Source of the DNA: Kineococcus sp. NBC_00420
GTDB lineage: Bacteria > Actinomycetota > Actinomycetes > Actinomycetales > Kineococcaceae
Direction: 5' to 3'
Length of the DNA stretch: 64,000 bases
Assembly (NCBI RefSeq): GCF_036021035.1
Contig: NZ_CP107930.1
Location: 3,038,001-3,102,000, forward strand
Shown: positions 1-64,000 of the stretch, in pieces
Layout: every line of letters starts with the position of its first letter
How positions within the stretch are numbered: the stretch's first letter is position 1
Translations under genes and position numbers: made by a program
Notes under the pieces: model-generated
Seen by the model: only the letters and a program-made list of their open reading frames with translations
Told to the model about the DNA's origin: nothing
Databases searched by the model: none

Positions 1-410
1 TGGCGCTGCCCGTGCTGGCCGGGGCCGCGGACATGACGATCGCGGTGCTGCCCCGCCAGTCCACCGCCGGGGGCGGGCACGGGTTCGTCGTCGGCCTGTC
101 CCGCAAGGGGACCGTGGCCGCCGCGGGCTGGTCGCCGGAGCAACCGCTGTCGGGGATGCGCTGCCTGACCCGGGCCGCGTTCGAGGCGGCGTTGCCGCTG
201 GCCCCGGGCTGGGGCGTCGAGACCGCGCTGACGATCGACCTGCTGCGCGCGGGGTTCCGGGTGCGCGAGGTGCCCTGCGACCTGCACCACCGGGTCACCG
301 GCTCCGACTGGCGCTCGCAGCTGCACCGCGCGGCGCAGTACCGCGACGTCGCCCGCGCCCTCGGACGGCGCCGCCTCGCCGACGTGCTCCGTCGCGTCAC
401 TGGTGTCTGA
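1..410 (+). CDS. Family 2 glycosyltransferase, C-terminal part (5' end outside window)
   Basis: The reading frame is open from base 3 and its start lies before the window. The visible 135 residues carry the end of a GT-A nucleotide-sugar transferase of the polyprenyl-phosphate glycosyltransferase type. The diagnostic stretch is PLSGMRC, then a run ending APGWGVETALTIDLL, then the REVPCDLHHR motif, as in dolichol-phosphate-glucose synthase-like proteins. The expected role is moving a sugar from a nucleotide donor to a polyprenyl phosphate on the inner membrane face. The stop overlaps the start of the next gene by 8 bases, so the two are probably translated together and act in one cell-envelope glycan pathway. 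Confidence 0.7.
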   Translation, partial: ALPVLAGAADMTIAVLPRQSTAGGGHGFVVGLSRKGTVAAAGWSPEQPLSGMRCLTRAAFEAALPLAPGWGVETALTIDLLRAGFRVREVPCDLHHRVTGSDWRSQLHRAAQYRDVARALGRRRLADVLRRVTGV

Positions 411-1842
411 GCGACCGCTGACCCCGGTGCGCCTCGCCGGCGGGTGTCTGGTCCTGTCCCTGCTCTGCTGGGCCGCCGTCGCGCTCGCCGGCCCCTCCGC
501 CGCCGTCCCCCCGCTCGGGAGCGGCGCCGGGTCCTTCGACCTGGGCCTGCGGCCGTCGTCGGGGCTGGTGACGGCGCTGCTGGCCGCGTCCGTGCTGTCC
601 GGGGGCGGTGCGCTGCTCGCCGGCTGGCGGGCCGTGGCCCGGGGGTGGCACCCGCGCCGGTTCGTGCTCGTCGCGCTGATCGGCGCGGTGCTGTTCACGC
701 TGCTGCCCCCCGTCGGTTCCGCCGACCACCTCAGCTACGCCGCCTACGGCCGGATCGCGGCGCTCGGCGGCGACCCCTACAGCCAGCCGCCGGACACCTT
801 CGCCGGCGGGCACGACCCGGTGACCTCCGCGGTGCGCGACCCGTGGCGCTCCACCACCTCCGTCTACGGCCCCGTCGGGGCGCTGCTCATGGCGCTGGCC
901 TCCCTCGGGGGCGGGGACTCCGTGCGCACGACGGTCTCGTGCTGGCAGGTCCTGCTGCTGCTCGCGTGGCTCGCGAGCGCCCTGGCGCTGCGGGTCGCGG
1001 TGCGCGACCCGCAGCGGCGGGCCCGGGCCCAGCTGCTGTGGACCGCGAACCCGCTGCTGCTGACCGTCGGGCTCAGCGGCGCCCACGCCGACGTGCTCGC
1101 CGGGACCGCGGCGCTCGCGACCCTGCTCGCGGCGCGTCGCCACCCGTTCTGGGCGGGGGTGGCGCTCGCTGTCGCCGTCGGGACGAAGCTGCCCTACGGC
1201 GCGGTGGCCCTCGGGGTGCTGCTCGCCGCGCGGGCGGGCGGGTACCTGACCCGCGGGTGGCTGCTGCGGGGTGCGGCGGGGGCGTTGCTGCTGCTGGTCC
1301 CCGCGCACGTCTGGGCGGGCCCGCACGCCTACGACCAGACCCGCACCGCGAGCCGCTACGTCTCGCTGGCCACGGTCTGGCGCCCGCTGGTCGAGGCGGG
1401 GATGCCGCGCGGGTGGCTGCTGCCGGGGATGGTGCTGGTGATGGCGGCGGTGGCGTTCGCCTGGTGGCGCCTGCTGGTGCGCGGTGACGCCCTGACGCGG
1501 GCGGCGGGGGTGAGCACGGTCCTCGCCGCCGGGTACCTGCTGGGGACGGCCTACGAGCTGCCCTGGTACGACCTGCTGCTGTGGGGGCCGCTGGCCCTGG
1601 CCCTCGCGGCTCCGTCCTCGACGGGGGTGCTGACGGGGGTGCTGACGGGGAGGTTGACGCTGCTCGCGCTGGCCTACGTGCCGGGGCTGGTGGACGGGAT
1701 GAGCCCGTCCGTCGAGGCGCTCACCCTGGGCTACCGCAAGGAGGTGGGTCCGTGGGTCTCGTGGAGCGCGCTGGTCGTCGTCCTCGTCGTGGGACTCCTC
1801 CTGCGCCGGAGGGCCCCGCGAGGCGACTCTGTGGGACATTGA
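403..1842 (+). CDS. GT-C membrane glycosyltransferase, MptA/MptB-like
   Basis: A 479-residue, Leu/Ala-rich protein with about a dozen predicted membrane helices. After the first helices there is a loop with DHLSYAAYGRIAALGGDPY, the conserved acidic/aromatic loop of polyprenol-phosphomannose-dependent alpha-1,6-mannosyltransferases and the related DUF2029/GT87 group. The likely role is adding a sugar from a polyprenyl-phosphate donor to an envelope glycan on the outer face. The GTG start overlaps the upstream glycosyltransferase, whose product could be the donor lipid. The family call is firm; the exact sugar is not known. Confidence 0.7.
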   Translation: MSERPLTPVRLAGGCLVLSLLCWAAVALAGPSAAVPPLGSGAGSFDLGLRPSSGLVTALLAASVLSGGGALLAGWRAVARGWHPRRFVLVALIGAVLFTLLPPVGSADHLSYAAYGRIAALGGDPYSQPPDTFAGGHDPVTSAVRDPWRSTTSVYGPVGALLMALASLGGGDSVRTTVSCWQVLLLLAWLASALALRVAVRDPQRRARAQLLWTANPLLLTVGLSGAHADVLAGTAALATLLAARRHPFWAGVALAVAVGTKLPYGAVALGVLLAARAGGYLTRGWLLRGAAGALLLLVPAHVWAGPHAYDQTRTASRYVSLATVWRPLVEAGMPRGWLLPGMVLVMAAVAFAWWRLLVRGDALTRAAGVSTVLAAGYLLGTAYELPWYDLLLWGPLALALAAPSSTGVLTGVLTGRLTLLALAYVPGLVDGMSPSVEALTLGYRKEVGPWVSWSALVVVLVVGLLLRRRAPRGDSVGH

Positions 1843-1914
1843 GGGGAAGGCTCACCGTGCCTCCTCCGGGGTCCTCGACGGTTCATCCGGTCGGGTGGTG
1901 TTTTGACAGCGGGG

Positions 1915-1953
1915 TTCAGAACGGTCGGTCACACCCCGAACGTTTCAGAACGG
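1915..1953 (+). promoter_or_regulatory. Direct repeat TTCAGAACGG before the LuxR-type gene
   Basis: TTCAGAACGG occurs at 1915-1924 and again at 1944-1953, 29 bases apart. A TTGACA hexamer sits at 1903-1908, but no good -10 follows at 17-18 bases. The pair could be a regulator binding site for the downstream gene. This is inference from sequence only. Confidence 0.3.
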
Positions 1954-2034
1954 AGTGAGCCGCTCCCGTGCGACACCGGCACCACAGCGAGCCAGGACCA
2001 GTGGACCAGCGGCGTGAAGAGGTAGAACACCAGG

Positions 2035-2436
2035 ATGGAGCAGAACAACGTGGCGGTCGTCGACGGCAACCGGGTCCAGGTCCCCAACGACTGGTGGGGC
2101 GACGTCCTGCGGACGGTCGCGGACGGCGACCGCCGGATGATCGTCGAGGACGCGGCGGGCAACCGCTTCGTCGTCGTCTCCGAGGCCCGCTACCGCGCCC
2201 TCGAGGAGGCCGGGCGCGGAACCGCCCCCGCCCGCCCCGGGGTCAGCCTCACCGCCCGTGAGCAGGAGATCCTGCAGATGATCGCCGACGGGTGCCCCGG
2301 ATCCGTCGTGGCCGAGCGCCTCGGCCTCGCCCCCAACACCGTCGCCCAGCACCTCGCCTCGGTGCGTCGCAAGTACGGCGTGCGCTCCTCCGCCGCCGCC
2401 GCCGCGGTCGCCCGCCAGGACGGTCTCATCTCCTGA
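2035..2436 (+). CDS. LuxR-type helix-turn-helix protein
   Basis: A 133-residue protein. The C-terminal half (about 70-130) is a LuxR/GerE DNA-binding domain: LTAREQEILQMIADG, then the recognition-helix segment NTVAQHLASVRRKYGV. The N-terminal half has no receiver phospho-acceptor or autoinducer-binding signature and is a small, probably beta-rich domain. It is a stand-alone transcription factor with an unknown signal. It converges with the PAS gene, leaving only nine bases between the stops. Confidence 0.7.
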   Translation: MEQNNVAVVDGNRVQVPNDWWGDVLRTVADGDRRMIVEDAAGNRFVVVSEARYRALEEAGRGTAPARPGVSLTAREQEILQMIADGCPGSVVAERLGLAPNTVAQHLASVRRKYGVRSSAAAAAVARQDGLIS

Positions 2437-2445
2437 CGCCCCGGG

Positions 2446-3126
2446 TCAGGGGCTGGGCATCGTGAAGCCCACGACCTGCTCGGTCCCCCCGTCCTCCCCG
2501 GCCAGGGCGTGGCCCACGGTCGAGACCCACAGGACGCTGCCGTCCTCGTGCAGGACCCGGAACCGCATGCTCAACGACGCCTGCTTCTCGAACGCGTGAC
2601 GCGTCGCGTCGGCCACCAGCCCCACGTCCGCGGGGTGCACGTTGCGCATCGACTCCGCCCACGGCAACCGGTGCTGCCGCGCGGGGAACCCCAGCAGTCC
2701 GCTCACCCGCTCGTCGAGGTCGATGACCGGGGGGTCGACGTGCATCGCGAACGCCCCGGACGGGGTCTGCGGCAGTCCCCGCGTCGCCGCCCACGCCGCC
2801 ATCGCCAGCGGGTCCACCGTCGCCACCGCCAGGTCGACCCGGGCCCGCAGCTCGGGGGGGAGCTCCGTCAGGACCGCCTCGCCCACGCTGCTCGTCGCGA
2901 GCAGGCGGACGAGCAGGTGGAAGGGGATGGCGTCCCCCTGCACCAGCAGGCCGGCGGTCCGGCCGTGGTCGTCGTCGAGGGCCAGGGCGTCCACCAGCTC
3001 GGTGGTGCGCGGGTCGGGGCCCGGGGGGAGGTCGTCACCCCAGAGCGCCTCCAGGTCCGCGCGCACCTGCTCCGCGCGTCGCCGGACGTGGTGCTCCCGG
3101 GACAGGCTCTCGTCGATCGTGCTCAC
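2446..3126 (-). CDS. PAS-domain protein
   Basis: A 226-residue protein. Residues about 125-222 look like a PAS_3 fold: HVDPPVIDLDERVSGLLG, a central SMRNVHPADVGLVAD, and the PAC-like end FRVLHEDGSVLWVSTVGHAL. The N-terminal ~120 residues are helical and unassigned. There is no kinase, GGDEF or HTH output domain, so it probably senses or docks to a partner. A GTG at 3126 starts the frame after AGGG. Function is inferred only from the domain. Confidence 0.6.
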   Translation of the reverse strand: MSTIDESLSREHHVRRRAEQVRADLEALWGDDLPPGPDPRTTELVDALALDDDHGRTAGLLVQGDAIPFHLLVRLLATSSVGEAVLTELPPELRARVDLAVATVDPLAMAAWAATRGLPQTPSGAFAMHVDPPVIDLDERVSGLLGFPARQHRLPWAESMRNVHPADVGLVADATRHAFEKQASLSMRFRVLHEDGSVLWVSTVGHALAGEDGGTEQVVGFTMPSP

Positions 3127-3264
3127 CCCTGTCGTCGTGGTGCGTCAGGTCAGGATGCTGCACGAACCCTGTGAGCACCAGGAGCGATCACCAGCGCGTC
3201 GTCGCGGCGCCCGCGGGCACTCGTCCAGCGGAGCGGGGTCCCGCGGTGCGACGATGGGCGCGCC

Positions 3265-5838
3265 ATGACTGCGACCACAGACACCCCCCAGCTCACCGAC
3301 CTGCTGCCGGCCCCGGGCGACGACGACCCCGACCTCGTCTACGAGGCGTTCTCGACGTGGGTGACCTCACGCGGCATCGAGCTGTACGCCGCGCAGCAGG
3401 AGGCGCTCATCGAGGTGGTCGCCGGCTCCAACGTCGTGCTCGCCACCCCGACCGGTTCCGGCAAGTCCCTCGTCGCCGCCGGGGCCCACGCCGCCGCGCT
3501 GAGCGCCGGGATCCGGTCCTTCTACACCGCGCCGCTCAAGGCCCTCGTGAGCGAGAAGTTCTTCTCCCTCGTCGAGGTCTTCGGCGCCGAACGCGTCGGG
3601 ATGATGACGGGCGACGCCTCGGTGAACCCCGGCGCACCGATCATCTGCTGCACCGCCGAGATCCTCGCCAACGTCGCGCTGCGCTCCGGAGCTTTCGCCG
3701 ACGTCGGCCAGGTCGTCATGGACGAGTTCCACTTCTACGCCGACCCGGACCGCGGCTGGGCCTGGCAGGTCCCGATCGTCGAGCTCCCGCAGGTGCAGTT
3801 CCTGCTCATGTCGGCGACGCTGGGCGACACCACGGCCCTGCGCGAGGACCTGACCCGGCGGACCGGGCGGCCCACCGCCAGCGTCACCTCGGTGGAACGG
3901 CCCGTCCCGCTGCACTACTCCTACGCGACGACCCCGCTGCAGGAGACCGTCGAGGAACTCCTGCACACCGACCGGGCCCCCGTCTACGTCGTGCACTCCA
4001 CCCAGGCCGCCGCCGTGGAGCAGGCGCAGTCGCTGACCAGCGCGAAGATCGCCACCCGCGAGCAGCGCGACGCCATCGCCGACGCCATCGGCGGGTTCCG
4101 CTTCGCCGCCGGCTTCGGCAAGGTCCTCAACCGGCTGCTGCGGATGGGCGTCGGCGTCCACCACGCCGGGATGCTGCCGAAGTACCGGCGCCTCGTCGAG
4201 ACCCTCGCCCAGGCCGGGCTCCTCAAGGTCATCTGCGGCACCGACACCCTCGGCGTCGGCATCAACGTCCCCATCCGCACCGTCCTCTTCGGGGGGCTGA
4301 CCAAGTTCGACGGCCGCCGCAACCGCCACTACCGCGTCCGGGAGTTCCACCAGATCGCCGGCCGGGCCGGGCGGGCCGGGTTCGACACCGCGGGCACCGT
4401 CGTCGTCCAGGCTCCCGAGCACGAGGTCGAGAACGCCCGTCGCGTCGCCCGCGCCGGTGACGACCCCAAGAAGCTCAAGCGCGTCCAGCGGGTCAAGGCG
4501 CCCGAGGGGTTCATCTCCTGGTCGCAGGCGACCATGGACAAGCTCGTCGCCGGTGAACCCGAACAGCTGACGTCGCACTTCCGGGTCACCACGTCGATGC
4601 TGCTGAACGTCCTGCAGCGCCCGGGGAACCCCGTCGAGGCCATGCGGCACCTGCTGCTGGACAACCACGAACCCCGCAAGAACCAGATCAAGCACGTCCG
4701 GCGCGCCGTCGAACTCGCCCGCGCCCTGCTCGACGCCGGGATCATCGAGACGCTGCCCGAACCCCTCGCCGACGGACGTCAGGTCCGCCTCGTGGGCGAC
4801 CTGCAGCTCGACTTCGCGCTCAACCAGCCGCTGTCGCCGTACGCGCTGGCCGTCATCGACGAACTCCTCGACCCCGAGTCCCTCACCTACGCCCTCGACG
4901 TCGTCTCCGTCATCGAGGCGACCCTCGACGAACCCATGAAGATCCTGCTCGCCCAGCGCTCCAAGGCCAAGGGGGAGGCGGTGCAACGGATGAAGGCCGA
5001 CGGCATCGAGTACGAGGAACGCATGGAACTCCTCGAGGACGTCGAGTGGCCGCAGCCGCTGGCCGAGGAACTGCGCGGCGCCTACGAGACCTACCGCACC
5101 GGGAACCCCTGGGTCGGCGACTACGAGGTGAAACCCAAGTCCGTCGTCCGCGACATGTACGAACGCGCGATGACCTTCGGGGACTACGTCCAGTACTACC
5201 AGCTGGCCCGCTCCGAGGGTCTCGTCCTGCGCTACCTCTCCGACGCCTACAAGGCCCTCAAGCAGACCGTCCCCGACGACGCCCGCACCGAGGAACTCAT
5301 CGACCTCGTCGAGTGGCTCGGGGAGGTCGTGCGCCAGACCGACTCCTCGTTGCTGGCGGAGTGGGAGGCGCTGCGCGACGGCGTCGACCCGGCCGACGTC
5401 GAGAACGTCCCCCACAACGGCGCGGCACCGCAGGAGGAGGAGACCCCGCCCGTCACCGCGAACTCCCGCGCCTTCCGCGTCCTGGTGCGCAACGCGATGT
5501 TCCGGTTCGTCGAACTCTGCGCCCTCGACCGGCCCGCCGCGCTCGCGGAACTCGAGGGGTCCCCCGACGAGGGCACCTGGGGCGACCAGCTCGACGCGTA
5601 CTACGACGACCACGACACCATCGGCACCGGCCCCGACGCCCGCGGTCCGCACCTGCTGCAGGTCGACGACGGTTCCGGGCCGGACGCGAAGGGCTCGAAG
5701 CGGAACTGGTACGTGCGTCAGGTCCTCGAGGACCCGGCGGGTGACCGGGACTGGGGGATCGTCGCCGAGGTCGACCTCGACGCCTCCGACGAGGCCGGGG
5801 CCGCCGTGCTGAAGGTCGCGGGTCTCCTGCGACTCTGA
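3265..5838 (+). CDS. DEAD/DEAH-box helicase with C-terminal DUF3516
   Basis: An 857-residue SF2 helicase. Walker A is ATPTGSGKS near residue 60, motif II is DEFH near 153, motif III is SATLG, and motif VI is QIAGRAGRAGF near 370. The remaining ~450 residues match the DUF3516 extension found in actinobacterial Ski2/Mtr4-like helicases. An ATP-driven RNA or DNA unwinding role is expected. The ATG follows a weak GACGAT box by nine bases, with no strong ribosome site. The GH114 gene starts ten bases after its stop. A long antisense frame across this gene (3367-5907) is a codon-bias shadow. Confidence 0.85.
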   Translation: MTATTDTPQLTDLLPAPGDDDPDLVYEAFSTWVTSRGIELYAAQQEALIEVVAGSNVVLATPTGSGKSLVAAGAHAAALSAGIRSFYTAPLKALVSEKFFSLVEVFGAERVGMMTGDASVNPGAPIICCTAEILANVALRSGAFADVGQVVMDEFHFYADPDRGWAWQVPIVELPQVQFLLMSATLGDTTALREDLTRRTGRPTASVTSVERPVPLHYSYATTPLQETVEELLHTDRAPVYVVHSTQAAAVEQAQSLTSAKIATREQRDAIADAIGGFRFAAGFGKVLNRLLRMGVGVHHAGMLPKYRRLVETLAQAGLLKVICGTDTLGVGINVPIRTVLFGGLTKFDGRRNRHYRVREFHQIAGRAGRAGFDTAGTVVVQAPEHEVENARRVARAGDDPKKLKRVQRVKAPEGFISWSQATMDKLVAGEPEQLTSHFRVTTSMLLNVLQRPGNPVEAMRHLLLDNHEPRKNQIKHVRRAVELARALLDAGIIETLPEPLADGRQVRLVGDLQLDFALNQPLSPYALAVIDELLDPESLTYALDVVSVIEATLDEPMKILLAQRSKAKGEAVQRMKADGIEYEERMELLEDVEWPQPLAEELRGAYETYRTGNPWVGDYEVKPKSVVRDMYERAMTFGDYVQYYQLARSEGLVLRYLSDAYKALKQTVPDDARTEELIDLVEWLGEVVRQTDSSLLAEWEALRDGVDPADVENVPHNGAAPQEEETPPVTANSRAFRVLVRNAMFRFVELCALDRPAALAELEGSPDEGTWGDQLDAYYDDHDTIGTGPDARGPHLLQVDDGSGPDAKGSKRNWYVRQVLEDPAGDRDWGIVAEVDLDASDEAGAAVLKVAGLLRL

Positions 5839-5848
5839 CGCGACCCCC

Positions 5849-6679
5849 GTGCGACGTCTCACCACACCCCTCGCGACGCTCGGGCTGTGCGCGGCCCTGC
5901 TCGTCACCGGTGGGTCCGGGACGTCCGGTACATCCGGTACCGCTGCCCCGCAACGGCTCCCGGCGAACGGACGCTTCGACTACCAGATCGGCGGTGCCTA
6001 CACCCCCGACGCCTCCGTGGCGATCGTCGACCGCGACCGGTCCGCGGGGCCCGCCGGGGGGACGTACGACATCTGCTACGTCAACGCGTTCCAGACCCAA
6101 CCCGCGGAGGATGCGTTCTGGACGGGGTCGCACCCGGACCTGCTGCTGCGCGACGAGGACGGCGGCCTCGTGGAGGACCCGGACTGGCCAGGCGAGTTCT
6201 TCCTGGACGTCTCCACCGCCGGGAAGCGGGCCGACGTCGCGGAGATCGTCGGCGGCTGGATCGACGGTTGCCGCGACGACGGTTTCGAGGCCGTCGAACC
6301 CGACAACCTCGACACGTGGACGCGGTCGGGCGGCAGGCTGACCGAGGCGGACGCCGTCGCGTACGCGACCCTGCTGGCGGACCGTGCCCACGCCGACGGT
6401 CTCGCGATCGCGCAGAAGAACGCGGGGAGCCTCGGATCGACCGGCCGGGATTCGGTGGGGTTCGACTTCGCGATCGCCGAGGAGTGCCAGAACTACTCCG
6501 AGTGCGACGACTACACCGACGTCTACGGGGACGACGTCCTCGAGGTCGAGTACACGGACAACCCCCGTACCGCGTACACGACGGCCTGCGCGGTGCAGGG
6601 CAGGAGGATCTCGGTCCTCCTGCGCGACCGCGACGTCGTGCCGCGCGGCGACGAGGCGTACCACGACGAGACCTGCTAG
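5849..6679 (+). CDS. Secreted GH114 endo-alpha-1,4-polygalactosaminidase-like enzyme
   Basis: A 276-residue secreted protein. A basic start (MRRLTTP) and a hydrophobic stretch form a signal peptide, followed by a short GTSGTSGT linker. The mature part shows the GH114 (TIM-barrel) pattern: the Gln/Asp-rich strand FDYQIGGAY, ICYVNAF, then the acidic EAVEPDNLDTW and the later FAIAEECQNYSECDDY with acid and Cys residues. GH114 enzymes cut alpha-1,4-linked galactosamine polymers such as fungal galactosaminogalactan. It lies 4 kb from an AgaS-type galactosamine operon, which supports that substrate. Family call good, substrate inferred. Confidence 0.7.
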   Translation: MRRLTTPLATLGLCAALLVTGGSGTSGTSGTAAPQRLPANGRFDYQIGGAYTPDASVAIVDRDRSAGPAGGTYDICYVNAFQTQPAEDAFWTGSHPDLLLRDEDGGLVEDPDWPGEFFLDVSTAGKRADVAEIVGGWIDGCRDDGFEAVEPDNLDTWTRSGGRLTEADAVAYATLLADRAHADGLAIAQKNAGSLGSTGRDSVGFDFAIAEECQNYSECDDYTDVYGDDVLEVEYTDNPRTAYTTACAVQGRRISVLLRDRDVVPRGDEAYHDETC

Positions 6680-6868
6680 GCGGGTCTCGCGGATCGTGAG
6701 TTCGGCTCGGGGGACCAGGATCCCGTGTGAACCCCGCATCCCGCCCGGCTGTCCGGAGCGGAGCCGAGGGGATCGGATCTCCCTCCGCGACAGATTCCCG
6801 TCGGAGGCCGGCGGACCTCGACCCCGATGCCCGCCGGCCCAGTACCCACCGTGTCGGTGCGCGCTCGT

Positions 6869-8002
6869 TCAGCGTCCGGGGTGCAGCCCCAGCACACCGG
6901 GGCTGGGTGCACCCTGGACCTCACCGAAGTACAACGAGAACGTCTGACGCCAGCGCTCCACCTCGGCCCGGTCGGCCATGAAACGGGGGAACCCGTCCAG
7001 GTGGGCGTCACGGTTCTGCCAGATCGGGGCGAGGTCTCCCGCGGGTTTCACGTCGGTTCGTACCGACCAGCCGTTGAAGGAGTTCTGCTGCACCGGGACC
7101 GAGAGCTGCCAGTTCAGGTACAGCTTCGCGGCAGCGGGGTGTGCCGCGCGCTTCAGCAGGGCGGCGCGCTGCCCCCAGGCCATGAAGGGGTGGCCGGCCG
7201 GGGTGACCCACCGGACGCCCGGGGCCAGCGGACCGGTGAGGGAACCGGCACCGGCGATGCCGATCGTCTTCCTGCCCGAGGCCACGGCCTCGACGGGGGT
7301 GTTCGTTCCGCGGGCGAACTGCGGGTTCTGCGCGGCGAGCCGGCCCACCCAGTCCCAGCCGTAGGTCTCGGCGTAGAGCTTGTAGAGGTACAGCGCGGCG
7401 TCGTCGTCGTTGGGGTAGGAGGACGCGATCGCGCCGCGCCAGCGCGGGTCGACCAGGTCGCGTGGGGTGGCGGGCGCGGTCGCACCCAGGGAGACCTGGT
7501 GCATGTAGCTGAAGGCGTAGACCGCGACGGCGATCCACGCACCGTCCTCATCGCGGAACGCGGGGTGCAGGGCGCCGAAACCCGCGGGCTTGTACGGCTG
7601 CAGGACGCCCTGCTGCTTCCAGCGGGTGAAGTCCTGCAACGTCTGGAGCTGGACGACGTCGGCGACCAGGGAGCGGGTGGCCAGCTGGTTGTCGACCCGG
7701 ACGTCGTGGTACTTGCTGTAGTCCACGATCATCTTCAGGTCGATGGCCGGGAACTGCGCCGTGAAGGCGGTCTTGGCGGCGTCCTGCTGGTCGGGGGTGT
7801 CACCGCCGGCGTAGACGACGAGTTCACCGCCCTCGCTGCGGGCCGCCGCGTACAACGCGTCCAGCGATCTGCTCTCCTCCCTGACCCGCCGCGAACCGGT
7901 GGTGCTCGCGGACGCGGTGGGCGCGGTCATCGCGCCCAGTGCGGAGGCACCGAGAACAGCGCCGCCGGCCTTGAGGAGTCCGCGTCGATCGATCTGGCTC
8001 AT
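6869..8002 (-). CDS. Tat-exported ABC substrate-binding protein, iron/Fe3+-type fold (orphan)
   Basis: A 377-residue type-II periplasmic binding protein. The start at 8002 gives a twin-arginine signal (DRRGLLKAGGAVLG) and an AXA-like cleavage site; a longer open frame reaches 8407 but has no signal logic. Features such as LVVYAGGDTPDQQ, LVDPRWRGAIASSYPN and a C-terminal Trp/Tyr-rich part fit the Fe3+/thiamine/spermidine-like group. No permease or ATPase lies next to it, so it either serves a distant transporter or acts as a receptor. Its ligand cannot be read from sequence. A promoter with an overlapping palindrome lies at 8217-8247. Confidence 0.7.
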   Translation of the reverse strand: MSQIDRRGLLKAGGAVLGASALGAMTAPTASASTTGSRRVREESRSLDALYAAARSEGGELVVYAGGDTPDQQDAAKTAFTAQFPAIDLKMIVDYSKYHDVRVDNQLATRSLVADVVQLQTLQDFTRWKQQGVLQPYKPAGFGALHPAFRDEDGAWIAVAVYAFSYMHQVSLGATAPATPRDLVDPRWRGAIASSYPNDDDAALYLYKLYAETYGWDWVGRLAAQNPQFARGTNTPVEAVASGRKTIGIAGAGSLTGPLAPGVRWVTPAGHPFMAWGQRAALLKRAAHPAAAKLYLNWQLSVPVQQNSFNGWSVRTDVKPAGDLAPIWQNRDAHLDGFPRFMADRAEVERWRQTFSLYFGEVQGAPSPGVLGLHPGR

Positions 8003-8216
8003 GGAGAACCCCTGTGGGTGAGTGGGACGTGGCGGACCGGGCAGGTCCGACCGGGTTCCCGGCCGGGGACGGAAGAAGAGTGCCGGGCCGGGGCGGTGCT
8101 GATCGAGTGGTGCGGATCGAGTGGTGTCGGTGTCGCGCCGAACCCCGTCCTCGATCGTCGCGGGGTGGTGTGGGAAGGCGTGAATCCGCCTCCCCGGATG
8201 GTGCAGCGACAAGTTC
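8003..8216 (-). other. Long 5' leader of the orphan binding-protein gene
   Basis: About 210 bases lie between the likely promoter and the start codon. They hold a two-unit tandem repeat (GATCGAGTGGTG at 8101-8112 and 8115-8126) and some GC-rich hairpin potential. I find no TPP, cobalamin, or other riboswitch core. Confidence 0.4.
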
Positions 8217-8247
8217 AGCGTAGGCATCTTTACTTTAAGCGTCAAGT
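8217..8247 (-). promoter_or_regulatory. Promoter of the orphan binding-protein gene with overlapping palindrome
   Basis: Read on the minus strand, TTGACG (8240-8245) is followed after 17 bases by TACGCT (8217-8222), a good housekeeping-sigma promoter. The -35 box lies inside ACTTTAAGCGTCAAGT (8232-8247), with ACTT/AAGT ends and partial inner symmetry. This resembles a MarR operator, and a MarR gene lies next door at 8494-9015. Regulation is inferred. The AT-rich patch stands out from the GC-rich surroundings. Confidence 0.55.
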
Positions 8248-8493
8248 CATTCGTGCCGGGGATCCGCTGTCTCGACGGGGTAGGGACCACCACGTGGTTT
8301 CGGGACGACGACCGCGAATCCCGCGATCGGGCAACGGGATCCGGTCCCGGAAACGGTCGTCCCGGATCGCGCGGGCGCTCCGTCGGCAAGGGGTCGGACG
8401 GTTTCACCCGACGACCCGACCGCGACGCCTCGGGCGGGTTCGGACCCGGTCGCGCGGATCACGCCGCGTTCGAGGAACTGCTGACGGTGGCGG
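8248..8493. other. Gene-free stretch, nothing recognised
   Basis: GC-rich sequence between the binding-protein promoter and the MarR stop codon. Open frames here lack coding logic or are antisense extensions. No clear terminator or RNA was seen. Confidence 0.4.
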
Positions 8494-9015
8494 TCAGGCT
8501 CCGTCGGGGCGGTTCGCGCGCGACGCGGACCCGAAGGCCTCCGCGGGCAGCTCGACTCCCAGACCGCTCTCGATGCGGACACAGGCGTCCTTGAGGTATC
8601 GGGCCTGGGTCTTCGTCAACCGGTCGAAGACGGCCTGGCGCACGGTCGCGACGTGCCCGGGGGCCGAGACCACCACCTTCTCCCACCCCTGCTCGCTCAA
8701 GGTGGCCAGGGTGGTCCTCCCGTCCGCGGGGTCGGGACGCCTGCTGACGTACCCCTGGCGTTGCAGACGGGAGACCACGTGGGACAACCGTGAGAGCGAG
8801 CCGTTGGACAACGCCGCGAGTTCGCTCATGCGCCGGGTCCGGTCGGGAGACTCCGAGAGCACGGCCATGACGAAGTACTCGAAGTGGCTGAGCCCGGCAT
8901 CACGCTGCAGCTGCGCATCCAGGGCGTTGGGCAGGGCGGTGAGCAGTACCGTCAGGGCCAGCCACACCTGACGCTCCTGCTCGTCGAGCCAGCGCGTCTC
9001 CTCAGCGTCGCCCAC
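8494..9015 (-). CDS. MarR-family transcriptional regulator
   Basis: A 173-residue winged-helix protein. The core runs from HFEYFVMAVLSESPDR through LAALSNGSLSRLSHVVSRL (recognition helix) to the wing RRPDPADGRTTLATLSEQG, the MarR DPxDxR signature. MarR proteins bind palindromes as dimers and release on binding small phenolic or similar ligands. The GTG start at 9015 lies exactly six bases after TAAGCT (9022-9027 on the minus strand), so the mRNA is probably leaderless. Its likely target is the palindrome at 8232-8247. Confidence 0.85.
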   Translation of the reverse strand: MGDAEETRWLDEQERQVWLALTVLLTALPNALDAQLQRDAGLSHFEYFVMAVLSESPDRTRRMSELAALSNGSLSRLSHVVSRLQRQGYVSRRPDPADGRTTLATLSEQGWEKVVVSAPGHVATVRQAVFDRLTKTQARYLKDACVRIESGLGVELPAEAFGSASRANRPDGA

Positions 9016-9147
9016 GTCCTCAGCTTACGTGCACGCGAACCGGGGGTGTGGCCGACAACACGCGATGGGTGAGCTGCTGCTGCGGAGCGGGACCCGGCGG
9101 ATGCGCCGACGTCCCGTGGGCCGGCGGCGGACCGATGGTCCAGGACG

Positions 9148-9999
9148 CTAGACCCCGTCCTGGACCGTGACGACGTGGACGCGGGTTCCGAGGGTCCGGA
9201 TCCGCTGGAGTTCCTCGGCGGGGGCGGCGCTGTCGGTGACGAGGTCGCCGACGCTCTCGAGCCCGGCGACCTTGGCCAGGGTGATCCGTCCGATCTTGGA
9301 GGAGTCCGCGACGACGACCGTCCGCTGGGCGTGACGGATCATGGCCGCGTTCGTCCGCGCCTCGGTCTCGTCGTGCGTCGTGATCCCGCCCTCGGCGCTC
9401 ACCCCGTCCACACCGAGGATCGCCATGCCCACGTTGATGGAGGCGAAGGAGTTCTCGGCGAGCGCCCCCACCAGCTCGAAGGAGTTCGCGCGGATCAGGC
9501 CACCGGTCATCATCACCCGCAGGTTCGGCCGGGACCCGATCTCGGTGGCCGTCGTCAGCGAGTTCGTGACGATCGTCAGGTCGGTGCGGAAGATCAGCGC
9601 CCGCGCGACGCCCGCGGCCGTCGTCCCGCCCCCGATGGCGATCGCGAACGGCCCCTCGGGCAGGAAGGTGGCGGCGCGGCGGGCGATGAGTTGCTTGACC
9701 TGGTGCGATTGCCCCGCGCGCAACCGCACCGGCAGTTCCAGCGCCGGGGCGAGGACCCGCGCGCCGCCGTGCGTCCGCGACAGCAGCCCTTGTCCTTCGA
9801 GGTCGGCGAGGTCGCGGCGGACGGTCGCGACCGACACGCCGAGTTCGGTGACGAGGTCCTGCAGGCTCACGTCACCGCGTTCGTTGAGCACGCCGAGGAT
9901 CGCCACCAGCCGGTCGGCACGTTTGCCGGAACCCGCGCGCGGGAGGGCCTCCGAGCCGCCGAGGGCGTGGCCACCGGGCATCTCCACCGCACCAATCAC
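9148..9999 (-). CDS. DeoR/GlpR/AgaR-family repressor of the adjacent sugar operon
   Basis: A 283-residue protein. The N-terminal HTH (about 26-80) has RADRLVAILGVLNERGDVS and VATVRRDLADLEGQGLLSRTHGG, the DeoR signature. The C-terminal sensor domain has IAIGGGTTAAGVARAL, TNSLTTATEI and GVDGVSAEGGITTHDETEA, which binds a sugar phosphate. It is divergent from the GH4-to-aldolase operon, so it most likely represses it until a phosphorylated amino sugar or ketose appears. GTG 9999, GTG 9987 and ATG 9981 are all possible starts; none has an ideal ribosome site. Confidence 0.85.
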   Translation of the reverse strand: MIGAVEMPGGHALGGSEALPRAGSGKRADRLVAILGVLNERGDVSLQDLVTELGVSVATVRRDLADLEGQGLLSRTHGGARVLAPALELPVRLRAGQSHQVKQLIARRAATFLPEGPFAIAIGGGTTAAGVARALIFRTDLTIVTNSLTTATEIGSRPNLRVMMTGGLIRANSFELVGALAENSFASINVGMAILGVDGVSAEGGITTHDETEARTNAAMIRHAQRTVVVADSSKIGRITLAKVAGLESVGDLVTDSAAPAEELQRIRTLGTRVHVVTVQDGV

Positions 10000-10018
10000 T
10001 CGAACCGATCAACCAGAA

Positions 10019-10033
10019 TGAGCGTTTCGCTCA
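10019..10033. promoter_or_regulatory. Palindromic operator between the DeoR gene and the GH4 operon
   Basis: TGAGCG-TTT-CGCTCA is a perfect inverted repeat with six-base arms. It contains the GCGAAACGC/TTTCG core common in DeoR-family sites and lies in the 74-base divergent spacer, about 40 bases from the GH4 start. An AT-rich AGAATATT follows. It is the best candidate site for the DeoR-type repressor. Confidence 0.55.
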
Positions 10034-10073
10034 GAATATTGCGTCCATCGCGCAGTCGGAACACCATCCTGGC

Positions 10074-11390
10074 ATGACACGAGTCACCTTCGTCGGGGCC
10101 GGGAGCGTCGAGTTCACCCGCCAGCTGGTGGGGGACCTCCTGAGGTTCGACGACCTCGGCCCGCTCGACCTGCGGCTCTTCGACATCGACGAGCGCCGCC
10201 TCGCCGTGGCCGAGGGCACCGCCCGGCAGGTCGGCGAACGCCTGAACCGCCCCCTGACGACCACCGCGACCACCGACCGGCGCCGCGCCCTCGCCGACGC
10301 CGACTTCGTCGTCGACATGGTGCAGATCGGCGGCATCGAGGCCACCCGCCACGACCTGGAGATCCCGGCCCGCTACGGGTTGCGCCAGACGATCGGCGAC
10401 ACCACCGGGGTGGGCGGGGTCTTCCGCGCGCTGCGCACGTTCCCCTTCCTCACCGCCCTCACCGCGGACATCCGCGACGTGGCGCCGGACGCGGTCTTCC
10501 TGAACTACACCAACCCGATGGCGATGAACGTCTGGTGGACCAGCCTCGTCGCCCCGGAACTCACCACCCTGGGGTTGTGCCACAGCGTCTACTGGACCGC
10601 CCACGACCTCGCGGAGCTCGTCGGGTTGTCCGTCGAGCAGACCAGGTTCCGGGCGGCCGGCGTCAACCACCAGGCGTGGTTGCTGGAGTGGACCCACGGG
10701 GGTCGTGACCTCTACCCGGTGCTGCGCGAGCGCATCGCCGCCGACCCGGAACTGCTGCGCCGCGTCCGCGTCGAGGTCTTCCGCCGGATCGGCTACTACC
10801 CGACCGAGACGAGCGAGCACTCCTCGGAGTACCTGCCGTGGTTCCTCCGCGACCAGGAGCAGGTCGAGAGGTTCCGGCTGCGGCCGATGGAGTACCTGGA
10901 GATCTCCGAGAACAACGTCCGTGAGTTCCACGCGGCCGAACGCGCCCTCGCCGCGGGTGAACCGCTGGCGCTCGAGGAGGAGGCGGCCGAGTACGCGCCG
11001 CAGGTCATCCACTCCCTCGTCACCGGCACCGAACGCGAGATCCACGCCAACGTCGTCAACCGGGGCCTGATCGACAACCTGCCCGCCGGGTGCGTCGTCG
11101 AGGTGCCGACCATCGTGGGCGCCGGCGGGATCTCCCCGGTCCCGATGGGTTCCCTGCCGGTGCAGGCCGCAGCGGTGAACCGCCCCTACGTCTCGGTCGC
11201 CGAGCTCACGATCGAGGCCGCCCGGACCGGGGACCCGCGCCTCGTGCGCCAGGCGGTGCTCGTGGACCCCAACGCGAGCTCGACGCTCACGCCCGAGCGG
11301 ATCTGGGCGCTGTGCAACGACCTCGTCGCCGCCCACGGCGACCTGCTGCCGCCAGAACTGCGCGTGCAGCTGCCGGTCGACGCCCTGTAG
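10074..11390 (+). CDS. GH4-family NAD- and metal-dependent alpha-galactosidase-like glycosidase
   Basis: A 438-residue cytoplasmic enzyme. The Rossmann start VTFVGAGSVEFTRQLV binds NAD; NYTNPMAMN, GLCHSVYWT and GVNHQAW supply the conserved Asn, Cys and His that hold the substrate and Mn2+. GH4 enzymes cleave by an oxidation-elimination mechanism. The GLCHS version is typical of alpha-galactosidases (MelA-like) rather than 6-phospho-glucosidases. As first gene of an operon with AgaS and tagatose-pathway enzymes, an alpha-galactosaminidase role on imported oligosaccharides is plausible but unproven. Confidence 0.8.
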   Translation: MTRVTFVGAGSVEFTRQLVGDLLRFDDLGPLDLRLFDIDERRLAVAEGTARQVGERLNRPLTTTATTDRRRALADADFVVDMVQIGGIEATRHDLEIPARYGLRQTIGDTTGVGGVFRALRTFPFLTALTADIRDVAPDAVFLNYTNPMAMNVWWTSLVAPELTTLGLCHSVYWTAHDLAELVGLSVEQTRFRAAGVNHQAWLLEWTHGGRDLYPVLRERIAADPELLRRVRVEVFRRIGYYPTETSEHSSEYLPWFLRDQEQVERFRLRPMEYLEISENNVREFHAAERALAAGEPLALEEEAAEYAPQVIHSLVTGTEREIHANVVNRGLIDNLPAGCVVEVPTIVGAGGISPVPMGSLPVQAAAVNRPYVSVAELTIEAARTGDPRLVRQAVLVDPNASSTLTPERIWALCNDLVAAHGDLLPPELRVQLPVDAL

Positions 11391-11415
11391 TCCAGACCCC
11401 CGAGAGGAGTTCCCG

Positions 11416-12708
11416 GTGCACGTCCCACGACTCGCCGCCGCCCTCACCCTCGTCGCGCTCGTCGCGACGGGGTGCGGGACGAAACCCGTCACCACGCTCG
11501 ACCCCTCCGCCCAGGTCCACCTGACGATGTGGTCGGGGCAGAGCGACGAGGCCGAGCGGGTGCTGGAGCGTCTCGCCGCGGAGTTCGAGCAGCAGCACCC
11601 CAACGTCAGCATCGACGTCACGCCCGGGGCCTCCTCCACCGAGGAACTGCTGCAGAAGCTCGCCGCCTCGTTCGCGGGCAACGACTCCCCGGACATCTCC
11701 TACACGTTCGGGTCGTGGGCGAGCCAGCTGGAACGCTCGAACCGGACCCTCGACATCACCTCCGTGGTGCAGGGCCCCGGGGTGGACTGGGAGGACTTCA
11801 CCTCGGCGGCGCGGGCGACGGCGCAGCCGACCGGCCACCGCACCATCGGGTTCCCCGCCGTCGTCGACAACATCGCCCTCCTCTACAACACGACCCTCTT
11901 CGACCGGGCCGGCGTCGCGTACCCCACGCCCGACTGGACCTGGCAGGACTTCCGGGCCGCGGCGAAGCAGCTCACGAACCCCGGCGACCACGTCTACGGG
12001 TACGGGTACTCCGTCTCGGGGAGCGAGGAGACGACGTGGCAGTTGTGGCCGCACCTGTGGCAGAACGGCGGCGAGATCCTGGACGCCACCGGGCAGGAGG
12101 CGGCCTTCGACTCCCGGGCCGGGATCGACGCCCTCACCTTCCTGCGCGGGATGGCCGTCGACGACCGGAGCGTCTACCTCGACCAGACGGACACCAAGTT
12201 CGCCCAGCTGTTCGAGAGCGACCGCATCGCCATGATCACCTCCGGTCCCTGGGAACTGTCGGCGCTCAAGACCGCCGGAACCTCCTACGGCGTCGTGCAG
12301 CTCCCGGGGACGGACGGCGACCACCAGACGGTCTCCGGCCCCGACCTGTGGACCCTGTTCGACAACGACGACGTCAACCGCGCCCACTGGGCGACGCAGT
12401 TCACCGAGTGGCTGACCTCGGCCGAGCAGGACGAGCAGTTCAACGTGGCTCTCGGCAACCTCCCGCTGCGGGCCAGTGAGGCCACCAGCGAGGCGTTCCT
12501 GACCGCCTCCGCCGAACTCCCCGGGCTCGACGTGATGCAGGCCAACGCCGCGAACGCGAAGAAGCCCCGCCCGACCGTCCCCGGCTACAACGGCCTCTCG
12601 GAGGCCGTCGGGAGCGCCACCGCCCACGTGCTGCAGGGCGAAGGGTCGCCGCAGGGCGCCCTCGCCGACGCCGCCACCGCCGCCGACAAGGCACTGCGCC
12701 AGAGCTGA
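11416..12708 (+). CDS. Sugar ABC transporter substrate-binding lipoprotein
   Basis: A 430-residue family-1 extracellular solute-binding protein. The signal ends in LVALVATGCGT, a lipobox with the lipid-modified Cys near residue 17. VHLTMWSGQSDEAERVLERL, FEQQHPNVSIDV and YTFGSWASQLERS are typical of carbohydrate uptake (CUT1) binding proteins. It would capture the oligosaccharide outside the membrane and deliver it to the two permeases that follow nine bases later. The ligand is unknown; the operon suggests galactosamine-containing sugars. Confidence 0.85.
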   Translation: MHVPRLAAALTLVALVATGCGTKPVTTLDPSAQVHLTMWSGQSDEAERVLERLAAEFEQQHPNVSIDVTPGASSTEELLQKLAASFAGNDSPDISYTFGSWASQLERSNRTLDITSVVQGPGVDWEDFTSAARATAQPTGHRTIGFPAVVDNIALLYNTTLFDRAGVAYPTPDWTWQDFRAAAKQLTNPGDHVYGYGYSVSGSEETTWQLWPHLWQNGGEILDATGQEAAFDSRAGIDALTFLRGMAVDDRSVYLDQTDTKFAQLFESDRIAMITSGPWELSALKTAGTSYGVVQLPGTDGDHQTVSGPDLWTLFDNDDVNRAHWATQFTEWLTSAEQDEQFNVALGNLPLRASEATSEAFLTASAELPGLDVMQANAANAKKPRPTVPGYNGLSEAVGSATAHVLQGEGSPQGALADAATAADKALRQS

Positions 12709-12717
12709 GGACGTGAC

Positions 12718-13656
12718 GTGACGACCGTTGACCTTCGAGAGTCGCAGCGCCGGGGGACCTCGGGAGCGGCTGCCCCCCGGCCCCGCCGTGCCGTGGGGGA
12801 GGCACTGGCCGGGTGGGGTTTCGTCGCCCCGGCCCTGATCGTGGTCGGAGGGCTCACCCTCTTCCCGGGGATCTGGGCCCTCGTGCTGTCCTTCCGCACG
12901 TGGGACGGGTTCAGCCCGCCGAGGGGGGTGGGGATCCAGAACTACCGGGACCTCGCCGTCGACCCCGCGCTCGGCGGTGCCGCGCTGCACACCGCCCTCT
13001 ACACGGTCCTCTTCGTGCCGGCGTCGGTCCTGCTGGGACTGTTCCTGGCCGTCGCGCTGAACCGTCGGATCCGGTTCATCGGCCTGTACCGCACCGCGGT
13101 GTTCGTGCCCTTCGTCGCCTCCGCCGCCGCGACGGGCATCCTCACGACCTACCTCTTCAGCGCGCAGTTCGGGCTGGTCAACAACGTCCTGCGCGTCCTG
13201 CACCTGCCCCAGCAGGGCTGGCTGGAGGACGGCCACCAGGCCATGGTGGTCATCACCATCATGTCGCTGTGGGGGCAGGCCGCCTTCACCACGGTCATCT
13301 ACCTCGCTGCGCTGCAGGACATCCCCGGCGACACCATCGAGGCCGCCCGGATGGACGGCGCGAACTCCCGGCAGGTCTTCTGGCGCGTCGTGTGGCCGCA
13401 ACTCGGGGCGGTGACGTCGTTCGTCGCGGTCTACCAGACCCTGGAGGCCGTCCAGCTGTTCGACCTCGTCTACGCCACCACGCGCGGCGGGCCGCTCGAC
13501 GCCACCCAGACGATCGTCTACTACGTCTGGCACCTCGCGTTCCAGCGGCTGCAGTTCGGCTACGGCTCGGCCGTCGCCTACGCGTTGTTCTTCGCCACCC
13601 TGGTCGTGACGATCGTCGTCACCATCACCCAGCGCCGCGCCGGGAGGAATCCGTGA
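12718..13656 (+). CDS. Sugar ABC transporter permease (MalF-like)
   Basis: A 312-residue membrane protein with six predicted helices. The cytoplasmic EAA loop, EAARMDGANSRQVFWRVVWPQL near residue 205 onward, is where the ATPase docks. The N-terminal tail before the first helix is rich in Arg and Pro. The GTG start is ten bases after the binding-protein stop, and its stop overlaps the next permease by four bases. No ATPase gene is in the operon, as is common in actinobacteria that use one shared MsiK-type ATPase. Confidence 0.85.
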   Translation: MTTVDLRESQRRGTSGAAAPRPRRAVGEALAGWGFVAPALIVVGGLTLFPGIWALVLSFRTWDGFSPPRGVGIQNYRDLAVDPALGGAALHTALYTVLFVPASVLLGLFLAVALNRRIRFIGLYRTAVFVPFVASAAATGILTTYLFSAQFGLVNNVLRVLHLPQQGWLEDGHQAMVVITIMSLWGQAAFTTVIYLAALQDIPGDTIEAARMDGANSRQVFWRVVWPQLGAVTSFVAVYQTLEAVQLFDLVYATTRGGPLDATQTIVYYVWHLAFQRLQFGYGSAVAYALFFATLVVTIVVTITQRRAGRNP

Positions 13657-14525
13657 CGACCGTGACTCCGTCCGCGACCTCGACGTCCACGTCGACCGTG
13701 CCCCGTCGCCGCGGGTTGCCGTTCAGCCCGTGGCACCTGCTGCTGGTGCCGATCTCGGTCCTCTTCCTGCTGCCGTTCCTCGAGATGTTCCTCACCTCCC
13801 TGGAACCTGCGTCGGAGATCAACAAGTTCCCGCCCGCCTTCGTCCCGACGCACTTCACCCTCAGCGGGTACACCCGGTTGTTCGCCGATTCCTCGATCCT
13901 GCGGTGGCTGCTGAACACGGCCGTCGTGTCCGCGTCGGCGACCGTCTCGCACCTGGTGCTCTGCTCGCTGGCCGGCTACGGGTTCGCCCGGCTGCGCTTC
14001 CCGGGCCGGACTTTCGGGTTCCTGGCGATCCTCGCGACCATCATGATCCCCTCGCAGCTGCTCATGATCCCGACCTACGTCATGTTCGCCCGGCTCGGTC
14101 TCGTCGACCACCTCTCGGCCGCGATCGTGCCCTGGCTGGCCTCGGCGTTCGGCATCTTCCTCATGCGCCAGTTCTTCCTGTCGCTGCCGAGCGAGCTGGA
14201 GGAGGCGGGCAGGATCGACGGCTGCTCGCGCCTGCAGGTGTTCTTCCGCATCGTGCTGCCGCTGGCCCGGCCCGCGCTGGCGACGTTGGCGATCTTCACC
14301 CTGCTCGGGTCCTGGAACGACCTCGTGTGGCCCCTGGTGGCCATCAACGACGAGCACGACTTCACGCTGCAGCTGGGGCTGACGAACTTCCAGGGCGCCC
14401 GCCGGACCGACTGGTCGCTGCTCATGGCCGGCAACGTCGTCGCCACCCTCCCGCTCATGCTGCTCTTCCTCCTGGCCCAGCGGCAGTTCGTCGCGACCAT
14501 GGCCTCGGCCGGGCTGAAAGGCTGA
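13653..14525 (+). CDS. Sugar ABC transporter permease (MalG-like)
   Basis: The second CUT1 permease, 290 residues, six helices, with EAGRIDGCSRLQVFFRIVLPL as its EAA loop. The GTG at 13653 overlaps the upstream TGA (GTGA) and follows GGGAGGA, so it is chosen over the far longer open frame that begins inside the first permease. The N-terminal ~25 residues are Ser/Thr-rich. It forms the transport channel with the previous gene product. Confidence 0.85.
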   Translation: MTTVTPSATSTSTSTVPRRRGLPFSPWHLLLVPISVLFLLPFLEMFLTSLEPASEINKFPPAFVPTHFTLSGYTRLFADSSILRWLLNTAVVSASATVSHLVLCSLAGYGFARLRFPGRTFGFLAILATIMIPSQLLMIPTYVMFARLGLVDHLSAAIVPWLASAFGIFLMRQFFLSLPSELEEAGRIDGCSRLQVFFRIVLPLARPALATLAIFTLLGSWNDLVWPLVAINDEHDFTLQLGLTNFQGARRTDWSLLMAGNVVATLPLMLLFLLAQRQFVATMASAGLKG

Positions 14526-14580
14526 GCCCCGTGCGCACCGAAGCGAGCACCACCCGCACCACCGACCGGAGGTACCTCCC

Positions 14581-15717
14581 GTGAACACCGACGTCGCCGC
14601 TCCCACGAGCGGATCCGCGACCCACCACGAGATCCGGCAGCAGCCGGGCGCGTGGCGCGACCTGGTCACCCTGCTCGCCGGGCACCGGGACGCGCTGGAC
14701 GACTTCCTCGCCCCGGTCCTGGCGCAGGAGAACCTACGCATCGTCCTCACCGGCGCGGGGACCTCCGCCTTCGCCGGTGACATCGCGAGCGCGTCGCTGC
14801 GCCGCCACCTGGGCCGCCGGGTCGACGCCCTCGCCACGACCGACCTCGTCGCCGACCCCTTCGGCCTGCTCGCGGAGGGCGGCCCCGTCCTGCTGGTGTC
14901 CTTCGCGCGGTCCGGGAACAGTCCCGAGAGCGTCGCGGCGACCCGGATCGTGGACGATCTCGCCCCGCGGGCGCACCACCTCGTCATCACCTGCGACGCC
15001 GAGGGGGCCCTGGCCCGGGAGCACCGCGGTGCGGCGAACTCGTTCGTGCTGGTGATGCCGGAGCAGACCAACGACACCGGCTTCGCCATGACGTCGAGCT
15101 TCTCCACGATGCTGCTCGCCGCGCTCCTGGTGTTCCGGGCCGACCAGGCCCGCCACGTCGAGGCCCTGGGCGCCGCCGCGTCGTCGCTGATCGGGCGCAG
15201 CGGACAGGTCGAGGCCCTGCTGGACGCCGACCCCGAACGCGTCGTGTACCTCGGCTCGGGTCCGCTGCAGGGGCTGGCTCAGGAGTCCGCGCTGAAGCTG
15301 CTCGAACTGACGGCGGGGGGAGTGGCGGGTTTCCACGACTCCCCGCTCGGGTTCCGCCACGGCCCGAAGTCGGTGGTCGACGACCGCACCCTCGTCGTCG
15401 TGTACGCCTCCGCCGACCCCTACACCGCCCACTACGACGCCGACATCGTCACCGAACTCCGTCGTGACCGCCCCGCGCAGGTCGTGCACGTCGGCGGGCC
15501 GGACGGTTCTGCGCTGGACCTCGCCCTCCCGCAGCTCGACGGTCTCGACGACGGGTTGCGCAGCGTCGCCCTCGTCGCCTTCGCGCAGCTGCTCGCGCTG
15601 GGTGCGTCCGTCCGCCGCGGCTGCACCCCCGACAACCCCTTCCCGGGCGGCACCGTCAACCGGGTCGTCCAGGGGGTCTCGATCCACGACCTCCCGGGCC
15701 GGAGCGAGCAGCCGTGA
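14581..15717 (+). CDS. agaS: AgaS-type galactosamine-6-phosphate deaminase/isomerase (two SIS domains)
   Basis: A 378-residue double-SIS protein. SIS 1 has LTGAGTSAFAGD and SFARSGNSPES; SIS 2 has VVYLGSGPLQGLAQESALKLLEL and the FRHGPKS box shared by AgaS and the isomerase half of GlmS. No glutaminase domain is present. AgaS converts galactosamine-6-phosphate to tagatose-6-phosphate plus ammonia. The following kinase and class II aldolase supply the next two steps. GAGGTACC precedes the GTG start. The reaction is inferred from family and context, both in good agreement. Confidence 0.75.
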   Translation: MNTDVAAPTSGSATHHEIRQQPGAWRDLVTLLAGHRDALDDFLAPVLAQENLRIVLTGAGTSAFAGDIASASLRRHLGRRVDALATTDLVADPFGLLAEGGPVLLVSFARSGNSPESVAATRIVDDLAPRAHHLVITCDAEGALAREHRGAANSFVLVMPEQTNDTGFAMTSSFSTMLLAALLVFRADQARHVEALGAAASSLIGRSGQVEALLDADPERVVYLGSGPLQGLAQESALKLLELTAGGVAGFHDSPLGFRHGPKSVVDDRTLVVVYASADPYTAHYDADIVTELRRDRPAQVVHVGGPDGSALDLALPQLDGLDDGLRSVALVAFAQLLALGASVRRGCTPDNPFPGGTVNRVVQGVSIHDLPGRSEQP

Positions 15718-16670
15718 CGTACTTCCTCGGCATGGACGGGGGCGGGACGAAGACCGCCTTCGTCCTGCTCGACGGGAACGGGACGGTCGTCGCGGAGGAC
15801 CGGCAACCCTCCAGCTACTACTTCGGGAGCGAGAGCGGGATCGACCTCGTCGAGCAGGTCCTGCGCGCCGGGGTCGGCGCCGTCGTCGCGGCGGCCGGGA
15901 TCCGTGTCGAGGACCTCACCTTCGCGTTCCTGGCGATCCCCGGCTACGGCGAGGCCAGCGCCGACGTCGCCCACCTGGACGCGATGCCCGCCCGGGTCCT
16001 GGGGCACGACCGCTACCTCTGCGGCAACGACATGCTCAGCGGCTGGGCGGGTTCCCTCGCCGGCCGGGACGGCATCAACGTCGTCGCCGGTACCGGATCG
16101 GTGGCCTACGGCGAACGGGGTCACCGCGCCCACCGGACCGGCGGCTGGAGCGAACTCTTCGGCGACGAGGGGTCCGCGTACTGGGTGGCCGTCCAGGGAC
16201 TGAACGCGTTCTCCCGCATGGCCGACGGCCGTGAACCCCGGACGGCGTTGCACGGCGCGGTCCGGGAGGCGCTGGAGGTCCGGGACGACGGCGACGACCT
16301 CGACGTCATCGGTGTCGTCGTGGACCGCTGGCAGGGCGACCGCAGCCGGATCGCGGGCCTCGCCCGCGTCGTCACCGCGACGGCCGCCGCGGGCGACGCC
16401 CGGGCCCTGGGGATCGTGCGCGCCGCGGCCGCAGAACTGGCCGCCCTGGTGACGACGACGGCGACCGCCCTGGGCCACGGTTCGCAGGACGAGGTGGCGG
16501 TGTCCTGGTCCGGGGGACTGTTCAACGCCCCCGTGGTGCGGTCGGAGTTCGAGGAGGCTTTGCAGCACAGCCCGTTCCGGCTGGAACTCGTGACGCCGCA
16601 GCACGGTCCGGAACTCGGTGGTGCCCTCTACGCCGTCCGGGCGGCCCGGGCCCGCGGGGTGGTCGTGTGA
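15714..16670 (+). CDS. BadF/BadG/BcrA-type sugar kinase (N-acetylglucosamine kinase-like)
   Basis: A 318-residue ASKHA-fold kinase. The phosphate-1 loop is GMDGGGTKTAFVLLDGNG at the N-terminus; GYGEASADVAHL and NVVAGTGSVAYGERG are the adenosine/phosphate-2 regions. The family includes GlcNAc and glucosamine kinases. Here the likely substrate is the free amino sugar released by the GH4 enzyme, giving galactosamine-6-phosphate for AgaS. It overlaps AgaS and the next gene by four bases each, so the set is translationally coupled. Confidence 0.7.
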   Translation: MTYFLGMDGGGTKTAFVLLDGNGTVVAEDRQPSSYYFGSESGIDLVEQVLRAGVGAVVAAAGIRVEDLTFAFLAIPGYGEASADVAHLDAMPARVLGHDRYLCGNDMLSGWAGSLAGRDGINVVAGTGSVAYGERGHRAHRTGGWSELFGDEGSAYWVAVQGLNAFSRMADGREPRTALHGAVREALEVRDDGDDLDVIGVVVDRWQGDRSRIAGLARVVTATAAAGDARALGIVRAAAAELAALVTTTATALGHGSQDEVAVSWSGGLFNAPVVRSEFEEALQHSPFRLELVTPQHGPELGGALYAVRAARARGVVV

Positions 16671-17575
16671 TCGTCGTCCTCACCCCCAACCCGGCGGTCG
16701 ACGTGACGTACCGCGTCGCGGAACAGCGGGTCGGAACCACCCAGCGGGTGCTGGAGGTCTCCCGTCGCCCCGGGGGCAAGGGCGTCAACGTGGCCCGCGT
16801 CCTGGGCGGCGAGGGGGTTCCCGCCCGGTGCGTGCTGCCCCTGGGCGGGGCGGCCGGGACGTGGGTGCAGGAGGCGCTGCGCGACCTGGGGCTGGAACCC
16901 ACGACCGTTCCCCTGGCCGGTGAGACCCGCACGACGGTGACCGTCGTCGACGACGTGGCCCACCCGACGATGTTCGGCGAACCCGGCCCCGCGGTGACCC
17001 CCGCGGAGTGGGCCGCCGTGCGGGACGCCCTCGCCGGGGCGTTGCGCGGGGCGGCGGCCTTCGTCGTCGCGGGGTCGCTCCCGCTCGGCAGCGACCCCGG
17101 CCTGGTCGGCGACTGGGTGCGCACGGCCCGCGACGCCGGGGTCCTGACCGTCGCCGACCTGTCCGGTCCGGCCCTGCTGGCGGCCGCCGACGCCGGGGCC
17201 TCCGTCTGCAAGCCCAACGTCGAGGAACTCCTCGGCGCGACCGGTGCCGGTTCCGAGGCGGAGGGCGCCGCGGACCTGCTGGCCCGGGGGGCCGGTGCGG
17301 TGGTGGTCTCCCGCGGGGTCCACGGGATCGCCGCCCACACCCGCGACGGGGTGTGCGAGGTTTCCGCCGTCCCGGGCGTCAGCGGGAACGCCACCGGCGC
17401 CGGGGACGCCGCGACGGCCGGTCTCGTCCTCGCCCTCACCGGCGGTTCCCCGCTGCCCGACGCCCTGCGCCGGGCCGCCGCGTTCGGCGCCGCCGCCGTC
17501 CTGCGTCCGGTCGCAGGTGAGATCGACCGGGCCGCCGCCGCCCGTTTCCTCGACACCACCGGGAGTCCCGCATGA
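16667..17575 (+). CDS. PfkB-family kinase, tagatose-6-phosphate/1-phosphofructokinase type
   Basis: A 302-residue ribokinase-fold kinase. NPAVDVTYRV at the start and RRPGGKGVNVARVLGGEG are the hallmarks of LacC/FruK-type phosphosugar kinases; GNATGAGDAATAGLVLAL is the C-terminal anion-hole and catalytic Asp motif. It would turn tagatose-6-phosphate into tagatose-1,6-bisphosphate with ATP. Four-base overlaps on both sides. A fructose-1-phosphate substrate cannot be excluded by sequence alone; the AgaS neighbour favours tagatose-6-phosphate. Confidence 0.75.
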   Translation: MIVVLTPNPAVDVTYRVAEQRVGTTQRVLEVSRRPGGKGVNVARVLGGEGVPARCVLPLGGAAGTWVQEALRDLGLEPTTVPLAGETRTTVTVVDDVAHPTMFGEPGPAVTPAEWAAVRDALAGALRGAAAFVVAGSLPLGSDPGLVGDWVRTARDAGVLTVADLSGPALLAAADAGASVCKPNVEELLGATGAGSEAEGAADLLARGAGAVVVSRGVHGIAAHTRDGVCEVSAVPGVSGNATGAGDAATAGLVLALTGGSPLPDALRRAAAFGAAAVLRPVAGEIDRAAAARFLDTTGSPA

Positions 17576-18414
17576 GCACTCGTCCCCCCTTCGTGGAACT
17601 CCTCGACGCCGCCCGTGCGGCCGGTCGTGGAGTCGGGGCCTTCAACGTCGTCCTGCTCGAGCACGCCGAGGCCATGGCCGCCGGTGCCGCGCGCGCCGGT
17701 CTGCCGGTCGTGCTGCAGATCAGCGAGAACTGCATCACGTACCACGGTGGTCTGGAACCCCTCACCGTCGCCACCCAGGCCATCGCCCGCGCCGTCGACG
17801 TCGAGGTCCTGGTGCACCTGGACCACGTGGAGGACCCGGAGCTGGCCCGGCGCGGCATCGACCTCGGCGTCGACTCGATCATGTACGACGGGTCGAAACT
17901 GCCTTACGCGGAGAACGTCGCCGCGACCCGGGCCCTGGCCGAGGAGGCCCACGCCGTGGGGATCGCGCTGGAGGCCGAACTCGGCGAGGTCGGCGGCAAG
18001 GACGGCGTCCACGCCCCGGGTGCGCGCACCGACCCCGACGAGGCCGCGGAGTTCGTCGCCGCCACGGGGGTCGACGCCCTGGCGGTGGCCGTGGGGACGT
18101 CGCACGCGATGCAGACCCGCGTCGCCCGCGTCGACCGCGACCTCATCGCCCGGCTCGCCGCGAGCGTCCCCGTCCCCCTGGTGCTGCACGGCTCGTCGGG
18201 GTTGTCCGACGAGGAACTCCGCGCCGCCGTCGAGGTCGGCATGACGAAGGTCAACATCTCGACGCACCTCAACGGGGTGTTCACCCGCGCCGTGCGCGCT
18301 GTGCTGGCCGACCGGCCCGACCTCACCGACCCGCGGAAGTACGTCGCCGCGGGCCGCGCCGCGCTGGAGGACGAGACCGAGCGTCTGCTGCGGCTGCTCG
18401 CGGGGACCGCGTGA
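17572..18414 (+). CDS. Class II ketose-bisphosphate aldolase (tagatose/fructose-bisphosphate)
   Basis: A 280-residue zinc-dependent aldolase. HLDHVEDPELARRG carries a Zn His, YDGSKLPYAENVAATR the substrate loop, AVAVGTSHAMQ another Zn His, and VLHGSSGLSDEELR with VNISTHL the last Zn site and phosphate loop. It splits tagatose-1,6-bisphosphate into glyceraldehyde-3-phosphate and dihydroxyacetone phosphate. It is the last gene of the operon. A small GAAA-capped hairpin (18421-18434) follows its stop and may help termination. Confidence 0.8.
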   Translation: MSTRPPFVELLDAARAAGRGVGAFNVVLLEHAEAMAAGAARAGLPVVLQISENCITYHGGLEPLTVATQAIARAVDVEVLVHLDHVEDPELARRGIDLGVDSIMYDGSKLPYAENVAATRALAEEAHAVGIALEAELGEVGGKDGVHAPGARTDPDEAAEFVAATGVDALAVAVGTSHAMQTRVARVDRDLIARLAASVPVPLVLHGSSGLSDEELRAAVEVGMTKVNISTHLNGVFTRAVRAVLADRPDLTDPRKYVAAGRAALEDETERLLRLLAGTA

Positions 18415-18467
18415 CGACCTCCCGGGAAACCGGGCGGCGCACGCTGGTCCTCCGCTAGCGTCACGCC

Positions 18468-18980
18468 ATGACGACCCTGGACACGTCGGCGCCGAGCTCC
18501 CGGAACGCTGACGCGCGCGTGGCCGCGGCCTGGGTCCTGGCCCTCTGCGGGATTCTGCTGGCGGTGTCGTGCGGGTGGCGCCTCGCCGGGGTCGCGGGGC
18601 AGGTGCACGAACTGCACTGGTTGCGGGAGAACGGGACCCGGTTCACCGGCGTGGTCGTCGAAGAGGGCCTGACGCGTCCAGACGGCAGCATGACCTCCTA
18701 CGGGGTGCAAGCCCCCGGCGGACGGACGCAGGTCCAGGGTGAGCAGTTCTTCGTCGACGCGACCTGGAGCCCGACCCCCGTCACGGCGAAGGGCCAGCGC
18801 GTCGACGTCGCCGTGGATCCGCGCGATCGTTCCCTCCTCGGGCTGCCGGCCGACTCCCTGCACCACGGATGGGTTCTGGAGGGGCTCCGGGCGGGATTGC
18901 CGTCCGGTCTGGCGGCCGCGGCGTTCCTCGGCGGGGCCGTCCTCGTGGTGCGGCGGTGGACTGGTTCACTGCCGGGGTGA
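18468..18980 (+). CDS. DUF3592-like membrane protein
   Basis: A 170-residue protein with one helix near residues 20-45, an extracytoplasmic domain with GTRFTGVVVEEGLTRPDG and DVAVDPRDRSLLGLPADS, and a second helix at the end. That topology and the VAVDPRD text match DUF3592-type proteins of unknown role. TAGCGT lies six bases before the ATG, suggesting a leaderless mRNA. The stop overlaps the next start (GTGA). Confidence 0.6.
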   Translation: MTTLDTSAPSSRNADARVAAAWVLALCGILLAVSCGWRLAGVAGQVHELHWLRENGTRFTGVVVEEGLTRPDGSMTSYGVQAPGGRTQVQGEQFFVDATWSPTPVTAKGQRVDVAVDPRDRSLLGLPADSLHHGWVLEGLRAGLPSGLAAAAFLGGAVLVVRRWTGSLPG

Positions 18981-20137
18981 CCCTCGCGTTCTCCCTCGAC
19001 CCGACCCTGCGCCACCTGAACCACGGTTCCTTCGGCGCGGTCCCGACGCTCGCCCTGGAACGGCAGGCGGCCTACCGCGCGGAGATGGAGGGCGCGCCGG
19101 TCCGGTTCTTCGTCGGTGTTCCGGAACGCATCGCGGCGGCCCGGGAACGCGTGGCCCCCTACCTCGGGGTGTCCGCGGACGACCTCGCGTTCGTGCCGAA
19201 CGCCAGCGCCGGGGCGAGCGTGGTCTTCAGCTCGCTCCCGGTGGAGCAGGGGTGCGAGGTCGTCGTCACCGACCACGGGTACGGCGCGGTGACGATGGGC
19301 GCGCGTCGGCTCGTCCGGCGCTGGGGCGGGCGGATCCGCACCGCGCACGTCCCGCTCGGTGCCGGTCCGGAGGAGGCGGCCGCGGCCGTCGCCGCAGAAC
19401 TCTCGGACCGGACGGCCCTCGTCGTGCTCGACCACATCACCTCCCCGACGGCGCGGTTCCTGCCCGTCGACCTCATCAGCGCCGCCGCCCACGAACGCGG
19501 GATCCCCGTCCTCGTCGACGGTGCCCACGTCCCGCTGCAACTCGCCGAACCCCTCGCGGGCGTCGACTGCGACTTCTGGGTCGGCAACCTGCACAAGTTC
19601 GGGTGCGCCCCGCGGGGTTCCGGCGTCCTCGTCGCCCGCGGTGACCTCCGCCGGGAACTGAACCCGCTCATCGACTCCTGGGGAGCCGAGCAGGAGTTCC
19701 CCGCCAGCTTCGACCAGCAGGGAACCCTCGACTTCACGAGCTGGCTCGCGGCCCCGGACGCCCTCGACGCCGTCGAGGCGGAGATCGGCTGGGCCGCGCT
19801 CCGGGTGCGGGTCGCCGCACTGGCCCGGTACGGCGTGGACGTCGTCGCCGACGCGTTCGCGGCGTTGACGGGGGAGGACCACCACGTCGAGGTCGGGATG
19901 CCGGCCGGTCCGCTGCGGCTGGTGAGACTGCCCGGCCGGCTGGGGCTGGGGGAGGGGGGCGGCAACGCCGTGCGGGACCGCGCACTGGCCGAACTGGGCG
20001 TCGAGGCCGCGTTCACCGCGTTCGGCGACCAGGGTTTCGTCCGGCTCTCGGCCCACGCCTACAACACCCCCGACGACTACGACGACTTCGCCCGCCGCTG
20101 CGTCCCCGCGCTGGTCGAGTGGTCCCGCACGGCGTAG
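18977..20137 (+). CDS. Class V aminotransferase, isopenicillin-N-epimerase-like
   Basis: A 386-residue PLP enzyme. LRHLNHGSFGAVP opens the family; VFVxSSLPVEQG-like text and DHGYGAVTMGARRL follow; LVVLDHITSPTARFLPV and VLVDGAHVP place the PLP-contacting Asp and His; GNLHKFGCAPRGSG holds the Schiff-base Lys. This is the CefD/NifS superfamily; the substrate is unknown. GTG 18977, overlapping the upstream stop, is preferred over the open frame from 18869. Its TAG stop doubles as part of a -10-like box for the next gene. Confidence 0.75.
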   Translation: MTLAFSLDPTLRHLNHGSFGAVPTLALERQAAYRAEMEGAPVRFFVGVPERIAAARERVAPYLGVSADDLAFVPNASAGASVVFSSLPVEQGCEVVVTDHGYGAVTMGARRLVRRWGGRIRTAHVPLGAGPEEAAAAVAAELSDRTALVVLDHITSPTARFLPVDLISAAAHERGIPVLVDGAHVPLQLAEPLAGVDCDFWVGNLHKFGCAPRGSGVLVARGDLRRELNPLIDSWGAEQEFPASFDQQGTLDFTSWLAAPDALDAVEAEIGWAALRVRVAALARYGVDVVADAFAALTGEDHHVEVGMPAGPLRLVRLPGRLGLGEGGGNAVRDRALAELGVEAAFTAFGDQGFVRLSAHAYNTPDDYDDFARRCVPALVEWSRTA

Positions 20138-20148
20138 CTTCCGGCTCC

Positions 20149-21411
20149 GTGCCGGAACCCGTGCAGTTGCTCGCCTCCGCCGTCTCCCGGTGGGGGGAGG
20201 ACGAGTGGTCCCGCGGTGCGTGGAGCCTCATCGGCGTGGATGGGACGCCCGCGGACCGGACCACCGTGGGTTCCCCCGTCGGGACGCGGCTGCGGATCGC
20301 GGGGGAGGGGACCCACCCCACCCGGGCCGGGATGACCCACGGCGCGCACGAACAGGGCGTGCAGGCGGGGGAGTGGGCCGCGGCGCTCGGACACCGGCGG
20401 GTCGTCGTGGTGGGCGCCGGGATCGCCGGTCTCGCCGCGGCGCAGGAACTCCGCGGACGCGGGGTGGACGTGCAGGTGTGGGAAGCGCGCGACCGCGTGG
20501 GGGGCCGAGCCGTCGGGGTGGAGGTCGGCGGGTCCACCTTCGACCTGGGGGCCAACTGGTTGCAGCAGTTCGACGAGAACGTCCTGGCGCGCACGGTCGA
20601 GGCACTGGGGTTGCGGACCGTGGCGACCGACTTCACCGATCCGCTCGTCCTCGGGTCATCCACGGGCGGGGTGCCCCGTCCGGAGGGCCTGACGTGTGGA
20701 CTCCGGGAGCGGCTCGCCGTCGCGGCGCCGGGAACCTCGATCGGGCAGGTCGTCGAGGAGTGGTTGCGGGACCCGCGGCCGTGGACCGCGGAGGTCGTCC
20801 GCCGGTTCGTGGACGCCGAGGTCGTCATGGACACCGGGGTTCCGTTGTCCTCCCTGAGTGCGCGGCACGGGTTCGAGGCCGGCGTCGGCGAAGGGGACCG
20901 GTGGATCGTCGGCAGTTACCGCCGCCTGCTCGACCACCTCGCCGAGGGGGTCGACGTCCGGCTGCGGCGGCCGGTGCGCCGGGTGGAGGTCCGCGACGAC
21001 GGGGTGCTGGTGGCCGGCGCCGACGAAGAGGTGCACGACGGTGAGGTGCACGCCGACGCGGTGATCATCACGGTGCCGTTCGCGGTCCTCGCGGCCGGCG
21101 CCGTCGAGTTCGTCCCGCCGCTGCCGGGCGGGCACCGGGACGCGCTGGCGCGGTTGCCCACCGGACGGGTGGAGAAGGTGGTGCTGCGCCTCGACCGGCG
21201 CTTCTGGCCCGAGCACGCGGCCGGCTACTACCGCGTCCACGGGCCGGGGGCCGGGTCCGTCAGCGAGTGGCTCGACGCCACGGAGGCGGACGGGCGGCCC
21301 ACCCTCGTCGGGTTGTTCGCGGGGCCGTGGGTCGAGGAGCTGTGGGCGGGGGAGGACGAGGCCGTCGCGCGAGCAGCCCTGGGCGTGGTCACCGCAGCCC
21401 TCGGCCTCTGA
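20149..21411 (+). CDS. FAD-dependent amine oxidase with permuted domain order
   Basis: A 420-residue flavoprotein. The Rossmann motif RVVVVGAGIAGLAAAQEL and EARDRVGGRAV, normally at the N-terminus of amine oxidases, start near residue 84. The first ~75 residues instead hold what is normally the C-terminal segment: SRWGEDEWSRGAWS, then RIAGEGTHPTRAGMTHGAHEQG, the FAD-closing strand and helix. The protein ends at VTAALGL, just where that segment should begin. The order is thus circularly permuted but complete. The GTG at 20149 is chosen because TAGCTT lies eight bases before it and the first motif starts soon after. Confidence 0.7.
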   Translation: MPEPVQLLASAVSRWGEDEWSRGAWSLIGVDGTPADRTTVGSPVGTRLRIAGEGTHPTRAGMTHGAHEQGVQAGEWAAALGHRRVVVVGAGIAGLAAAQELRGRGVDVQVWEARDRVGGRAVGVEVGGSTFDLGANWLQQFDENVLARTVEALGLRTVATDFTDPLVLGSSTGGVPRPEGLTCGLRERLAVAAPGTSIGQVVEEWLRDPRPWTAEVVRRFVDAEVVMDTGVPLSSLSARHGFEAGVGEGDRWIVGSYRRLLDHLAEGVDVRLRRPVRRVEVRDDGVLVAGADEEVHDGEVHADAVIITVPFAVLAAGAVEFVPPLPGGHRDALARLPTGRVEKVVLRLDRRFWPEHAAGYYRVHGPGAGSVSEWLDATEADGRPTLVGLFAGPWVEELWAGEDEAVARAALGVVTAALGL

Positions 21412-21457
21412 GCCGTTCCAGGGAGTGCTCGGCGTCCTCCGCTCGTAGTCTCACGCT

Positions 21458-22450
21458 GTGCAGACGATGGGATTGACCAGGGTGTTGGGCAGGACCGGCC
21501 GCAGGGTCGGGGCGATCGGGATGGGTTGCTGGCAGATCGGCGGGAGCTGGGGCGACGTCGCCGAGGACGCGGCGCTGGAGACGCTGCAGGCCGCGGCGGA
21601 CGCCGGCGTGACCTTCTTCGACACCGCCGACGTCTACGGGGACGGGCGCAGCGAGAAGCTGCTCGGCCGCTTCCTGCCGACGGCACCCGAGGGCGTGTTC
21701 GTCGCCACGAAGATGGGCCGGCGGGCCGACCCGCACGACGCCTCCGCCTACACGCTGGACGCCTTCCGGGCCTGGAACGACCGCAGCCGCGAGAACCTCG
21801 GTGTCGACACCCTCGACCTCGTCCAGCTGCACTGCCCGCCGCCGCCCGTCCTCACGACCGACGCGGTCTACGAGGCGCTGGACACCCTCGTGGCCGAGGG
21901 CCGCACCCGCGCCTACGGCGTCTCCGTCGAGACCGTCGCCGAGGGTCTCGACGCGGTCGCCCGCCCCAACGTGGCGAGCGTGCAGATCATCCTCAACCCG
22001 TTGCGGCTCAAGCCCGTCACCGAGTTCCTGCCCGCCGCGGCCGAGGCCGGCGTGGGCGTCGTCGTCCGGGTGCCGCTGGCCTCGGGCCTGCTGACGGGCA
22101 AGATCGACGAGAACTCGACCTTCGCCGCCGACGACCACCGCACCTTCAACCGCAACGGCGAGGCCTTCGACGTCGGGGAGACCTTCGCCGGGGTCCCGCT
22201 CGGGGCCGGCGTCCAGGCGGCCAAGCGGCTGGCCGGGGTCGCCGGGGACGTCCCCCTCGCCGCCTTCACGCTGCGCTGGATCGTCGAGCAGCCCGGGGTC
22301 AGCGTCGTCATCCCCGGTGCCCGCAACCCCGAGCAGGCCCGCGCGAACGCCGCGGCGGCCGACGTCGCGGCGCCCACCACCGCCCAGCTCGACGCCGTCC
22401 AGGAGGTCTACCGCGACCTCGTCGCCGAGCACGTGCACGACCGCTGGTGA
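21458..22450 (+). CDS. Aldo/keto reductase
   Basis: A 330-residue NADPH-dependent (beta/alpha)8-barrel oxidoreductase. The catalytic tetrad is visible: Asp in FFDTADVYG, Tyr in the same motif, Lys in VATKMGRR, His in LVQLHCPPPP. The cofactor-binding C-terminal helix region includes VVIPGARNPEQARANAAAA. The group resembles YdhF/Tas-like general reductases; the substrate is not predictable. TAGTCT lies six bases before the GTG start, so the transcript is probably leaderless. Confidence 0.85.
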   Translation: MQTMGLTRVLGRTGRRVGAIGMGCWQIGGSWGDVAEDAALETLQAAADAGVTFFDTADVYGDGRSEKLLGRFLPTAPEGVFVATKMGRRADPHDASAYTLDAFRAWNDRSRENLGVDTLDLVQLHCPPPPVLTTDAVYEALDTLVAEGRTRAYGVSVETVAEGLDAVARPNVASVQIILNPLRLKPVTEFLPAAAEAGVGVVVRVPLASGLLTGKIDENSTFAADDHRTFNRNGEAFDVGETFAGVPLGAGVQAAKRLAGVAGDVPLAAFTLRWIVEQPGVSVVIPGARNPEQARANAAAADVAAPTTAQLDAVQEVYRDLVAEHVHDRW

Positions 22451-22479
22451 AGCGCCCGGAAACTTCTCCGGCAGATCTG

Positions 22480-22506
22480 TAACGCCCGAACGGGTGACGC
22501 CGATAA
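22480..22506 (+). promoter_or_regulatory. Sigma-28 (FliA/WhiG)-type promoter candidate
   Basis: TAAC (22480-22483), 15 bases, then GCCGATAA (22499-22506) matches the FliA/WhiG consensus TAAA-N15-GCCGATAA with one mismatch. It points toward the hairpin at 22591 and the membrane gene at 22833. The -10 match is perfect. Confidence 0.5.
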
Positions 22507-22832
22507 GGCCCCTGAGTCCGGGGGGAGCGGGGCTCGGAGGCCGGGGGGCCTGCGAGCGACGTCTGGTCTCAGGGGGGAAACGCGGTGTCGCGTCTGGTGG
22601 TCGGGGGGCTGACCACCAGACGCCGCGCCTGCGGGAAGGGGTCGCCGGCGGCCCGTCCCTCGCCTGCAGCGAGCCACGTCGTCCGTCCGCCACCACCGCG
22701 TCCGCTGTGGTGGCGTTCGTCGTCCGGGCGTGACCCACGCCCCGAGGATGACGACCGGGTCGTGGGTCAGCGTGGTGTGCACGGCGGGGAGACTCGTCGG
22801 GGGTCGCGGACTCATCGCCCTAGGCTGCCGCG
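22507..22832. other. Gene-free stretch with possible small RNA
   Basis: Downstream of the sigma-28-like promoter there is no convincing gene for ~325 bases. A 12-base perfect stem occupies 22591-22622. A G-run before GTG 22585 mimics a ribosome site, but that frame has poor third-position bias. The stretch may be an untranslated leader or a noncoding RNA. Confidence 0.35.
22591..22622. terminator. Perfect 12-bp stem-loop
   Basis: CGTCTGGTGGTC and GACCACCAGACG form a perfect 12-base stem around GGGGGGCT. No T-run follows, as is common for actinobacterial terminators. It could end the aldo/keto reductase transcript or the one from the sigma-28-like promoter. Confidence 0.45.
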
Positions 22833-23357
22833 ATGGCCAGCTTCCGGCACCGTCGCGACGGTGGGCTCGACGTCGTCCGCGCCCGGCACCGCACCTCGGC
22901 GTTCGTCTACGGCAACATCACGGTGCTCGGGGCGCTCGTCGCCGTGGACTCCCATGCCGTCGAGACCGGGCACGCGGCGATCGCCGTCGCCGCGACCGCG
23001 GTCGCGACGTTCATCGCGCACATCGCCGCGGACCTCGTCTCCGAACGTGTCCGACCCGACCACCTCCCGGGGAAGCCGCGGGAGGAGCTCGCCGAGGAGT
23101 TGCGGGACGCCACCCCGATCGCGACGTCGGGGGTGGTCCCCGTCCTCCTGGTGCTGCTGGGGACCCTCGAGATCCTCCCGGCCCAGCCGGCGCTGTGGAT
23201 CGGCATCGCCTTCGTCGTGCTGCGGCTGGCGATCACGGGGGTGGTGACGGAGCGCCTCAGCGGTCGCGACCCCTCCGCCACAGCGCTGTGGGGCGGGATC
23301 GTCCTCGCGGCGGTCAGCGCCGGGGTCGCCGTGGCGAAGGCACTGCTGACCCACTGA
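22833..23357 (+). CDS. Integral membrane protein of unknown function
   Basis: A 174-residue protein with about five predicted helices. A conserved-looking loop, HIAADLVSERVRPDHLPG, links the early helices. I do not recognise the family. TAGGCT lies six bases before the ATG, suggesting leaderless expression. Its 3' end overlaps the 3' end of the convergent TerC-like gene by 44 bases; both ends look genuine (a last helix here, a low-complexity tail there). Confidence 0.6.
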   Translation: MASFRHRRDGGLDVVRARHRTSAFVYGNITVLGALVAVDSHAVETGHAAIAVAATAVATFIAHIAADLVSERVRPDHLPGKPREELAEELRDATPIATSGVVPVLLVLLGTLEILPAQPALWIGIAFVVLRLAITGVVTERLSGRDPSATALWGGIVLAAVSAGVAVAKALLTH

Positions 23358-24396
23358 CCGTGCGACCGCGGCGCCGGTTGTGGACCAGCGAGGTGAGCAG
23401 CGAGGTCCCGATGACGACCGCGCCGAACCAGCCGGCGAGCAGTCCCGGGATGGGCGCGACCAGCGAGACCCACAGCAGCACACCGAGGACGCCCAGCACG
23501 TAGGCGGCCCCGGCGGGGAGGTGCTCGTAGCGCTTCAGCGCCTCCCCGGAGTCGAGGCGGCGCGTCAGCCGCACGAGGAACACCGCCCCGATGCTGACCC
23601 CGGCGACGGCGATCACGAGCCGCTCCCAGGCCGGGAGCCCCGTGCCGGTGTCGCTGAAGGAGTACGTGCCGTCCAGGATCTCCAGCAGCAGGAACACCGC
23701 GAGCGCGCGCTCGACGACGACGGCCGCCGCGTGCGTCCACACGTGCCGCGCCCCGGCCTTCACCAGGGCGTACCCGGCGATCCCGAGAGCGCCGGCGACG
23801 GCCACCGTCGTGCGGTTCCCCGGCGGGGCCCAGGCGATCGCACCACCGGCCAGGACGGCCGCGGTGCAGAACTGCACGAGTCGAGGGCGGGCCAGGCGGA
23901 AGAACGGCCGCTCCAGCGGCGCGATCCACAACGGCCGGTCCTTGCGCTCGCAGTTGAACAGGTACTCGGTGAACACCATCCACAGGAACACCCCGCCGAA
24001 GGCGGCGAGCCCCGGACGGACACCGGCGAGGTCGGCGGCGTAGTGCGACGGGTCCGCGACCATCGCCGTCGTCGTCTCCGCCACGTCCTCGCCCCTGGCC
24101 GTCGCCACCGCCACCGGGGGGACGAACAACCGCATGACGACGACGCCGACGAACAGCCCGGCGGTCAGGAACACCTGACGCATCCTCGGGTGCAGCCGGC
24201 CGGCGACCCCGGCCATCGGTACCGCGTTGTCGACGCTGAGGGCGACCTCGTACGCGGCGAGCGTCACGAGGGCCGCGGCGGCGTGGGGTCCCTCGAGAAC
24301 CCAGGCGGCGGCTCCGCCGAGGAGCGCGAGGGCCACGGGCAGGCCGATGACGTCGCGCCCGCGCAGGGGGGTGGTCGTGCTCAGGGTGGAGCTCAC
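23314..24396 (-). CDS. DUF475/TerC-like membrane protein
   Basis: A 360-residue protein with about nine helices. Key TerC-superfamily text: YEVALSVDNAVPMAG (acidic residues inside a helix), WMVFTEYLFN, and VFLLLEILDGTYSFSD. These proteins are linked to metal export or tellurite resistance; DUF475 members are the longer branch. The GTG at 24396 follows GGGAG and is preferred over the open frame reaching 24561. The last ~20 residues are Arg/Pro/Ser-rich. Confidence 0.8.
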   Translation of the reverse strand: MSSTLSTTTPLRGRDVIGLPVALALLGGAAAWVLEGPHAAAALVTLAAYEVALSVDNAVPMAGVAGRLHPRMRQVFLTAGLFVGVVVMRLFVPPVAVATARGEDVAETTTAMVADPSHYAADLAGVRPGLAAFGGVFLWMVFTEYLFNCERKDRPLWIAPLERPFFRLARPRLVQFCTAAVLAGGAIAWAPPGNRTTVAVAGALGIAGYALVKAGARHVWTHAAAVVVERALAVFLLLEILDGTYSFSDTGTGLPAWERLVIAVAGVSIGAVFLVRLTRRLDSGEALKRYEHLPAGAAYVLGVLGVLLWVSLVAPIPGLLAGWFGAVVIGTSLLTSLVHNRRRGRTVSGSAVPSPRRPRR

Positions 24397-24716
24397 GGGT
24401 CTCCCGGGATCTCGCGGGGCGGGGTCTCGGACGGTCCAACCGTCGCACGTCCGGGTGCGGGTCCGCGAGTGCACGGGTGCCGCTAGGGGGTGAAGATCCA
24501 GCGGAGGGAGGGTGACCCGGCGCTCCAAAGGGTGGGTCGGCCGAGCGGAGCTTCCCCACACCGTCCGGCCGACCCGAGATCATCTTCGCACAGGTGTTCG
24601 AACGATGCACGCCCTTCCTGGCCGCGGCAGTGTCGTGCCGCAGGACACCGCTGGTGCCTCCAGCCGCCTCGGTGGCGACCCGTCCCGCCTCCGCCCCCGC
24701 TCCACGGTCACGGACG
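24397..24716. other. Gene-free stretch upstream of the TerC-like gene
   Basis: About 320 bases between the TerC-like start and the monooxygenase stop, both on the minus strand. The only notable element is the LexA-like box at 24586-24601. Short plus-strand frames here lack coding bias. Confidence 0.4.
24586..24601. promoter_or_regulatory. LexA (SOS) box-like site
   Basis: TCGCAC-AGGT-GTTCGA matches the mycobacterial-type SOS box TCGAAC-N4-GTTCGA at 11 of 12 defined bases. It lies 190 bases upstream of the TerC-like start. Chance occurrence is possible. Confidence 0.3.
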
Positions 24717-26006
24717 TCACGACGCCCGGGTGGTCGCTGATCGGTACTCCGGTAGTTCGACGGTGTCCGAGGTGGAGGCGAGCAGAGCGCGTTCGCCCGC
24801 TCTGCGCAGCAAGGGGGTGGCGGCCAGGCGGTGGGCCCCGTGCAGGAGAACCAGACCCCAGCGGCTCTTCGGGGAGGCCAGCGCCGGGATCCCCGGCCTC
24901 ACCCGCTGGGTCTTGTCCACGTAGGAGCGGAGCCGCTGCTCGTAGGCGGCGAGAGCTCGTTCGGGCTCCATCGAAGCTCCCCGGGACAGTGCCCGGTCAC
25001 GCTCGAGCGCCAGCTCACCAGCCAGCACGTGAGCGGCCAGCAGGGCCAGGCTAGTGCCCATGCCCGTCGGCCCGCCCCACGCGGTGTCCCCGAGCAGGAC
25101 CACCCGTCCACGCGACCAGCGCGGAGTGCGCACCTGCTCGGCACGTTCGAGGTAGAACTCCTCCGGAGCGGCGGCGAACCCGTCGAGGACGCGCTGCGTC
25201 TGCCAGCCCACGTCGGCGAACCGCTCGCGCAGCACCGTGAGCTGAGCCTCGACGCCGAGGCGGTGGAGGCCCATCGGTGGCGCCATGAAGGCCAGCGTCG
25301 CGCGCGTGGTCCCGACGTCGTCGGGGCGCAGGGAGACGATGCGACCACCGGGAGCCGTCAGCCACCGCCACCACTGGTCGTCGTCGCCGCTGGGCTGGAT
25401 CCGGCCGTAGCCGACGTACTGGCCCCGGTCGGTGCAGGTGACCTCGCTCCGCCCGCCGTCGGTGAAGACGAGGTCGCGGGTCGCCGAGCGTTTGCCTTCC
25501 GCGACGACGAGCAGGTCGTAGTGCTCCCGTGATCCGCGGGAGGTGACGACGTCGACGCCCCCGCCGGGAGCGTCGTGCTCGACGTGGACGAGGTGTTCGC
25601 CGTAGCGGTGTTCGACGTCCCCGCCGGTGGCTTCCAGGAGCAGCTGCGAGAGCCGGCCGCGCAGGATCTCCAGTTCCGCGGTGGGCCCGTCCCCGGCACG
25701 GTCGGCCCCGGGGCGGTGGGGGTGATCGCGGACGGGGAAGGATGCGTAGGCCGAGCCGTCGGGTCGCAGGAACCGCGTGCCGACCTCTCCGGTCCCGGCG
25801 GCGGCCACCGCCTCGTACAACCCCGTCCGGCGCAGCACCTCCCGCGCCGGACCGCGAACGTCGACGTTCTGGCCGGCGGTGCGGGGTCGTGGTGCTCGTT
25901 CCAGCAGGGTCGGCGCGAAGCCGGACCGCCACAGCTCGTGGGCCACCGCGGGCCCGGCGATGCTGCCTCCGGTCACCAGCACTCGGGTCTGGATGTCCGT
26001 TCCCAT
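24717..26006 (-). CDS. FAD-dependent monooxygenase (PHBH/Tet(X)-like)
   Basis: A 429-residue group A flavin monooxygenase. RVLVTGGSIAGPAVAHEL is a GxGxxG variant for FAD; DLLVVAEGKRSATR is the DG motif region; GRVVLLGDTAWGGPTGMGTSLAL is the GD motif that binds FAD ribityl phosphate. Such enzymes hydroxylate aromatic or tetracycline-like compounds with NAD(P)H. Of several in-frame ATGs (26015, 26012, 26006) the last is best spaced from GAGGAG. It is divergent from a MarR gene with a palindromic operator between, suggesting inducible detoxification. Confidence 0.8.
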   Translation of the reverse strand: MGTDIQTRVLVTGGSIAGPAVAHELWRSGFAPTLLERAPRPRTAGQNVDVRGPAREVLRRTGLYEAVAAAGTGEVGTRFLRPDGSAYASFPVRDHPHRPGADRAGDGPTAELEILRGRLSQLLLEATGGDVEHRYGEHLVHVEHDAPGGGVDVVTSRGSREHYDLLVVAEGKRSATRDLVFTDGGRSEVTCTDRGQYVGYGRIQPSGDDDQWWRWLTAPGGRIVSLRPDDVGTTRATLAFMAPPMGLHRLGVEAQLTVLRERFADVGWQTQRVLDGFAAAPEEFYLERAEQVRTPRWSRGRVVLLGDTAWGGPTGMGTSLALLAAHVLAGELALERDRALSRGASMEPERALAAYEQRLRSYVDKTQRVRPGIPALASPKSRWGLVLLHGAHRLAATPLLRRAGERALLASTSDTVELPEYRSATTRAS

Positions 26007-26037
26007 CGCCATCATCTCCTCGATTGCTTGACCATCA

Positions 26038-26060
26038 AGTACCTTCACGCTCAAGGTACT
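26038..26060. promoter_or_regulatory. MarR-type operator between monooxygenase and MarR genes
   Basis: AGTACCTT (26038-26045), seven bases, AAGGTACT (26053-26060): a perfect inverted repeat with eight-base arms, centred between the two divergent starts 78 bases apart. It would let the MarR dimer shut both promoters. Confidence 0.65.
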
Positions 26061-26084
26061 GCACGGCGGAGTAACCTCGGGGAC

Positions 26085-26612
26085 ATGGCGCGCGCGAACG
26101 ACCGGGCGGACACCCTGTTCGCGCCGGGGCGACGTGCGCGGGTGCTGCAGTTGCTGCGCGCCTACACCGACACCCACGTCGAGCTGACCCGTCACCTGGC
26201 GCGGGCACTCGGGGTCCACGGCAGCGACGCGGTGGCCGTGGCGGAGGTGCTGTGGGCAGAGGCCAGTGGGACGCCCTTGACGCCGGCGCGGTTGGCGGAG
26301 CGCATCGGGCTCACCTCCGGTGCCACCGCCAGCCTGCTCAACCGCCTCGAGGACGCGGGGATGGTGGTCCGCAACCGTGAGGACACCGACCGGCGGATCA
26401 TCAGGCTCCGTCTGACCCCGGCCGCCCGTGCTGCGACCACCGCCTTCTTCGAGAGCACCGGGCACGCGCTGGACGACGTGCTGGACGACTACGACGACGC
26501 CGCCCTGCAGCAGGTGGAACGTCTCCTGACCGGAGTGGTCGCGGCGACCGAGGCTCACAACGAGCGGCTGCGCGCAACCGGCTCAGGCGTCGGCGAACGC
26601 CGCAGTTCCTGA
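26085..26612 (+). CDS. MarR-family regulator of the divergent monooxygenase
   Basis: A 175-residue winged-helix protein. LTPARLAERIGLTSGATASLLNRLEDAGMV is the HTH, and RNREDTDRRIIRLRLTPAAR the wing with the Asp/Arg signature. TAACCT lies seven bases before the ATG, so the mRNA is probably leaderless. It very likely binds the palindrome at 26038-26060 and senses a substrate of the flavin monooxygenase. Confidence 0.85.
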   Translation: MARANDRADTLFAPGRRARVLQLLRAYTDTHVELTRHLARALGVHGSDAVAVAEVLWAEASGTPLTPARLAERIGLTSGATASLLNRLEDAGMVVRNREDTDRRIIRLRLTPAARAATTAFFESTGHALDDVLDDYDDAALQQVERLLTGVVAATEAHNERLRATGSGVGERRSS

Positions 26613-26688
26613 GGTGCGGGCCCGGTCCACCGGTCGTCCCGCGGTGTGCGCGCTGCCCGACCGGACCAGGACGGCAAGGAGATCACCG

Positions 26689-26955
26689 GTGAACCACACA
26701 CCGACCCCCCGCGCACACCCCCGCCTCCGCTGGTGCGGCCCGGTCATCCTGGCTTCCTCGTCGCCGGCGACGAGGAACGCGTCCTCATCGACTGGACCGA
26801 CGCCTCAGGGGTTCTGCAGTACCACGGTCACCTCGACGCTGACGGCTGGAGGTCGTCTCCGAGCAGCAGCACCGGCGAGCCGGCGCGCGACGTCAAGCCT
26901 CCGACCGGCCCGGCTTCCCCCTCGAGGACGAGGGGTTCCTGGCGTCTCAGCTGAC
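26689..26955 (+). pseudogene. Frameshifted remnant of a small hypothetical gene
   Basis: A strong AAGGAG (26675-26680) precedes GTG 26689, but that frame soon turns into Arg/Ser-rich nonsense. Protein-like text continues in another frame as VRPGHPGFLVAGDEERV and LIDWTDASGVLQYHGHLDADG, then after one missing base near 26844 in a third frame as LEVVSEQQHRRAGARRQA and GFPLEDEGFLASQL. At least two shifts are needed to join them. The family is unknown to me. It ends inside the convergent acetyltransferase. Confidence 0.35.
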
Positions 26956-27465
26956 TGCAGCGAACAGCAAACTGTCCTCGCGCCGCCCGCGGATGATCAG
27001 GTGGCTGCGCATCAGCGCCTCCTGCTGCATGCCGATCTTGCGCAGCACACCGGCTGAGGCCGCGTTGCCCGGCCGGCACGTCGCCTCCACCCGCGCCAGA
27101 CCCAGCCTCGTCTGCGCGAACTTCAGCACCACGGCCGCCGCTTCAGTGGCGTACCCGTGACCCCACGCCGTCCGCGCCAAGGCGTACCCCATCTCGCCAC
27201 GGCGGTGTTCGGCGCTGCTCACCGTCACCGAACACGCACCCACGACGGCGCCGGCGACCGTGACCGCCCAGGTGAAGGAGGACCGGTCCTCCTGTCCGCC
27301 GGCGGTGACCATCTCCTCCAGGAAGGTGCGGGTCTGCTCCACGGTGTTCGGCCCCCAGGACACGTGACGGCACACCTCCGGATCAGCTGCGTAGGCGTGC
27401 ACCGCCTCGAAGTCCTCCGCGGTGAAGGCGCGCAGCACCAACCGCTCCGTCGTCAGCTCAGGCAC
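26947..27465 (-). CDS. GNAT N-acetyltransferase, RimJ/RimL-like
   Basis: A 172-residue acetyl-CoA-dependent transferase. ERLVLRAFTAEDFEAVHAYA opens the RimJ/RimL type; RRGEMGYALARTAWGHGYATEAAAVV carries the acetyl-CoA pyrophosphate loop (here AWGHGYATEA); VEATCRPGNAASAGVLRKIGM is the C-terminal signature. It acetylates an amine on a protein N-terminus or a small molecule; the substrate is unknown. Confidence 0.85.
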   Translation of the reverse strand: MPELTTERLVLRAFTAEDFEAVHAYAADPEVCRHVSWGPNTVEQTRTFLEEMVTAGGQEDRSSFTWAVTVAGAVVGACSVTVSSAEHRRGEMGYALARTAWGHGYATEAAAVVLKFAQTRLGLARVEATCRPGNAASAGVLRKIGMQQEALMRSHLIIRGRREDSLLFAAVS

Positions 27466-27726
27466 CGACCCAGCCTACGAAGACACCACCACGAACGCAC
27501 GGTCGTCCCGCGAGACGCGGCGATCTTCAGCAGCACGGTGACGTTGCGGTCCTGCTGTCGTCCGGAGGGCCTGGTGTTGTCCGGAGAACCTGCGGGCGGT
27601 GTGGACTCCGCCGCTGAACTGTCGTCGCGGGTCGATTCCGTGAAGATCACTCACCGGGAGCAGACCGGGGCTACGTTGTCCCGTGGTCACGCGCTCGCGG
27701 GATCCGAGAACCGTTGGGGACACCAC

Positions 27727-28707
27727 GTGAACGACCAGTTCCAGTCTGCCGTCACACCGCCGGAACCGTCTCGGCGAGGGCGCGGACGAGGACGCGACCG
27801 CGTCACCGTGGCGGTGAGGACGAGGAAGAAGGCGGCGGTGGCGGCGGTGGGGGCCGCGCTCGTGGCCCTCCCCACGACCGCTGATGCCGCGACCACCGGA
27901 CCCGACCTGGTCGTCACCTCCACCCAGTGGGCTCCGGTGCAGGCGGTGGCGGGACAGCAGGTCCGCTTCACCGCGACCATCACGAACAAGGGCAAGTCCC
28001 CGACCCCGGACGGTGTCATCAGCGGAGTGGCCTTCGCCGTCGACGGCAAGCTGCAGACGTGGTCCGACACCACGACCTCCGCCATCCAGCCTGGGCAGTC
28101 GGTCAAGGTCACCGCCAACAGCGGACCGACCGCCTCCCCCACCTGGCAGGCCACCGCCGGCCGGCACACCCTGCGGGCCTTCGTCGACGACGCGGCCCGC
28201 ATCGAGGAGACCCGGGAGGACAACAACACCCGAAGCGTCACCTTCGAGGTCGCGGCGGGGTTGAGCGTGCAGACCTCCGTCGGGGGTTTCCTGGTGCAGA
28301 TGGCGAAGTCGCCCGGTCCCACGCTGTTGACGACGAGCGTCACCGGCGACGCCTACGCCGGTTGCTTCGCCGCTGACGGGTCCTTGACGGAGGGCAGCGA
28401 ACGGTTCGTGACGACCTTCACCGTCGGTCGCGACGTGCCGAACTACGGCGGCAAGTTCTTCGACGGGATGAGCTCGGTCGCAGCGGGCGTGACGCGGCAG
28501 CAGGTCGGCGTCGACTTCTCCCGGATGATCTACGCCAACCAGATCCAGTACCCCTGGGTGCTGGGTTGCGCCGCCGGCACCACGCCGGGGTGGACGGGTT
28601 TCCACGCCGGTTCGGTGACGGTGACGCGCTGGCCCGGGGAACTGGGGACGTCGGGGCCGAAACTGGCGCAGGTGACGAAACCCTTGGACACGATCCTGGC
28701 GATCTGA
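27727..28707 (+). CDS. Secreted CARDB-domain protein
   Basis: About 326 residues from GTG 27727 (after TTGGGGA). An Arg-rich head and RTRKKAAVAAVGAALVALPTTADA form a signal peptide. PDLVVTSTQWAPVQAVAGQQVRFTATI starts a CARDB (bacterial adhesion/Ig-like) domain to about residue 180. The C-terminal ~150 residues are a beta-rich domain I do not recognise. GTG 27808 or 27814 are alternative starts closer to the signal peptide. A strong hairpin lies 78 bases after the stop. Role: cell-surface or secreted, otherwise unknown. Confidence 0.6.
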   Translation: MNDQFQSAVTPPEPSRRGRGRGRDRVTVAVRTRKKAAVAAVGAALVALPTTADAATTGPDLVVTSTQWAPVQAVAGQQVRFTATITNKGKSPTPDGVISGVAFAVDGKLQTWSDTTTSAIQPGQSVKVTANSGPTASPTWQATAGRHTLRAFVDDAARIEETREDNNTRSVTFEVAAGLSVQTSVGGFLVQMAKSPGPTLLTTSVTGDAYAGCFAADGSLTEGSERFVTTFTVGRDVPNYGGKFFDGMSSVAAGVTRQQVGVDFSRMIYANQIQYPWVLGCAAGTTPGWTGFHAGSVTVTRWPGELGTSGPKLAQVTKPLDTILAI

Positions 28708-28784
28708 GCCGGCTCGGGGGACACAGGGCCACCAGCAACTTAGTCCACCCGGAGCAGCCCATCCGGGAAGTGTCGTGACGTCGT

Positions 28785-28815
28785 CGCCGTCCGCTCGCAC
28801 GATGAGCGGACGGCG
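28785..28815 (+). terminator. Terminator hairpin after the CARDB gene
   Basis: CGCCGTCCGCTC and GAGCGGACGGCG form a perfect 12-base stem around GCACGAT. No T-run follows. Confidence 0.6.
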
Positions 28816-28902
28816 GCGCGATCCACCCTGCTGGACGAAACGCACGAGTGGGCGACACCGCTCGCGGTCAGCAGGAGCGTGCGGGGTGGGGACGCAACTC
28901 AT

Positions 28903-28941
28903 CAGCGAGTGACTCGCTGAGTGGTGGGGGTTCGAACCCCC
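28903..28941. other. Two adjacent perfect palindromes, one tRNA T-arm-like
   Basis: CAGCGAGT-G-ACTCGCTG (28903-28919) is followed by GGGGGTTCGAACCCCC (28926-28941). The second looks like a tRNA T-arm (TTCGAAC loop), but no matching acceptor or anticodon arm exists on either strand. It lies in the 415-base gap (28708-29122) between two secreted-protein genes. It may be a leftover integration site or a regulatory element. Confidence 0.35.
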
Positions 28942-29122
28942 GTGCGCGGCGGCGGCAGAGCGGCGGTCGAGGTGATGCATCCCCGAGACGCCGAACCCCG
29001 CTGCACGGGATGCTCGGGGCGGTGGCTCTCGCTCGTGTCTCACCTCAACCTGGTAGGGAGGGCTCGTGTGATGAGAAACCCGGACGGTGATGACGAACGA
29101 GCGGGTGCGAAGGAGTGACGAC

Positions 29123-30133
29123 ATGCAGACGACAACGCCGCGCACGGCAGTGACCGCAGCCCTGGCGGCGGTGGTGGTGGCCGCTGCTGCGTTCGGGTGC
29201 GGAACGGGAACTGCGCACGCCACGACCTACCCAGGACCGCAGGGCCCCCGCGATGTCCACGGGGCGATCGAGCAGGAATGGCTGCACCTGCGCGCCGACC
29301 CGGGTGCCTTCCAACCCGGTGCACCACTGACCGATGAGCTTCGCACCCCCATCAAGACCGGGGCCTTCAACCACTTCGAGCGCGCCTCGATCTATTGGAG
29401 CCCCACCACCGGCGCGCACGAGGTGCACGGCGACTTCCGCACCTGGTGGGCCTCGCTGGGCTGGGAGAACAGCTACCTGGGTTTCCCCCTGACCGGGGAG
29501 CTGCCGGCGGTCGGAGGGGTCTACCAACGCTTTCAGGGTGGGCAGGCGTACTGGTCCGCTGAGACCGGTGCCCACGCCGTGCACGGTGACTTCTTCTCCT
29601 ACTACGCCAGTCAGGGCTGGGAGCGCTCCTGGCTGGGCTACCCCCTCACCGAGGAGTACCCCGTCGCCGAGGAGGGTGGGCTCAGTGGTGAGGTGGCGCA
29701 GGACTTCCAGGGCGGGACGTTGCTCTGGAGTCCGAGCACGGGGGTCATCTCCCCACCACTGCGGGTGGATCTGAGCGTCAGTCCCGACGTGCGTGCCGGG
29801 GAGGCGGTCGTGTCGCAGTTCACGGTCACCAACACCGGCCGCGAGACGATCAGTGGTGCGGTGCTGGACGCGGTCGCCCTCGCCTCCGGTGAGGGCGACC
29901 TGCGGGGTTTCGACGACTACCCACCGGAGTGCGACTACGCCGGACTCAGTCACCGCTACTGCCAGCTCGGGGTGTTGGGCGCAGGCCAGCAGCGCACCTT
30001 CCGCATGGTGACCTCGACCACCGCCGCGGACGCAGGCTTGGTCTTGTCCGTCCTGGGCAGCGTCGAGGAGCGCGGAGACGATGAGCACACGTTTCTCAGC
30101 AACCACGTGAACCGAGGGGTCGCCCTGCACTGA
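29123..30133 (+). CDS. Secreted LGFP-repeat protein
   Basis: A 336-residue exported protein. The ATG follows AAGGAG by seven bases, a strong site. A signal peptide ends near GTAHA. Residues about 45-215 hold about three LGFP-type repeats: AFQPGAPLTDE, NSYLGFPLTGELP, RSWLGYPLTEEYP, each paired with a YWS and an H-VHGDF segment. LGFP repeats are found in actinobacterial wall proteins and are thought to bind the cell wall. The C-terminal part (VDLSVSPDVRAGEAVVSQFTV) is an Ig-like domain with paired Cys. Confidence 0.75.
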   Translation: MQTTTPRTAVTAALAAVVVAAAAFGCGTGTAHATTYPGPQGPRDVHGAIEQEWLHLRADPGAFQPGAPLTDELRTPIKTGAFNHFERASIYWSPTTGAHEVHGDFRTWWASLGWENSYLGFPLTGELPAVGGVYQRFQGGQAYWSAETGAHAVHGDFFSYYASQGWERSWLGYPLTEEYPVAEEGGLSGEVAQDFQGGTLLWSPSTGVISPPLRVDLSVSPDVRAGEAVVSQFTVTNTGRETISGAVLDAVALASGEGDLRGFDDYPPECDYAGLSHRYCQLGVLGAGQQRTFRMVTSTTAADAGLVLSVLGSVEERGDDEHTFLSNHVNRGVALH

Positions 30134-30143
30134 GGTGCCGGCC

Positions 30144-30165
30144 CACCGGAGAACGGCATCCGGTG
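30144..30165. terminator. Hairpin between convergent LGFP and glycosylase genes
   Basis: CACCGGA and TCCGGTG pair across an eight-base loop, eleven bases after the LGFP stop. Confidence 0.45.
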
Positions 30166-30176
30166 CCGCGCGGTCA

Positions 30177-30311
30177 TGACGACGTCCGCGACCCGGTGCT
30201 CGGTGCAGGAGGCCGACGGCGCCTCGGTGCACGCGCCGACCCGGCTGTCGGCCGCGCTGCAGGCGGCCGAGTTCAGCGTGACCCTCTGCGGGCGGCGGCT
30301 GCGAGGGTGAC
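30177..30311 (+). CDS. Possible 44-residue small protein
   Basis: An ATG frame with almost complete G/C at third positions, reading MTTSATRCSVQEADGASVHA onward and ending VTLCGRRLRG. It has two Cys. It overlaps the 3' end of the antisense glycosylase gene by 39 bases. No clear ribosome site. It could be a real small gene or a remnant. Confidence 0.3.
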
Positions 30312-31196
30312 CCTGGCCCCGCGGGCGATCTCGCCGGTGCTGGCCTCGCGGTCGACGCGGAGCAGCACGGCGACCCAGGTCCGGTACGGGGCCCAGGCGC
30401 GGGCCACGGAGGCCAGCTCCTCGACGTCGGCTCCGGGTAGGTCGTACAGCTGGCGCATCGAGTCGTGCAGGCGCCCCTCGCTGGTCGGGAACCGGTCCGG
30501 GTGGCCCGCACCCCGCACGACCACGAGCTCGGCGGAGAAGGGGCCGATCCCCGCCAGCAGGCTGACGTCGGCGACCGCCTCCTCCGCAGACATCGCGCGC
30601 AACCGGGCGCCGTCGAGCCGCCCGTCGAGGGCGGCCTCGGCGAGGCCGCGCAGCCGTTCCCGCTTCACGTCGGGCAGCGGGAGTTCCCCGGCCACCTCGC
30701 GCAGCACCGCGGCGGACGGGAACGCCGCCACCGGACGGCCGGCGACCTCGGCGGCCTCCCCCCAACGGGCCCGGATGCCCGCGACGACCCCGGCGGCCTG
30801 GGTGATCCGCAACCGCTGCGTGACCACGGCCCAGCAGGCCGCCTCGTAGGGCGAGTAGAAACCGACCGGTCGCAGTCCGGGGTAGGAGGCGAGAAGCCGA
30901 CCGACGACGGGGTCCCGGTCGGCGACGGCGGGGAAGCCGGTGCCGTCCACGTCCAGGGACAGGACGCGAGCCAGGTGGTCGGCGAACCCCGGCGGCTCGG
31001 CCCCCACGACCTCGGCGTGGACCACACCGTCGCCAGACTGGGTGAGCGCGACACCGGTCGTCGCGCCGCGGCCGTCGGGCGCGAACGCCAACCGGAGCGG
31101 GCCGTCCTCGACCGTCCGGCCCGCGGGGGCGAAACCGTCCAGGAAGCGCCTGCCGGCGGCGAGCGAGAACGGTCCGCGGGGGGTCAGGTTCAGCAC
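30273..31196 (-). CDS. AlkA-like DNA-3-methyladenine glycosylase
   Basis: A 307-residue HhH-GPD DNA glycosylase. The central helical domain has EAACWAVVTQRLRITQAAGVV; the helix-hairpin-helix region reads LLAGIGPFSAELVVVRGAGHPDRFP, ending with the catalytic Asp position in the FPTSEGR/D loop, here lacking the usual clean D. The N-terminal ~100 residues are the AlkA-type beta domain. It would excise alkylated bases in repair. The expected catalytic Asp should be checked, as the loop reads HPDRFPTSEGRLHDS. Confidence 0.7.
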   Translation of the reverse strand: MLNLTPRGPFSLAAGRRFLDGFAPAGRTVEDGPLRLAFAPDGRGATTGVALTQSGDGVVHAEVVGAEPPGFADHLARVLSLDVDGTGFPAVADRDPVVGRLLASYPGLRPVGFYSPYEAACWAVVTQRLRITQAAGVVAGIRARWGEAAEVAGRPVAAFPSAAVLREVAGELPLPDVKRERLRGLAEAALDGRLDGARLRAMSAEEAVADVSLLAGIGPFSAELVVVRGAGHPDRFPTSEGRLHDSMRQLYDLPGADVEELASVARAWAPYRTWVAVLLRVDREASTGEIARGARVTLAAAARRGSR

Positions 31197-31641
31197 GGTG
31201 ACAGGTCTACCCCACCTCTACGACATCCCGGCCCGGCCGACCACTCCTCAACGAGTCAGATCACCGGTCCTGCCGCCCGTCCAGACGCCGGCGTTGCCCG
31301 CTCAGGCGGGGTCGACGTCGACGATTCACCATTGCCCAGAACGGTCTCGAGATCGCCATCCCAATCCTCAGGTCCTGCCTGTGGCAATCCTCACAGGAGA
31401 CTTCCCTTGCCCGATTCCGTCAGTTCTGGGCAACCGAGCGCATCTCGAACTCACTGGAACGAACAGGTCTCGAGCGGGTTGTGCTCAGATCGTTCGCCTC
31501 ATGGTGAAGTGGTCGCTCGACACGAGCGGTCCGGGGCTGGAAACCCACGCCCCTGACTCGTGTTCCCGTCTCCTCGTGCGCCATCGGCGAGGTGCTCGCT
31601 CTCGCGAACCAGGGTCTGTCCCCCTCCTGGAGAGAACCACC
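31197..31641. other. Gene-free stretch with lower GC
   Basis: About 445 bases upstream of the SDR gene. Base use is less GC-rich than the neighbouring genes and open frames show no coding bias. I see no clear promoter, RNA or repeat. It marks the entry to a stretch (31-42 kb) of looser codon use. Confidence 0.4.
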
Positions 31642-32556
31642 ATGACCGAGGCGAAGTTGCCCACAGCCACGCCCCCCACATCAGGCACCCCCGCGACAGC
31701 TCGCGCGACGGTCGACGCGCAGGAATCCGCCGACGAAGAGACCACTACCGTGGTGGAGAGCAGCCCTCGACCACGCTCGTTGTTCGACAAGACGATGATC
31801 GTGACCGGGGGCGGACGTGGTCTCGGCGCCGCCATCAGCACAGCCCTCGTAGCTGCCGGGGCTTCCGTGGTCATCACCGGCCGCGACGAGACGTCGCTGC
31901 ACACCCACGCCGATCGACTGGGGCCCTCCTGCACCTACCTGGTGGGTGACCTGACCGAAGCGGACGCCGCGGCTGTCCTGGTTCGTGAAGTGCTGCAGCG
32001 ACATGGCCGCATCGACGGCCTGGTCAACAACGCCGGGATCGCACCGTTCCAACCCGTGCAGCACCTGCAGGCGTCCACGATCGATCACGTCCTGGCCTTG
32101 GACGTACGTGCTCCACTGCTCCTGATCGCGGCAGCTGCACCGTACCTGCAGCCAGGCGCCGGCATCGTCAACATCTCCTCCGCGATGGCGGCCGTGGGCC
32201 AGCCGACGACCAGTCTGTACGCCGCGGCCAAGGGTGCGCTGGACGCCGCCACCCGAGCCCTGGCGGCAGAGCTGGGACCTCAGGGTGTGCGGGTCAACGC
32301 GATCCGCCCCGGGCTGACGCGCACTGATGCCACTGCCTTCGCCTACGACGACCAGGCCGGTATGGATCGCTTTCTCCGCACCCTCCCCCTCGAGCGGGCC
32401 GCGACCAGCGAAGAGGCCGCCGCGCTGGTGCTGTTCCTGCTCAGTGACGCGGCCTCGTTCATCACCGCTCAGATCATCGCGGTCGACGGTGGCTACACGG
32501 CCACGGACCTCTCGGTGCTGGGAGCACACGGGCTCTTCAGCTCCGCGGTCTCCTGA
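31642..32556 (+). CDS. Short-chain dehydrogenase/reductase
   Basis: A 304-residue classical SDR with an unusual ~50-residue Ser/Thr/Ala-rich N-terminal extension. TVGGGRGLG-type cofactor motif is MIVTGGGRGLGAAI near residue 54; NNAGIAPF, then INISSAMAA and YAAAKGA give the catalytic Ser, Tyr and Lys; RPGLTRTDATAF follows. The ATG is preceded by GGAGAG. The substrate is unknown. Next on the strand come a YceI and an ABM-like gene. Confidence 0.8.
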   Translation: MTEAKLPTATPPTSGTPATARATVDAQESADEETTTVVESSPRPRSLFDKTMIVTGGGRGLGAAISTALVAAGASVVITGRDETSLHTHADRLGPSCTYLVGDLTEADAAAVLVREVLQRHGRIDGLVNNAGIAPFQPVQHLQASTIDHVLALDVRAPLLLIAAAAPYLQPGAGIVNISSAMAAVGQPTTSLYAAAKGALDAATRALAAELGPQGVRVNAIRPGLTRTDATAFAYDDQAGMDRFLRTLPLERAATSEEAAALVLFLLSDAASFITAQIIAVDGGYTATDLSVLGAHGLFSSAVS

Positions 32557-32726
32557 GTACCCCCAGCGCAGGCAACAGATGGCCTGAAACGACGCTCACC
32601 GCGTGAAGCGCCCTCGCTCGACGGTGAGTCCTCGAGACGAACCCGAGGAACAACCTCGGAGAGACGTCGCCCGTGAAGCACCCAACCTGTTCTCGACAAT
32701 CGAACTGGACCTGGAGACCGAGACCC

Positions 32727-33314
32727 ATGGCACAAGCATCCGGCAAGTACGTGACGGGGACCTGGATCATCGATCCACAGCACAGCACGGTGAAGTTCTC
32801 GATCCGCCACTTGATCACCAAGAAGGTGCCAGATGTCTTCACCGAGTTCGACGGCCGGATCGTGACCCGTCCCGACGTCACCAGGTCCTCCGTCCAGGCG
32901 AGCATCCAGGTGCGCTCGATGAACACCTTCGACACCCGGCGTGATGACGGAACCCGCTCCAAGGACCCGTTCGACGCCGAGAACCACCCGGCGATCACGT
33001 ACACCTCGACCGCCATCACACCGAGCAACGACGACGTTCGAATCCACGGCTCCCTCACCATGCGCGGCGTCACCCGCCCCGTCGTGCTGGAGGTGACACA
33101 GATCCGGTTCGAGCGCGACGCCGAAGGACGCCACGACGTCCGGTTCCGTGCGACGGGGCAGGTGAATCGTCAGGACTTCGGAGTCCGCTTCGGCGTTCCC
33201 CTCGATCGACAGGGGGTCTTGGCGGGCAACCGGGTCGACATCGAGCTCGGAGTCACCGCTCGCCTGCTCGACGACCAGGACGACGAGCTCGTCACAAGAG
33301 CCGGAGGTCACTGA
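32727..33314 (+). CDS. YceI-family protein
   Basis: A 195-residue lipocalin-like beta-barrel. GTWIIDPQHSTVKFSIRHL is the N-terminal signature; FDTRRDDGTRSKDPFDAENHP and GSLTMRGVTRPVVLEV are family hallmarks. YceI proteins bind polyprenoids or similar lipids; many are periplasmic, but no signal peptide is seen here, so it is probably cytoplasmic. The next gene starts one base after its stop. Confidence 0.85.
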   Translation: MAQASGKYVTGTWIIDPQHSTVKFSIRHLITKKVPDVFTEFDGRIVTRPDVTRSSVQASIQVRSMNTFDTRRDDGTRSKDPFDAENHPAITYTSTAITPSNDDVRIHGSLTMRGVTRPVVLEVTQIRFERDAEGRHDVRFRATGQVNRQDFGVRFGVPLDRQGVLAGNRVDIELGVTARLLDDQDDELVTRAGGH

Positions 33315-33315
33315 C

Positions 33316-34023
33316 ATGGACGACGTCAACTTCGTCGAGTTTCCCTTCCTCGTCGTGGTGAAGGCAGACGCCGACCCACACGATGCAACCGACCCACGCG
33401 GTGCAGGGAACAGGTGGACTGGCCTCGTGGCGTCCACCGAGGCGCTCGCACGGCCGCGACCAGGGTACGGCGGCGGGATCTGGCTGGCGCAGGGCCAGGT
33501 GCTCGGTCCGCCCCCAGCCCCTGACACCGAACTCCTCACGGGGTTCTTCTTCTGGCGCAGCAGCAGCGACGCCGAAGCGTTCGCCGTGGAGCTGAGTCGG
33601 ACGCAACCCGGTGACGAGTTCGTCGACGACCTCGTCGTCGACGAAGGGATCTACCAGTTCGCCGCCTCGATGACTGCGAGTCCGGACAACGTGACCGGAC
33701 TCGACCCATCGAGCGCTCGGTCCGACCCGGCGAACGAGATCATCCGGCTGACACCCGACAGCGGTAGACAAGGGTGGGTCGGCGAGTACAACGAGAGCGA
33801 AACGCGCGACCACACCAGGCATCTCGACGGATTCGTCTCGGCGAGCTTCTTCCGCGACCTCCGCAGCGAGCGAATCGTCGAGCACGTGCAGTGGCGCTCA
33901 GCCGCCGACTTGACCGCGGCGTTCGACGACGCACGCTTCGCCGAGCACCTGAGCGTGAACAGTCACTACTCCACCGGGGAGGCTGTCCTCTTCGGAGAAC
34001 GACTGGCCGACGACGCCGTGTGA
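33316..34023 (+). CDS. Two-part protein with C-terminal ABM-like domain
   Basis: A 235-residue protein. The last ~95 residues, RDHTRHLDGFVSASFFRDL and RIVEHVQWRSAADLTAAFDD to the end, look like an antibiotic-biosynthesis-monooxygenase (dimeric alpha/beta barrel) domain. The first ~110 residues contain FFFWRSSSDAEAFAVELSR, which may be a second, diverged copy of the same fold. It is coupled to YceI. The catalytic role is not known. Confidence 0.55.
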   Translation: MDDVNFVEFPFLVVVKADADPHDATDPRGAGNRWTGLVASTEALARPRPGYGGGIWLAQGQVLGPPPAPDTELLTGFFFWRSSSDAEAFAVELSRTQPGDEFVDDLVVDEGIYQFAASMTASPDNVTGLDPSSARSDPANEIIRLTPDSGRQGWVGEYNESETRDHTRHLDGFVSASFFRDLRSERIVEHVQWRSAADLTAAFDDARFAEHLSVNSHYSTGEAVLFGERLADDAV

Positions 34024-34087
34024 TCGTCACCGCTCGCGCGGCGTCCGTGCTTCACGGGGCAAACCCGTCTCGCTCGTACCAGGGACC

Positions 34088-34270
34088 GTGACCGCGACGA
34101 CCGAGGCGAGGGTCCAGGGACTGCGCCTGGGACTCACCGGCGGAGCGATCGTCCTGCTGCCCACCCGTGATGAGCCCGAGGGGCCAGAGATCGCCATGCT
34201 CTTCGGCTTCGAGGACAAGGGTTGGATGTGTCGGCGGCGCGGCGAGGAAACCTTCGAGCACCTCACCTGA
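34088..34270 (+). CDS. Small hypothetical protein (60 aa)
   Basis: A GTG frame with strong third-position G/C bias, ending VxFGFEDKGWMCRRRGEETF-like text. It is soluble, without membrane segments. Family unknown. It lies after the ABM-like gene. Confidence 0.45.
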   Translation: MTATTEARVQGLRLGLTGGAIVLLPTRDEPEGPEIAMLFGFEDKGWMCRRRGEETFEHLT

Positions 34271-34319
34271 TCTTCCGTCTCACCACGAGCTGCGTTCCTT
34301 CGGCGTACTCACGACTTCA

Positions 34320-34334
34320 CGGTCATCCCGCGAT
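34320..34334 (+). repeat. Dispersed hairpin repeat, copy 1
   Basis: CGGTCATCCCGCGAT inside a larger pairing of CCACGAGC (34283-34290) with GCTCGTGG (34341-34348). One of five near-identical intergenic copies in 34-42 kb. Confidence 0.6.
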
Positions 34335-34387
34335 CTGCGCGCTCGTGGCGCCGATCGCGTGACGTCGAACGAAGATCGCGCATCGAC

Positions 34388-34636
34388 GTGTCGTCCGTGC
34401 GGCAAGGTGTTCTCGTGGCCCAGCATCGGCGTCAACTCAGCCGGACCGAGGAGGTTTCGCGTCTCGCGGGAGCGATCCTCTTCGCCTTGGTGGTGGCAGT
34501 CGGCCTGTGGTTCGCCTTGCGCGAAGTCGTGGATGGGAACTACGCCAGCGTCATCACTGCCGTGGCTGCTGGTGCGCTCAGCACCGCCTGGACTTCGTGG
34601 CGTCGTGAGAAGCGCTCCTCGAACCCGAAGCAGTAG
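34388..34636 (+). CDS. Small membrane protein (82 aa)
   Basis: An 82-residue protein with an Arg-rich start and two predicted helices (AGAILFALVVAVGLWFAL and SVITAVAAGALSTAW), then a basic tail. I recognise no family. GTG start; no strong ribosome site. Codon use is less biased than in core genes of the window, consistent with an accessory stretch. Confidence 0.45.
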   Translation: MSSVRQGVLVAQHRRQLSRTEEVSRLAGAILFALVVAVGLWFALREVVDGNYASVITAVAAGALSTAWTSWRREKRSSNPKQ

Positions 34637-34648
34637 CTCCCCACATCG

Positions 34649-34663
34649 CGGTCATCCCGCGAT
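34649..34663 (+). repeat. Dispersed hairpin repeat, copy 2
   Basis: CGGTCATCCCGCGAT with CGCGG-TCATC-CCGCG as a self-pairing core, 13 bases after the preceding stop codon. Confidence 0.6.
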
Positions 34664-34837
34664 CCGCTCGGCCGGCGACACAGTGACCATGCCGATCTCC
34701 GGATGGCTCTGGAGCAGCTTCCGCAACGGTCGCCACCTCGTCGAGGAGCGTGGGCCGGCGTCAGGTGCTGGGGCGAGGTGACGACCGAGCCGTCCTGAGA
34801 ACCGATGACTCTTGCAGCGTCGCGAGGTCTGAGCGCC

Positions 34838-35227
34838 ATGACGATGACAACGACCGTGATCAGCGTTGCGCTGCCGGTGGCGGACCAGGACGCCGCCCTG
34901 GCCTTCTACACCGGCGTCCTGGGGTGCGAACTGCGCTACGACGTGGAGGTGTGGCCGGGGGCACGCATGGTGGAGGTGGTCCCGCCGGGCTCGCGCGTGG
35001 GTCTGGTCCTGCTGCCACCGGACACCCCGCTGCCGATGGCGCTGCGGTTGGGTACGCGCGACGCCGACGCCGCGTACGAACGGCTGGCAGGCGCGGAGGG
35101 TGTGGTGCTTCACAACGCGGAGGTCCTGCGCTGGGACGGCGTGCCGGCGATGTTCCACTTCAGCGACCCCGACGGCAACCAGCTGGTCTACCTCCAGGAG
35201 ACGCCGATGCCTGACGACGACGCCTGA
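34838..35227 (+). CDS. VOC-family (glyoxalase/bleomycin-resistance-like) protein
   Basis: A 129-residue VOC protein. SVALPVADQDAALAFYTGVLGCEL is the first beta-alpha-beta unit; MFHFSDPDGNQLVYLQE is the C-terminal metal-ligand strand with the usual Glu. ATG 34838 is preferred to ATG 34805 because GAGG lies at a suitable distance. The substrate is unknown; the family covers dioxygenases, isomerases and drug-binding proteins. Confidence 0.8.
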   Translation: MTMTTTVISVALPVADQDAALAFYTGVLGCELRYDVEVWPGARMVEVVPPGSRVGLVLLPPDTPLPMALRLGTRDADAAYERLAGAEGVVLHNAEVLRWDGVPAMFHFSDPDGNQLVYLQETPMPDDDA

Positions 35228-35420
35228 CCACGGCGGAACGCCGGCGATGCCCGGCAGACGGGAACGCCGGCGCGATCAACCGTTTTGCCCTGTTCGTCCT
35301 CCAACACCGCCACCGCCGCCGGCAGAAGGTCACACCCAGGACGAGCACCCTCAGTGGTGCCTGCAGAACAAACCCGCAGAAGTGCATGATCAAGACGAGT
35401 AGTCGTCACCGAGGAGAGAC

Positions 35421-35663
35421 ATGAGCACCTGGCCCAGCACCTACCCACGTCGGTTCGCCGTCGCCGCTGCGCTGTGGGCCGTCGGCGTTTTGGCGGGGTT
35501 TCTGGTCATGAAGGTCCTCCACGTACCCGTCTCCGTGCACGGGTGGACCTCGACAGTGGTTGGTTCCTCGATCTCCGGTCTCATCTTCGTCTTCGGCATG
35601 GCGGCTCGGGCGAAACCGGGGCAATCGCTGTGGCGACCGGCGCGGCCTGGCCAGAAGCGCTGA
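35421..35663 (+). CDS. Small membrane protein (80 aa)
   Basis: Two predicted helices (AALWAVGVLAGFLVMKVLHV and TVVGSSISGLIFVFGMAA) and a basic tail. The ATG follows GAGGAGAGAC, a strong ribosome site. It resembles other two-helix actinobacterial proteins of no known role. A hairpin follows its stop. Confidence 0.6.
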   Translation: MSTWPSTYPRRFAVAAALWAVGVLAGFLVMKVLHVPVSVHGWTSTVVGSSISGLIFVFGMAARAKPGQSLWRPARPGQKR

Positions 35664-35677
35664 CCGCCCCAACGGAA

Positions 35678-35704
35678 GGAGCGACCACTGCCCGGTGTCG
35701 CTCC
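35678..35704 (+). terminator. Hairpin after the small membrane gene
   Basis: GGAGCGAC and GTCGCTCC pair around an eleven-base loop, fifteen bases after the stop, followed by CTTT and GCTTCGGCC text. Confidence 0.5.
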
Positions 35705-35764
35705 GGCCTTTGCCGCTTCGGCCTTCGTTCGACTTCGCGCTCATTCCGCGGTGCGCGCGAAGCG

Positions 35765-35779
35765 CACGGTCATCCCGCG
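35765..35779 (+). repeat. Dispersed hairpin repeat, copy 3
   Basis: CACGGTCATCCCGCG, with a degenerate neighbour CGCGCTCATTCCGCG at 35736-35750 and a half-copy GTCGCGGTCATGACG from 35799. Confidence 0.6.
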
Positions 35780-35866
35780 TTGTCCGCGGTCGGCGACGTC
35801 GCGGTCATGACGAATTGCGCGTGCTGTCATGACCAGCAATCGAGCATGGGATAGATGACCGATCGC

Positions 35867-36439
35867 TCAAGTGATGGCGTACCCGAGGACCGCGACGGCG
35901 CCCTCCGCAGGGACCACATCGACGTCGAAGCCCTCATCGTCCGTTCCCACCTCGAACGTCGCCTGCGACATCGACCCCTGCACCGAACAGGTGGTCGAGA
36001 CCGGAGTGACACTCACTTCCTCGCCGTGCCCCGTGCGCACGGTGATGCTGACCTCGACTTCTCCTCGGCCCGCGCACACCACCTCCAGGAGCCGGCTCCC
36101 GACCGCTACGCCCTGCCCGAAGGAGCTGCCCCGCAGGTTCTGCACTTGCCAACCCTCGGGGGTGTCCGCACCGGTGACGATGTCGGAGGACCCGAACACC
36201 ACGTCGGTGCGGGAAGGCAGTGCTGCCTGCGCTGCACTCCGGTACTCGGCGATCTCAGCCGAATGATCCTCTGCCCGAGGACCGCTCGACTCCGTCACGA
36301 CAGTGCTTCGCGTCGTCGGAGATGTCGTCGGCTGCACCGGCGGGTTGCTGTCGGCGCCGTCCGAGCAGGCCGCGGCCATCAGCGCGACACCGGCCAGCAG
36401 TCCAGCGCCTACCGCGCGAAAGCATCGACGATCGTTCAC
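35867..36439 (-). CDS. Putative lipoprotein
   Basis: A 190-residue exported protein from GTG 36439. The signal AVGAGLLAGVALMAAACSDG ends in a lipobox Cys. A Pro/Thr/Ser-rich linker (NPPVQPTTSPTTRSTV) follows, then a ~130-residue domain with two Cys. No family recognised. It lies convergent to the small membrane gene. An upstream open frame reaches 36559 but would bury the signal peptide. Confidence 0.55.
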   Translation of the reverse strand: MNDRRCFRAVGAGLLAGVALMAAACSDGADSNPPVQPTTSPTTRSTVVTESSGPRAEDHSAEIAEYRSAAQAALPSRTDVVFGSSDIVTGADTPEGWQVQNLRGSSFGQGVAVGSRLLEVVCAGRGEVEVSITVRTGHGEEVSVTPVSTTCSVQGSMSQATFEVGTDDEGFDVDVVPAEGAVAVLGYAIT

Positions 36440-36680
36440 CGGCGCAGGCTGACACAACTGACCACGCTGAGGTGGATGAATGATCCAGAAACCTGTCCGC
36501 GAAGGAATCGATCGACGTCGCGGTCCTGGCGCGCGGGCAATGTCACGTCCTGTCGCCAACCAGCAGCCCTCGACCCGGTCCTGATGAGTCGTCGCGTCGA
36601 GCTGGGCCCAAACAATGGGCGCATGGGAGGTGCAGGGTATGGATCAGGGTGCCGCACCGTATGTGAACGCTGACCTACCC

Positions 36681-37379
36681 TCAGCACCTCGTCTCAGGGA
36701 CATCGTGAACATCAGGTGCGGTCTGCACACCAAGGTCGGGAGCAAGACGCAAGATCGGTGGGCCGTACGCCTCGAGCAACGACAGGAGCCCGTCGTGGGT
36801 CCGCAGGCGGCGGCGGGCACGGTGCAGTCGAACACGTGCTGCCCCGGAGCTAATCCCCAAGGCCCGCGCCGCTTCACCGCTGCTCAGCCTGTCCAACACC
36901 GTCAGCAGCAGTAGTTCCCGATCCACCTCTCCCAAGCCGGCGAGGGCCTGATGCAGCACAACGGCCTCTGCTGAACTTCCCGTGACGTTCCCGTCAGCGA
37001 CGACGAGACCGCCACCCTCCCAGTCCATCCGCATATCGCTCGGCTCGTGGGTCAGATCTTCCAGAGATACGTGAGCCGGTGCAGCGCGGTGGTACTCAGC
37101 CAGAACCCGGCGCGCGATGCCGTACAGCCACGGCCGCCGCTGCCCCGCAGGGGGCAGGACGTTGCGACGACGCCAGGCCACCAGGTAGACCTGCGCGAGC
37201 AGATCCGCTGCCTCAACGGCGCCAGTGCCCCCGGCCCACCCGCCACTTCGTCGGTGCAGGTAGGCGAGCAGATCCGCCCGGGTCTGGCGGTACAACTCCT
37301 CGAAGGCGGCCTCCTCCTGCGTCTGCCGCGCCGAGCCAGGGCCCTGCACCGCGTCCACCTCCTGACGCGGTGCGCTCAT
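36681..37379 (-). CDS. Sigma-70 family (ECF-like) RNA polymerase sigma factor
   Basis: A 232-residue sigma factor. Region 2: FEELYRQTRADLLAYLHRRS and AADLLAQVYLVAWRRR, with RPWLYGIARRVL. Region 4: LGEVDRELLLLTVLDRLS and GEAARALGISSGAARVRLHR. The ATG at 37379 overlaps the stop of the upstream membrane protein by four bases; that protein is probably its membrane partner or anti-sigma factor. The Gln/Glu-rich N-terminal 20 residues are disordered. Confidence 0.8.
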   Translation of the reverse strand: MSAPRQEVDAVQGPGSARQTQEEAAFEELYRQTRADLLAYLHRRSGGWAGGTGAVEAADLLAQVYLVAWRRRNVLPPAGQRRPWLYGIARRVLAEYHRAAPAHVSLEDLTHEPSDMRMDWEGGGLVVADGNVTGSSAEAVVLHQALAGLGEVDRELLLLTVLDRLSSGEAARALGISSGAARVRLHRARRRLRTHDGLLSLLEAYGPPILRLAPDLGVQTAPDVHDVPETRC

Positions 37380-38296
37380 CGCGGCGGTCCTGCATAGTCG
37401 GGGTCCTCGTTCATCGCCGGGGTGTACTCGGGGAAGCAGCTGTAGTCGTGGGCCACGGCGTCCAGCACCGCCTGACGCTGCCCGCCTTGCGCGGCGGTGA
37501 CGATACCCGGCACCCATCCGAACTGGGTCGGGCTGCCCACTCCCTCATCACCGAGGTAGCCGGTGGGACTGGGGTCGGGGTCAACCTCACGCACTGCCGG
37601 CCACTGCAGCGACCCGGCCAGTGCCGCGGTGGCAGCGTCCCGGGCCACGCGATCACGAGAGCTGTCCGCCGCGACCCAGGCGTCGGCCCAGGTGCAGATG
37701 GCGTCACGCGCCACCCAGGCCCGCGCGGCGCTGTCACTGACCTGCGCATTCTTCTCGCTGCGCAGGGACCCCGTGACCGGCTCGGCTTCGCGCAGGTCTT
37801 CATAGCCTGGGGCGTAAGGGATGTCGGCGATGAGTTCACGCATGACCTGCACCCGGTCATCGCCCTCGAGGTTCAGCAGTTCCCCGGAACCGGCGGCCTG
37901 CATCTGCCACCCGCTGGTGTGCTGCCCGGTGCGGGTGGCCAGGTAGGTGCTCGCCGCGGCGGTTCCCGCTCCGGCCAGCAGCACCGCGGTCGTGATGGCG
38001 CTCGTGCGCGCCACCCGCCGGCGTCGACGCGCTCGGGCGTCGGCGGCAGCGATCACGTCGAGGCGCCGCGCAGCGACCTGAGCTGGCCGCGCCGTGCCCG
38101 CCGTGCCCGCTGTGCCCGCCGTACTCTCCGCGTTCCTCCCTCCCGTTGCGTCTGCCGTGCGGTGCTCCTCGGCCATCCCCGCGCGGATCGCCTCCCACGC
38201 CCGTTCGTAGATGTCCTCTACGGTGACGGCGTCCAGCGGGGCCGGATCAGCGTGACGCAGCAGCCGCGTCAGGCGCTGCTCGTCGTGTTCGCCCAT
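37376..38296 (-). CDS. Membrane partner of the downstream sigma factor (anti-sigma-like)
   Basis: A 306-residue single-pass protein. The N-terminal cytoplasmic part has RLTRLLRHADPAPLD, then an AGTAGTAGTAR linker; the helix is TSAITTAVLLAGAGTAAAS near 120; the rest is an external domain with two Cys. It resembles the CU044_5270-like partners of actinobacterial sigma factors. The ATG at 38296 follows GGAGGAGG by six bases, an excellent site. It is the first gene of a two-gene unit with the sigma factor. Confidence 0.65.
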   Translation of the reverse strand: MGEHDEQRLTRLLRHADPAPLDAVTVEDIYERAWEAIRAGMAEEHRTADATGGRNAESTAGTAGTAGTARPAQVAARRLDVIAAADARARRRRRVARTSAITTAVLLAGAGTAAASTYLATRTGQHTSGWQMQAAGSGELLNLEGDDRVQVMRELIADIPYAPGYEDLREAEPVTGSLRSEKNAQVSDSAARAWVARDAICTWADAWVAADSSRDRVARDAATAALAGSLQWPAVREVDPDPSPTGYLGDEGVGSPTQFGWVPGIVTAAQGGQRQAVLDAVAHDYSCFPEYTPAMNEDPDYAGPPR

Positions 38297-38424
38297 GACA
38301 TGCCTCCTCCAGCGACTCCCGCTGAGTCGCCACACCTCTACATGTCGCTCCCGTTACACCGCCCCTGCTGCACCGCCCCCAGGTCGCAACGTGGACGGAG
38401 ACACCACAAAGCTGGGGATGTGCT

Positions 38425-38453
38425 GTCAACCATCCAGCGCCGTATGGCGTCTG
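38425..38453 (+). promoter_or_regulatory. ECF-type promoter of the SigE-family operon
   Basis: GTCAACC (38425-38431), 16 bases, CGTCTG (38448-38453): the AAC/CGTC pattern typical of ECF sigma factors. The start codon at 38494 is ~35 bases after the expected transcription start. It suggests autoregulation. Confidence 0.55.
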
Positions 38454-38493
38454 TGATGGTGACCTAGCCAGCACAGAGTGAAGGACGGCCCCC

Positions 38494-39204
38494 GTGAACC
38501 AGCCAGGGCACGACCCCCAGCCGGGCCCTGCCCCCAGCTCTACACCGCACCCCACCCACCCCAGCCATCAGCAGCGCGACCGCGACTTCGAGGACTGGGC
38601 AAGCACACACGTCGACCACCTGCTGCGCACCGCGCTGTTCCTCACCGGCGACCACCACAGCGCCGAGGACCTCCTACAGGACACCCTCGAACGCACCTAC
38701 CTGCACTGGCGACGAGTACAAGAGCCTGCCGCTTACGCCCGTACCGTCATGGCCCGCGCTGTCACCGACCGCTGGCGCCGACTGGGCCGCCGCCCCCGTG
38801 AGGTCACCCTTGATGCCGTCTTGGACGCGGTGGGATCCGACCAGCACGGCCACCGATCCAGCTCGACGGGTGAGGACGCCGCGGTCCGCTACGCCGACCA
38901 GGACGAAGCCTTCACCGCGTTGCGCCAGCTTTCGCCTCGTCAGCGGGCGGTGCTGGTGCTGCGCTACTACGAGGACTGGACCGAAGCCCAGATCGCCGAC
39001 GCGCTGAACTGTTCCACCGGCACGGTCAAGACCCAAGCCTCGCGCGGCCTGGCCCGGCTGCGGCAGCTGCTGGGTACTGCCCGTGCGGACCCACCCGACA
39101 TCAGCACCAGCAGTACCGGCACCGCCGCCCTGACCTTTGCCCTGTCTCCCCATGTCCTCGCCCCCTCCCAGCACCCGGTTCCCTCGTCCGAGGAGCGCAC
39201 CTGA
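38494..39204 (+). CDS. SigE-family ECF sigma factor
   Basis: A 236-residue protein. A Pro/His-rich head precedes region 2 (FEDWASTHVDHLLRTALFLTGD and AEDLLQDTLERTYLHWRRV, AYARTVMARAVTDRWRR). Region 4 is LSPRQRAVLVLRYYEDWTEAQIADALNCS with the DNA-reading TVKTQASRGLARLRQLL. The RxYYEDWTE text is characteristic of the SigE-like family. Its stop overlaps the start of a membrane-protein gene (ATGA), its likely partner. It is divergent from the other sigma module. Confidence 0.85.
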   Translation: MNQPGHDPQPGPAPSSTPHPTHPSHQQRDRDFEDWASTHVDHLLRTALFLTGDHHSAEDLLQDTLERTYLHWRRVQEPAAYARTVMARAVTDRWRRLGRRPREVTLDAVLDAVGSDQHGHRSSSTGEDAAVRYADQDEAFTALRQLSPRQRAVLVLRYYEDWTEAQIADALNCSTGTVKTQASRGLARLRQLLGTARADPPDISTSSTGTAALTFALSPHVLAPSQHPVPSSEERT

Positions 39205-40355
39205 TGAACCCCCACGACCCCCACGACCGCTACGACGCCAGCAGCGACGACGTGACCGCGCGCCGTCTGCGCTCAGGTCTGGACGCCGCCGGCCGCGGGG
39301 TGCACGCCCCGGCCGGGATGGTCAGCGCCGCCCTGCGCGGTGGCCAACGTCGCCGCCGTCAGCGCCGCGCCGCGATCGCCGCGCCCATCGCCCTGGTCGC
39401 CGTCGGCGCGCTCGGCCTGAGCTGGGCCCAGCCCTGGACCGGTGGGCAGGTGCGCACTGTCCCGGTCGCCGAGCAGGTCCGCGACGGCCAGCGCGCCGCG
39501 GCCACCGTTGACGACGTCCTGGCTCAGCTGCCCACCGAGAAGGGCATCGGACCGGCCCAGGAAGTGCTGATCGACCGGTGCCTGGCCGCGCAGGGCCTCG
39601 ACGTCGAGCGTGCACCGGTCACCCTTGACCCCTCCGATCCCATCGCCGACGCGGCGGGGGGCGTGGACATCGAGGACCTGACAGCGTGGACCGCGCACGG
39701 CACCGACTACGGCCTGAGCACCGCCATCCGCGCGGCCCTGGCCGACCCCGGCGTTGGTGAACTGGGCGACTTCGTCCACGGCATCCCGACGGGCTACGAG
39801 CAGGCCGTCTACGGGGACCCGAGGGTGGAGGTGACGGTGCGGCTGGAGAACAACGGCAGCCTGACCGTGGCGACCACCGGCTGCTTCGGCCAGGCCGTCC
39901 AAGAGCTGTACGGCAGCGATGTGGAGGCCTATACCCGCACCTCCGTCGCGGTCCGGCCCCTGCGCGAGGAACTCCTCACCCAGGTCGCTGCTGACGGCGA
40001 AGTTGAGGATGCCACGAAGCGGTGGTCGCAGTGCATGAACGCCCGCGGCTACAGCGTGACCACCCCCGCGGACCTACCGGTGCAGTTGCAGGCCGCCCGC
40101 CGGGACCTTCTGCTGCACAAGCAAGATGGAACCAAGGCCACCAACGCTGACCTGACCGCGCTGGCCGAGACCGAGACCGCCTTGGCCGACGCTGATCGGA
40201 ACTGCAAGGACACCAGCGCCTTGGGCTCGGTCCTCGCTCAAGCCCTGGTGGAGCACTGGGCGCCGCTAGCCAGCGCCCACGCCGAGGACCTCGCGGCCTA
40301 CTGGGTGATGACCGATCACGCCCGAGATGTCGCTGCGGAGGTCAACCCCCGCTGA
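39204..40355 (+). CDS. Membrane partner of the SigE-family sigma factor
   Basis: A 383-residue single-pass protein. The cytoplasmic ~50 residues include DDVTARRLRSGLDAAGRG; the helix AAIAAPIALVAVGALGLSW is preceded by an Arg cluster (RRRRQRR); the external part is acidic with four Cys (DRCLAAQ, TTGCFGQ, SQCMNARG, DRNCKD). Overlap with the sigma gene indicates co-translation, as with anti-sigma factors, but no ZAS motif is seen. Confidence 0.65.
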   Translation: MNPHDPHDRYDASSDDVTARRLRSGLDAAGRGVHAPAGMVSAALRGGQRRRRQRRAAIAAPIALVAVGALGLSWAQPWTGGQVRTVPVAEQVRDGQRAAATVDDVLAQLPTEKGIGPAQEVLIDRCLAAQGLDVERAPVTLDPSDPIADAAGGVDIEDLTAWTAHGTDYGLSTAIRAALADPGVGELGDFVHGIPTGYEQAVYGDPRVEVTVRLENNGSLTVATTGCFGQAVQELYGSDVEAYTRTSVAVRPLREELLTQVAADGEVEDATKRWSQCMNARGYSVTTPADLPVQLQAARRDLLLHKQDGTKATNADLTALAETETALADADRNCKDTSALGSVLAQALVEHWAPLASAHAEDLAAYWVMTDHARDVAAEVNPR

Positions 40356-40415
40356 GGACGCAGCTCGGGGTGCTGCTCGGCGCCACCACGCCCGCCGACG
40401 GATATGTCCGTACTT

Positions 40416-40446
40416 TGCGATGCGTTCAGGAGGGGAACGCATCGCA
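40416..40446. terminator. Bidirectional terminator hairpin
   Basis: TGCGATGCGTTC and GAACGCATCGCA form a perfect 12-base stem with a seven-base loop (AGGAGGG), between the convergent membrane-partner and toxin genes. Confidence 0.65.
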
Positions 40447-40478
40447 GAGAACGGCCACCGCGAGGAGTTACTCGACGT

Positions 40479-40495
40479 CACGGTCATCCCGCGAT
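40479..40495 (+). repeat. Dispersed hairpin repeat, copy 4
   Basis: CACGGTCATCCCGCGAT, between the terminator hairpin and the toxin stop codon. Confidence 0.6.
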
Positions 40496-40518
40496 GGGGG
40501 TCGTTCTCGTCACCAGCC

Positions 40519-40866
40519 TCAGAGATCCAGGTGCAGCCGCAAGGCGTCGTCGAGGGCGTCCAACGCCTCGAACGGCAACCGCCCCAGCGCCGGCCCCAGG
40601 CGATCGACCGACACGGCGCGGACCTGCTCCGCTTGAGCCTTGGAGTCGAGGTTCAGTCCGGTGTCCTCTGCCGCGAGGAACACCTGGAAGGGAAACACCT
40701 TGGCCGTGTTGCTGGTCACCGGGACCACGGTGATCACTCCTCGCCCCAAACGCTCGGCGACCGCGTTGGCCCGGTCGTTGCTGACCACGACCGCCGGTCG
40801 GCGCTTGTTCGCCTCGCTGCCCTGGACCGGGTCGAAATCGACGAGGCGTACTTCTCCGCGGCGCAT
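40519..40866 (-). CDS. mazF: MazF/PemK-type toxin (mRNA interferase)
   Basis: A 115-residue protein. RRGEVRLVDFDPVQGSEANK and RRPAVVVSNDRANA are the MazF N-terminal strands with the catalytic Arg loop; VITVVPVTSNTAKVFPFQVF contains the conserved Ser/Thr strand; DSKAQAEQVRAVSVDRL follows. It would cut RNA at short motifs when freed from its antitoxin. ATG 40866 shares a base with the antitoxin stop (TGATG), so the pair is coupled. Confidence 0.85.
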   Translation of the reverse strand: MRRGEVRLVDFDPVQGSEANKRRPAVVVSNDRANAVAERLGRGVITVVPVTSNTAKVFPFQVFLAAEDTGLNLDSKAQAEQVRAVSVDRLGPALGRLPFEALDALDDALRLHLDL

Positions 40867-41084
40867 CAGCGCAGTCCGTCGGTACCGGCGCCTTCCCACA
40901 CCTCACGGTCCCCGGAGTCGTCCCAGTCCTTCCACGCGGCGGCGTAGTCCTGCTCCAACTGCTGGTGGGTCAGTGCCCGGACGGCCCGCTGGATCGCCGC
41001 GGATCGAGACGGCAGACCGGTCGCGCGGACGTGTTCGTCGAGGGCGGCGACGTCGGCTTCGGAGAGGCTGATGCTGAGCTTCAC
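40866..41084 (-). CDS. Ribbon-helix-helix antitoxin
   Basis: A 72-residue protein. MKLSISLSEADVAALDEHVR and SRSAAIQRAVRAL form a ribbon-helix-helix DNA-binding fold; the acidic, Trp-rich tail (QDYAAAWKDWDDSGDREVWE) would wrap the toxin. The GTG start lies six bases after a TAGCAT -10 box inside a perfect palindrome, so the mRNA is probably leaderless and self-repressed. Confidence 0.85.
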   Translation of the reverse strand: MKLSISLSEADVAALDEHVRATGLPSRSAAIQRAVRALTHQQLEQDYAAAWKDWDDSGDREVWEGAGTDGLR

Positions 41085-41090
41085 ACGGAA

Positions 41091-41107
41091 ATGCTACCCG
41101 GGTAGCA
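41091..41107 (-). promoter_or_regulatory. Promoter/operator of the toxin-antitoxin pair
   Basis: TGCTACCCGGGTAGCA (41092-41107) is a perfect 16-base palindrome. Its 3' half on the minus strand overlaps the TAGCAT -10 box (41091-41096). Binding of the antitoxin there would block RNA polymerase. Confidence 0.7.
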
Positions 41108-41409
41108 CCGGTGGTGCCACCCTCCGGACATCCCGCTGGTCGCGCGCCTCCCATGCGACGCCGAGTGACAGCGAGGCGCAGTAAAGGGATGGCGGTACAC
41201 CTTCCCTGCCGATACGACTGGACGATCCGCGGCCTCAACCTCACCCGGCCGACCCGGCACACCGACCCAGGAACGTGATGAGCGACCTCGAACACGAAGA
41301 CCTGCAGGGAGGGCGTTTCGCCCGTCCCGTCCGTCGGGGCGACACCGTGGTCGGCGACGTCGTGATCATGGCGATGACCAAGCGATCGCCGAGAAGGTCC
41401 TCCGACGCC
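41108..41409. other. Gene-free stretch with a possible phosphotransferase remnant
   Basis: About 300 bases. A plus-strand frame from 41278 reads DLQGGRFARPVRRGDTVV, similar to the first strand of aminoglycoside-phosphotransferase-like proteins, and then loses coding sense within ~90 bases. It is at most a fragment. A short CACCGGTG palindrome lies at 41106-41113. Confidence 0.3.
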
Positions 41410-41718
41410 TCACTCTGCCGGTGCGGTTGTTTCCTCGGCCCGCCGTGCGACCTCCTGCTGCGTGAGTCGCAAGTACGTCTCAGCCCCAGCAGCGAGACCG
41501 AGGGAGACGACGGTCAGCTCGAGCACCACGTTCTGCCGGTCCGCACGTTGCTGAGAGCACGCCGGCCAGAGATCAGCGCTGTCGTTGACGTTGCCAGCGA
41601 AAGCGGAGGTGCAACCGTAGTTGTGCAGCGGCAGGGGCATGGCGCCGAAGATCAGGCCACCTCCCAAGGCGATGGCACTTCCCACCTGCAGAGCTCGGAC
41701 CATCGCTGCTGTGTGCAT
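41410..41718 (-). CDS. Small membrane protein (102 aa)
   Basis: Two predicted helices (ALQVGSAIALGGGLIFGAM and VVLELTVVSLGLAAGAETYL) flank an extracytoplasmic loop with two Cys (NYGCTSAFAGNVND and LWPACSQQ) that may form a disulfide. The tail is charged. Family unknown. Confidence 0.5.
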   Translation of the reverse strand: MHTAAMVRALQVGSAIALGGGLIFGAMPLPLHNYGCTSAFAGNVNDSADLWPACSQQRADRQNVVLELTVVSLGLAAGAETYLRLTQQEVARRAEETTAPAE

Positions 41719-41783
41719 GTTCGGACCGTAGCGATACGAGGAGGTGGTGTCAGACGATCATCGGCATCACCCGTCTCGGAACG

Positions 41784-41799
41784 CACGGTCATCCCGCGA
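41784..41799 (+). repeat. Dispersed hairpin repeat, copy 5
   Basis: CACGGTCATCCCGCGA, the last copy seen, close to where core-like genes resume. Confidence 0.6.
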
Positions 41800-41938
41800 A
41801 GTGTGTGCTGTCGGGGTGGCTGCACCTGATGACTCCGCGACCGTCACCGAAGTCCTGACGAATCGACTGTCGCCGGAGTTCTGGGACATCACGTCCCCGC
41901 TGCGGCAGGATGGCCGCACACGACGAAGGAGTGGTGCG

Positions 41939-42310
41939 GTGAGGCTGGGGTTCGAGAAGCACCCGGTGACGAACCTCAAGCAGGCGCTGACCGGCTTCGA
42001 GCGGTCCGGGTTCACGGTGTTGTGGCACCCGGACCGGGACTCCGCGCTGCTGGCCGCGCCCGGGACGAGCACGGCCGCGGTCCTGCTCGAGGTGCACGAC
42101 GTCGAGCTGGAACTGGGCGCCGGCGGCGTCTACCTGCTCGACGACGTCGACGCCTTCGAACGCGAGCACCCCGACCGCGACTGGGTCGTGGAACCCTGCG
42201 ACGGCCCGTTGGGGCGTTACGCCGCGCTGCGGACCAGGGCCGGCCTGCCGCAGCGGTTCCTGACCCTGGACCCCGTCGGCGGGGCGCGGCGCTACTTCCT
42301 CGAGGGCTGA
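41939..42310 (+). CDS. Hypothetical VOC-like protein (123 aa)
   Basis: A soluble 123-residue protein. NLKQALTGFERSGFTVLWHPD, LLEVHDVELELGAGGVYLLDD and RYAALRTRAGLPQRFLTLDP have a beta-alpha-beta rhythm like half of a VOC fold, but no metal ligands are certain. The GTG follows AAGGAG by seven bases, a strong ribosome site, and is preferred over the open frame from 41744. Confidence 0.5.
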   Translation: MRLGFEKHPVTNLKQALTGFERSGFTVLWHPDRDSALLAAPGTSTAAVLLEVHDVELELGAGGVYLLDDVDAFEREHPDRDWVVEPCDGPLGRYAALRTRAGLPQRFLTLDPVGGARRYFLEG

Positions 42311-42349
42311 AGGCTCAGGGTCGCCGCCGGACACGCCGATGTCCACGAC

Positions 42350-43927
42350 GTGGCGATCCCTGCGGTGCGCGTCACGCCCCTGGTGGACCAGGTGCGTGCG
42401 CTCGAGCGCGCCCGCGGGTACGAACTGCTGGCCCAGGGCGAGGCCGCCGCGGCGATCGAGGCCGCGGCCGAGGCCGCGGGGGACCGCGTCGCCGCCGTCC
42501 GCGCCGCCCTCGTGCGGGCCGACGGCATCGGCACGACGGGCGACGTGGAGACCGCCGGCCTGATCGTGCAGAGCGCCGTCCGGGTCGCCGAGGAGACCGG
42601 CGACGACGAACTCCTCGCCCGCACCCACTTCCTGCGGTTCCAGTTGCACCTGCAGGCGGGAGACGTCGCCGAGTCCCGCTGGCACGCGATCCGTGCCGTC
42701 GAGGTCCTCCCCGCGGACGCCCCGGCCTGGTTGCGCGCCGAGCACCTCCTGGCGCTCACCGTCGTCCTCGACCGTGCCGTCGACTCCCACGAGGCCGTCA
42801 TCGCGGAGGTCCTGGCGATCGCTGCGAGCGAGGACGACCCGGCGCTGGAACTCTTCGCGCTGAACAACACCGCCTGGGAGCACGCCGACGTCGGGCACGT
42901 CGACGAGGCCGTCCGGCTGGCCGCACGCATGCGCCGCGTCGCCGCCGCCTCGGGGATCCCGCTGCGCATGGCCGACCTCGACACCGTCGCCACGGTCGAG
43001 CTGCGGGCGGGGCGGTTCGAGGAGGCCTGGTCGGCCATCACCGAGGCGTTCCAGCCGGGCTGTCCCGACAACGGCGCCGACCACGAACCCATCGCGCGCC
43101 TCACGGCGTTCCGGATCCTCATCGGTCTCGAGCGGACCGAGGCGGCGTTCGAGCAGCTCCAGGCCGCCCGCACCCTGGCGACCGAGCGGCACCTCCCGGG
43201 GGTGCTCGCCGAGGTCGAGGAGGCGGACGCGACCTACCGCGCCACGACGGGCGACTGGGAGGGGGCCTACCGCGCGCACGTCCGCTTCCACCGGGAGCAC
43301 GTGCGCCTGCAGGACCGTCAGAACGCCGCGCGAGCCCTGCTCGCCCAGGTGCAGTTCGACGCCTCCACCGCCCGACGCGACCGGGACAGGTTCCGCACCC
43401 TCGCGCTCACGGACTCCCTCACGGGTCTGCCCAACCGTCGCGCGGTCGAGGAGCACGTCCGCGAGGTGCTCGACGGGCCCGGCCCCGTCACCGTCGCCAT
43501 CGTGGACCTCGACCACTTCAAACGCGTCAACGACGAACGTTCCCACGACGCCGGTGACGCCGTCCTGCGTGAGCTGGGGGTCCTGCTGCGGCACTACGTC
43601 GACGGTGCCCCGGGGAAGTTCTGCGCACGCCTCGGCGGTGAGGAGTTCGTCGTCGTGTGGGAGGGGTGGTCCGTCAGCGCCGTCGAACTCTCGGCGGAGA
43701 CGCTGCGGTCCGGGATCGAGCAGCACGACTGGCTCCCCTCTGCGGCAGGGATTCCCATCACGGTCAGCGTCGGTTTCGCCACGACCGTCGCCGAATCGCT
43801 GACGACCTGGTCCGACCTCCTGGCCCGTGCCGACGCCCGCCTCTACGAGGCCAAGCGCGCTGGACGCAACCGGGTCCTCGGCCCGCAGGGTCCACCCGCA
43901 CCGCACGCTCGGGGCTCCGGTCGCTGA
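42350..43927 (+). CDS. Diguanylate cyclase with N-terminal TPR-like region
   Basis: A 525-residue protein. Residues about 1-330 are Ala/Leu/Glu-rich helical repeats like TPRs. The GGDEF domain starts at LALTDSLTGLPNRRAVEEHV; DLDHFKRVND binds metal; RLGGEEFVVVW is an active GGEEF site; the end, SDLLARADARLYEAKRAGRNRV, is standard. It should make cyclic di-GMP. No RxxD inhibitory site is clear. The helical part probably senses or docks to a partner. Confidence 0.85.
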   Translation: MAIPAVRVTPLVDQVRALERARGYELLAQGEAAAAIEAAAEAAGDRVAAVRAALVRADGIGTTGDVETAGLIVQSAVRVAEETGDDELLARTHFLRFQLHLQAGDVAESRWHAIRAVEVLPADAPAWLRAEHLLALTVVLDRAVDSHEAVIAEVLAIAASEDDPALELFALNNTAWEHADVGHVDEAVRLAARMRRVAAASGIPLRMADLDTVATVELRAGRFEEAWSAITEAFQPGCPDNGADHEPIARLTAFRILIGLERTEAAFEQLQAARTLATERHLPGVLAEVEEADATYRATTGDWEGAYRAHVRFHREHVRLQDRQNAARALLAQVQFDASTARRDRDRFRTLALTDSLTGLPNRRAVEEHVREVLDGPGPVTVAIVDLDHFKRVNDERSHDAGDAVLRELGVLLRHYVDGAPGKFCARLGGEEFVVVWEGWSVSAVELSAETLRSGIEQHDWLPSAAGIPITVSVGFATTVAESLTTWSDLLARADARLYEAKRAGRNRVLGPQGPPAPHARGSGR

Positions 43928-43944
43928 GTCCGGCGCGGGAGGTC

Positions 43945-44391
43945 TCAGGCCGGTGGCAGGCGACGCCTCGGGAGCGGGCTGGAGTACACGACGTTCGTCG
44001 TGATGCCACCGAGCGTCGCCAACCGCCCGGCGATCCGTTCCAGGTCCGGCATGGAGCGGGCGACGACCTTGACGATGAAGCAGTCCGCGCCCGTCACGTG
44101 GTGCGCCTCGACGATCTCCGGGGTCGTGTCGACGACGTCGTGGAAGGGCTTGTAGTTGCCGGTCGGGTAGGCCAGCCGCACGAACGCCGTGATCGCGAAC
44201 CCGAGGGCCTGCGGGTCGACGACCGCGCTGTAGCCCGTGACCACGCCCCCCTCGGTGAGGCGGCGCAGCCGTTCGGCGGTGGCGCTGGCGGAGAGGTTGA
44301 TCGTCCGGGCCAGGTCGGCGACGGAGATCCGGCCGTCGAGCTGCAGCTGCTCGACGATGCGGTGGTCGGTGGCGTCGAGGTCGAGAGGCAC
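43945..44391 (-). CDS. Lrp/AsnC-family regulator
   Basis: A 148-residue protein. N-terminal HTH: LDATDHRIVEQLQLDGRISVADLARTINLS; C-terminal RAM ligand-binding domain with VEAHHVTGADCFIVKVVARS. The start is three bases after the TetR stop, so the two regulators are probably one transcript. The target is unknown. Confidence 0.85.
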   Translation of the reverse strand: MPLDLDATDHRIVEQLQLDGRISVADLARTINLSASATAERLRRLTEGGVVTGYSAVVDPQALGFAITAFVRLAYPTGNYKPFHDVVDTTPEIVEAHHVTGADCFIVKVVARSMPDLERIAGRLATLGGITTNVVYSSPLPRRRLPPA

Positions 44392-44394
44392 CGC

Positions 44395-45892
<1,498 letters not shown>

Positions 45893-45906
45893 ACCCGGCC
45901 TGAACC

Positions 45907-46776
45907 TCAGGGCAGGTCGCGGCCCAGCCAGTGGTGGGCGTACGGGTCGTCGTTGAAGGGCTCGACGTCGGCGTAACCGAGCCGGGCGTACATCGCCCGG
46001 GCCTCGACGAGGTCGTCGCGGGTGTCGAGGCGGATCCTCGTCCGTCCGTTCTCCGCGGCGAAACCCTCGAGACGCCGGACGAGCCGGCTGCCGAGACCCC
46101 GCCCCCGGGCGGCGGGGGCGATCCAGACCCGGGTGAGTTCCGTGACGTCCGCGTCCACGTGGCGCAGCCCGCCGCAGCCGAGTTCGCGTGGGCCGTCACG
46201 GACCACGAACAGCGCACCCGTCGGACCCGTGAGGTCGTGGCTGGGACCTTCCGCCATCGCCCGGCTCACCTCGGCGGGCGTCGCGGGACGCCCGTACCAG
46301 CGAGTGACGATGTCCTCGTAGTACGCCGTGAGGACGTCGTCCGCCTCGGCGGGAGGGGTCAGCACGAACTCGACCCGGGGACGCCGGTGCAGCACGACCT
46401 GGCGGGTGTCGGAGAACCCTGCGCCTCGGTAGAGCTCGACGAGTTCCGGGTCGCAGAACAGGGTCGTCGTCGCACCGTCCGGGAGTTGTTCGAGCAGGGC
46501 CTCGAGGAGTTCCCGGGCGAGACCCCGGCCGCGGAACTCCCGGTCGACGACGACGTCCTCGACGTACGCGCGGAACGCCCCGTCGGAGACCGCCCGGGCG
46601 AAACCCACCACGCGCCGGCCGACCCGAGCCGCGACGGCAGGCCCGCGGTCCAGGACGTCCTGCACGGTCGACGGGGTGCGCTCGGGCCACCACCCCTCGG
46701 CCGCGAAGAGGGCGAGCACCGCGGAGGGGTCGAGCGGTTCCTCCGCGTGGGTCGCGATGCGCCAGGACGTCGTCAC
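45907..46776 (-). CDS. Tandem GNAT acetyltransferase
   Basis: A 289-residue protein with two GNAT domains. Domain 1: VEDVVVDREFRGRGLARELLEALL; domain 2: RVWIAPAARGRGLGSRLVRRLEGF with RLDTRDDLVEARAMYARLGY. Both have intact RGRG(L) acetyl-CoA loops. GTG 46776 lies four bases after the phosphotransferase stop, so the genes are co-transcribed. The substrate is unknown; an antibiotic or amine is possible given the neighbour. Confidence 0.8.
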   Translation of the reverse strand: MTTSWRIATHAEEPLDPSAVLALFAAEGWWPERTPSTVQDVLDRGPAVAARVGRRVVGFARAVSDGAFRAYVEDVVVDREFRGRGLARELLEALLEQLPDGATTTLFCDPELVELYRGAGFSDTRQVVLHRRPRVEFVLTPPAEADDVLTAYYEDIVTRWYGRPATPAEVSRAMAEGPSHDLTGPTGALFVVRDGPRELGCGGLRHVDADVTELTRVWIAPAARGRGLGSRLVRRLEGFAAENGRTRIRLDTRDDLVEARAMYARLGYADVEPFNDDPYAHHWLGRDLP

Positions 46777-46780
46777 GGGC

Positions 46781-47617
46781 TCAGTCCACCAGAGCCGCGA
46801 GCAGCGGGCGACGGTGACGCAGCACCCAGTCCGCACTGGCGGTGCGCCACGCCATCGCCCACAACGGCGCCGGATCGGTGCTGGCCGGCGTGACGGCGGC
46901 CTCCACGGCCTGGGTGTGGGCGTCCGCGACGATCACCGAGACCACGTGGTCCAGCAGGGCCTCACGGTGTGCGCGGGCCAGGCCGTAGCCGTCGACGAGC
47001 AGCCGCAACCGTCGGGCGCGGTCCTCGATCGACCCGAGACCCTGGAGCTCGGCGACCTGGTCGCCCACGAGGTGCGCGTTGAGCCACGCCGCCTGCGCGA
47101 GTTCGACCAGGGGATCGACCGGACCCGCTGTCTCCCAGTCGATCAGTGCCACCGGGAGGCCGTCCCTCGCGACGATGTTCCACGGTCCGGTGTCGCAGTG
47201 CCCCAGGACGCGGGGAGTCCGCCCGAGGTCCCGGCCGAACCAGGGCTGCCACTCCGCGTCGTGCGGGGGGACGAACGTCGCCGTCGCGTCGTGAAGCCGG
47301 CGGAGGAGTTGGCCGACCGCGGCGGTCCCGTCGTCGGACCAGGCGTGCGGGTGCACGAACCCGCCCGGGACGAACTCCACCGCCTCGCGGCCGTCGGCGG
47401 CGAAACCGTCACCGACGGGGCGGGGAGAACCCTCGAACCCGACGTCCGCCAGGTGCCGCAGCAGGGCCATGACGGTGCGCGACCAGGGACGGGCCGGGCG
47501 CAGGACGACGTCACCCCGCCGGGTGACGGTGCTGCGGCCACCGCCGGTGAGAACGGTCTCGTCGGGCGGGGTGCCGGTCACGGGCCCACCGTGCAGCACG
47601 TCCCTGCCGTCGCGCAC
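46781..47617 (-). CDS. Aminoglycoside-phosphotransferase-like (APH) kinase
   Basis: A 278-residue APH/ChoK-fold kinase. VVLRPARPWSRTVMALLRHL is the N-lobe; LGHCDTGPWNIVARDGLPVAL is the catalytic HxDxxxxN loop (H-D-N) and LIDWETAGPVDPLVELA the metal-binding Asp. GTG 47617 is chosen because GGGGGGAAACCGG precedes it; GTG 47581 is a shorter option. It phosphorylates a hydroxyl on a small molecule; sequence does not show which. Confidence 0.75.
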   Translation of the reverse strand: MRDGRDVLHGGPVTGTPPDETVLTGGGRSTVTRRGDVVLRPARPWSRTVMALLRHLADVGFEGSPRPVGDGFAADGREAVEFVPGGFVHPHAWSDDGTAAVGQLLRRLHDATATFVPPHDAEWQPWFGRDLGRTPRVLGHCDTGPWNIVARDGLPVALIDWETAGPVDPLVELAQAAWLNAHLVGDQVAELQGLGSIEDRARRLRLLVDGYGLARAHREALLDHVVSVIVADAHTQAVEAAVTPASTDPAPLWAMAWRTASADWVLRHRRPLLAALVD

Positions 47618-47636
47618 CCGGTTTCCCCCCGCCAGG

Positions 47637-48434
47637 TCAGTCGCGGTGTCCGGGGGTTCGGAAGAGCCCCGCGTGCAGCGCACCGGCGAGCGCGGCGCCC
47701 ACCAGCGGGGCGAGGACGAAGAGCCAGAGCTGCTCCAGAGCCGGTCCTCCCGCGAAGAGGGCCGGGCCGAGGGAGCGCGCGGGGTTCACCGAGGTGTTGT
47801 CGACCGGGATCGACACCAGGTGGATCAGCGTCAGGGCCAGCCCGATCGCCACGGGGGCGAGGGCCTTCGGTGCGCGGGGTGCGGTGGCGCCGAGGACGAC
47901 CAGCACGAAGACGGCGGTGAGGACGACCTCGACCACGAGGGCCGCGAGCAGGGAGTACCCGGCCGGTGAACGCTCGCCGTAGCCGTTGGTGGCGAACCCC
48001 GAGGTCGCCGCGTCGAAACCGGGACGTCCGGAGGCGACGGTGAACAGGACCGCCGCCCCGGCGACGGCGCCGACGACCTGGGCCAGCGCGTACCCCGGGA
48101 GGTCGCGCCACGGCAGGCGTCCCGCCACGGCGAGGCCGAGGCTGACGGCGGGGTTGAAGTGCCCACCGGACACCCCTCCGAACGTGGCGGCCATGGCGAG
48201 CACGGTCAGCCCGAAGGCCACGGCGACCCCCAGGTAGCCGATACCCACCGCGGTGCCGTCCGTGGTCGTCGTCGCGGCAGCGAGCACGGCGGCCCCGCAG
48301 CCGCCGAGGACGAGCACGAACGTCCCGATCGCCTCCGCGGCGAGCTTCACCGCGGTCCGCGGTTCGGTCACCGCGTCCGTGGAGTCACCTTCCCGGGGGG
48401 TGGTCACGCCGTGGTGACGGCTCGGCGCGCTCAC
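47637..48434 (-). CDS. aqpZ: Aquaporin Z-type water channel
   Basis: A 265-residue MIP-family channel. Both pore motifs are present: [11 protein letters not shown] and [13 protein letters not shown]. The narrow-pore residues fit AqpZ-like water channels (His/Arg positions visible near VNPARS). Six helices plus two half helices. The GTG at 48434 overlaps the upstream stop (GTGA). It is third in an operon with an Asp23/Gls24 protein, suggesting osmotic or envelope stress control. Confidence 0.85.
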
Positions 48435-48664
48435 CGTCGGCCCCGCAGCAGACCCCGACGGCGTGCGGACGTGCCGGTGTCCGCGTCACGGCGGTCGCGC
48501 TCGACGGTGTCGGCGGCCCGGGTGAGCCCGCGGGTGACGGTCGTGGCGCCACCGCGTCGCGCCTCGAGGCGGCGGGCGAGGCGCCGGGCCCCGGAAGCCA
48601 CGAGGGGGACGGCGACGGTGGTGAGCAGCCACCGCCGCAGGACGGTGTTGATCAGGAAGGGCAC
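48431..48664 (-). CDS. Small basic protein (77 aa)
   Basis: A 77-residue protein with one N-terminal hydrophobic segment ([14 protein letters not shown]) and an Arg-rich remainder. It sits between the Asp23/Gls24 gene and aqpZ. Similar short basic membrane proteins often accompany Asp23 genes in actinobacteria. Function unknown. Confidence 0.55.
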
Positions 48665-48713
48665 GGGTTTCTCCTCGGTGTGGTGGTGCGGCGCCGGGGT
48701 GGCGGGACGGTCC

Positions 48714-49130
48714 TCAACGGACCCGCTCGGCGGGGTCCTCGCCCTCGACGGGCAGGTGCAGGTCCTGGACGGTGACGTTGACCTCGGTGACCGTCAGGTC
48801 GGTCATCCGCCGGACGGCGGCGGCCACCTCGCGGCGCACCCCGGCGGCGACGTCGACGACGTCGCTGCCGTACTCCGCGACGAGGACGACGTCGACCACG
48901 GCCTGCGTCTCGCCGACCGTCGCGTGGACACCCGTCGCCAGGTCCGGCCGACTGCGGGGGGTGCGCTCGCGCACGACGGCGACGGCGCGGGCCGCGCTGC
49001 CGCCCAGGGCGAACACCCCCGGCACCTCGCGGGCGGCGATGCCGGCGATGGTGGCGACCACGTCGTCGGCCATCGTGGTGCTCCCCTCCGGGGTCGCGGC
49101 CCAACTGGTGGTGGTGGTGTCCTGCGGCAC
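48714..49130 (-). CDS. Asp23/Gls24-family envelope stress protein
   Basis: A 138-residue protein. VVATIAGIAAREVPGVFALG, VHATVGETQAVVDVVLVAEYG and VEVNVTVQDLHLP-like ending (TEVNVTVQDLHLPV) define the Asp23 family, whose members sit at the membrane and respond to alkaline or envelope stress. The GTG follows GAGGAG by eight bases. A TetR-type palindrome lies just upstream (49185-49199). It begins an operon with a small basic protein and aqpZ. Confidence 0.85.
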   Translation of the reverse strand: MPQDTTTTSWAATPEGSTTMADDVVATIAGIAAREVPGVFALGGSAARAVAVVRERTPRSRPDLATGVHATVGETQAVVDVVLVAEYGSDVVDVAAGVRREVAAAVRRMTDLTVTEVNVTVQDLHLPVEGEDPAERVR

Positions 49131-49184
49131 GGGACCGTCTCCTCGGCGTCGTCGGTCCGGCTGGGACGGCCGGGTCAGGAAGAG

Positions 49185-49199
49185 ACTTACACCGTAAGT
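49185..49199 (-). promoter_or_regulatory. TetR operator, copy 1
   Basis: ACTTAC-ACC-GTAAGT, a perfect palindrome 55 bases upstream of the Asp23/Gls24 start and ~100 bases before the TetR gene. A matching copy lies at 50117-50131 in the same orientation relative to its gene. Confidence 0.75.
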
Positions 49200-49300
49200 T
49201 CGACGAGCGCCAGCCTGGGTGGGACCCCTGTGGCACCCGTCCGGGCCGCTGCGGGACCCGGCGGAAGGCGCAGCGGGAGCAGCGGTGCCAGGATCGGGAC

Positions 49301-50092
49301 GTGGCGGCAACCCCTGACGACGGTGGGCCCACCGAGGCCCGGCGCAGCGACGAACCCGACCCGGGTCACCTGCCCGACGTGGACGAGCTGGTGGTCGACG
49401 GGCAGGAACGACCTTCCGACCGGGTCCCGCTCAGTCGTGAGCGCATCCTGTCCACGGCCCTGCGCTCCATCGACGAGGAGGGCCTGGCCGCGCTGACGAT
49501 GCGACGCCTCGGGGCGCGGCTCGGAGTCGAGGCGATGTCCCTCTACCGCTACGTCCCGGGCCGCGAGGCCCTCCTCGACGGGGTCGTCGACGCGCTGGTC
49601 GGCGAGCTCGACCACGACGCGGACGTCCTGCGGTCCCCCGAACACGGGTGGCAGGACTTCCTGCAGCGGATGGCCCACGGTGTCCGGCGCATGGCCATCG
49701 CCCACCCCAAGGCCTTCCCCCTCATCGCCTCGACGCCCCCCGAGGCGCCGTGGCTGCGTCCGCCGCTGCGCAGCATCAGCTGGGTGGAGACGTTCCTCTC
49801 CGGGCTGGTGCAGCAGGGGTTCTCCGACCAGGAGGCCGTGGCGGCCTACCGGGCGTTCACCAGCTTCCTGCTGGGGAACCTGCTCCTGGAGGTGGCCCAG
49901 CGGGGTGGTGCGGTCGGACCCCTGGACCTGGTGGACGAGGAGGAACCCGTCGGGGGCCTCGACGACGCGCCCATCGTGCGGCGCCTGGCCCGGAGGCTGG
50001 GGGAGGACCGGGCGTTGCAGGAGTTCGAGGAGTCGCTGGAGAGCCTCATCGACCGGATCTCCGCCCAGGTGCTCGGCGGCAGCGGCGCCTGA
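49301..50092 (+). CDS. TetR-family regulator of the envelope stress cluster
   Basis: A 263-residue TetR protein of the TetR_C (tetracycline-repressor-like) type. A ~40-residue acidic, Pro-rich head precedes the HTH LSRERILSTALRSIDEEGLA and GARLGVEAMSLYRYVPGREA. The C-terminal ligand domain has WLRPPLRSISWVETFLSGL. CAGGAT lies six bases before the GTG, suggesting leaderless expression. Operators CTTAC-N3-GTAAG lie before and after the gene. Confidence 0.85.
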   Translation: MAATPDDGGPTEARRSDEPDPGHLPDVDELVVDGQERPSDRVPLSRERILSTALRSIDEEGLAALTMRRLGARLGVEAMSLYRYVPGREALLDGVVDALVGELDHDADVLRSPEHGWQDFLQRMAHGVRRMAIAHPKAFPLIASTPPEAPWLRPPLRSISWVETFLSGLVQQGFSDQEAVAAYRAFTSFLLGNLLLEVAQRGGAVGPLDLVDEEEPVGGLDDAPIVRRLARRLGEDRALQEFEESLESLIDRISAQVLGGSGA

Positions 50093-50116
50093 GCGTCCCG
50101 AGTGGCCCCCTCCCGG

Positions 50117-50131
50117 ACTTACGGTGTAAGA
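50117..50131 (+). promoter_or_regulatory. TetR operator, copy 2
   Basis: ACTTACGGTGTAAGA, 14 of 15 bases equal to the reverse complement of copy 1, 59 bases upstream of the membrane gene at 50190. It includes a TACGGT -10-like hexamer. Confidence 0.7.
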
Positions 50132-50189
50132 CTGCGGGACGTGGCCGCCGGAGAGGGCGCCACGCCCTCTGTGAGGACCGAGGCCACCG

Positions 50190-50615
50190 ATGTCGCGCAC
50201 ACTCCGCTACCGCCGTTCCGCTCGACACTTCTCGCGCCGGTTCCCGACCCGCGTGGTCGCGGTGGCGGTCGGGACGGGGTTGCTGCTCCTCAACGCCCTG
50301 CTGGTGCTCGGCCCCGTTCTCGGCCTCGCCGGTGCCGTCGCGCCCGCGAACTCCCTCCTCGACGTCCACACCGCGAGCGTCGCGGTCGTCGTCGTCCTGG
50401 GGTTCCTCGCGGCCGGCCTCTGCCTGCTGGGGGCCTACGTCGCGCGTCGGCGGGTGCTCACCTGGAGCCTGGTCGTGCTCGCCTGGGCGATCTCGCTGCT
50501 GGCGTGCCTCTGGCCCGTCATCGCCGGCGCCGAAGCGACGGTCCACCGGGTCCAGGACGTCCTCCCGTGGGTCGACGCCCTCCTGCACAGCGTCTCCGGT
50601 GTCCGCTCCGCGTGA
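50190..50615 (+). CDS. Membrane protein in the stress cluster (141 aa)
   Basis: A 141-residue protein with a strongly basic start (RYRRSARHFSRRFPTR) and three to four helices. No family recognised. It is downstream of TetR operator copy 2, so it probably belongs to the same regulon as the Asp23/Gls24 operon. The PMP3-like gene follows 62 bases later. Confidence 0.6.
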   Translation: MSRTLRYRRSARHFSRRFPTRVVAVAVGTGLLLLNALLVLGPVLGLAGAVAPANSLLDVHTASVAVVVVLGFLAAGLCLLGAYVARRRVLTWSLVVLAWAISLLACLWPVIAGAEATVHRVQDVLPWVDALLHSVSGVRSA

Positions 50616-50677
50616 CGTCCAGACGATTCCCGGACGGAGCCCAGGCCGCACCCGGGAAACTCGGAGAACGTCGGACC

Positions 50678-50836
50678 ATGCGCATCGGACTGATCGTTCT
50701 CTGCTTCTTCTTCCCCTTCCTCGCCGTCCTCCTCAAGGACGGGTTCAGCAGGAAGGTGGTCATCGCCTTCCTGCTGCAGCTCCTCGGCCACGTCCCCGGC
50801 GTCGTCTACGGCCTCGTCGTCGTCACCCGCGACTGA
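50678..50836 (+). CDS. PMP3/YqaE-family small membrane protein (52 aa)
   Basis: A 52-residue protein: MRIGLIVLCFFFPFLAVLL, then KDGFSRKVVIAFLLQLLGHV and PGVVYGLVVV. Two helices and the PGxxYG/A-like motif mark the PMP3 (UPF0057) family, linked to membrane potential and salt or cold stress. The ATG follows CGGAGAAC. It probably shares the transcript of the previous gene. Confidence 0.8.
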   Translation: MRIGLIVLCFFFPFLAVLLKDGFSRKVVIAFLLQLLGHVPGVVYGLVVVTRD

Positions 50837-50865
50837 CCCCCCTGCCGCACGGGAGACGCCTGCGC

Positions 50866-51534
50866 CTACCAGCGCAGTCCGAGCTGTTCCCCCAGCACGT
50901 CGTAGCCCAGGCTCCGCGCCACCCGGAGGGAGTCCGCCGGGCGGGCGCGCCACTGGCACAGCAGCCCGGCGGACTGCGCGTGCGCGCTCGCGCGGGCGGC
51001 GACGGTGCGGGCCAGGTGGCGCCCTCGCGCGTCGGCCCGGACGAGGACGCAGAGGTGGGCGACGTCGTTCGGCCAGAGTTCGTACCCCGCCGCGGCGAGG
51101 GTCTCGCCGTCCTCGACGACCAGGAACGAGGGAGAGTCGATCCCGGTCATCCCGCTCTCGCCCACGTCGTCGGCGGAACAGCTGCGCAGCAGGTCCTGCA
51201 GGGCATCGCCCCGGTCGGCGGGGTGGAGTTCCCCGAGCGCGATCGGGAGAGGTGCGTCGCGGGCCAGGTACGCCAGCCGGGCCGGTCCGAGCACGGCGGG
51301 AGGGGCCGGTCGGTCTCGGTGCAGGTGGTCGTCGAGAACCAGGGCCCGGTCGGCGTCGGGGGCGGTGGCCAGGACCCGGCCGGCGATCGTCACGATCCCG
51401 CACCAGCCGGCGGGGAAGACCACCGAACCCGGTGCGACCAGCGCGCGCGCCTCCTCGACCGGGGCGAAGCGTGCCCCTGGACCGGCGAGGTGTTCCCAGT
51501 GCCGGCGCACGACGTCGACCAGGGCTGAGTCCAC
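50866..51534 (-). CDS. GNAT N-acetyltransferase
   Basis: A 222-residue protein; the GNAT domain is in the C-terminal half: FLVVEDGETLAAAGYELW, VAHLCVLVRADARGRHLARTVAARA (acetyl-CoA loop RGRHLA) and RVARSLGYDVLGEQLGLRW. The N-terminal ~110 residues resemble the extra domain of some actinobacterial GNATs. GTG 51534 is chosen; the open frame to 51744 is low-complexity. The substrate is unknown. Confidence 0.7.
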   Translation of the reverse strand: MDSALVDVVRRHWEHLAGPGARFAPVEEARALVAPGSVVFPAGWCGIVTIAGRVLATAPDADRALVLDDHLHRDRPAPPAVLGPARLAYLARDAPLPIALGELHPADRGDALQDLLRSCSADDVGESGMTGIDSPSFLVVEDGETLAAAGYELWPNDVAHLCVLVRADARGRHLARTVAARASAHAQSAGLLCQWRARPADSLRVARSLGYDVLGEQLGLRW

Positions 51535-51627
51535 CGGACCATCCTGCCCGCGACGTCGCGGCCGACCACGGCGACCACGTCTCCCGGCCGGTTCAAGACC
51601 GGAACGGAACCTGCCGATCCGGCAGAC

Positions 51628-51975
51628 GTGGCGGACACCGGGTGCGGTCAGTGCGGCCGCGCCCTGGCCCCCACGGACCAGTGGTGCGGGCTCTGCTTCG
51701 CGCCCGCACCCGACGCCCGGTTCACGGCCCCCCTGCAGACCCACCGCACCGACGACCCACCGCCGCTCGAGCAGCCCGCCTTCAGGCAGTCGCGCTGGGC
51801 CGGGTCCTCGGTGACCTTCGGTCCGGTCGGTCGGATCGTCCTCACGCTCGTGCTCGTCGCGATCACCGCGCTCCTCCTCTGGTCGGGCAGCCTCGTCGGC
51901 CTCGCGGCCTGGCTCGTCGTGGCCGTGCCCTGGGCGCTGCGCGACATCTGGCGCACGGTCCGCGTCCGTCGCTGA
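51628..51975 (+). CDS. Zinc-ribbon membrane protein (115 aa)
   Basis: An N-terminal zinc ribbon (CGQCGRALAPTDQWCGLC, four Cys as CxxC-x10-CxxC), a Pro-rich linker, then two helices near residues 65-105 and an Arg-rich tail. The type is common in actinobacteria and of unknown function. Confidence 0.65.
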   Translation: MADTGCGQCGRALAPTDQWCGLCFAPAPDARFTAPLQTHRTDDPPPLEQPAFRQSRWAGSSVTFGPVGRIVLTLVLVAITALLLWSGSLVGLAAWLVVAVPWALRDIWRTVRVRR

Positions 51976-52013
51976 GGGGTGACACGCCCGTTCCCCGACG
52001 GCAGGCTGTGCGG

Positions 52014-52406
52014 GTGAACACCTCCACGACGCAGAGCGGTCGCCCGCGGTTGTCGGCGGTCGTGCTCGATTCCCCCGAACCCCCGGAACTCGCGACCTTC
52101 TACCGGCACCTGCTGGGGATGGAACCCGAGCAGTGGTCGCCGGACTGGATCGTGCTGCGCGACCCCGACGGCGGGGTCGGGATCTCGTTCCAGCGCGAGG
52201 CGGCCTACGTGCCGCCGCGGTGGCCGCAGAGCCCCGGAGAGCAGCAGGTGCAGGACCACCTCGACATCGCCGTCGACGACCTCGACGCGGGCGTCGCGCA
52301 CGCTGTCGCCGCAGGTGCGGAACTCTTCGAGTTCCAGCCGCAGGACACCGTCCGGGTGATGCGCGACCCGCACGGCCACGTCTTCTGCCTGTACCTCCCC
52401 GAGTGA
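52014..52406 (+). CDS. VOC-family (glyoxalase-like) protein
   Basis: A 130-residue VOC protein. LSAVVLDSPEPPELATFYRHLLGM is the first unit; DHLDIAVDDLDAGVAHAVAAGAEL the second; VRVMRDPHGHVFCLYLPE the end, with HGHxFCL typical of the DUF-type glyoxalase-like group. CAGGCT lies six bases before the GTG. The substrate is unknown. Confidence 0.8.
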   Translation: MNTSTTQSGRPRLSAVVLDSPEPPELATFYRHLLGMEPEQWSPDWIVLRDPDGGVGISFQREAAYVPPRWPQSPGEQQVQDHLDIAVDDLDAGVAHAVAAGAELFEFQPQDTVRVMRDPHGHVFCLYLPE

Positions 52407-52485
52407 GCGGGGCCAGCTGCGGGAGCGTACCGACGTCGTCGTCGCGGGACGCCGGTGATCCCGTTGCGGCCCCACGAGGTCGCGG

Positions 52486-53013
52486 TCAGCGTCCCCGGTC
52501 GGGTAGGGACGGCCACCGGTCCGCCGCCCACGCCGACCACGTGAGGAACCCGGCGGGCGGCCCGTTCGTGCTCGTGGCGAGTTCCTCCGCCGTCGGCACC
52601 TCGAACAGCGTGCGCCAGTGGTCGAGTTCCCCGCGGGTCATCGTGAACGTGTCACCGGGGGCCTCGAGCTGGCGCCTGCTCACCCGCTCCCACTGAGTCG
52701 TGGGATCGACGTCCAGGAACTCCACCACGCACTCCGCGCCCACGGCGGCGAACAGGTGGCGCAGGGCGTCACGTTCCGCGCGGGACCAGAACCCGAAGTC
52801 GAGGACCACGTCGACCCCGAGTTCTGCGGCCCGCAGCCCCGCCCAGATCAGCCGACCCTCGAGGGTGTCGCGTTGACGGGTCCCGTTCTCGCCGGCGAAC
52901 AACGGCAGCATCCACTCGTCGAGGCTGAAGCGCAGTGCCCCCTCCGCCTCGAGCTGACGGGCGCGGGTCGTCTTCCCGCTGCCGGGCAACCCGACCATGA
53001 GGACGACGACCAC
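52486..53013 (-). CDS. P-loop kinase (AAA_33/zeta-like)
   Basis: A 175-residue single-domain ATPase. VGLPGSGKTTRARQLEAEG is Walker A near residue 6; the acidic FSLDEWMLPLF and VVLDFGFWSRAERD give the Walker B-like and lid regions, and VEFLDVDPTTQWERVSRR the nucleotide clamp. Proteins of this type phosphorylate small molecules or RNA ends. GTG 53013 and ATG 52998 are possible starts. Confidence 0.75.
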   Translation of the reverse strand: MVVVLMVGLPGSGKTTRARQLEAEGALRFSLDEWMLPLFAGENGTRQRDTLEGRLIWAGLRAAELGVDVVLDFGFWSRAERDALRHLFAAVGAECVVEFLDVDPTTQWERVSRRQLEAPGDTFTMTRGELDHWRTLFEVPTAEELATSTNGPPAGFLTWSAWAADRWPSLPDRGR

Positions 53014-53051
53014 TCCCCGGGCAGCCGCGACACTGCCTTCCCCACCCGGCG

Positions 53052-53288
53052 TCAGCAGGAACCGCCGTCCCCGCCGCCGGAGGAGCCGCCGCCGTCGAAG
53101 GAGCCGCCGCAGTCCCCGGACGAGGACCCGCCGTCCCAGGAACTCGACGAGCCACCGCCGTCGCTCCCGCCCGGGAACGAGTGGTGGGAGGACCCGCCCG
53201 ACCGGCCGGTACCGGTCAGTGAGCGCCAGAGGGAGATGCCGGCCAGGACGACGAAGCAGACGACGAACAGGACCACCAGACCGGTCAC
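53052..53288 (-). CDS. Membrane protein with Gly/Ser-rich tail ending in Cys (78 aa)
   Basis: One helix (LVVLFVVCFVVLAGISLW), then a long Gly/Ser/Asp tail with few other residues, DGGGSSSSWDGGSSSGDCGG and onward, ending GGSC. Similar glycine-rich ends occur in TPM-domain and related surface proteins; here only the anchor and tail exist. The role is unknown. Confidence 0.5.
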   Translation of the reverse strand: MTGLVVLFVVCFVVLAGISLWRSLTGTGRSGGSSHHSFPGGSDGGGSSSSWDGGSSSGDCGGSFDGGGSSGGGDGGSC

Positions 53289-53421
53289 GCTGCACCACCT
53301 CTCTGCGGAGCGGGGTCGCTCACGCCGCTTGGAGGTGGGCCGACGCCGATCGGTTCCGTGGGCGACCGGTGCTCCTGCGTCCTGGTCGGGCTCGCCCCGC
53401 CGCCTGGGAACCGGTCCTCGG

Positions 53422-53670
53422 TCAGGATGTCGTGAGCATGGTCCAGACCTTGGTGATCAGGTCGTCCGCCACGAGGACGACGTCCACTCCGCGCACCACC
53501 GGGGCCTCGCCCTCGGGCCCGAACTGCCACGTGAGGTAGCCCAGGTCCTGCACGACCTGCACCTCGCCGCCGGGACCGAAGACGAAGGACGGCGATTCGT
53601 CGAGCAGTCGCTGCGCCTCGTCGTTCAGCGCCCGGTGACCCACCACCGACTCCTCCGGGTCGGCGAACAC
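53422..53670 (-). pseudogene. Truncated SnoaL/NTF2-like gene
   Basis: The open frame reads FADPEESVVGHRALNDEAQR and WQFGPEGEAPVVRGVDVVLV, the second half of an NTF2-like (SnoaL) fold. The usual first helix pair is absent: a TGA lies 42 bases upstream of the first GTG (53670) in the same frame, with no start in between. It is either a 5'-truncated remnant or a short protein from GTG 53670. Confidence 0.45.
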
Positions 53671-53777
53671 GACGTCCGGGGCGTCGACGCGGACGACGCT
53701 CGCTCAGCGCCGCTCGGGGTCCACGATGCACTGGACCGCGGTGTCCGCGCACCCGCCGGACGACGGAGCCGGAACGC

Positions 53778-53814
53778 CGAACGCCCCCCGCCGCTGGGTG
53801 CGGCAGGGGGCGTT
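53778..53814 (-). terminator. Strong terminator of the alkaline phosphatase gene
   Basis: GAACGCCCCC (53778-53787) and GGGGGCGTTC (53805-53814), plus an inner GCCGC/GCGGC stem and TGGGT loop. It lies 13 bases after the phosphatase stop. Confidence 0.75.
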
Positions 53815-53827
53815 CGTCAGGGAGGTG

Positions 53828-55843
53828 TCAGCTCACGCGGGCGGTCTCGGCGGCTGCGACCTCGGTCTCGGCGACCTTGGCGCTGGTGGACTTCAGCGAG
53901 TAGGTCGGGATCTCCAGCCCCAGGGCCGCGCAGACGTTGTGGAAGACCTCGGTGTTGTCGAGGAGCTTCGAGAACCGCTGCGCACCGGGGCCCGAGGCGC
54001 CGATGAAGACGTCCTCGACGGTGTGGACGCAGTTCGTGTCCTCCATCGGCAGGTTGCCGATCTGGACGACGGCGCCCGGGTCGCGGGTCGGGTTCGGGAA
54101 CGCGAGGCCGGTGGCCGCGTCCTCCAGCGCCGGCTGGGCCAGGACGGCGTTGTGCGCGAAGTCGTCCGGGTGGTCGGGGTGGTTGGACCAGCCGAAGAAC
54201 AACTGCACGTCGGGGTTCGGGTCGTCGGGGAACCCGTCACCGTTGGAGTCGACGTAGGTGGGGAACCCCGCGTCGGCGTAGACGCCGTTCTGCTGGCGCG
54301 CGGGCGACCCCTCCTTGGAGAGGGTGTGCGTGCCGGCGATGCTCATGGCGTGGTTGTGGTCGGCGGTCACGACGATCAGGGTGTCGTCGCGGTCCTTCGC
54401 CCACTCCTTGGCGATGCCGACGGCCTGGTCGAGCTCGATCGCGTCGTACACGGCGCGGGGGCCGTCGAGCGGGTGCTCGGACTTGTCGATCGAGGCGCCC
54501 TCGACCATCAGGAAGAAGCCCTTGTCGTTCTTCTCCAGGACCTTCAGGGCGGCCTTGGTCATCTCGACCAGCCCGGGCTGGTCGTCGAACTCACCGAGGA
54601 CGGCGGGGTTCGGGGTGACCTGACGGTCGATGTAGACGTTCAGGTTGCCGGTGTGGAAGGAACCCAGCAGCTTGTCCGGGGTGCCGGCGGCCATCACCGC
54701 GGAGAGTTCGGTGCGGGTCGCCGCGTAGGCGAAGCCCTTGTCCTTGAACTCCTCGACGAGGTTGCGCTCGTCGGTGCGCTTGGAACCCTTCACCGACATG
54801 GGCAGGAACGTCGCACGGCCGCCACCCATGTACACGTCGGGCATCTGACCGGGCTCGAGAGCCTGGTCCATGATGCTCGCGTACTCGGAACGGCGACGGG
54901 TGTGCGCGAAGACCGCGGCGGGAGTCGCGTCCTGGACCTCGGCGGTGGTGACGATGCCGATCGACATGTCCCGCGAGCGCTTGAGGACCTCGGCCATGGT
55001 CTCGACGTGCGGGCTGGCGGTGGGGTCCTCGGAGTTGCCCGGGTAGACGCCCATGGCGTTGACGGCCGACTTGTGGCCGGTCATGTACGCGGACATCGAG
55101 TTCGCGGAGTCGGTCGCGATCGAGTCGCAGCCGGAGGTGGTGACGTTCCCGCGGAAGTCGAGGGTGTCCATCTCCAGGAGGGAGTCGTACTTGCCCTCGG
55201 TGATGCCCTTGGACAGGATCCGGGCGCCGGTGATGGCGGCCTGGCCCATGCCGTCACCGAGGAAGAAGATGACGTTCTTCGCGGTCTTGGCGTCGGTCTT
55301 CGACAGCACGACCTCGTGCTTCACCTCCTGCGAGGCGGAACCGGCGGAGGAGGTGACGGCCGCGGCGATCGTGTAGCGGCCGGCGGCCGGGTAGACCAGG
55401 TCCTTGAACGTGACCTCGACGGAGTCCGGGGCGGAACTCGTGCGCAGCGGCGCGGGGGCGAGCAGCGGCGCGGGGCCGCTGCCGTCGCTGACCTTGATGA
55501 CGATCTTCGTGGTCTCGGGGTCGACCCCGGTGGCCTCGATGCGCAGGTCGAACTTCGCGCCGACCTGGAACTTCGCGCGGTCGATCGGGAGGACCTTGAC
55601 GGCGCTGCCGGTGCCCGAGCTGAGTGCGATGCGGCGGAACGTGGTGGTGTAGTGCGCGTCCTTGACGTTCAGCTGCGCGGGCACGTAGGCGGGGGCGGCG
55701 GACGCGGCGGACGCGTCGACGAGGCCCTTGCCGAAGACGACGGCGGTGGCGAGGCCGCCCGTGCCGAGCAGGCCTCGACGGGTGAAGAATCCGCGACGGT
55801 CCTGCGAACCGTCGTCGTTCGTGCTGGACTGGGTGTCGGACAC
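53828..55843 (-). CDS. Tat-exported alkaline phosphatase
   Basis: A 671-residue PhoA-superfamily enzyme. RRGFFTRRGLLGTGGLATAVV is a twin-arginine signal. After a ~130-residue beta-rich N-terminal domain come NVIFFLGDGMGQAAITGAR (first metal Asp), CDSIATDSANSMSAYMTGHK (nucleophile Ser in DSA), FFLMVEGASIDKSEHPLDG and VVTADHNHAMS (Zn Asp and His). It releases phosphate from esters outside the cell. GTG 55843 is the start. A PHO-box-like array lies upstream and a strong hairpin downstream. Confidence 0.85.
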   Translation of the reverse strand: MSDTQSSTNDDGSQDRRGFFTRRGLLGTGGLATAVVFGKGLVDASAASAAPAYVPAQLNVKDAHYTTTFRRIALSSGTGSAVKVLPIDRAKFQVGAKFDLRIEATGVDPETTKIVIKVSDGSGPAPLLAPAPLRTSSAPDSVEVTFKDLVYPAAGRYTIAAAVTSSAGSASQEVKHEVVLSKTDAKTAKNVIFFLGDGMGQAAITGARILSKGITEGKYDSLLEMDTLDFRGNVTTSGCDSIATDSANSMSAYMTGHKSAVNAMGVYPGNSEDPTASPHVETMAEVLKRSRDMSIGIVTTAEVQDATPAAVFAHTRRRSEYASIMDQALEPGQMPDVYMGGGRATFLPMSVKGSKRTDERNLVEEFKDKGFAYAATRTELSAVMAAGTPDKLLGSFHTGNLNVYIDRQVTPNPAVLGEFDDQPGLVEMTKAALKVLEKNDKGFFLMVEGASIDKSEHPLDGPRAVYDAIELDQAVGIAKEWAKDRDDTLIVVTADHNHAMSIAGTHTLSKEGSPARQQNGVYADAGFPTYVDSNGDGFPDDPNPDVQLFFGWSNHPDHPDDFAHNAVLAQPALEDAATGLAFPNPTRDPGAVVQIGNLPMEDTNCVHTVEDVFIGASGPGAQRFSKLLDNTEVFHNVCAALGLEIPTYSLKSTSAKVAETEVAAAETARVS

Positions 55844-55909
55844 CGGGTACCTCTCACTCGATCTCCCGGCGCGAACCGCCGGCTCCAAGGGCAGGCACAA
55901 CCTGACAGT

Positions 55910-55942
55910 GCCTTTCGAACTCGCAGGAAACTCCAGACGAAC
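55910..55942 (-). promoter_or_regulatory. PHO-box-like array before the alkaline phosphatase gene
   Basis: On the minus strand three contiguous 11-base units, GTTCGTCTGGA, GTTTCCTGCGA and GTTCGAAAGGC, match the 11-base repeat spacing of actinobacterial PhoP boxes (GTTCACC-N4). Matches to GTTCACC are 5, 4 and 4 of 7. It lies 67 bases before the start codon. Confidence 0.5.
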
Positions 55943-55986
55943 AGCCGGTGCACAGCGTCGTGACCCTGGGAACCCGGCCGACGAGG

Positions 55987-56909
55987 TCAGAGATCCTTCG
56001 CCCGGAGCCGGTTCCGGATCGCCGCCACGAGTTCGCCCTCGCGTTCGACCGGTAGCCAGTGCCCGCCGGGAACCTGCGTCACGGTCAGGTCGCTGCAGGC
56101 CGCGCGCATCGGGTCTCCCTGACGGTTCCCGTTCGTGCTGCAGATCACGTCCCACTCGCCGTTCACGAACAGCACCGGCAGGGTGAGTCGTCCGCCGGCG
56201 GGGGCTCGCCGCGCGTACTCGAGGTTGGTGTCGTCGTTCACGTACCACGCGCAGGATGCTCGGAACCCGTTCGTGCGGAACTCCTCAACCAGCTGGTCGA
56301 CGTCGTCCGGTGGCCAGAGCGCCGGATCCGGCGGTGTGGCCGGAGCGCGGTGGGTGTCGCCGAACCTCCCGCCGCGACGCGTGACCGTCGCGCTGGGTGA
56401 GACCTTGTCGACCCCGACGGGGTCACCCGCCCGGAAGATGGACGCCAGTGACGCCGCCGGGTCCGCGTCGAGGTCGGCGACCGCCGCCTCGAACCGCGTC
56501 GTGCAGTAGTGGTAGTAGTCCCACTGGCCGTCGGGGTACTGCTCGACCGGGTAGATCGACCGGTCGACGAGCGGAACGAGCGTGGCCGACGTGAACGCCT
56601 GCGGGAAGTGGGCCAGGGACGTCAGGACGACGCCTCGGCTGCGTCGGGGTTCGTGCGCGGCCAGGGCACCGGCGACGGCGCTGCCCAGTCGTGACCGATC
56701 CAGATCGCGGGTTCGCCCCCGAGGTGGTCGTGCAGTTCCACCAGGTCGGGCACGACCTCCTCGGTCGTGCAAGTGTCCACCGCGGGGATCGAGGACCGGC
56801 CGAAACCACGAAGATCGGGTGCGATGCAGTGCCATCCGTCGGCGGCGAAGGAATCCAGCTGCGCTCGCCACACCAGGCCGGAGCCCGGCCAGCCGTGCAG
56901 GAACACCAT
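55987..56909 (-). pseudogene. Epoxide-hydrolase-like alpha/beta hydrolase broken by one frameshift
   Basis: The first part (ATG 56909) reads VFLHGWPGSGLVWRAQLDSF, DLRGFGRSS and IWIGHDW, then becomes nonsense. The expected continuation, GSAVAGALAAHEPRRSRGVV and onward to VPGGHWLPVEREGELVAAI, is in the next frame to 55987. Adding one G at the GGG run (56684-56686) restores HDWGSAVAGALA. The coding sense also extends upstream of 56909 (THYLDHGPTDGPL). Nucleophile Asp and catalytic His regions are present, so the break is recent or a base-calling error. Confidence 0.7.
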
Positions 56910-56985
56910 GAGTGGCCCGTCGGTGGGCCCGTGGTCCAGGTAGTGCGTCGTGTGCCGGGGGTGCTGTGAGTCCGGGACGTCTGTC

Positions 56986-58206
56986 TCACGGTCGGTTGCT
57001 CGCCTGGCGTTCGGCGGCTTCCTCGGTGGTGGTGCGCCGCGTCCGGACGAAGGCGGTGACGCCTGCGACCGCGACGAGGGCGACGTCGAACACCCCGTAG
57101 GCGACCACCGTGGGTTCGAGTCCGAACCGGGCGACGGCGAGCCCGGCCGCGAGGGCCGGGACGCTGAACGCGAGGTAGCTGACGATGTACATGGTCGCGA
57201 ACACCTGTCCGCGCTGGGCGGGCGGTGCCGCCTTCCCGAGCGCGTCCACGGCGAACCGGAACGTGGCGCCGAAGCCGAGTCCCGCGATGACCGATCCCGT
57301 CACGTAGAGTGGCAGGGAACTCGACGACATCGCCTCGATCGTCGTCAGGACGCCGAGGGCGAGCGTGCCCAGGCCGAAACCCTGACGCGCTCGCGGGGGC
57401 AGCAGGGCCGAGAGGGCGGTCCCGCACGTTCCGGCGGTGAAGAACACCGCGAGCACGAGGCCCACGACGAAGTGGTCGTGCACACCGAGGACGGAACCGA
57501 TCACCGAGGATCCGAGCGAGAGGTACAACCCGCCGAGGGCCCACGTCGCGGCGATGGAGGGGAGCAGGCCGAAGAAGACCGGCCGGGTCGTCGCGGGGAC
57601 CCCGGCGCTGGGGAGCAGTGAGCGCCAGAGCGGCTCCGGCGACGTCGTGGTCCGGGCGCGCTCGGGAACCCACCACACGAGTGCGGCCAGCAGCAGGTAG
57701 ACGACGGCGAGGACCCAGAACACGAGTTCGCGGGGGTGCGGCGCGAACTCGACGAGAGCTCCGGCGAGGGCGGCGCCGAGCGCGATCCCGAAGGTGGGGA
57801 CGGCGCTGCTGACGATCGAACCGGTGCGGGGACCCGGCGCGGAATCCATGACGAGTGCCGTCGTCGTGCCGGTGGCCGCGCCGACGGCGAGACCCTGCAC
57901 GATCCGTGCGGCCACCAGTCCGCCCGGACCGTCGGCGACCGTGAACAGGAACGTGCCGACCGCGAGCAGGACGAGCGCCGTGGAGGCCACCGGCCGGCGA
58001 CCCACCCGGTCGGAGAGCGAACCGACGGTCAGCAACGAGACCAGCAGCGCGAAGACGTAGACGGCGAAGACGGTCGTCAGGGTGAACGCCGAGAGTCCCC
58101 AGAGACGTTGGTAGACGGGGTACAGCGGGGACGGCGCCGAGGCAGCCGTCAGGGTCGCGGCGCCGGCGGCACCGGCGACGACGAACGAGACAGGACGGCT
58201 GAACAC
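56986..58206 (-). CDS. MFS transporter
   Basis: A 406-residue, 12-helix major facilitator. Motif A is GSLSDRVGRRPVAS between helices 2 and 3; a weaker copy lies mid-protein. PSPLYPVYQRLWGLSAFTLT at the start is typical of a group of actinobacterial drug-export-like MFS proteins. GTG 58206 follows GGAGG and is preferred to TTG 58227. It is divergent from a TetR gene, which likely represses it. Confidence 0.8.
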   Translation of the reverse strand: MFSRPVSFVVAGAAGAATLTAASAPSPLYPVYQRLWGLSAFTLTTVFAVYVFALLVSLLTVGSLSDRVGRRPVASTALVLLAVGTFLFTVADGPGGLVAARIVQGLAVGAATGTTTALVMDSAPGPRTGSIVSSAVPTFGIALGAALAGALVEFAPHPRELVFWVLAVVYLLLAALVWWVPERARTTTSPEPLWRSLLPSAGVPATTRPVFFGLLPSIAATWALGGLYLSLGSSVIGSVLGVHDHFVVGLVLAVFFTAGTCGTALSALLPPRARQGFGLGTLALGVLTTIEAMSSSSLPLYVTGSVIAGLGFGATFRFAVDALGKAAPPAQRGQVFATMYIVSYLAFSVPALAAGLAVARFGLEPTVVAYGVFDVALVAVAGVTAFVRTRRTTTEEAAERQASNRP

Positions 58207-58218
58207 GAGGCCTCCATC

Positions 58219-58274
58219 GCAAAGCAAAGATCGTTGTTTTAGCGACCGTAGCCCCCGGCCCGACGCAAAGCAAA
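58219..58274. promoter_or_regulatory. Direct repeats GCAAAGCAAA between MFS and TetR genes
   Basis: GCAAAGCAAA occurs at 58219-58228 and 58265-58274 in an AT-rich spacer of 89 bases. The first copy is followed by ATCGTTGTTTTAGC, which partly pairs with it. These are the best candidate TetR sites here. Confidence 0.5.
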
Positions 58275-58295
58275 CTTCTCTGCTACAACGGGGAC

Positions 58296-58859
58296 GTGTC
58301 CAGTCAGACAGCTCTGAGCCGCCCCGGTGGTCGCAACGCCCGCGTGCTGGCCGCGATCTACGCGGCGGTCGGGGAACTCGTGGGCGAGGGCGCCGAGAAG
58401 GTCACCTTTCCCGTCATCGCCGAACGGGCCGGGGTCAACCCGACGACGCTGTACCGGCGCTGGGACGACGTCGGCGCGCTCCTCGAAGAGGTCGCGGTCG
58501 CCGCACTGACGCGCGAGGGCGAGTCGACGCCCGACACCGGAACCCTCGAGGGCGACCTCCTGGAGTGGGCGATCGTCATCGCCGACGACATCACCCGGCC
58601 CCACCGCGCCCGCTACCTGCGGGCGATGGTGGCCTCCCGTCAGGACGTCGTCGTGGACTGCCCGGTCACCGACCGGCGGCGCGAGCAGGCCGCGGAGGTC
58701 GTGCGCCGCGCCGTGGAGCGGGGTGAGACGGCACCGACGGTGGCCCAGGTCCTGGACCACGTCATCGCGCCGCTCTACTACCGCGTCGTCTTCGCGCTGG
58801 AGGTCGACCACGAGTACGCCCGGCGCGTGGTCCGCGACGTCCTGGCGATGGTGCGCTGA
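58296..58859 (+). CDS. TetR-family regulator
   Basis: A 187-residue protein. HTH: VLAAIYAAVGELVGEGAEK and IAERAGVNPTTLYRRWDD. The C-terminal part matches TetR_C_16-like domains (LYYRVVFALEVDHEYARRVV). TACAAC lies six bases before the GTG, suggesting leaderless expression. It likely controls the divergent MFS exporter. Confidence 0.85.
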   Translation: MSSQTALSRPGGRNARVLAAIYAAVGELVGEGAEKVTFPVIAERAGVNPTTLYRRWDDVGALLEEVAVAALTREGESTPDTGTLEGDLLEWAIVIADDITRPHRARYLRAMVASRQDVVVDCPVTDRRREQAAEVVRRAVERGETAPTVAQVLDHVIAPLYYRVVFALEVDHEYARRVVRDVLAMVR

Positions 58860-58865
58860 GCGCCC

Positions 58866-59321
58866 TCAGCCCAGCAGGTGGTCCATCCGGAACCCCAGCA
58901 GTTCCCGCAGCACGATCGAGGTCGAGGTCCGGCGGATCCCGCGGCAGCGCATGATGCGCTGGGTGATGTCGTAGACGTGGTCCGCGTCGCGCGCGGCGAT
59001 CTGGATCATCAGGTCGGAGTCGCCCGAGATCCCGAGGCACTCGACGACCTCGGGGATGCCGGACATGTCCTCGACCATCCCCTCGAACTCGTCCTGGTCG
59101 ACACCCGCTGTGACCAGCGCCCGCATCGGCAACCCCAGTCGCGCGGGGTCCAGCCGTGTGGAGTTGCGCCGCAGGCTGCCGTCCGCCGCGAGCCGCTCGA
59201 GCCGGCTGTGCACGGTGCCCCGCGCGAGGCCGAGGGTCATGGCGAGCTGGGCCACGGTGGCGCGGGGATCGGTGTCGAGGGCGACGAGGATGCGTCGGTC
59301 CGTGTCGTCCAGGGTGGTCAC
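58866..59321 (-). CDS. Lrp/AsnC-family regulator of the decarboxylase
   Basis: A 151-residue protein. HTH: LDDTDRRILVALDTDPRATVAQLAMTLGLARGTVHSRL; RAM domain: CLGISGDSDLMIQIAARDAD. The GTG at 59321 lies seven bases after TAGACT on the minus strand. A 19-base palindrome (59355-59373) lies between it and the keto-acid decarboxylase, so it probably controls that gene in response to an amino acid. Confidence 0.85.
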   Translation of the reverse strand: MTTLDDTDRRILVALDTDPRATVAQLAMTLGLARGTVHSRLERLAADGSLRRNSTRLDPARLGLPMRALVTAGVDQDEFEGMVEDMSGIPEVVECLGISGDSDLMIQIAARDADHVYDITQRIMRCRGIRRTSTSIVLRELLGFRMDHLLG

Positions 59322-59354
59322 GTCGACCAGTCTAGGGGGAGGTAGCCGCCCGGG

Positions 59355-59373
59355 ACTGGTCGGAACGACCAGT
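59355..59373. promoter_or_regulatory. Lrp-type operator
   Basis: ACTGGTCG-GAA-CGACCAGT, a perfect inverted repeat with eight-base arms. A further half site CGACCAGT lies at 59324-59331, next to the regulator's own start. Confidence 0.7.
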
Positions 59374-59422
59374 GGCGCGGGAGTCGGTTGCACGATCCGC
59401 CCGGTTGGCGTGTCATGCGGAC

Positions 59423-61087
59423 ATGACCACGACGATCAGCGTGGGCGGCTACCTCGCCCGCCGGCTCGAGCAGCTCGGCATCGGACACCTCTTCGGGCTG
59501 CCCGGTGACTTCAACCTCGCCCTGCTCGACGAACTGCTGGCCGCGGGCGGGTTGCGCTGGGTCGGGTCGGCCAACGAGCTGAACGCCGGCTACACCGCCG
59601 ACGGTTACGCACGGTTGCGACGCGGGCCGTCGGCGATGGTCACGACGTTCGGGGTCGGGGAGCTGTCCGCCGTCAACGCCCTCGCCGGGAGCTACGCCGA
59701 GGACGTCCCCGTCGTGCACGTCGTGGGCCTGCCCCCGACGAGGGCGATGAGTGACGGTGCGCTGCTGCACCACTCCCTCGCGGACGGGGACTTCGGGCAC
59801 TTCGTGCGCATCGCCGCGGAGGTGACGGCGTCCGCCGTCGTCGTGCGCTCGCAGGGGGCGGCCACCGCCATCGACCAGGCCCTGCTCACCGCGGTCGGCA
59901 CCTCCAAACCCGTCTACCTCGGGATCCCCGCCGACGTCGCCGTGCAGCAGGTCTCGGCCGCTCCGCTGTCGCGGCCGTTGCGGGTGCTGCGCAGCGACGC
60001 CGGGGCGGTCGAGGAGTTCCGCGCCGCGATCGGCGAGTTCCTCGGGGACTCCCCGGAGGTGACCGTGCTGGCGGGACCGCGGTTGCACCGCCGTCGCCTC
60101 GAGGAGCTGGTCCGGGGGATCGCCGCGCAGAACGGGGTCCGGGTCGCGACGCAGTCGGCGTCGAAGGCGCTGCTCGACGAGTCCCACCCCGCGAACCTCG
60201 GGGTCTACGCCGGGAAGTTCACCCGGTCCGCCGACACCCGCCGCTTCGTCGACACGGCGCACCCGCTGGTCCTCGCCGGGGTGGTGATGACGGACTTCCT
60301 CACCGGCTCCTTCAGCCACGGCTTCGACCCCGACGCGGCGGTCGACCTGCAGCTCGACCACGCCCGCATCGCCGGGACGGCGTTCTACGGGGTGTACCTC
60401 GAGGAGTCGCTGCGCATCCTCGAGGAGGTGCTCGACGCGCGGTCGCCGCGCCCGGAGCCCCTTCCCCGACAGCAGGTTCCGGTGCTCGAGCCGCACGTCC
60501 CCGCCGAACCCGACGGGCCGCTGACCCACGCCGACCTGTGGCCCCTGCTGCAGCAGTGGCTGAACCCGGGGACGCTGCTCGTCGCCGAGGCGGGGACGTC
60601 GTTCTACGGGGCGCTGGAGCTCACGACCCCCGACAGCTGCGACCTGCTGGGGCAGCCGGTCTGGTCCTCCATCGGGTACACGCTGCCCGCGACCCTCGGC
60701 GCGATGCTCGCCCAGCCGGGACGCGAGACCGTCCTGGTCATCGGTGACGGTTCGGCGCAGCTGACGATCCAGGAACTCGGCCGGATCCTCGCCGAGGGGC
60801 TCACCCCCACGATCCTGCTCGTCAACAACTCCGGGTACACCGTCGAACGGGCGATCCGCAGCCCCGAGGCCGCCTACCAGGAGGTCGTCGCGTGGGACTG
60901 GACCAGGCTGCCCGCCGCGCTGGGCTCGCCGGGAACCCCGACGCACCGGGTCGCCACCCCCGCCGACCTCGTGGAGACGCTCGACAAGGTCCGCGCCGAT
61001 CCCGACCACGCGGCGTTCGTCGAGCTGGTCCTGCCGCGCGACGACGCCCCGGACTCCCTCGTGCAGCTGGCCCGGAGCATCCGCTGA
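59423..61087 (+). CDS. Thiamine-diphosphate 2-keto-acid (indolepyruvate/KivD-type) decarboxylase
   Basis: A 554-residue ThDP enzyme. GLPGDFNLALLDEL and ANELNAGYTADGYARL carry the activating Glu; LLHHSLADGDF the catalytic His pair; GDGSAQLTIQELGRILAEG with LLVNNSGYT is the ThDP/Mg motif (GDG-x-NN). It matches IpdC/KivD/pyruvate-decarboxylase-type enzymes acting on branched or aromatic keto acids. Divergent control by an Lrp-type regulator supports a role in amino-acid breakdown (Ehrlich-like) or indole-3-acetate formation. Confidence 0.85.
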   Translation: MTTTISVGGYLARRLEQLGIGHLFGLPGDFNLALLDELLAAGGLRWVGSANELNAGYTADGYARLRRGPSAMVTTFGVGELSAVNALAGSYAEDVPVVHVVGLPPTRAMSDGALLHHSLADGDFGHFVRIAAEVTASAVVVRSQGAATAIDQALLTAVGTSKPVYLGIPADVAVQQVSAAPLSRPLRVLRSDAGAVEEFRAAIGEFLGDSPEVTVLAGPRLHRRRLEELVRGIAAQNGVRVATQSASKALLDESHPANLGVYAGKFTRSADTRRFVDTAHPLVLAGVVMTDFLTGSFSHGFDPDAAVDLQLDHARIAGTAFYGVYLEESLRILEEVLDARSPRPEPLPRQQVPVLEPHVPAEPDGPLTHADLWPLLQQWLNPGTLLVAEAGTSFYGALELTTPDSCDLLGQPVWSSIGYTLPATLGAMLAQPGRETVLVIGDGSAQLTIQELGRILAEGLTPTILLVNNSGYTVERAIRSPEAAYQEVVAWDWTRLPAALGSPGTPTHRVATPADLVETLDKVRADPDHAAFVELVLPRDDAPDSLVQLARSIR

Positions 61088-61088
61088 C

Positions 61089-61841
61089 TCAGTGCACCGG
61101 GAAACCGGCGAGCACCTGCAGGAACCGCCCGTAGGTCCCCTGCGCCTCGGCGAAGCGGAACGGCTTCGCCTCGTCCACGACGACCTGCTCGACGTCGGGA
61201 TCCTCGCGCAGGATCGCCATGACCCCGTCGAGGAAGGCCGGCAACGGCATCGCCCGGTCGTCGTCCTGCTGGCCGCCGAACTCCGTCCGGACGGCCGGCG
61301 GGACGATCTCGACGACGTCGATCCCGCTGCCCGCGAGCTGCACGCGCTGCGTCTCGGAGTAGGAGTGGATCGCGGCCTTGGTGGCGCTGTAGGTGGGGGA
61401 GGCCGGGAGCGGGACGAAACCCAGCCCGGAGCCCACGTTGACCACCGTGCCCCCGCCCCGGGTCGCGAAGAACGGCACGAACAGCGACGACATCCGCAGG
61501 GGACCGATGAGGTTCGTGGTGATGACGTCGATCGCCGCGTCGAGGCTCTCGCCCGTGCGGAGGTCCTCGTAGAGCGCGATGCCGGCGTTGTTGACGAGGA
61601 CGTCGACGTCGGGGAAGCGGGTGGTCACGTCGTCGAAGGCGGCCCGGACCGAGTCGGGGTCGGCGACGTCTAGCTCGACGGCGGCCAGGCCCGGGTGGTC
61701 CTGGACGATCTGGTCGAGGAGGGCTGTGCGGCGACCCGCGACGACGACGGTGTTGCCCTCGCCCTGCAGGCGCTGGGCGAGGCCCAGGCCGATGCCCGCG
61801 GTGCCGCCGGTGATGAGGACGGTGCGTCCGGTGATCTTCAT
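61089..61841 (-). CDS. Short-chain dehydrogenase/reductase, DltE-like
   Basis: A 250-residue classical SDR. TVLITGGTAGIGLGLAQRL binds the cofactor; LVNNAGIALYED; VVNVGSGLGFVPLPASPTYSATKAA has the catalytic Ser, Tyr and Lys; VVEIVPPAVRTEF follows. It matches the DltE/YdfG-like subgroup. It is divergent from the MmyB-type regulator, a pairing often seen in actinobacteria. Confidence 0.85.
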   Translation of the reverse strand: MKITGRTVLITGGTAGIGLGLAQRLQGEGNTVVVAGRRTALLDQIVQDHPGLAAVELDVADPDSVRAAFDDVTTRFPDVDVLVNNAGIALYEDLRTGESLDAAIDVITTNLIGPLRMSSLFVPFFATRGGGTVVNVGSGLGFVPLPASPTYSATKAAIHSYSETQRVQLAGSGIDVVEIVPPAVRTEFGGQQDDDRAMPLPAFLDGVMAILREDPDVEQVVVDEAKPFRFAEAQGTYGRFLQVLAGFPVH

Positions 61842-61889
61842 GTCCCCACCCTGCGCCCGCGGATCCCGTTGCGGGAGAGGACCGGTCAT

Positions 61890-61910
61890 CCAGGGATCGG
61901 CGGTCCCTGG
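61890..61910. promoter_or_regulatory. Inverted repeat between SDR and MmyB-type genes
   Basis: CCAGGGA and TCCCTGG pair across seven bases, near the middle of the 101-base divergent spacer. It may be the regulator's operator. Confidence 0.5.
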
Positions 61911-61942
61911 CTGCGCCGCGGCCGCGGAGCGAGGATGGTGGT

Positions 61943-62779
61943 GTGGACCGACCCGGACTCGCCGACTTCCTGCGCCGCCGCCGCGAGGCGCTGCGACCCG
62001 GCGAGGTCGGGCTGCCGCCCGGTGTCCGTCGTCGCGCGCCGGGGTTGCGGCGGGAGGAGGTCGCCGCGTTGGCGGGCATGTCCACCGACTACTACGCCCG
62101 CATCGAGCAGCAGCGCGGCCCGCAGCCCTCGGACCAGGTGGTGGCCGCGATCGCCCGGGCGCTGCGCTTCGACCTCGACGAGCGCGACCACCTGTTCCGC
62201 CTCGCCGGGCACCGGCCGCCCGTGCGGTTGCGCCGCGAGGAGCACATCGCCCCCGGGTTGATGCGGGTGCTGGACCGCCTCGACGACACCCCGGCGATGA
62301 TCGTCTCCGACCTGGCCGAGACCCTGGTGCAGAACCGGCTCGCGATCGCCCTCCTCGGCGACCAGCGCCACCACGCGGGACCGGCGCGCAGCCAGTTCCA
62401 CCGGTGGTTCACGGATCCGGAGGAACGCACGCACTACCCGGAGGACGACCACGAACGGCAGACCCGGCTGCAGGCCGCCGGGTTGAGGGCGGCGTTGTCC
62501 CTGTCGTCGGACGCCCGGGCGCGCGAGGTCCTCGAGGACCTCCTGCGGCGCAGCGCGGAGTTCCGCGAGGTCTGGGAACGCCACGAGGTGGAGGAGAAGA
62601 CGGGAACCCGGAAACGTCTCGTCCACCCGCAGCTGGGGGTCCTCGAGGTCGACTGCCAGAGCCTGTGGACCGAGAACCGCGCGCAGGCCCTGCTGGTGTT
62701 CACCGGCGTCCCCGGTACGGAGGCGCAGGAGAAGCTCGACCTGCTGCAGGTCATCGGGACGCAGCAGTTCGCCCGGTGA
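61943..62779 (+). CDS. XRE-family regulator with MmyB-type ligand domain
   Basis: A 278-residue protein. LADFLRRRREALRPGEVGLP and GLRREEVAALAGMSTDYYARIEQQRG form the MmyB-type HTH; the remainder is the PAS-like MmyB ligand-binding domain (DLAETLVQNRLAIALLGD, FHRWFTDPEERTHYPEDDHE, GVLEVDCQSLWTENRAQALLVF). GAGGAT lies six bases before the GTG. It probably regulates the divergent SDR. The 3' end overlaps the convergent DUF389 gene by 29 bases. Confidence 0.85.
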   Translation: MDRPGLADFLRRRREALRPGEVGLPPGVRRRAPGLRREEVAALAGMSTDYYARIEQQRGPQPSDQVVAAIARALRFDLDERDHLFRLAGHRPPVRLRREEHIAPGLMRVLDRLDDTPAMIVSDLAETLVQNRLAIALLGDQRHHAGPARSQFHRWFTDPEERTHYPEDDHERQTRLQAAGLRAALSLSSDARAREVLEDLLRRSAEFREVWERHEVEEKTGTRKRLVHPQLGVLEVDCQSLWTENRAQALLVFTGVPGTEAQEKLDLLQVIGTQQFAR

Positions 62780-63710
62780 CCCCCCGACGGACCCGCAGCC
62801 ACAGGTGGTGCTGCACCCGCAGCGTCACCACCGCGGCCAGCAGGATGCAGACGAGGTTCAGCACGAGTTGCCCCAGCGCGCCGAGCGCCGTCCCGTACTG
62901 ACCGGTCACGACGCCCGCGGCGAAGTCGGCCGCCGCGGGAACCGTCGTCACGCTGATGAACACCCCCACCAGCGGTCCCGCCTTCGCCGACGTCAGGGAC
63001 AGGGTTCCCGCGATCCCCGCCAGCACGGCGACGATGACGCTGAACGCGTCCGGGGAGGCGACGAACGACGTGAGCGGCCGGCGCCCGTCGAGGAACTCCT
63101 GCGGCACCAGCCCGACGAGTCCGAGCACGAACACCGCGGCCGCCGTGACCACCACGGCCAGCGGGAAACCCAGCGCGAGGGCCCGCACCGGTCCGGCGAC
63201 GAGGTCGCGACGGCGCCGCACGATCGCCACGGCCAGGGCCGCGAGCGGGCCGAACTCCGGACCGAGGACCATCGCCCCGACGATGAGCACCTGCGAATCG
63301 GTCAGCAGGCCGACCGCGGCGATCAGCGTGGCGAGCACCAGGAACGCGTAGTACGAGGCGGAGCCGGTGGCCCCGCCGTCGGCGGCGTTCTCGACCTGCT
63401 CCCAGATCAGCGCGTCGTCACCCGCGCCGGGCGCCGCCTCCTCGGCCTCCTGGATGCGGCGGCCGAGGGCCGTGTCGACGGTCTCGAGCACGATCGACCC
63501 GGACTCCTCCAGGCCCAGCGCCTGCAAACCGTCGACCACGGCGTCCACCGCCTCGCGGGCGACGTCGGCCTCCAGCAGGTCACCGGGTGGGAGCAGGCAG
63601 GCGCCGACGTGCCGGACGACGTTGGTCACCCCCGCGTCGGCGCGCAGGACCTCGAGGGCCGCGGACGTGGTGGCCGGCGGGCAGATCAGCCGCAGGTGGA
63701 GGACGCTCAC
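62751..63710 (-). CDS. DUF389 membrane protein
   Basis: A 319-residue protein. A ~115-residue cytoplasmic N-terminal domain precedes about six helices. SQVLIVGAMVLGPEFGPL and TSAKAGPLVGVFISVTTVPA are the DUF389 signatures. Function is unknown, although the family is wide. It ends inside the last codons of the convergent MmyB-type gene. Confidence 0.8.
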   Translation of the reverse strand: MSVLHLRLICPPATTSAALEVLRADAGVTNVVRHVGACLLPPGDLLEADVAREAVDAVVDGLQALGLEESGSIVLETVDTALGRRIQEAEEAAPGAGDDALIWEQVENAADGGATGSASYYAFLVLATLIAAVGLLTDSQVLIVGAMVLGPEFGPLAALAVAIVRRRRDLVAGPVRALALGFPLAVVVTAAAVFVLGLVGLVPQEFLDGRRPLTSFVASPDAFSVIVAVLAGIAGTLSLTSAKAGPLVGVFISVTTVPAAADFAAGVVTGQYGTALGALGQLVLNLVCILLAAVVTLRVQHHLWLRVRRGVTGRTAASR

Positions 63711-63792
63711 CCCGCCATGCTGCCGCAGCGCGCGGACTTGACCCCGGAGAGCGGGTGGGAGAACCTCGGAGGAGCGCCCGTCACCCGGGCGC

Positions 63793-63834
63793 CCGGACGA
63801 GCCCGCCGTACCCGGTCACGCGACAAGACGGCGG
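63793..63834 (+). ncRNA. Guanidine-III riboswitch (ykkC-III)
   Basis: The segment from CCGGACGAGCCCGCCGTA to ACAAGACGGCGG matches the ykkC-III consensus closely. CCGG (63793-63796) pairs with CCGG (63812-63815), and CCGCCGT (63803-63809) pairs perfectly with ACGGCGG (63828-63834) to form the pseudoknot. The conserved ACGAG and ACAAGACGG stretches are intact. GAGG, the ribosome site of the following SMR gene, starts five bases after the last paired base, so control is probably at translation. Guanidine binding should turn the exporter on. Confidence 0.85.
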
Positions 63835-63847
63835 ACGTGAGGTTCTC

Positions 63848-64000
63848 GTGTCCTGGATCGTGCTCGTCGTCTCCGGTGTGCTGGAAGCGGTCTGGGCCAC
63901 CGCCCTGGGCCGCTCGGCCGGGTTCTCCCGCCTCGCGCCGACCCTCGTGTTCGCCGTCGCGCTGCTCGCCAGCACGGCCGGTCTGGCGTTCGCGATGCGC
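63848..64000 (+). CDS. SMR-family exporter, SugE/Gdx-type (3' end outside window)
   Basis: The first 51 residues of a small multidrug-resistance protein: SWIVLVVSGVLEAVWATALG, with the essential Glu (E13) in helix 1, then SAGFSRLAPTLVFAVALLAS. The WATALG text is typical of the Gdx (SugE) branch that exports guanidinium in exchange for protons. The GTG start follows GAGG by five bases. The upstream guanidine-III riboswitch strongly supports the guanidinium role. Confidence 0.85.
   Translation, partial: MSWIVLVVSGVLEAVWATALGRSAGFSRLAPTLVFAVALLASTAGLAFAMR

Follow-up and report, generated by a model that had tools for sequence, protein, structure and literature searches.

Gene organization of the locus

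The region analysed is a stretch of 64,000 nucleotides from Kineococcus sp. NBC_00420 (hereafter the window). A plus-strand gene (5849–6679) encodes a GH114 protein of the Ega3-type endo-alpha-1,4-galactosaminidase family and starts 10 bp after the end of a helicase gene. It is separated by 3.4 kb from a tightly packed operon on the same strand (10074–18414). The three genes in between lie on the minus strand and encode an orphan solute-binding protein (6869–8002), a MarR protein (8494–9015) and a DeoR-family, AgaR-like repressor (9148–9999), the last of which is divergent from the operon. These opposite-strand genes rule out a single transcript for GH114 and the operon in the window. A putative operator palindrome, AAnCGMTCA-N7-TGAKCG, is found between the repressor and GH4 genes (10000–10030). 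A search of window positions 1–26000 gave no Rfam matches.

The operon begins with a GH4 NAD-dependent alpha-glycosidase (10074–11390), followed by the sugar-binding protein of an ABC importer (11416–12708; SBP_bac_1 and SBP_bac_8) and two permeases with BPD_transp_1 domains (12718–13656 and 13653–14525). For the second permease, an open reading frame starting at 13730 was replaced by the frame given here. The operon then continues with an AgaS-type SIS deaminase/isomerase (14581–15717), a BadF/BcrAD-type amino-sugar kinase (15714–16670), a PfkB-type phosphosugar kinase (16667–17575) and a class II aldolase (17572–18414). The initial annotation had described a secreted GH114 enzyme near a sugar operon with a DeoR/AgaR-like repressor, and Pfam and NCBIfam profiles recovered all of the genes that it named.

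The GH114 protein matches PF03537 with 187 bits (cut-off 27), and its closest solved structure is Aspergillus Ega3 (6oj1, E 2.8e-19). In the alignment with Ega3, D152 and E211 fall in the DPDN-like and NE-C-like motifs; both are invariant across 29 aligned sequences and presumably correspond to the catalytic Asp and Glu of that enzyme. The two proteins share the family, the aligned motifs and a secretion signal, which was assigned by eye for the window protein, and endo-cleavage is predicted. They differ in that Ega3 is tied to polymer synthesis, whereas the window protein is bacterial and of a class tied to a catabolic operon. The roles of the Asp as nucleophile and the Glu as acid/base in GH114 are given in the available part of PMC12054363.

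The GH4 enzyme and the proposed amino-sugar pathway

The GH4 protein carries both Pfam domains of the family, PF02056 and PF11975. In the GH4 alignment the GAGS Rossmann NAD motif is invariant, as are C169 and H199, which we take to be metal ligands. Sequences of this clade form a separate group, with at least 54% identity to the window GH4 and 38–42% to E. coli alpha-galactosidase MelA; the window protein is 38% identical to MelA, and the top five clade members listed reach up to 42%. MelA-type alpha-galactosidases share with the clade the family, the CHSV motif and a conserved NH pair. The clade differs in being linked to amino-sugar genes and not to a melibiose carrier, and beside the conserved motifs all 27 of the aligned clade sequences read NHQAW or NHQSW, as opposed to NHMAF in MelA. 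The enzyme would be a candidate exo-alpha-galactosaminidase, an activity that to our knowledge is known in no GH4.

Retention of the CHSV motif makes an ordinary alpha-galactosidase the main rival to this assignment. The locus would then serve a mixed galactosaminogalactan, with GH4 removing galactose and another enzyme freeing galactosamine for the kinase and AgaS. The motif, together with a score of 536 bits against the NCBIfam model PRK15076 'alpha-galactosidase' (cut-off 486), was counted against the main reading. The rival also draws on the level of identity to MelA and on a GH36-like gene near GH4 in 9 of the 67 loci of this clade, so that galactose may also be consumed. Against it, a deaminase (60/67) and a sugar kinase (57/67) are nearly constant in these loci, GH4 and GH114 are the only recognised glycosidases in gene clusters common to at least 10 loci, and the motif-flanking positions are unlike those of MelA. 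An ordinary alpha-galactosidase is on balance unlikely.

The remaining enzymes of the operon are consistent with the breakdown of an amino sugar. AgaS is 47% identical to E. coli AgaS over 377 amino acids, scores 461 bits against TIGR02815 (cut-off 529), and has three AgaS-type chains at the top of its solved relatives. The BadF-type kinase matches PF01869, with the NagK_SO3507 model below threshold, and its best solved relative is the MurNAc/GlcNAc kinase 8zo3. The PfkB-type kinase exceeds the cut-off of TIGR03168 (220.8 bits against 216.4), with the tagatose-6-phosphate kinase models below theirs. The aldolase is placed in class II by PF01116 (272 bits) and is 38% identical to E. coli KbaY, missing the subfamily cut-offs of GatY (218 against 383) and KbaY (169.5 against 542). 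The repressor contains DeoRC and HTH_DeoR domains; its top NCBIfam model is AgaR (NF040755, 180.5 bits against 260) and it is 34% identical to E. coli AgaR. The scores of AgaS, the aldolase and AgaR below their NCBIfam cut-offs were counted against the main reading.

An aldolase is present in 47 of the 67 loci, and two deaminase/kinase pairs, AgaS with BadF and SISb with RbsK, alternate between loci, which is what conservation of the chemistry would lead one to expect. SISb, which is not in the window operon, is closest among solved structures to the GlmD-type chains of the archaeal chitin/glucosamine pathway, but differs from that pathway in its linkage to GH4, GH114 and aldolase genes. Nine of the 67 loci contain a KbaZ-like gene, with the family confirmed for one; KbaZ of the sister loci is 55–59% identical to E. 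coli KbaZ and, with AgaS, points to galactosamine as the sugar. The earlier proposal that the downstream steps suit galactosamine agrees with the identity of AgaS to its E. coli counterpart and with the closest solved relatives of AgaS and the kinase. In addition to AgaS, AgaR, KbaY and the sister-locus KbaZ, comparison with the E. coli aga/kba system reveals differences: the PTS of E. coli is replaced here by an ABC oligomer importer and a cytoplasmic kinase, a glycosidase and an endo-enzyme are placed upstream, and the operon is without AgaA.

Genetic linkage of GH114 to the GH4 system

GH114 is present in 47 of the 67 genomes with this GH4 clade (36/50 and 11/17), with no GH114 match in the other 20. 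Across an order-wide sample of 297 genomes, 14 of the 16 that have the GH4 also carry GH114, as do 82 of the 281 that lack it (p 4e-6; the statistics throughout ignore kinship). Eleven of the 67 fetched loci, from six genera, contain GH114 beside GH4, including two Kineosporia-type genomes (L070, L113) with the gene order AgaS-BadF-GH114. By chance 0.26 genomes would be expected to have GH114 within 10 kb, and the probability of six or more is 3e-7.

The operator weight matrix was built from 55 intergenic regions, eight duplicates or near-duplicates having been removed from 63. On this matrix, which includes the window's own region, the palindrome at 10000–10030 is the sole site of at least 13 bits in the window; it is also the sole place with two or fewer mismatches across the 5.4 Mb genome. 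The palindrome is conserved at the promoter, and the AgaR-like repressor would bind there. The palindrome also lies upstream of 8 of 41 remote GH114 genes, as against 1 of 209 controls (p 2e-6), the controls being genes and not independent genomes; the other 33 remote genes are without it. The 41 include three from congeners without GH4, and the count leaves aside six operonic copies and five strong further copies (second or later, in G015, G016, G032 and G058), with no GH114 called at three of the 50 loci (L110, L153, L155). Sixteen genomes were searched in full at two mismatches. The palindrome occurs 2, 2 and 3 times in G015, G016 and G028, once in each directly before GH114, and is absent from that position in the remaining 13 of the 16; of these 13, five carry GH114 inside the operon. 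A reversed control pattern was found at one or two places in 7 of the 16. A hidden strong operator at the window's own GH114 gene was rejected, as no site in 5300–5900 reaches −5 bits and the genome pattern search returned one place.

Absence of co-occurrence elsewhere had been named in the initial annotation as what would speak against the idea; instead GH114 and the operon do co-occur, the gene lies within the operon in other genera, and the two share a palindrome; GH114 is genetically linked to the GH4 system in other genomes. In the window itself the gene could still adjoin the operon by chance and have another job, such as processing of the cell's own polymer, with the operon importing alpha-galactosaminides made by others. 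Its lack of the palindrome, its place directly behind the helicase gene and the three opposite genes were counted against the main reading. Its separate transcription unit would fit a chance neighbour, as would the distance of about 23, 45 and 59 kb between GH114 and GH4 in congeners and the location of a second GH114 class in PelF clusters. Conversely, a search of the window genome for PelF (PF11997) gave no match, and in a tree from which near-copies were omitted the window GH114, which belongs to the GH4-linked class, clusters with operonic and palindrome-bearing copies, apart from those of the congeners. Chance proximity is improbable. A GH4 54% identical to that of the window was found in a PelF/Agd3-like/GH114 cluster.

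Acetylation state of the substrate and proposed function

The absence of a deacetylase asserted in the initial annotation holds for the locus but not for the genome, which encodes one NagA above cut-off elsewhere, adjoining a GlmD-like SIS gene. This NagA is among the points in favour of the import of an N-acetylated sugar, either GalNAc oligomers or mixed GalN/GalNAc, that a deacetylase would strip of its acetyl group. Related loci add a putative Amidohydrolase-2 protein (42/67; 31 of its 47 copies are preceded by the palindrome), a NagA-like gene near GH4 (6/67) and, in one additional GH4/KbaZ/AgaS locus (L117), a NagA-like gene directly after AgaS, whose product is 48% identical to this genome's NagA and scores 220 bits against a nagA cut-off of 226. 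These amidohydrolase and NagA-like proteins are possible deacetylases, and the available part of PMC9135694 describes Pel as a GalN-GalNAc repeat. The gap gene of the sister loci was considered as NagA and rejected, being amidohydrolase-2 instead. That fold is nearest to decarboxylase-type amidohydrolases, the window genome has no amidohydrolase-2 match at 1e-5, no NagA match was found in 61 of the 67 loci, and a published rule, as given in the available part of PMC5583593, reads agaS without agaA as galactosamine-specific. An acetylated substrate is rather doubtful.

The reading we favour, with some confidence, is that the locus serves the catabolism of alpha-1,4-linked galactosamine polymers, for example fungal galactosaminogalactan or bacterial Pel. 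Secreted GH114 would cut the polymer chain extracellularly, the ABC importer would take up the oligomers, and cytoplasmic GH4 would strip residues singly as an exo-alpha-galactosaminidase. The BadF-type kinase would phosphorylate the galactosamine, AgaS would deaminate the galactosamine-6-phosphate to tagatose-6-phosphate, PfkB would phosphorylate this in turn and the aldolase would split the resulting tagatose-1,6-bisphosphate, with the repressor acting on the operon through the palindrome. The wider proposal, for which the case is evenly balanced, is of a dedicated actinobacterial alpha-1,4-polygalactosamine (GAG/Pel) regulon with a GH4 evolved to an exo-alpha-galactosaminidase, bacterial GH114 falling into a catabolic class tied to GH4 and the repressor and a class in PelF/Spherulin4-type synthesis clusters.

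Bacterial galactosaminidase activity has precedents in the polygalactosaminidases of Pseudomonas sp. 881 and Streptomyces griseus, the latter an enzyme without a sequence. According to the available part of PMC12054363, the Pseudomonas sp. 881 enzyme is a GH114 purified from source, and neither is there linked to a catabolic operon. The same part states that the bacterial GH114 candidates tried yielded no soluble, well-folded protein, that the characterised GH114, GH135 and GH166 enzymes are endo-type, and that the role of bacterial endo-galactosaminidase families is open. Among the open-access titles and opening abstract lines listed, none described an exo-acting enzyme on galactosamine polymers or a comparable locus.

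If the proposal is true, bacterial GH114 would gain a role, GH4 would be a candidate for a new activity, and the system would be a source of orthologs, with its repressor as the basis of a reporter for GAG and Pel. The host, a soil-type actinobacterium, is probably able to cut, import and eat galactosamine-rich polymers from fungi and other bacteria, which would suggest that soil actinobacteria feed on the biofilm matrix of both.

Gene content and sequence relatives

Every gene named by the initial annotation is found in the window, which belongs to a genome of 5.43 Mb in a single contig. The operon (10074–18414) consists, in order, of genes for GH4, a solute-binding protein, two permeases, AgaS, a BadF/BcrAD-type kinase, PfkB and a class II aldolase. 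Neighbouring genes overlap or nearly touch, and no ABC ATPase is found among the eight. The AgaR-like repressor is divergent from the GH4 gene (10074–11390, plus strand) across a gap of 75 bp. A DUF3516 helicase gene ends 10 bp before the start of GH114 (5849–6679, plus strand). Three minus-strand genes occupy the interval from GH114 to the operon: those for an orphan solute-binding protein, for a MarR regulator and for the repressor. The orphan SBP_bac_6 protein (6869–8002, minus strand), whose nearest models are 2-aminoethylphosphonate-binding, has no permease gene among its called neighbours and its gene is preceded by that for MarR (8494–9015).

The top solved-structure match of GH114 is Ega3 (E 2.8e-19). 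The GH191-like chain 9ep6 gives a poorer match (3e-5) and TM1410 a weak one (0.19 to 0.3); a passage in PMC12054363 defines GH191 by TM1410 and an environmental enzyme. Two residues, D152 (the Asp of EPDN) and E211 (in AEEC, its first Glu), line up with the Ega3 motifs and do not vary across 29 sequences. GH4, for which LplD is the closest solved structure, shares 38% identity with E. coli MelA and keeps its CHSV motif. Across 27 aligned GH4-clade sequences NHQAW or NHQSW replaces the NHMAF of MelA, and CHSV is followed by a Tyr/His/Phe-Trp pair instead of Gln-Gly; our guess is that these positions set specificity.

Co-occurrence of GH114 and GH4

A single GH4 search across 84,980 species genomes gave 67 loci. 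By tblastn, GH114 is located inside 11 of these (Cellulosimicrobium 5, Microbacterium 2, and one each from Frigoribacterium, Cellulomonas, Actinomyces and Kineosporia). GH114 is immediately behind GH4 in L062 and L067, follows GH4 and the aldolase in the Cellulosimicrobium loci, and follows AgaS and the kinase in two Kineosporia genomes (L070 and L113). The GH114 of the Cellulomonas locus belongs to another class and is 27% identical to that of the window. By chance about 0.26 genomes with GH114 near GH4 are expected among the 47 with GH114 (six or more, P 3e-7, kinship ignored), and the operonic state requires at least four changes on the GH114 tree. Genome-wide, GH114 is present in 36/50 and 11/17 of the 67 GH4 genomes. 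Of 297 genomes sampled evenly from the order, 96 have GH114, 16 have the GH4 clade and 14 have both (Fisher p 4e-6; with the window left out, 1e-5; kinship ignored).

Scores above 229 bits are reached by 18 of the GH114 genes in this sample. A PelF-type gene lies within 10 kb of eight of these and of none of the lower-scoring ones listed. PelF has no match in the window genome, and the window GH114 is accordingly placed outside this synthesis-linked class. The PelF-type glycosyltransferase clusters with high-scoring GH114 (L160:8274–12461, L111:6655–17197, L162, L158, L161 and L163) are probably synthesis loci for Pel/GAG-like polymers. One scanned cluster combines PelF and GH114 with Spherulin4, which we take to be GH135. 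The G011 cluster (L111:11148–18553) contains an Agd3-like deacetylase, PelF and a GH4 54% identical to that of the window (482.6, narrowly under the alpha-galactosidase cut-off of 486), the one case in which the GH4 clade was seen beside a galactosamine-polymer synthesis cluster. An MCP- and PilZ-domain protein is encoded there too, a hint that c-di-GMP may exert control.

The putative operator and its regulon

The repressor–GH4 intergenic regions, 55 of which were used to build the operator model with GH114 promoters left out, share a palindrome of roughly AAnCGMTCA-N7-TGAKCRnTT. It occurs once in the window (10000–10030, 35 bits; next-best place 7.9 bits) and, allowing up to two mismatches, at one place in the whole window genome. 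Besides the 6-7-6 palindrome the operator has a further perfect inverted repeat, TGAGCGTTTCGCTCA (10019–10033), and the repressor may therefore bind several half-sites. In the fetched loci the palindrome precedes 37/47 genes for SISb (a second SIS deaminase), 31/47 for an amidohydrolase, 8/10 for KbaZ and 0/10 GH36-like genes.

Some remote GH114 genes are tied to this regulon independently of distance. At a threshold of 13 bits the palindrome lies within 400 bp upstream of 8/41 remote GH114 genes, two more falling narrowly below (12.9 and 12.6 bits), versus 1/209 controls, that one being divergent from a GH114 with a common site (p 2e-6, kinship ignored). Sixteen GH4-bearing genomes searched whole with two mismatches have it at 1 to 11 places (reversed control, 0 to 2). 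Of the two in G015, one precedes GH114 and one is about 10 kb away from GH4, whose own site exceeds two mismatches; G016 has two, one before each gene; and G028 has three, including one before each gene. None directly precedes GH114 in the other 13 at this stringency, GH114 being inside the operon in five of these.

The window GH114 lacks the palindrome and has a different neighbour gene, so its direct co-regulation with the operon is not supported. It belongs to a nine-row tree group (SH-aLRT 90, where 95 is firm). The other eight rows are two operonic Kineosporia copies and six further ones, of which four carry the palindrome (one at 12.9 bits). The smallest group that contains it with firm support is made up of 18 rows; nine of these are not operonic and do not carry the palindrome. 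GH114s from four congeners group separately; in three congeners GH4 is about 23, 45 and 59 kb from GH114.

The sugar served by the locus

Identity to the E. coli counterparts is 47% for the window AgaS and 55–59% for KbaZ of sister loci, and the structure nearest to the BadF/BcrAD-type kinase is a MurNAc/GlcNAc kinase. SISb, whose nearest solved relatives are archaeal GlmD-type chains, replaces AgaS in 48/67 loci, usually with a ribokinase-like kinase (RbsK) in place of BadF. The pairs alternate in otherwise similar operons (AgaS with BadF in 11/67, SISb with RbsK in 44/67), and both deaminases are found together in only one locus. The amidohydrolase-2 family protein of 42/67 loci (e.g. L018:1582–2688), under the GH4 operator, is a predicted regulon member with invariant metal-ligand-like residues; no solved sequence relative was found, nor any match in the window genome. 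By fold it is nearest to decarboxylase-type amidohydrolases, a match that does not point to a particular substrate. GH36-like (melibiase-like) genes of Curtobacterium and Frondihabitans (L008, L009, L010 and L012–L014; family shown for L013) are co-directional with the repressor or behind AgaS–BadF, which suggests that galactose is part of the substrate there.

The initial annotation proposed use of an unacetylated galactosamine polymer. A purely unacetylated diet is opposed by NagA-like genes near 6/67 loci and by L117 (10428–14063), a GH4 locus outside the 67 where a NagA-like gene comes directly after KbaZ and AgaS, possibly a GalNAc-using version of the system. It is also opposed by one NagA-like gene elsewhere in the window genome, beside a GlmD-like gene. 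The L117 gene shifts a little weight from the main reading towards a diet that includes an N-acetylated sugar and needs a deacetylase, which we still consider unlikely. A gut-genome study reads agaS without agaA as galactosamine, not GalNAc, use (PMC5583593). Catabolism of alpha-1,4-galactosamine polymers (such as GAG or Pel) is the best reading of the locus, and probably the right one, and its GH4, a candidate exo-alpha-galactosaminidase, is likely to have an activity new to that family.
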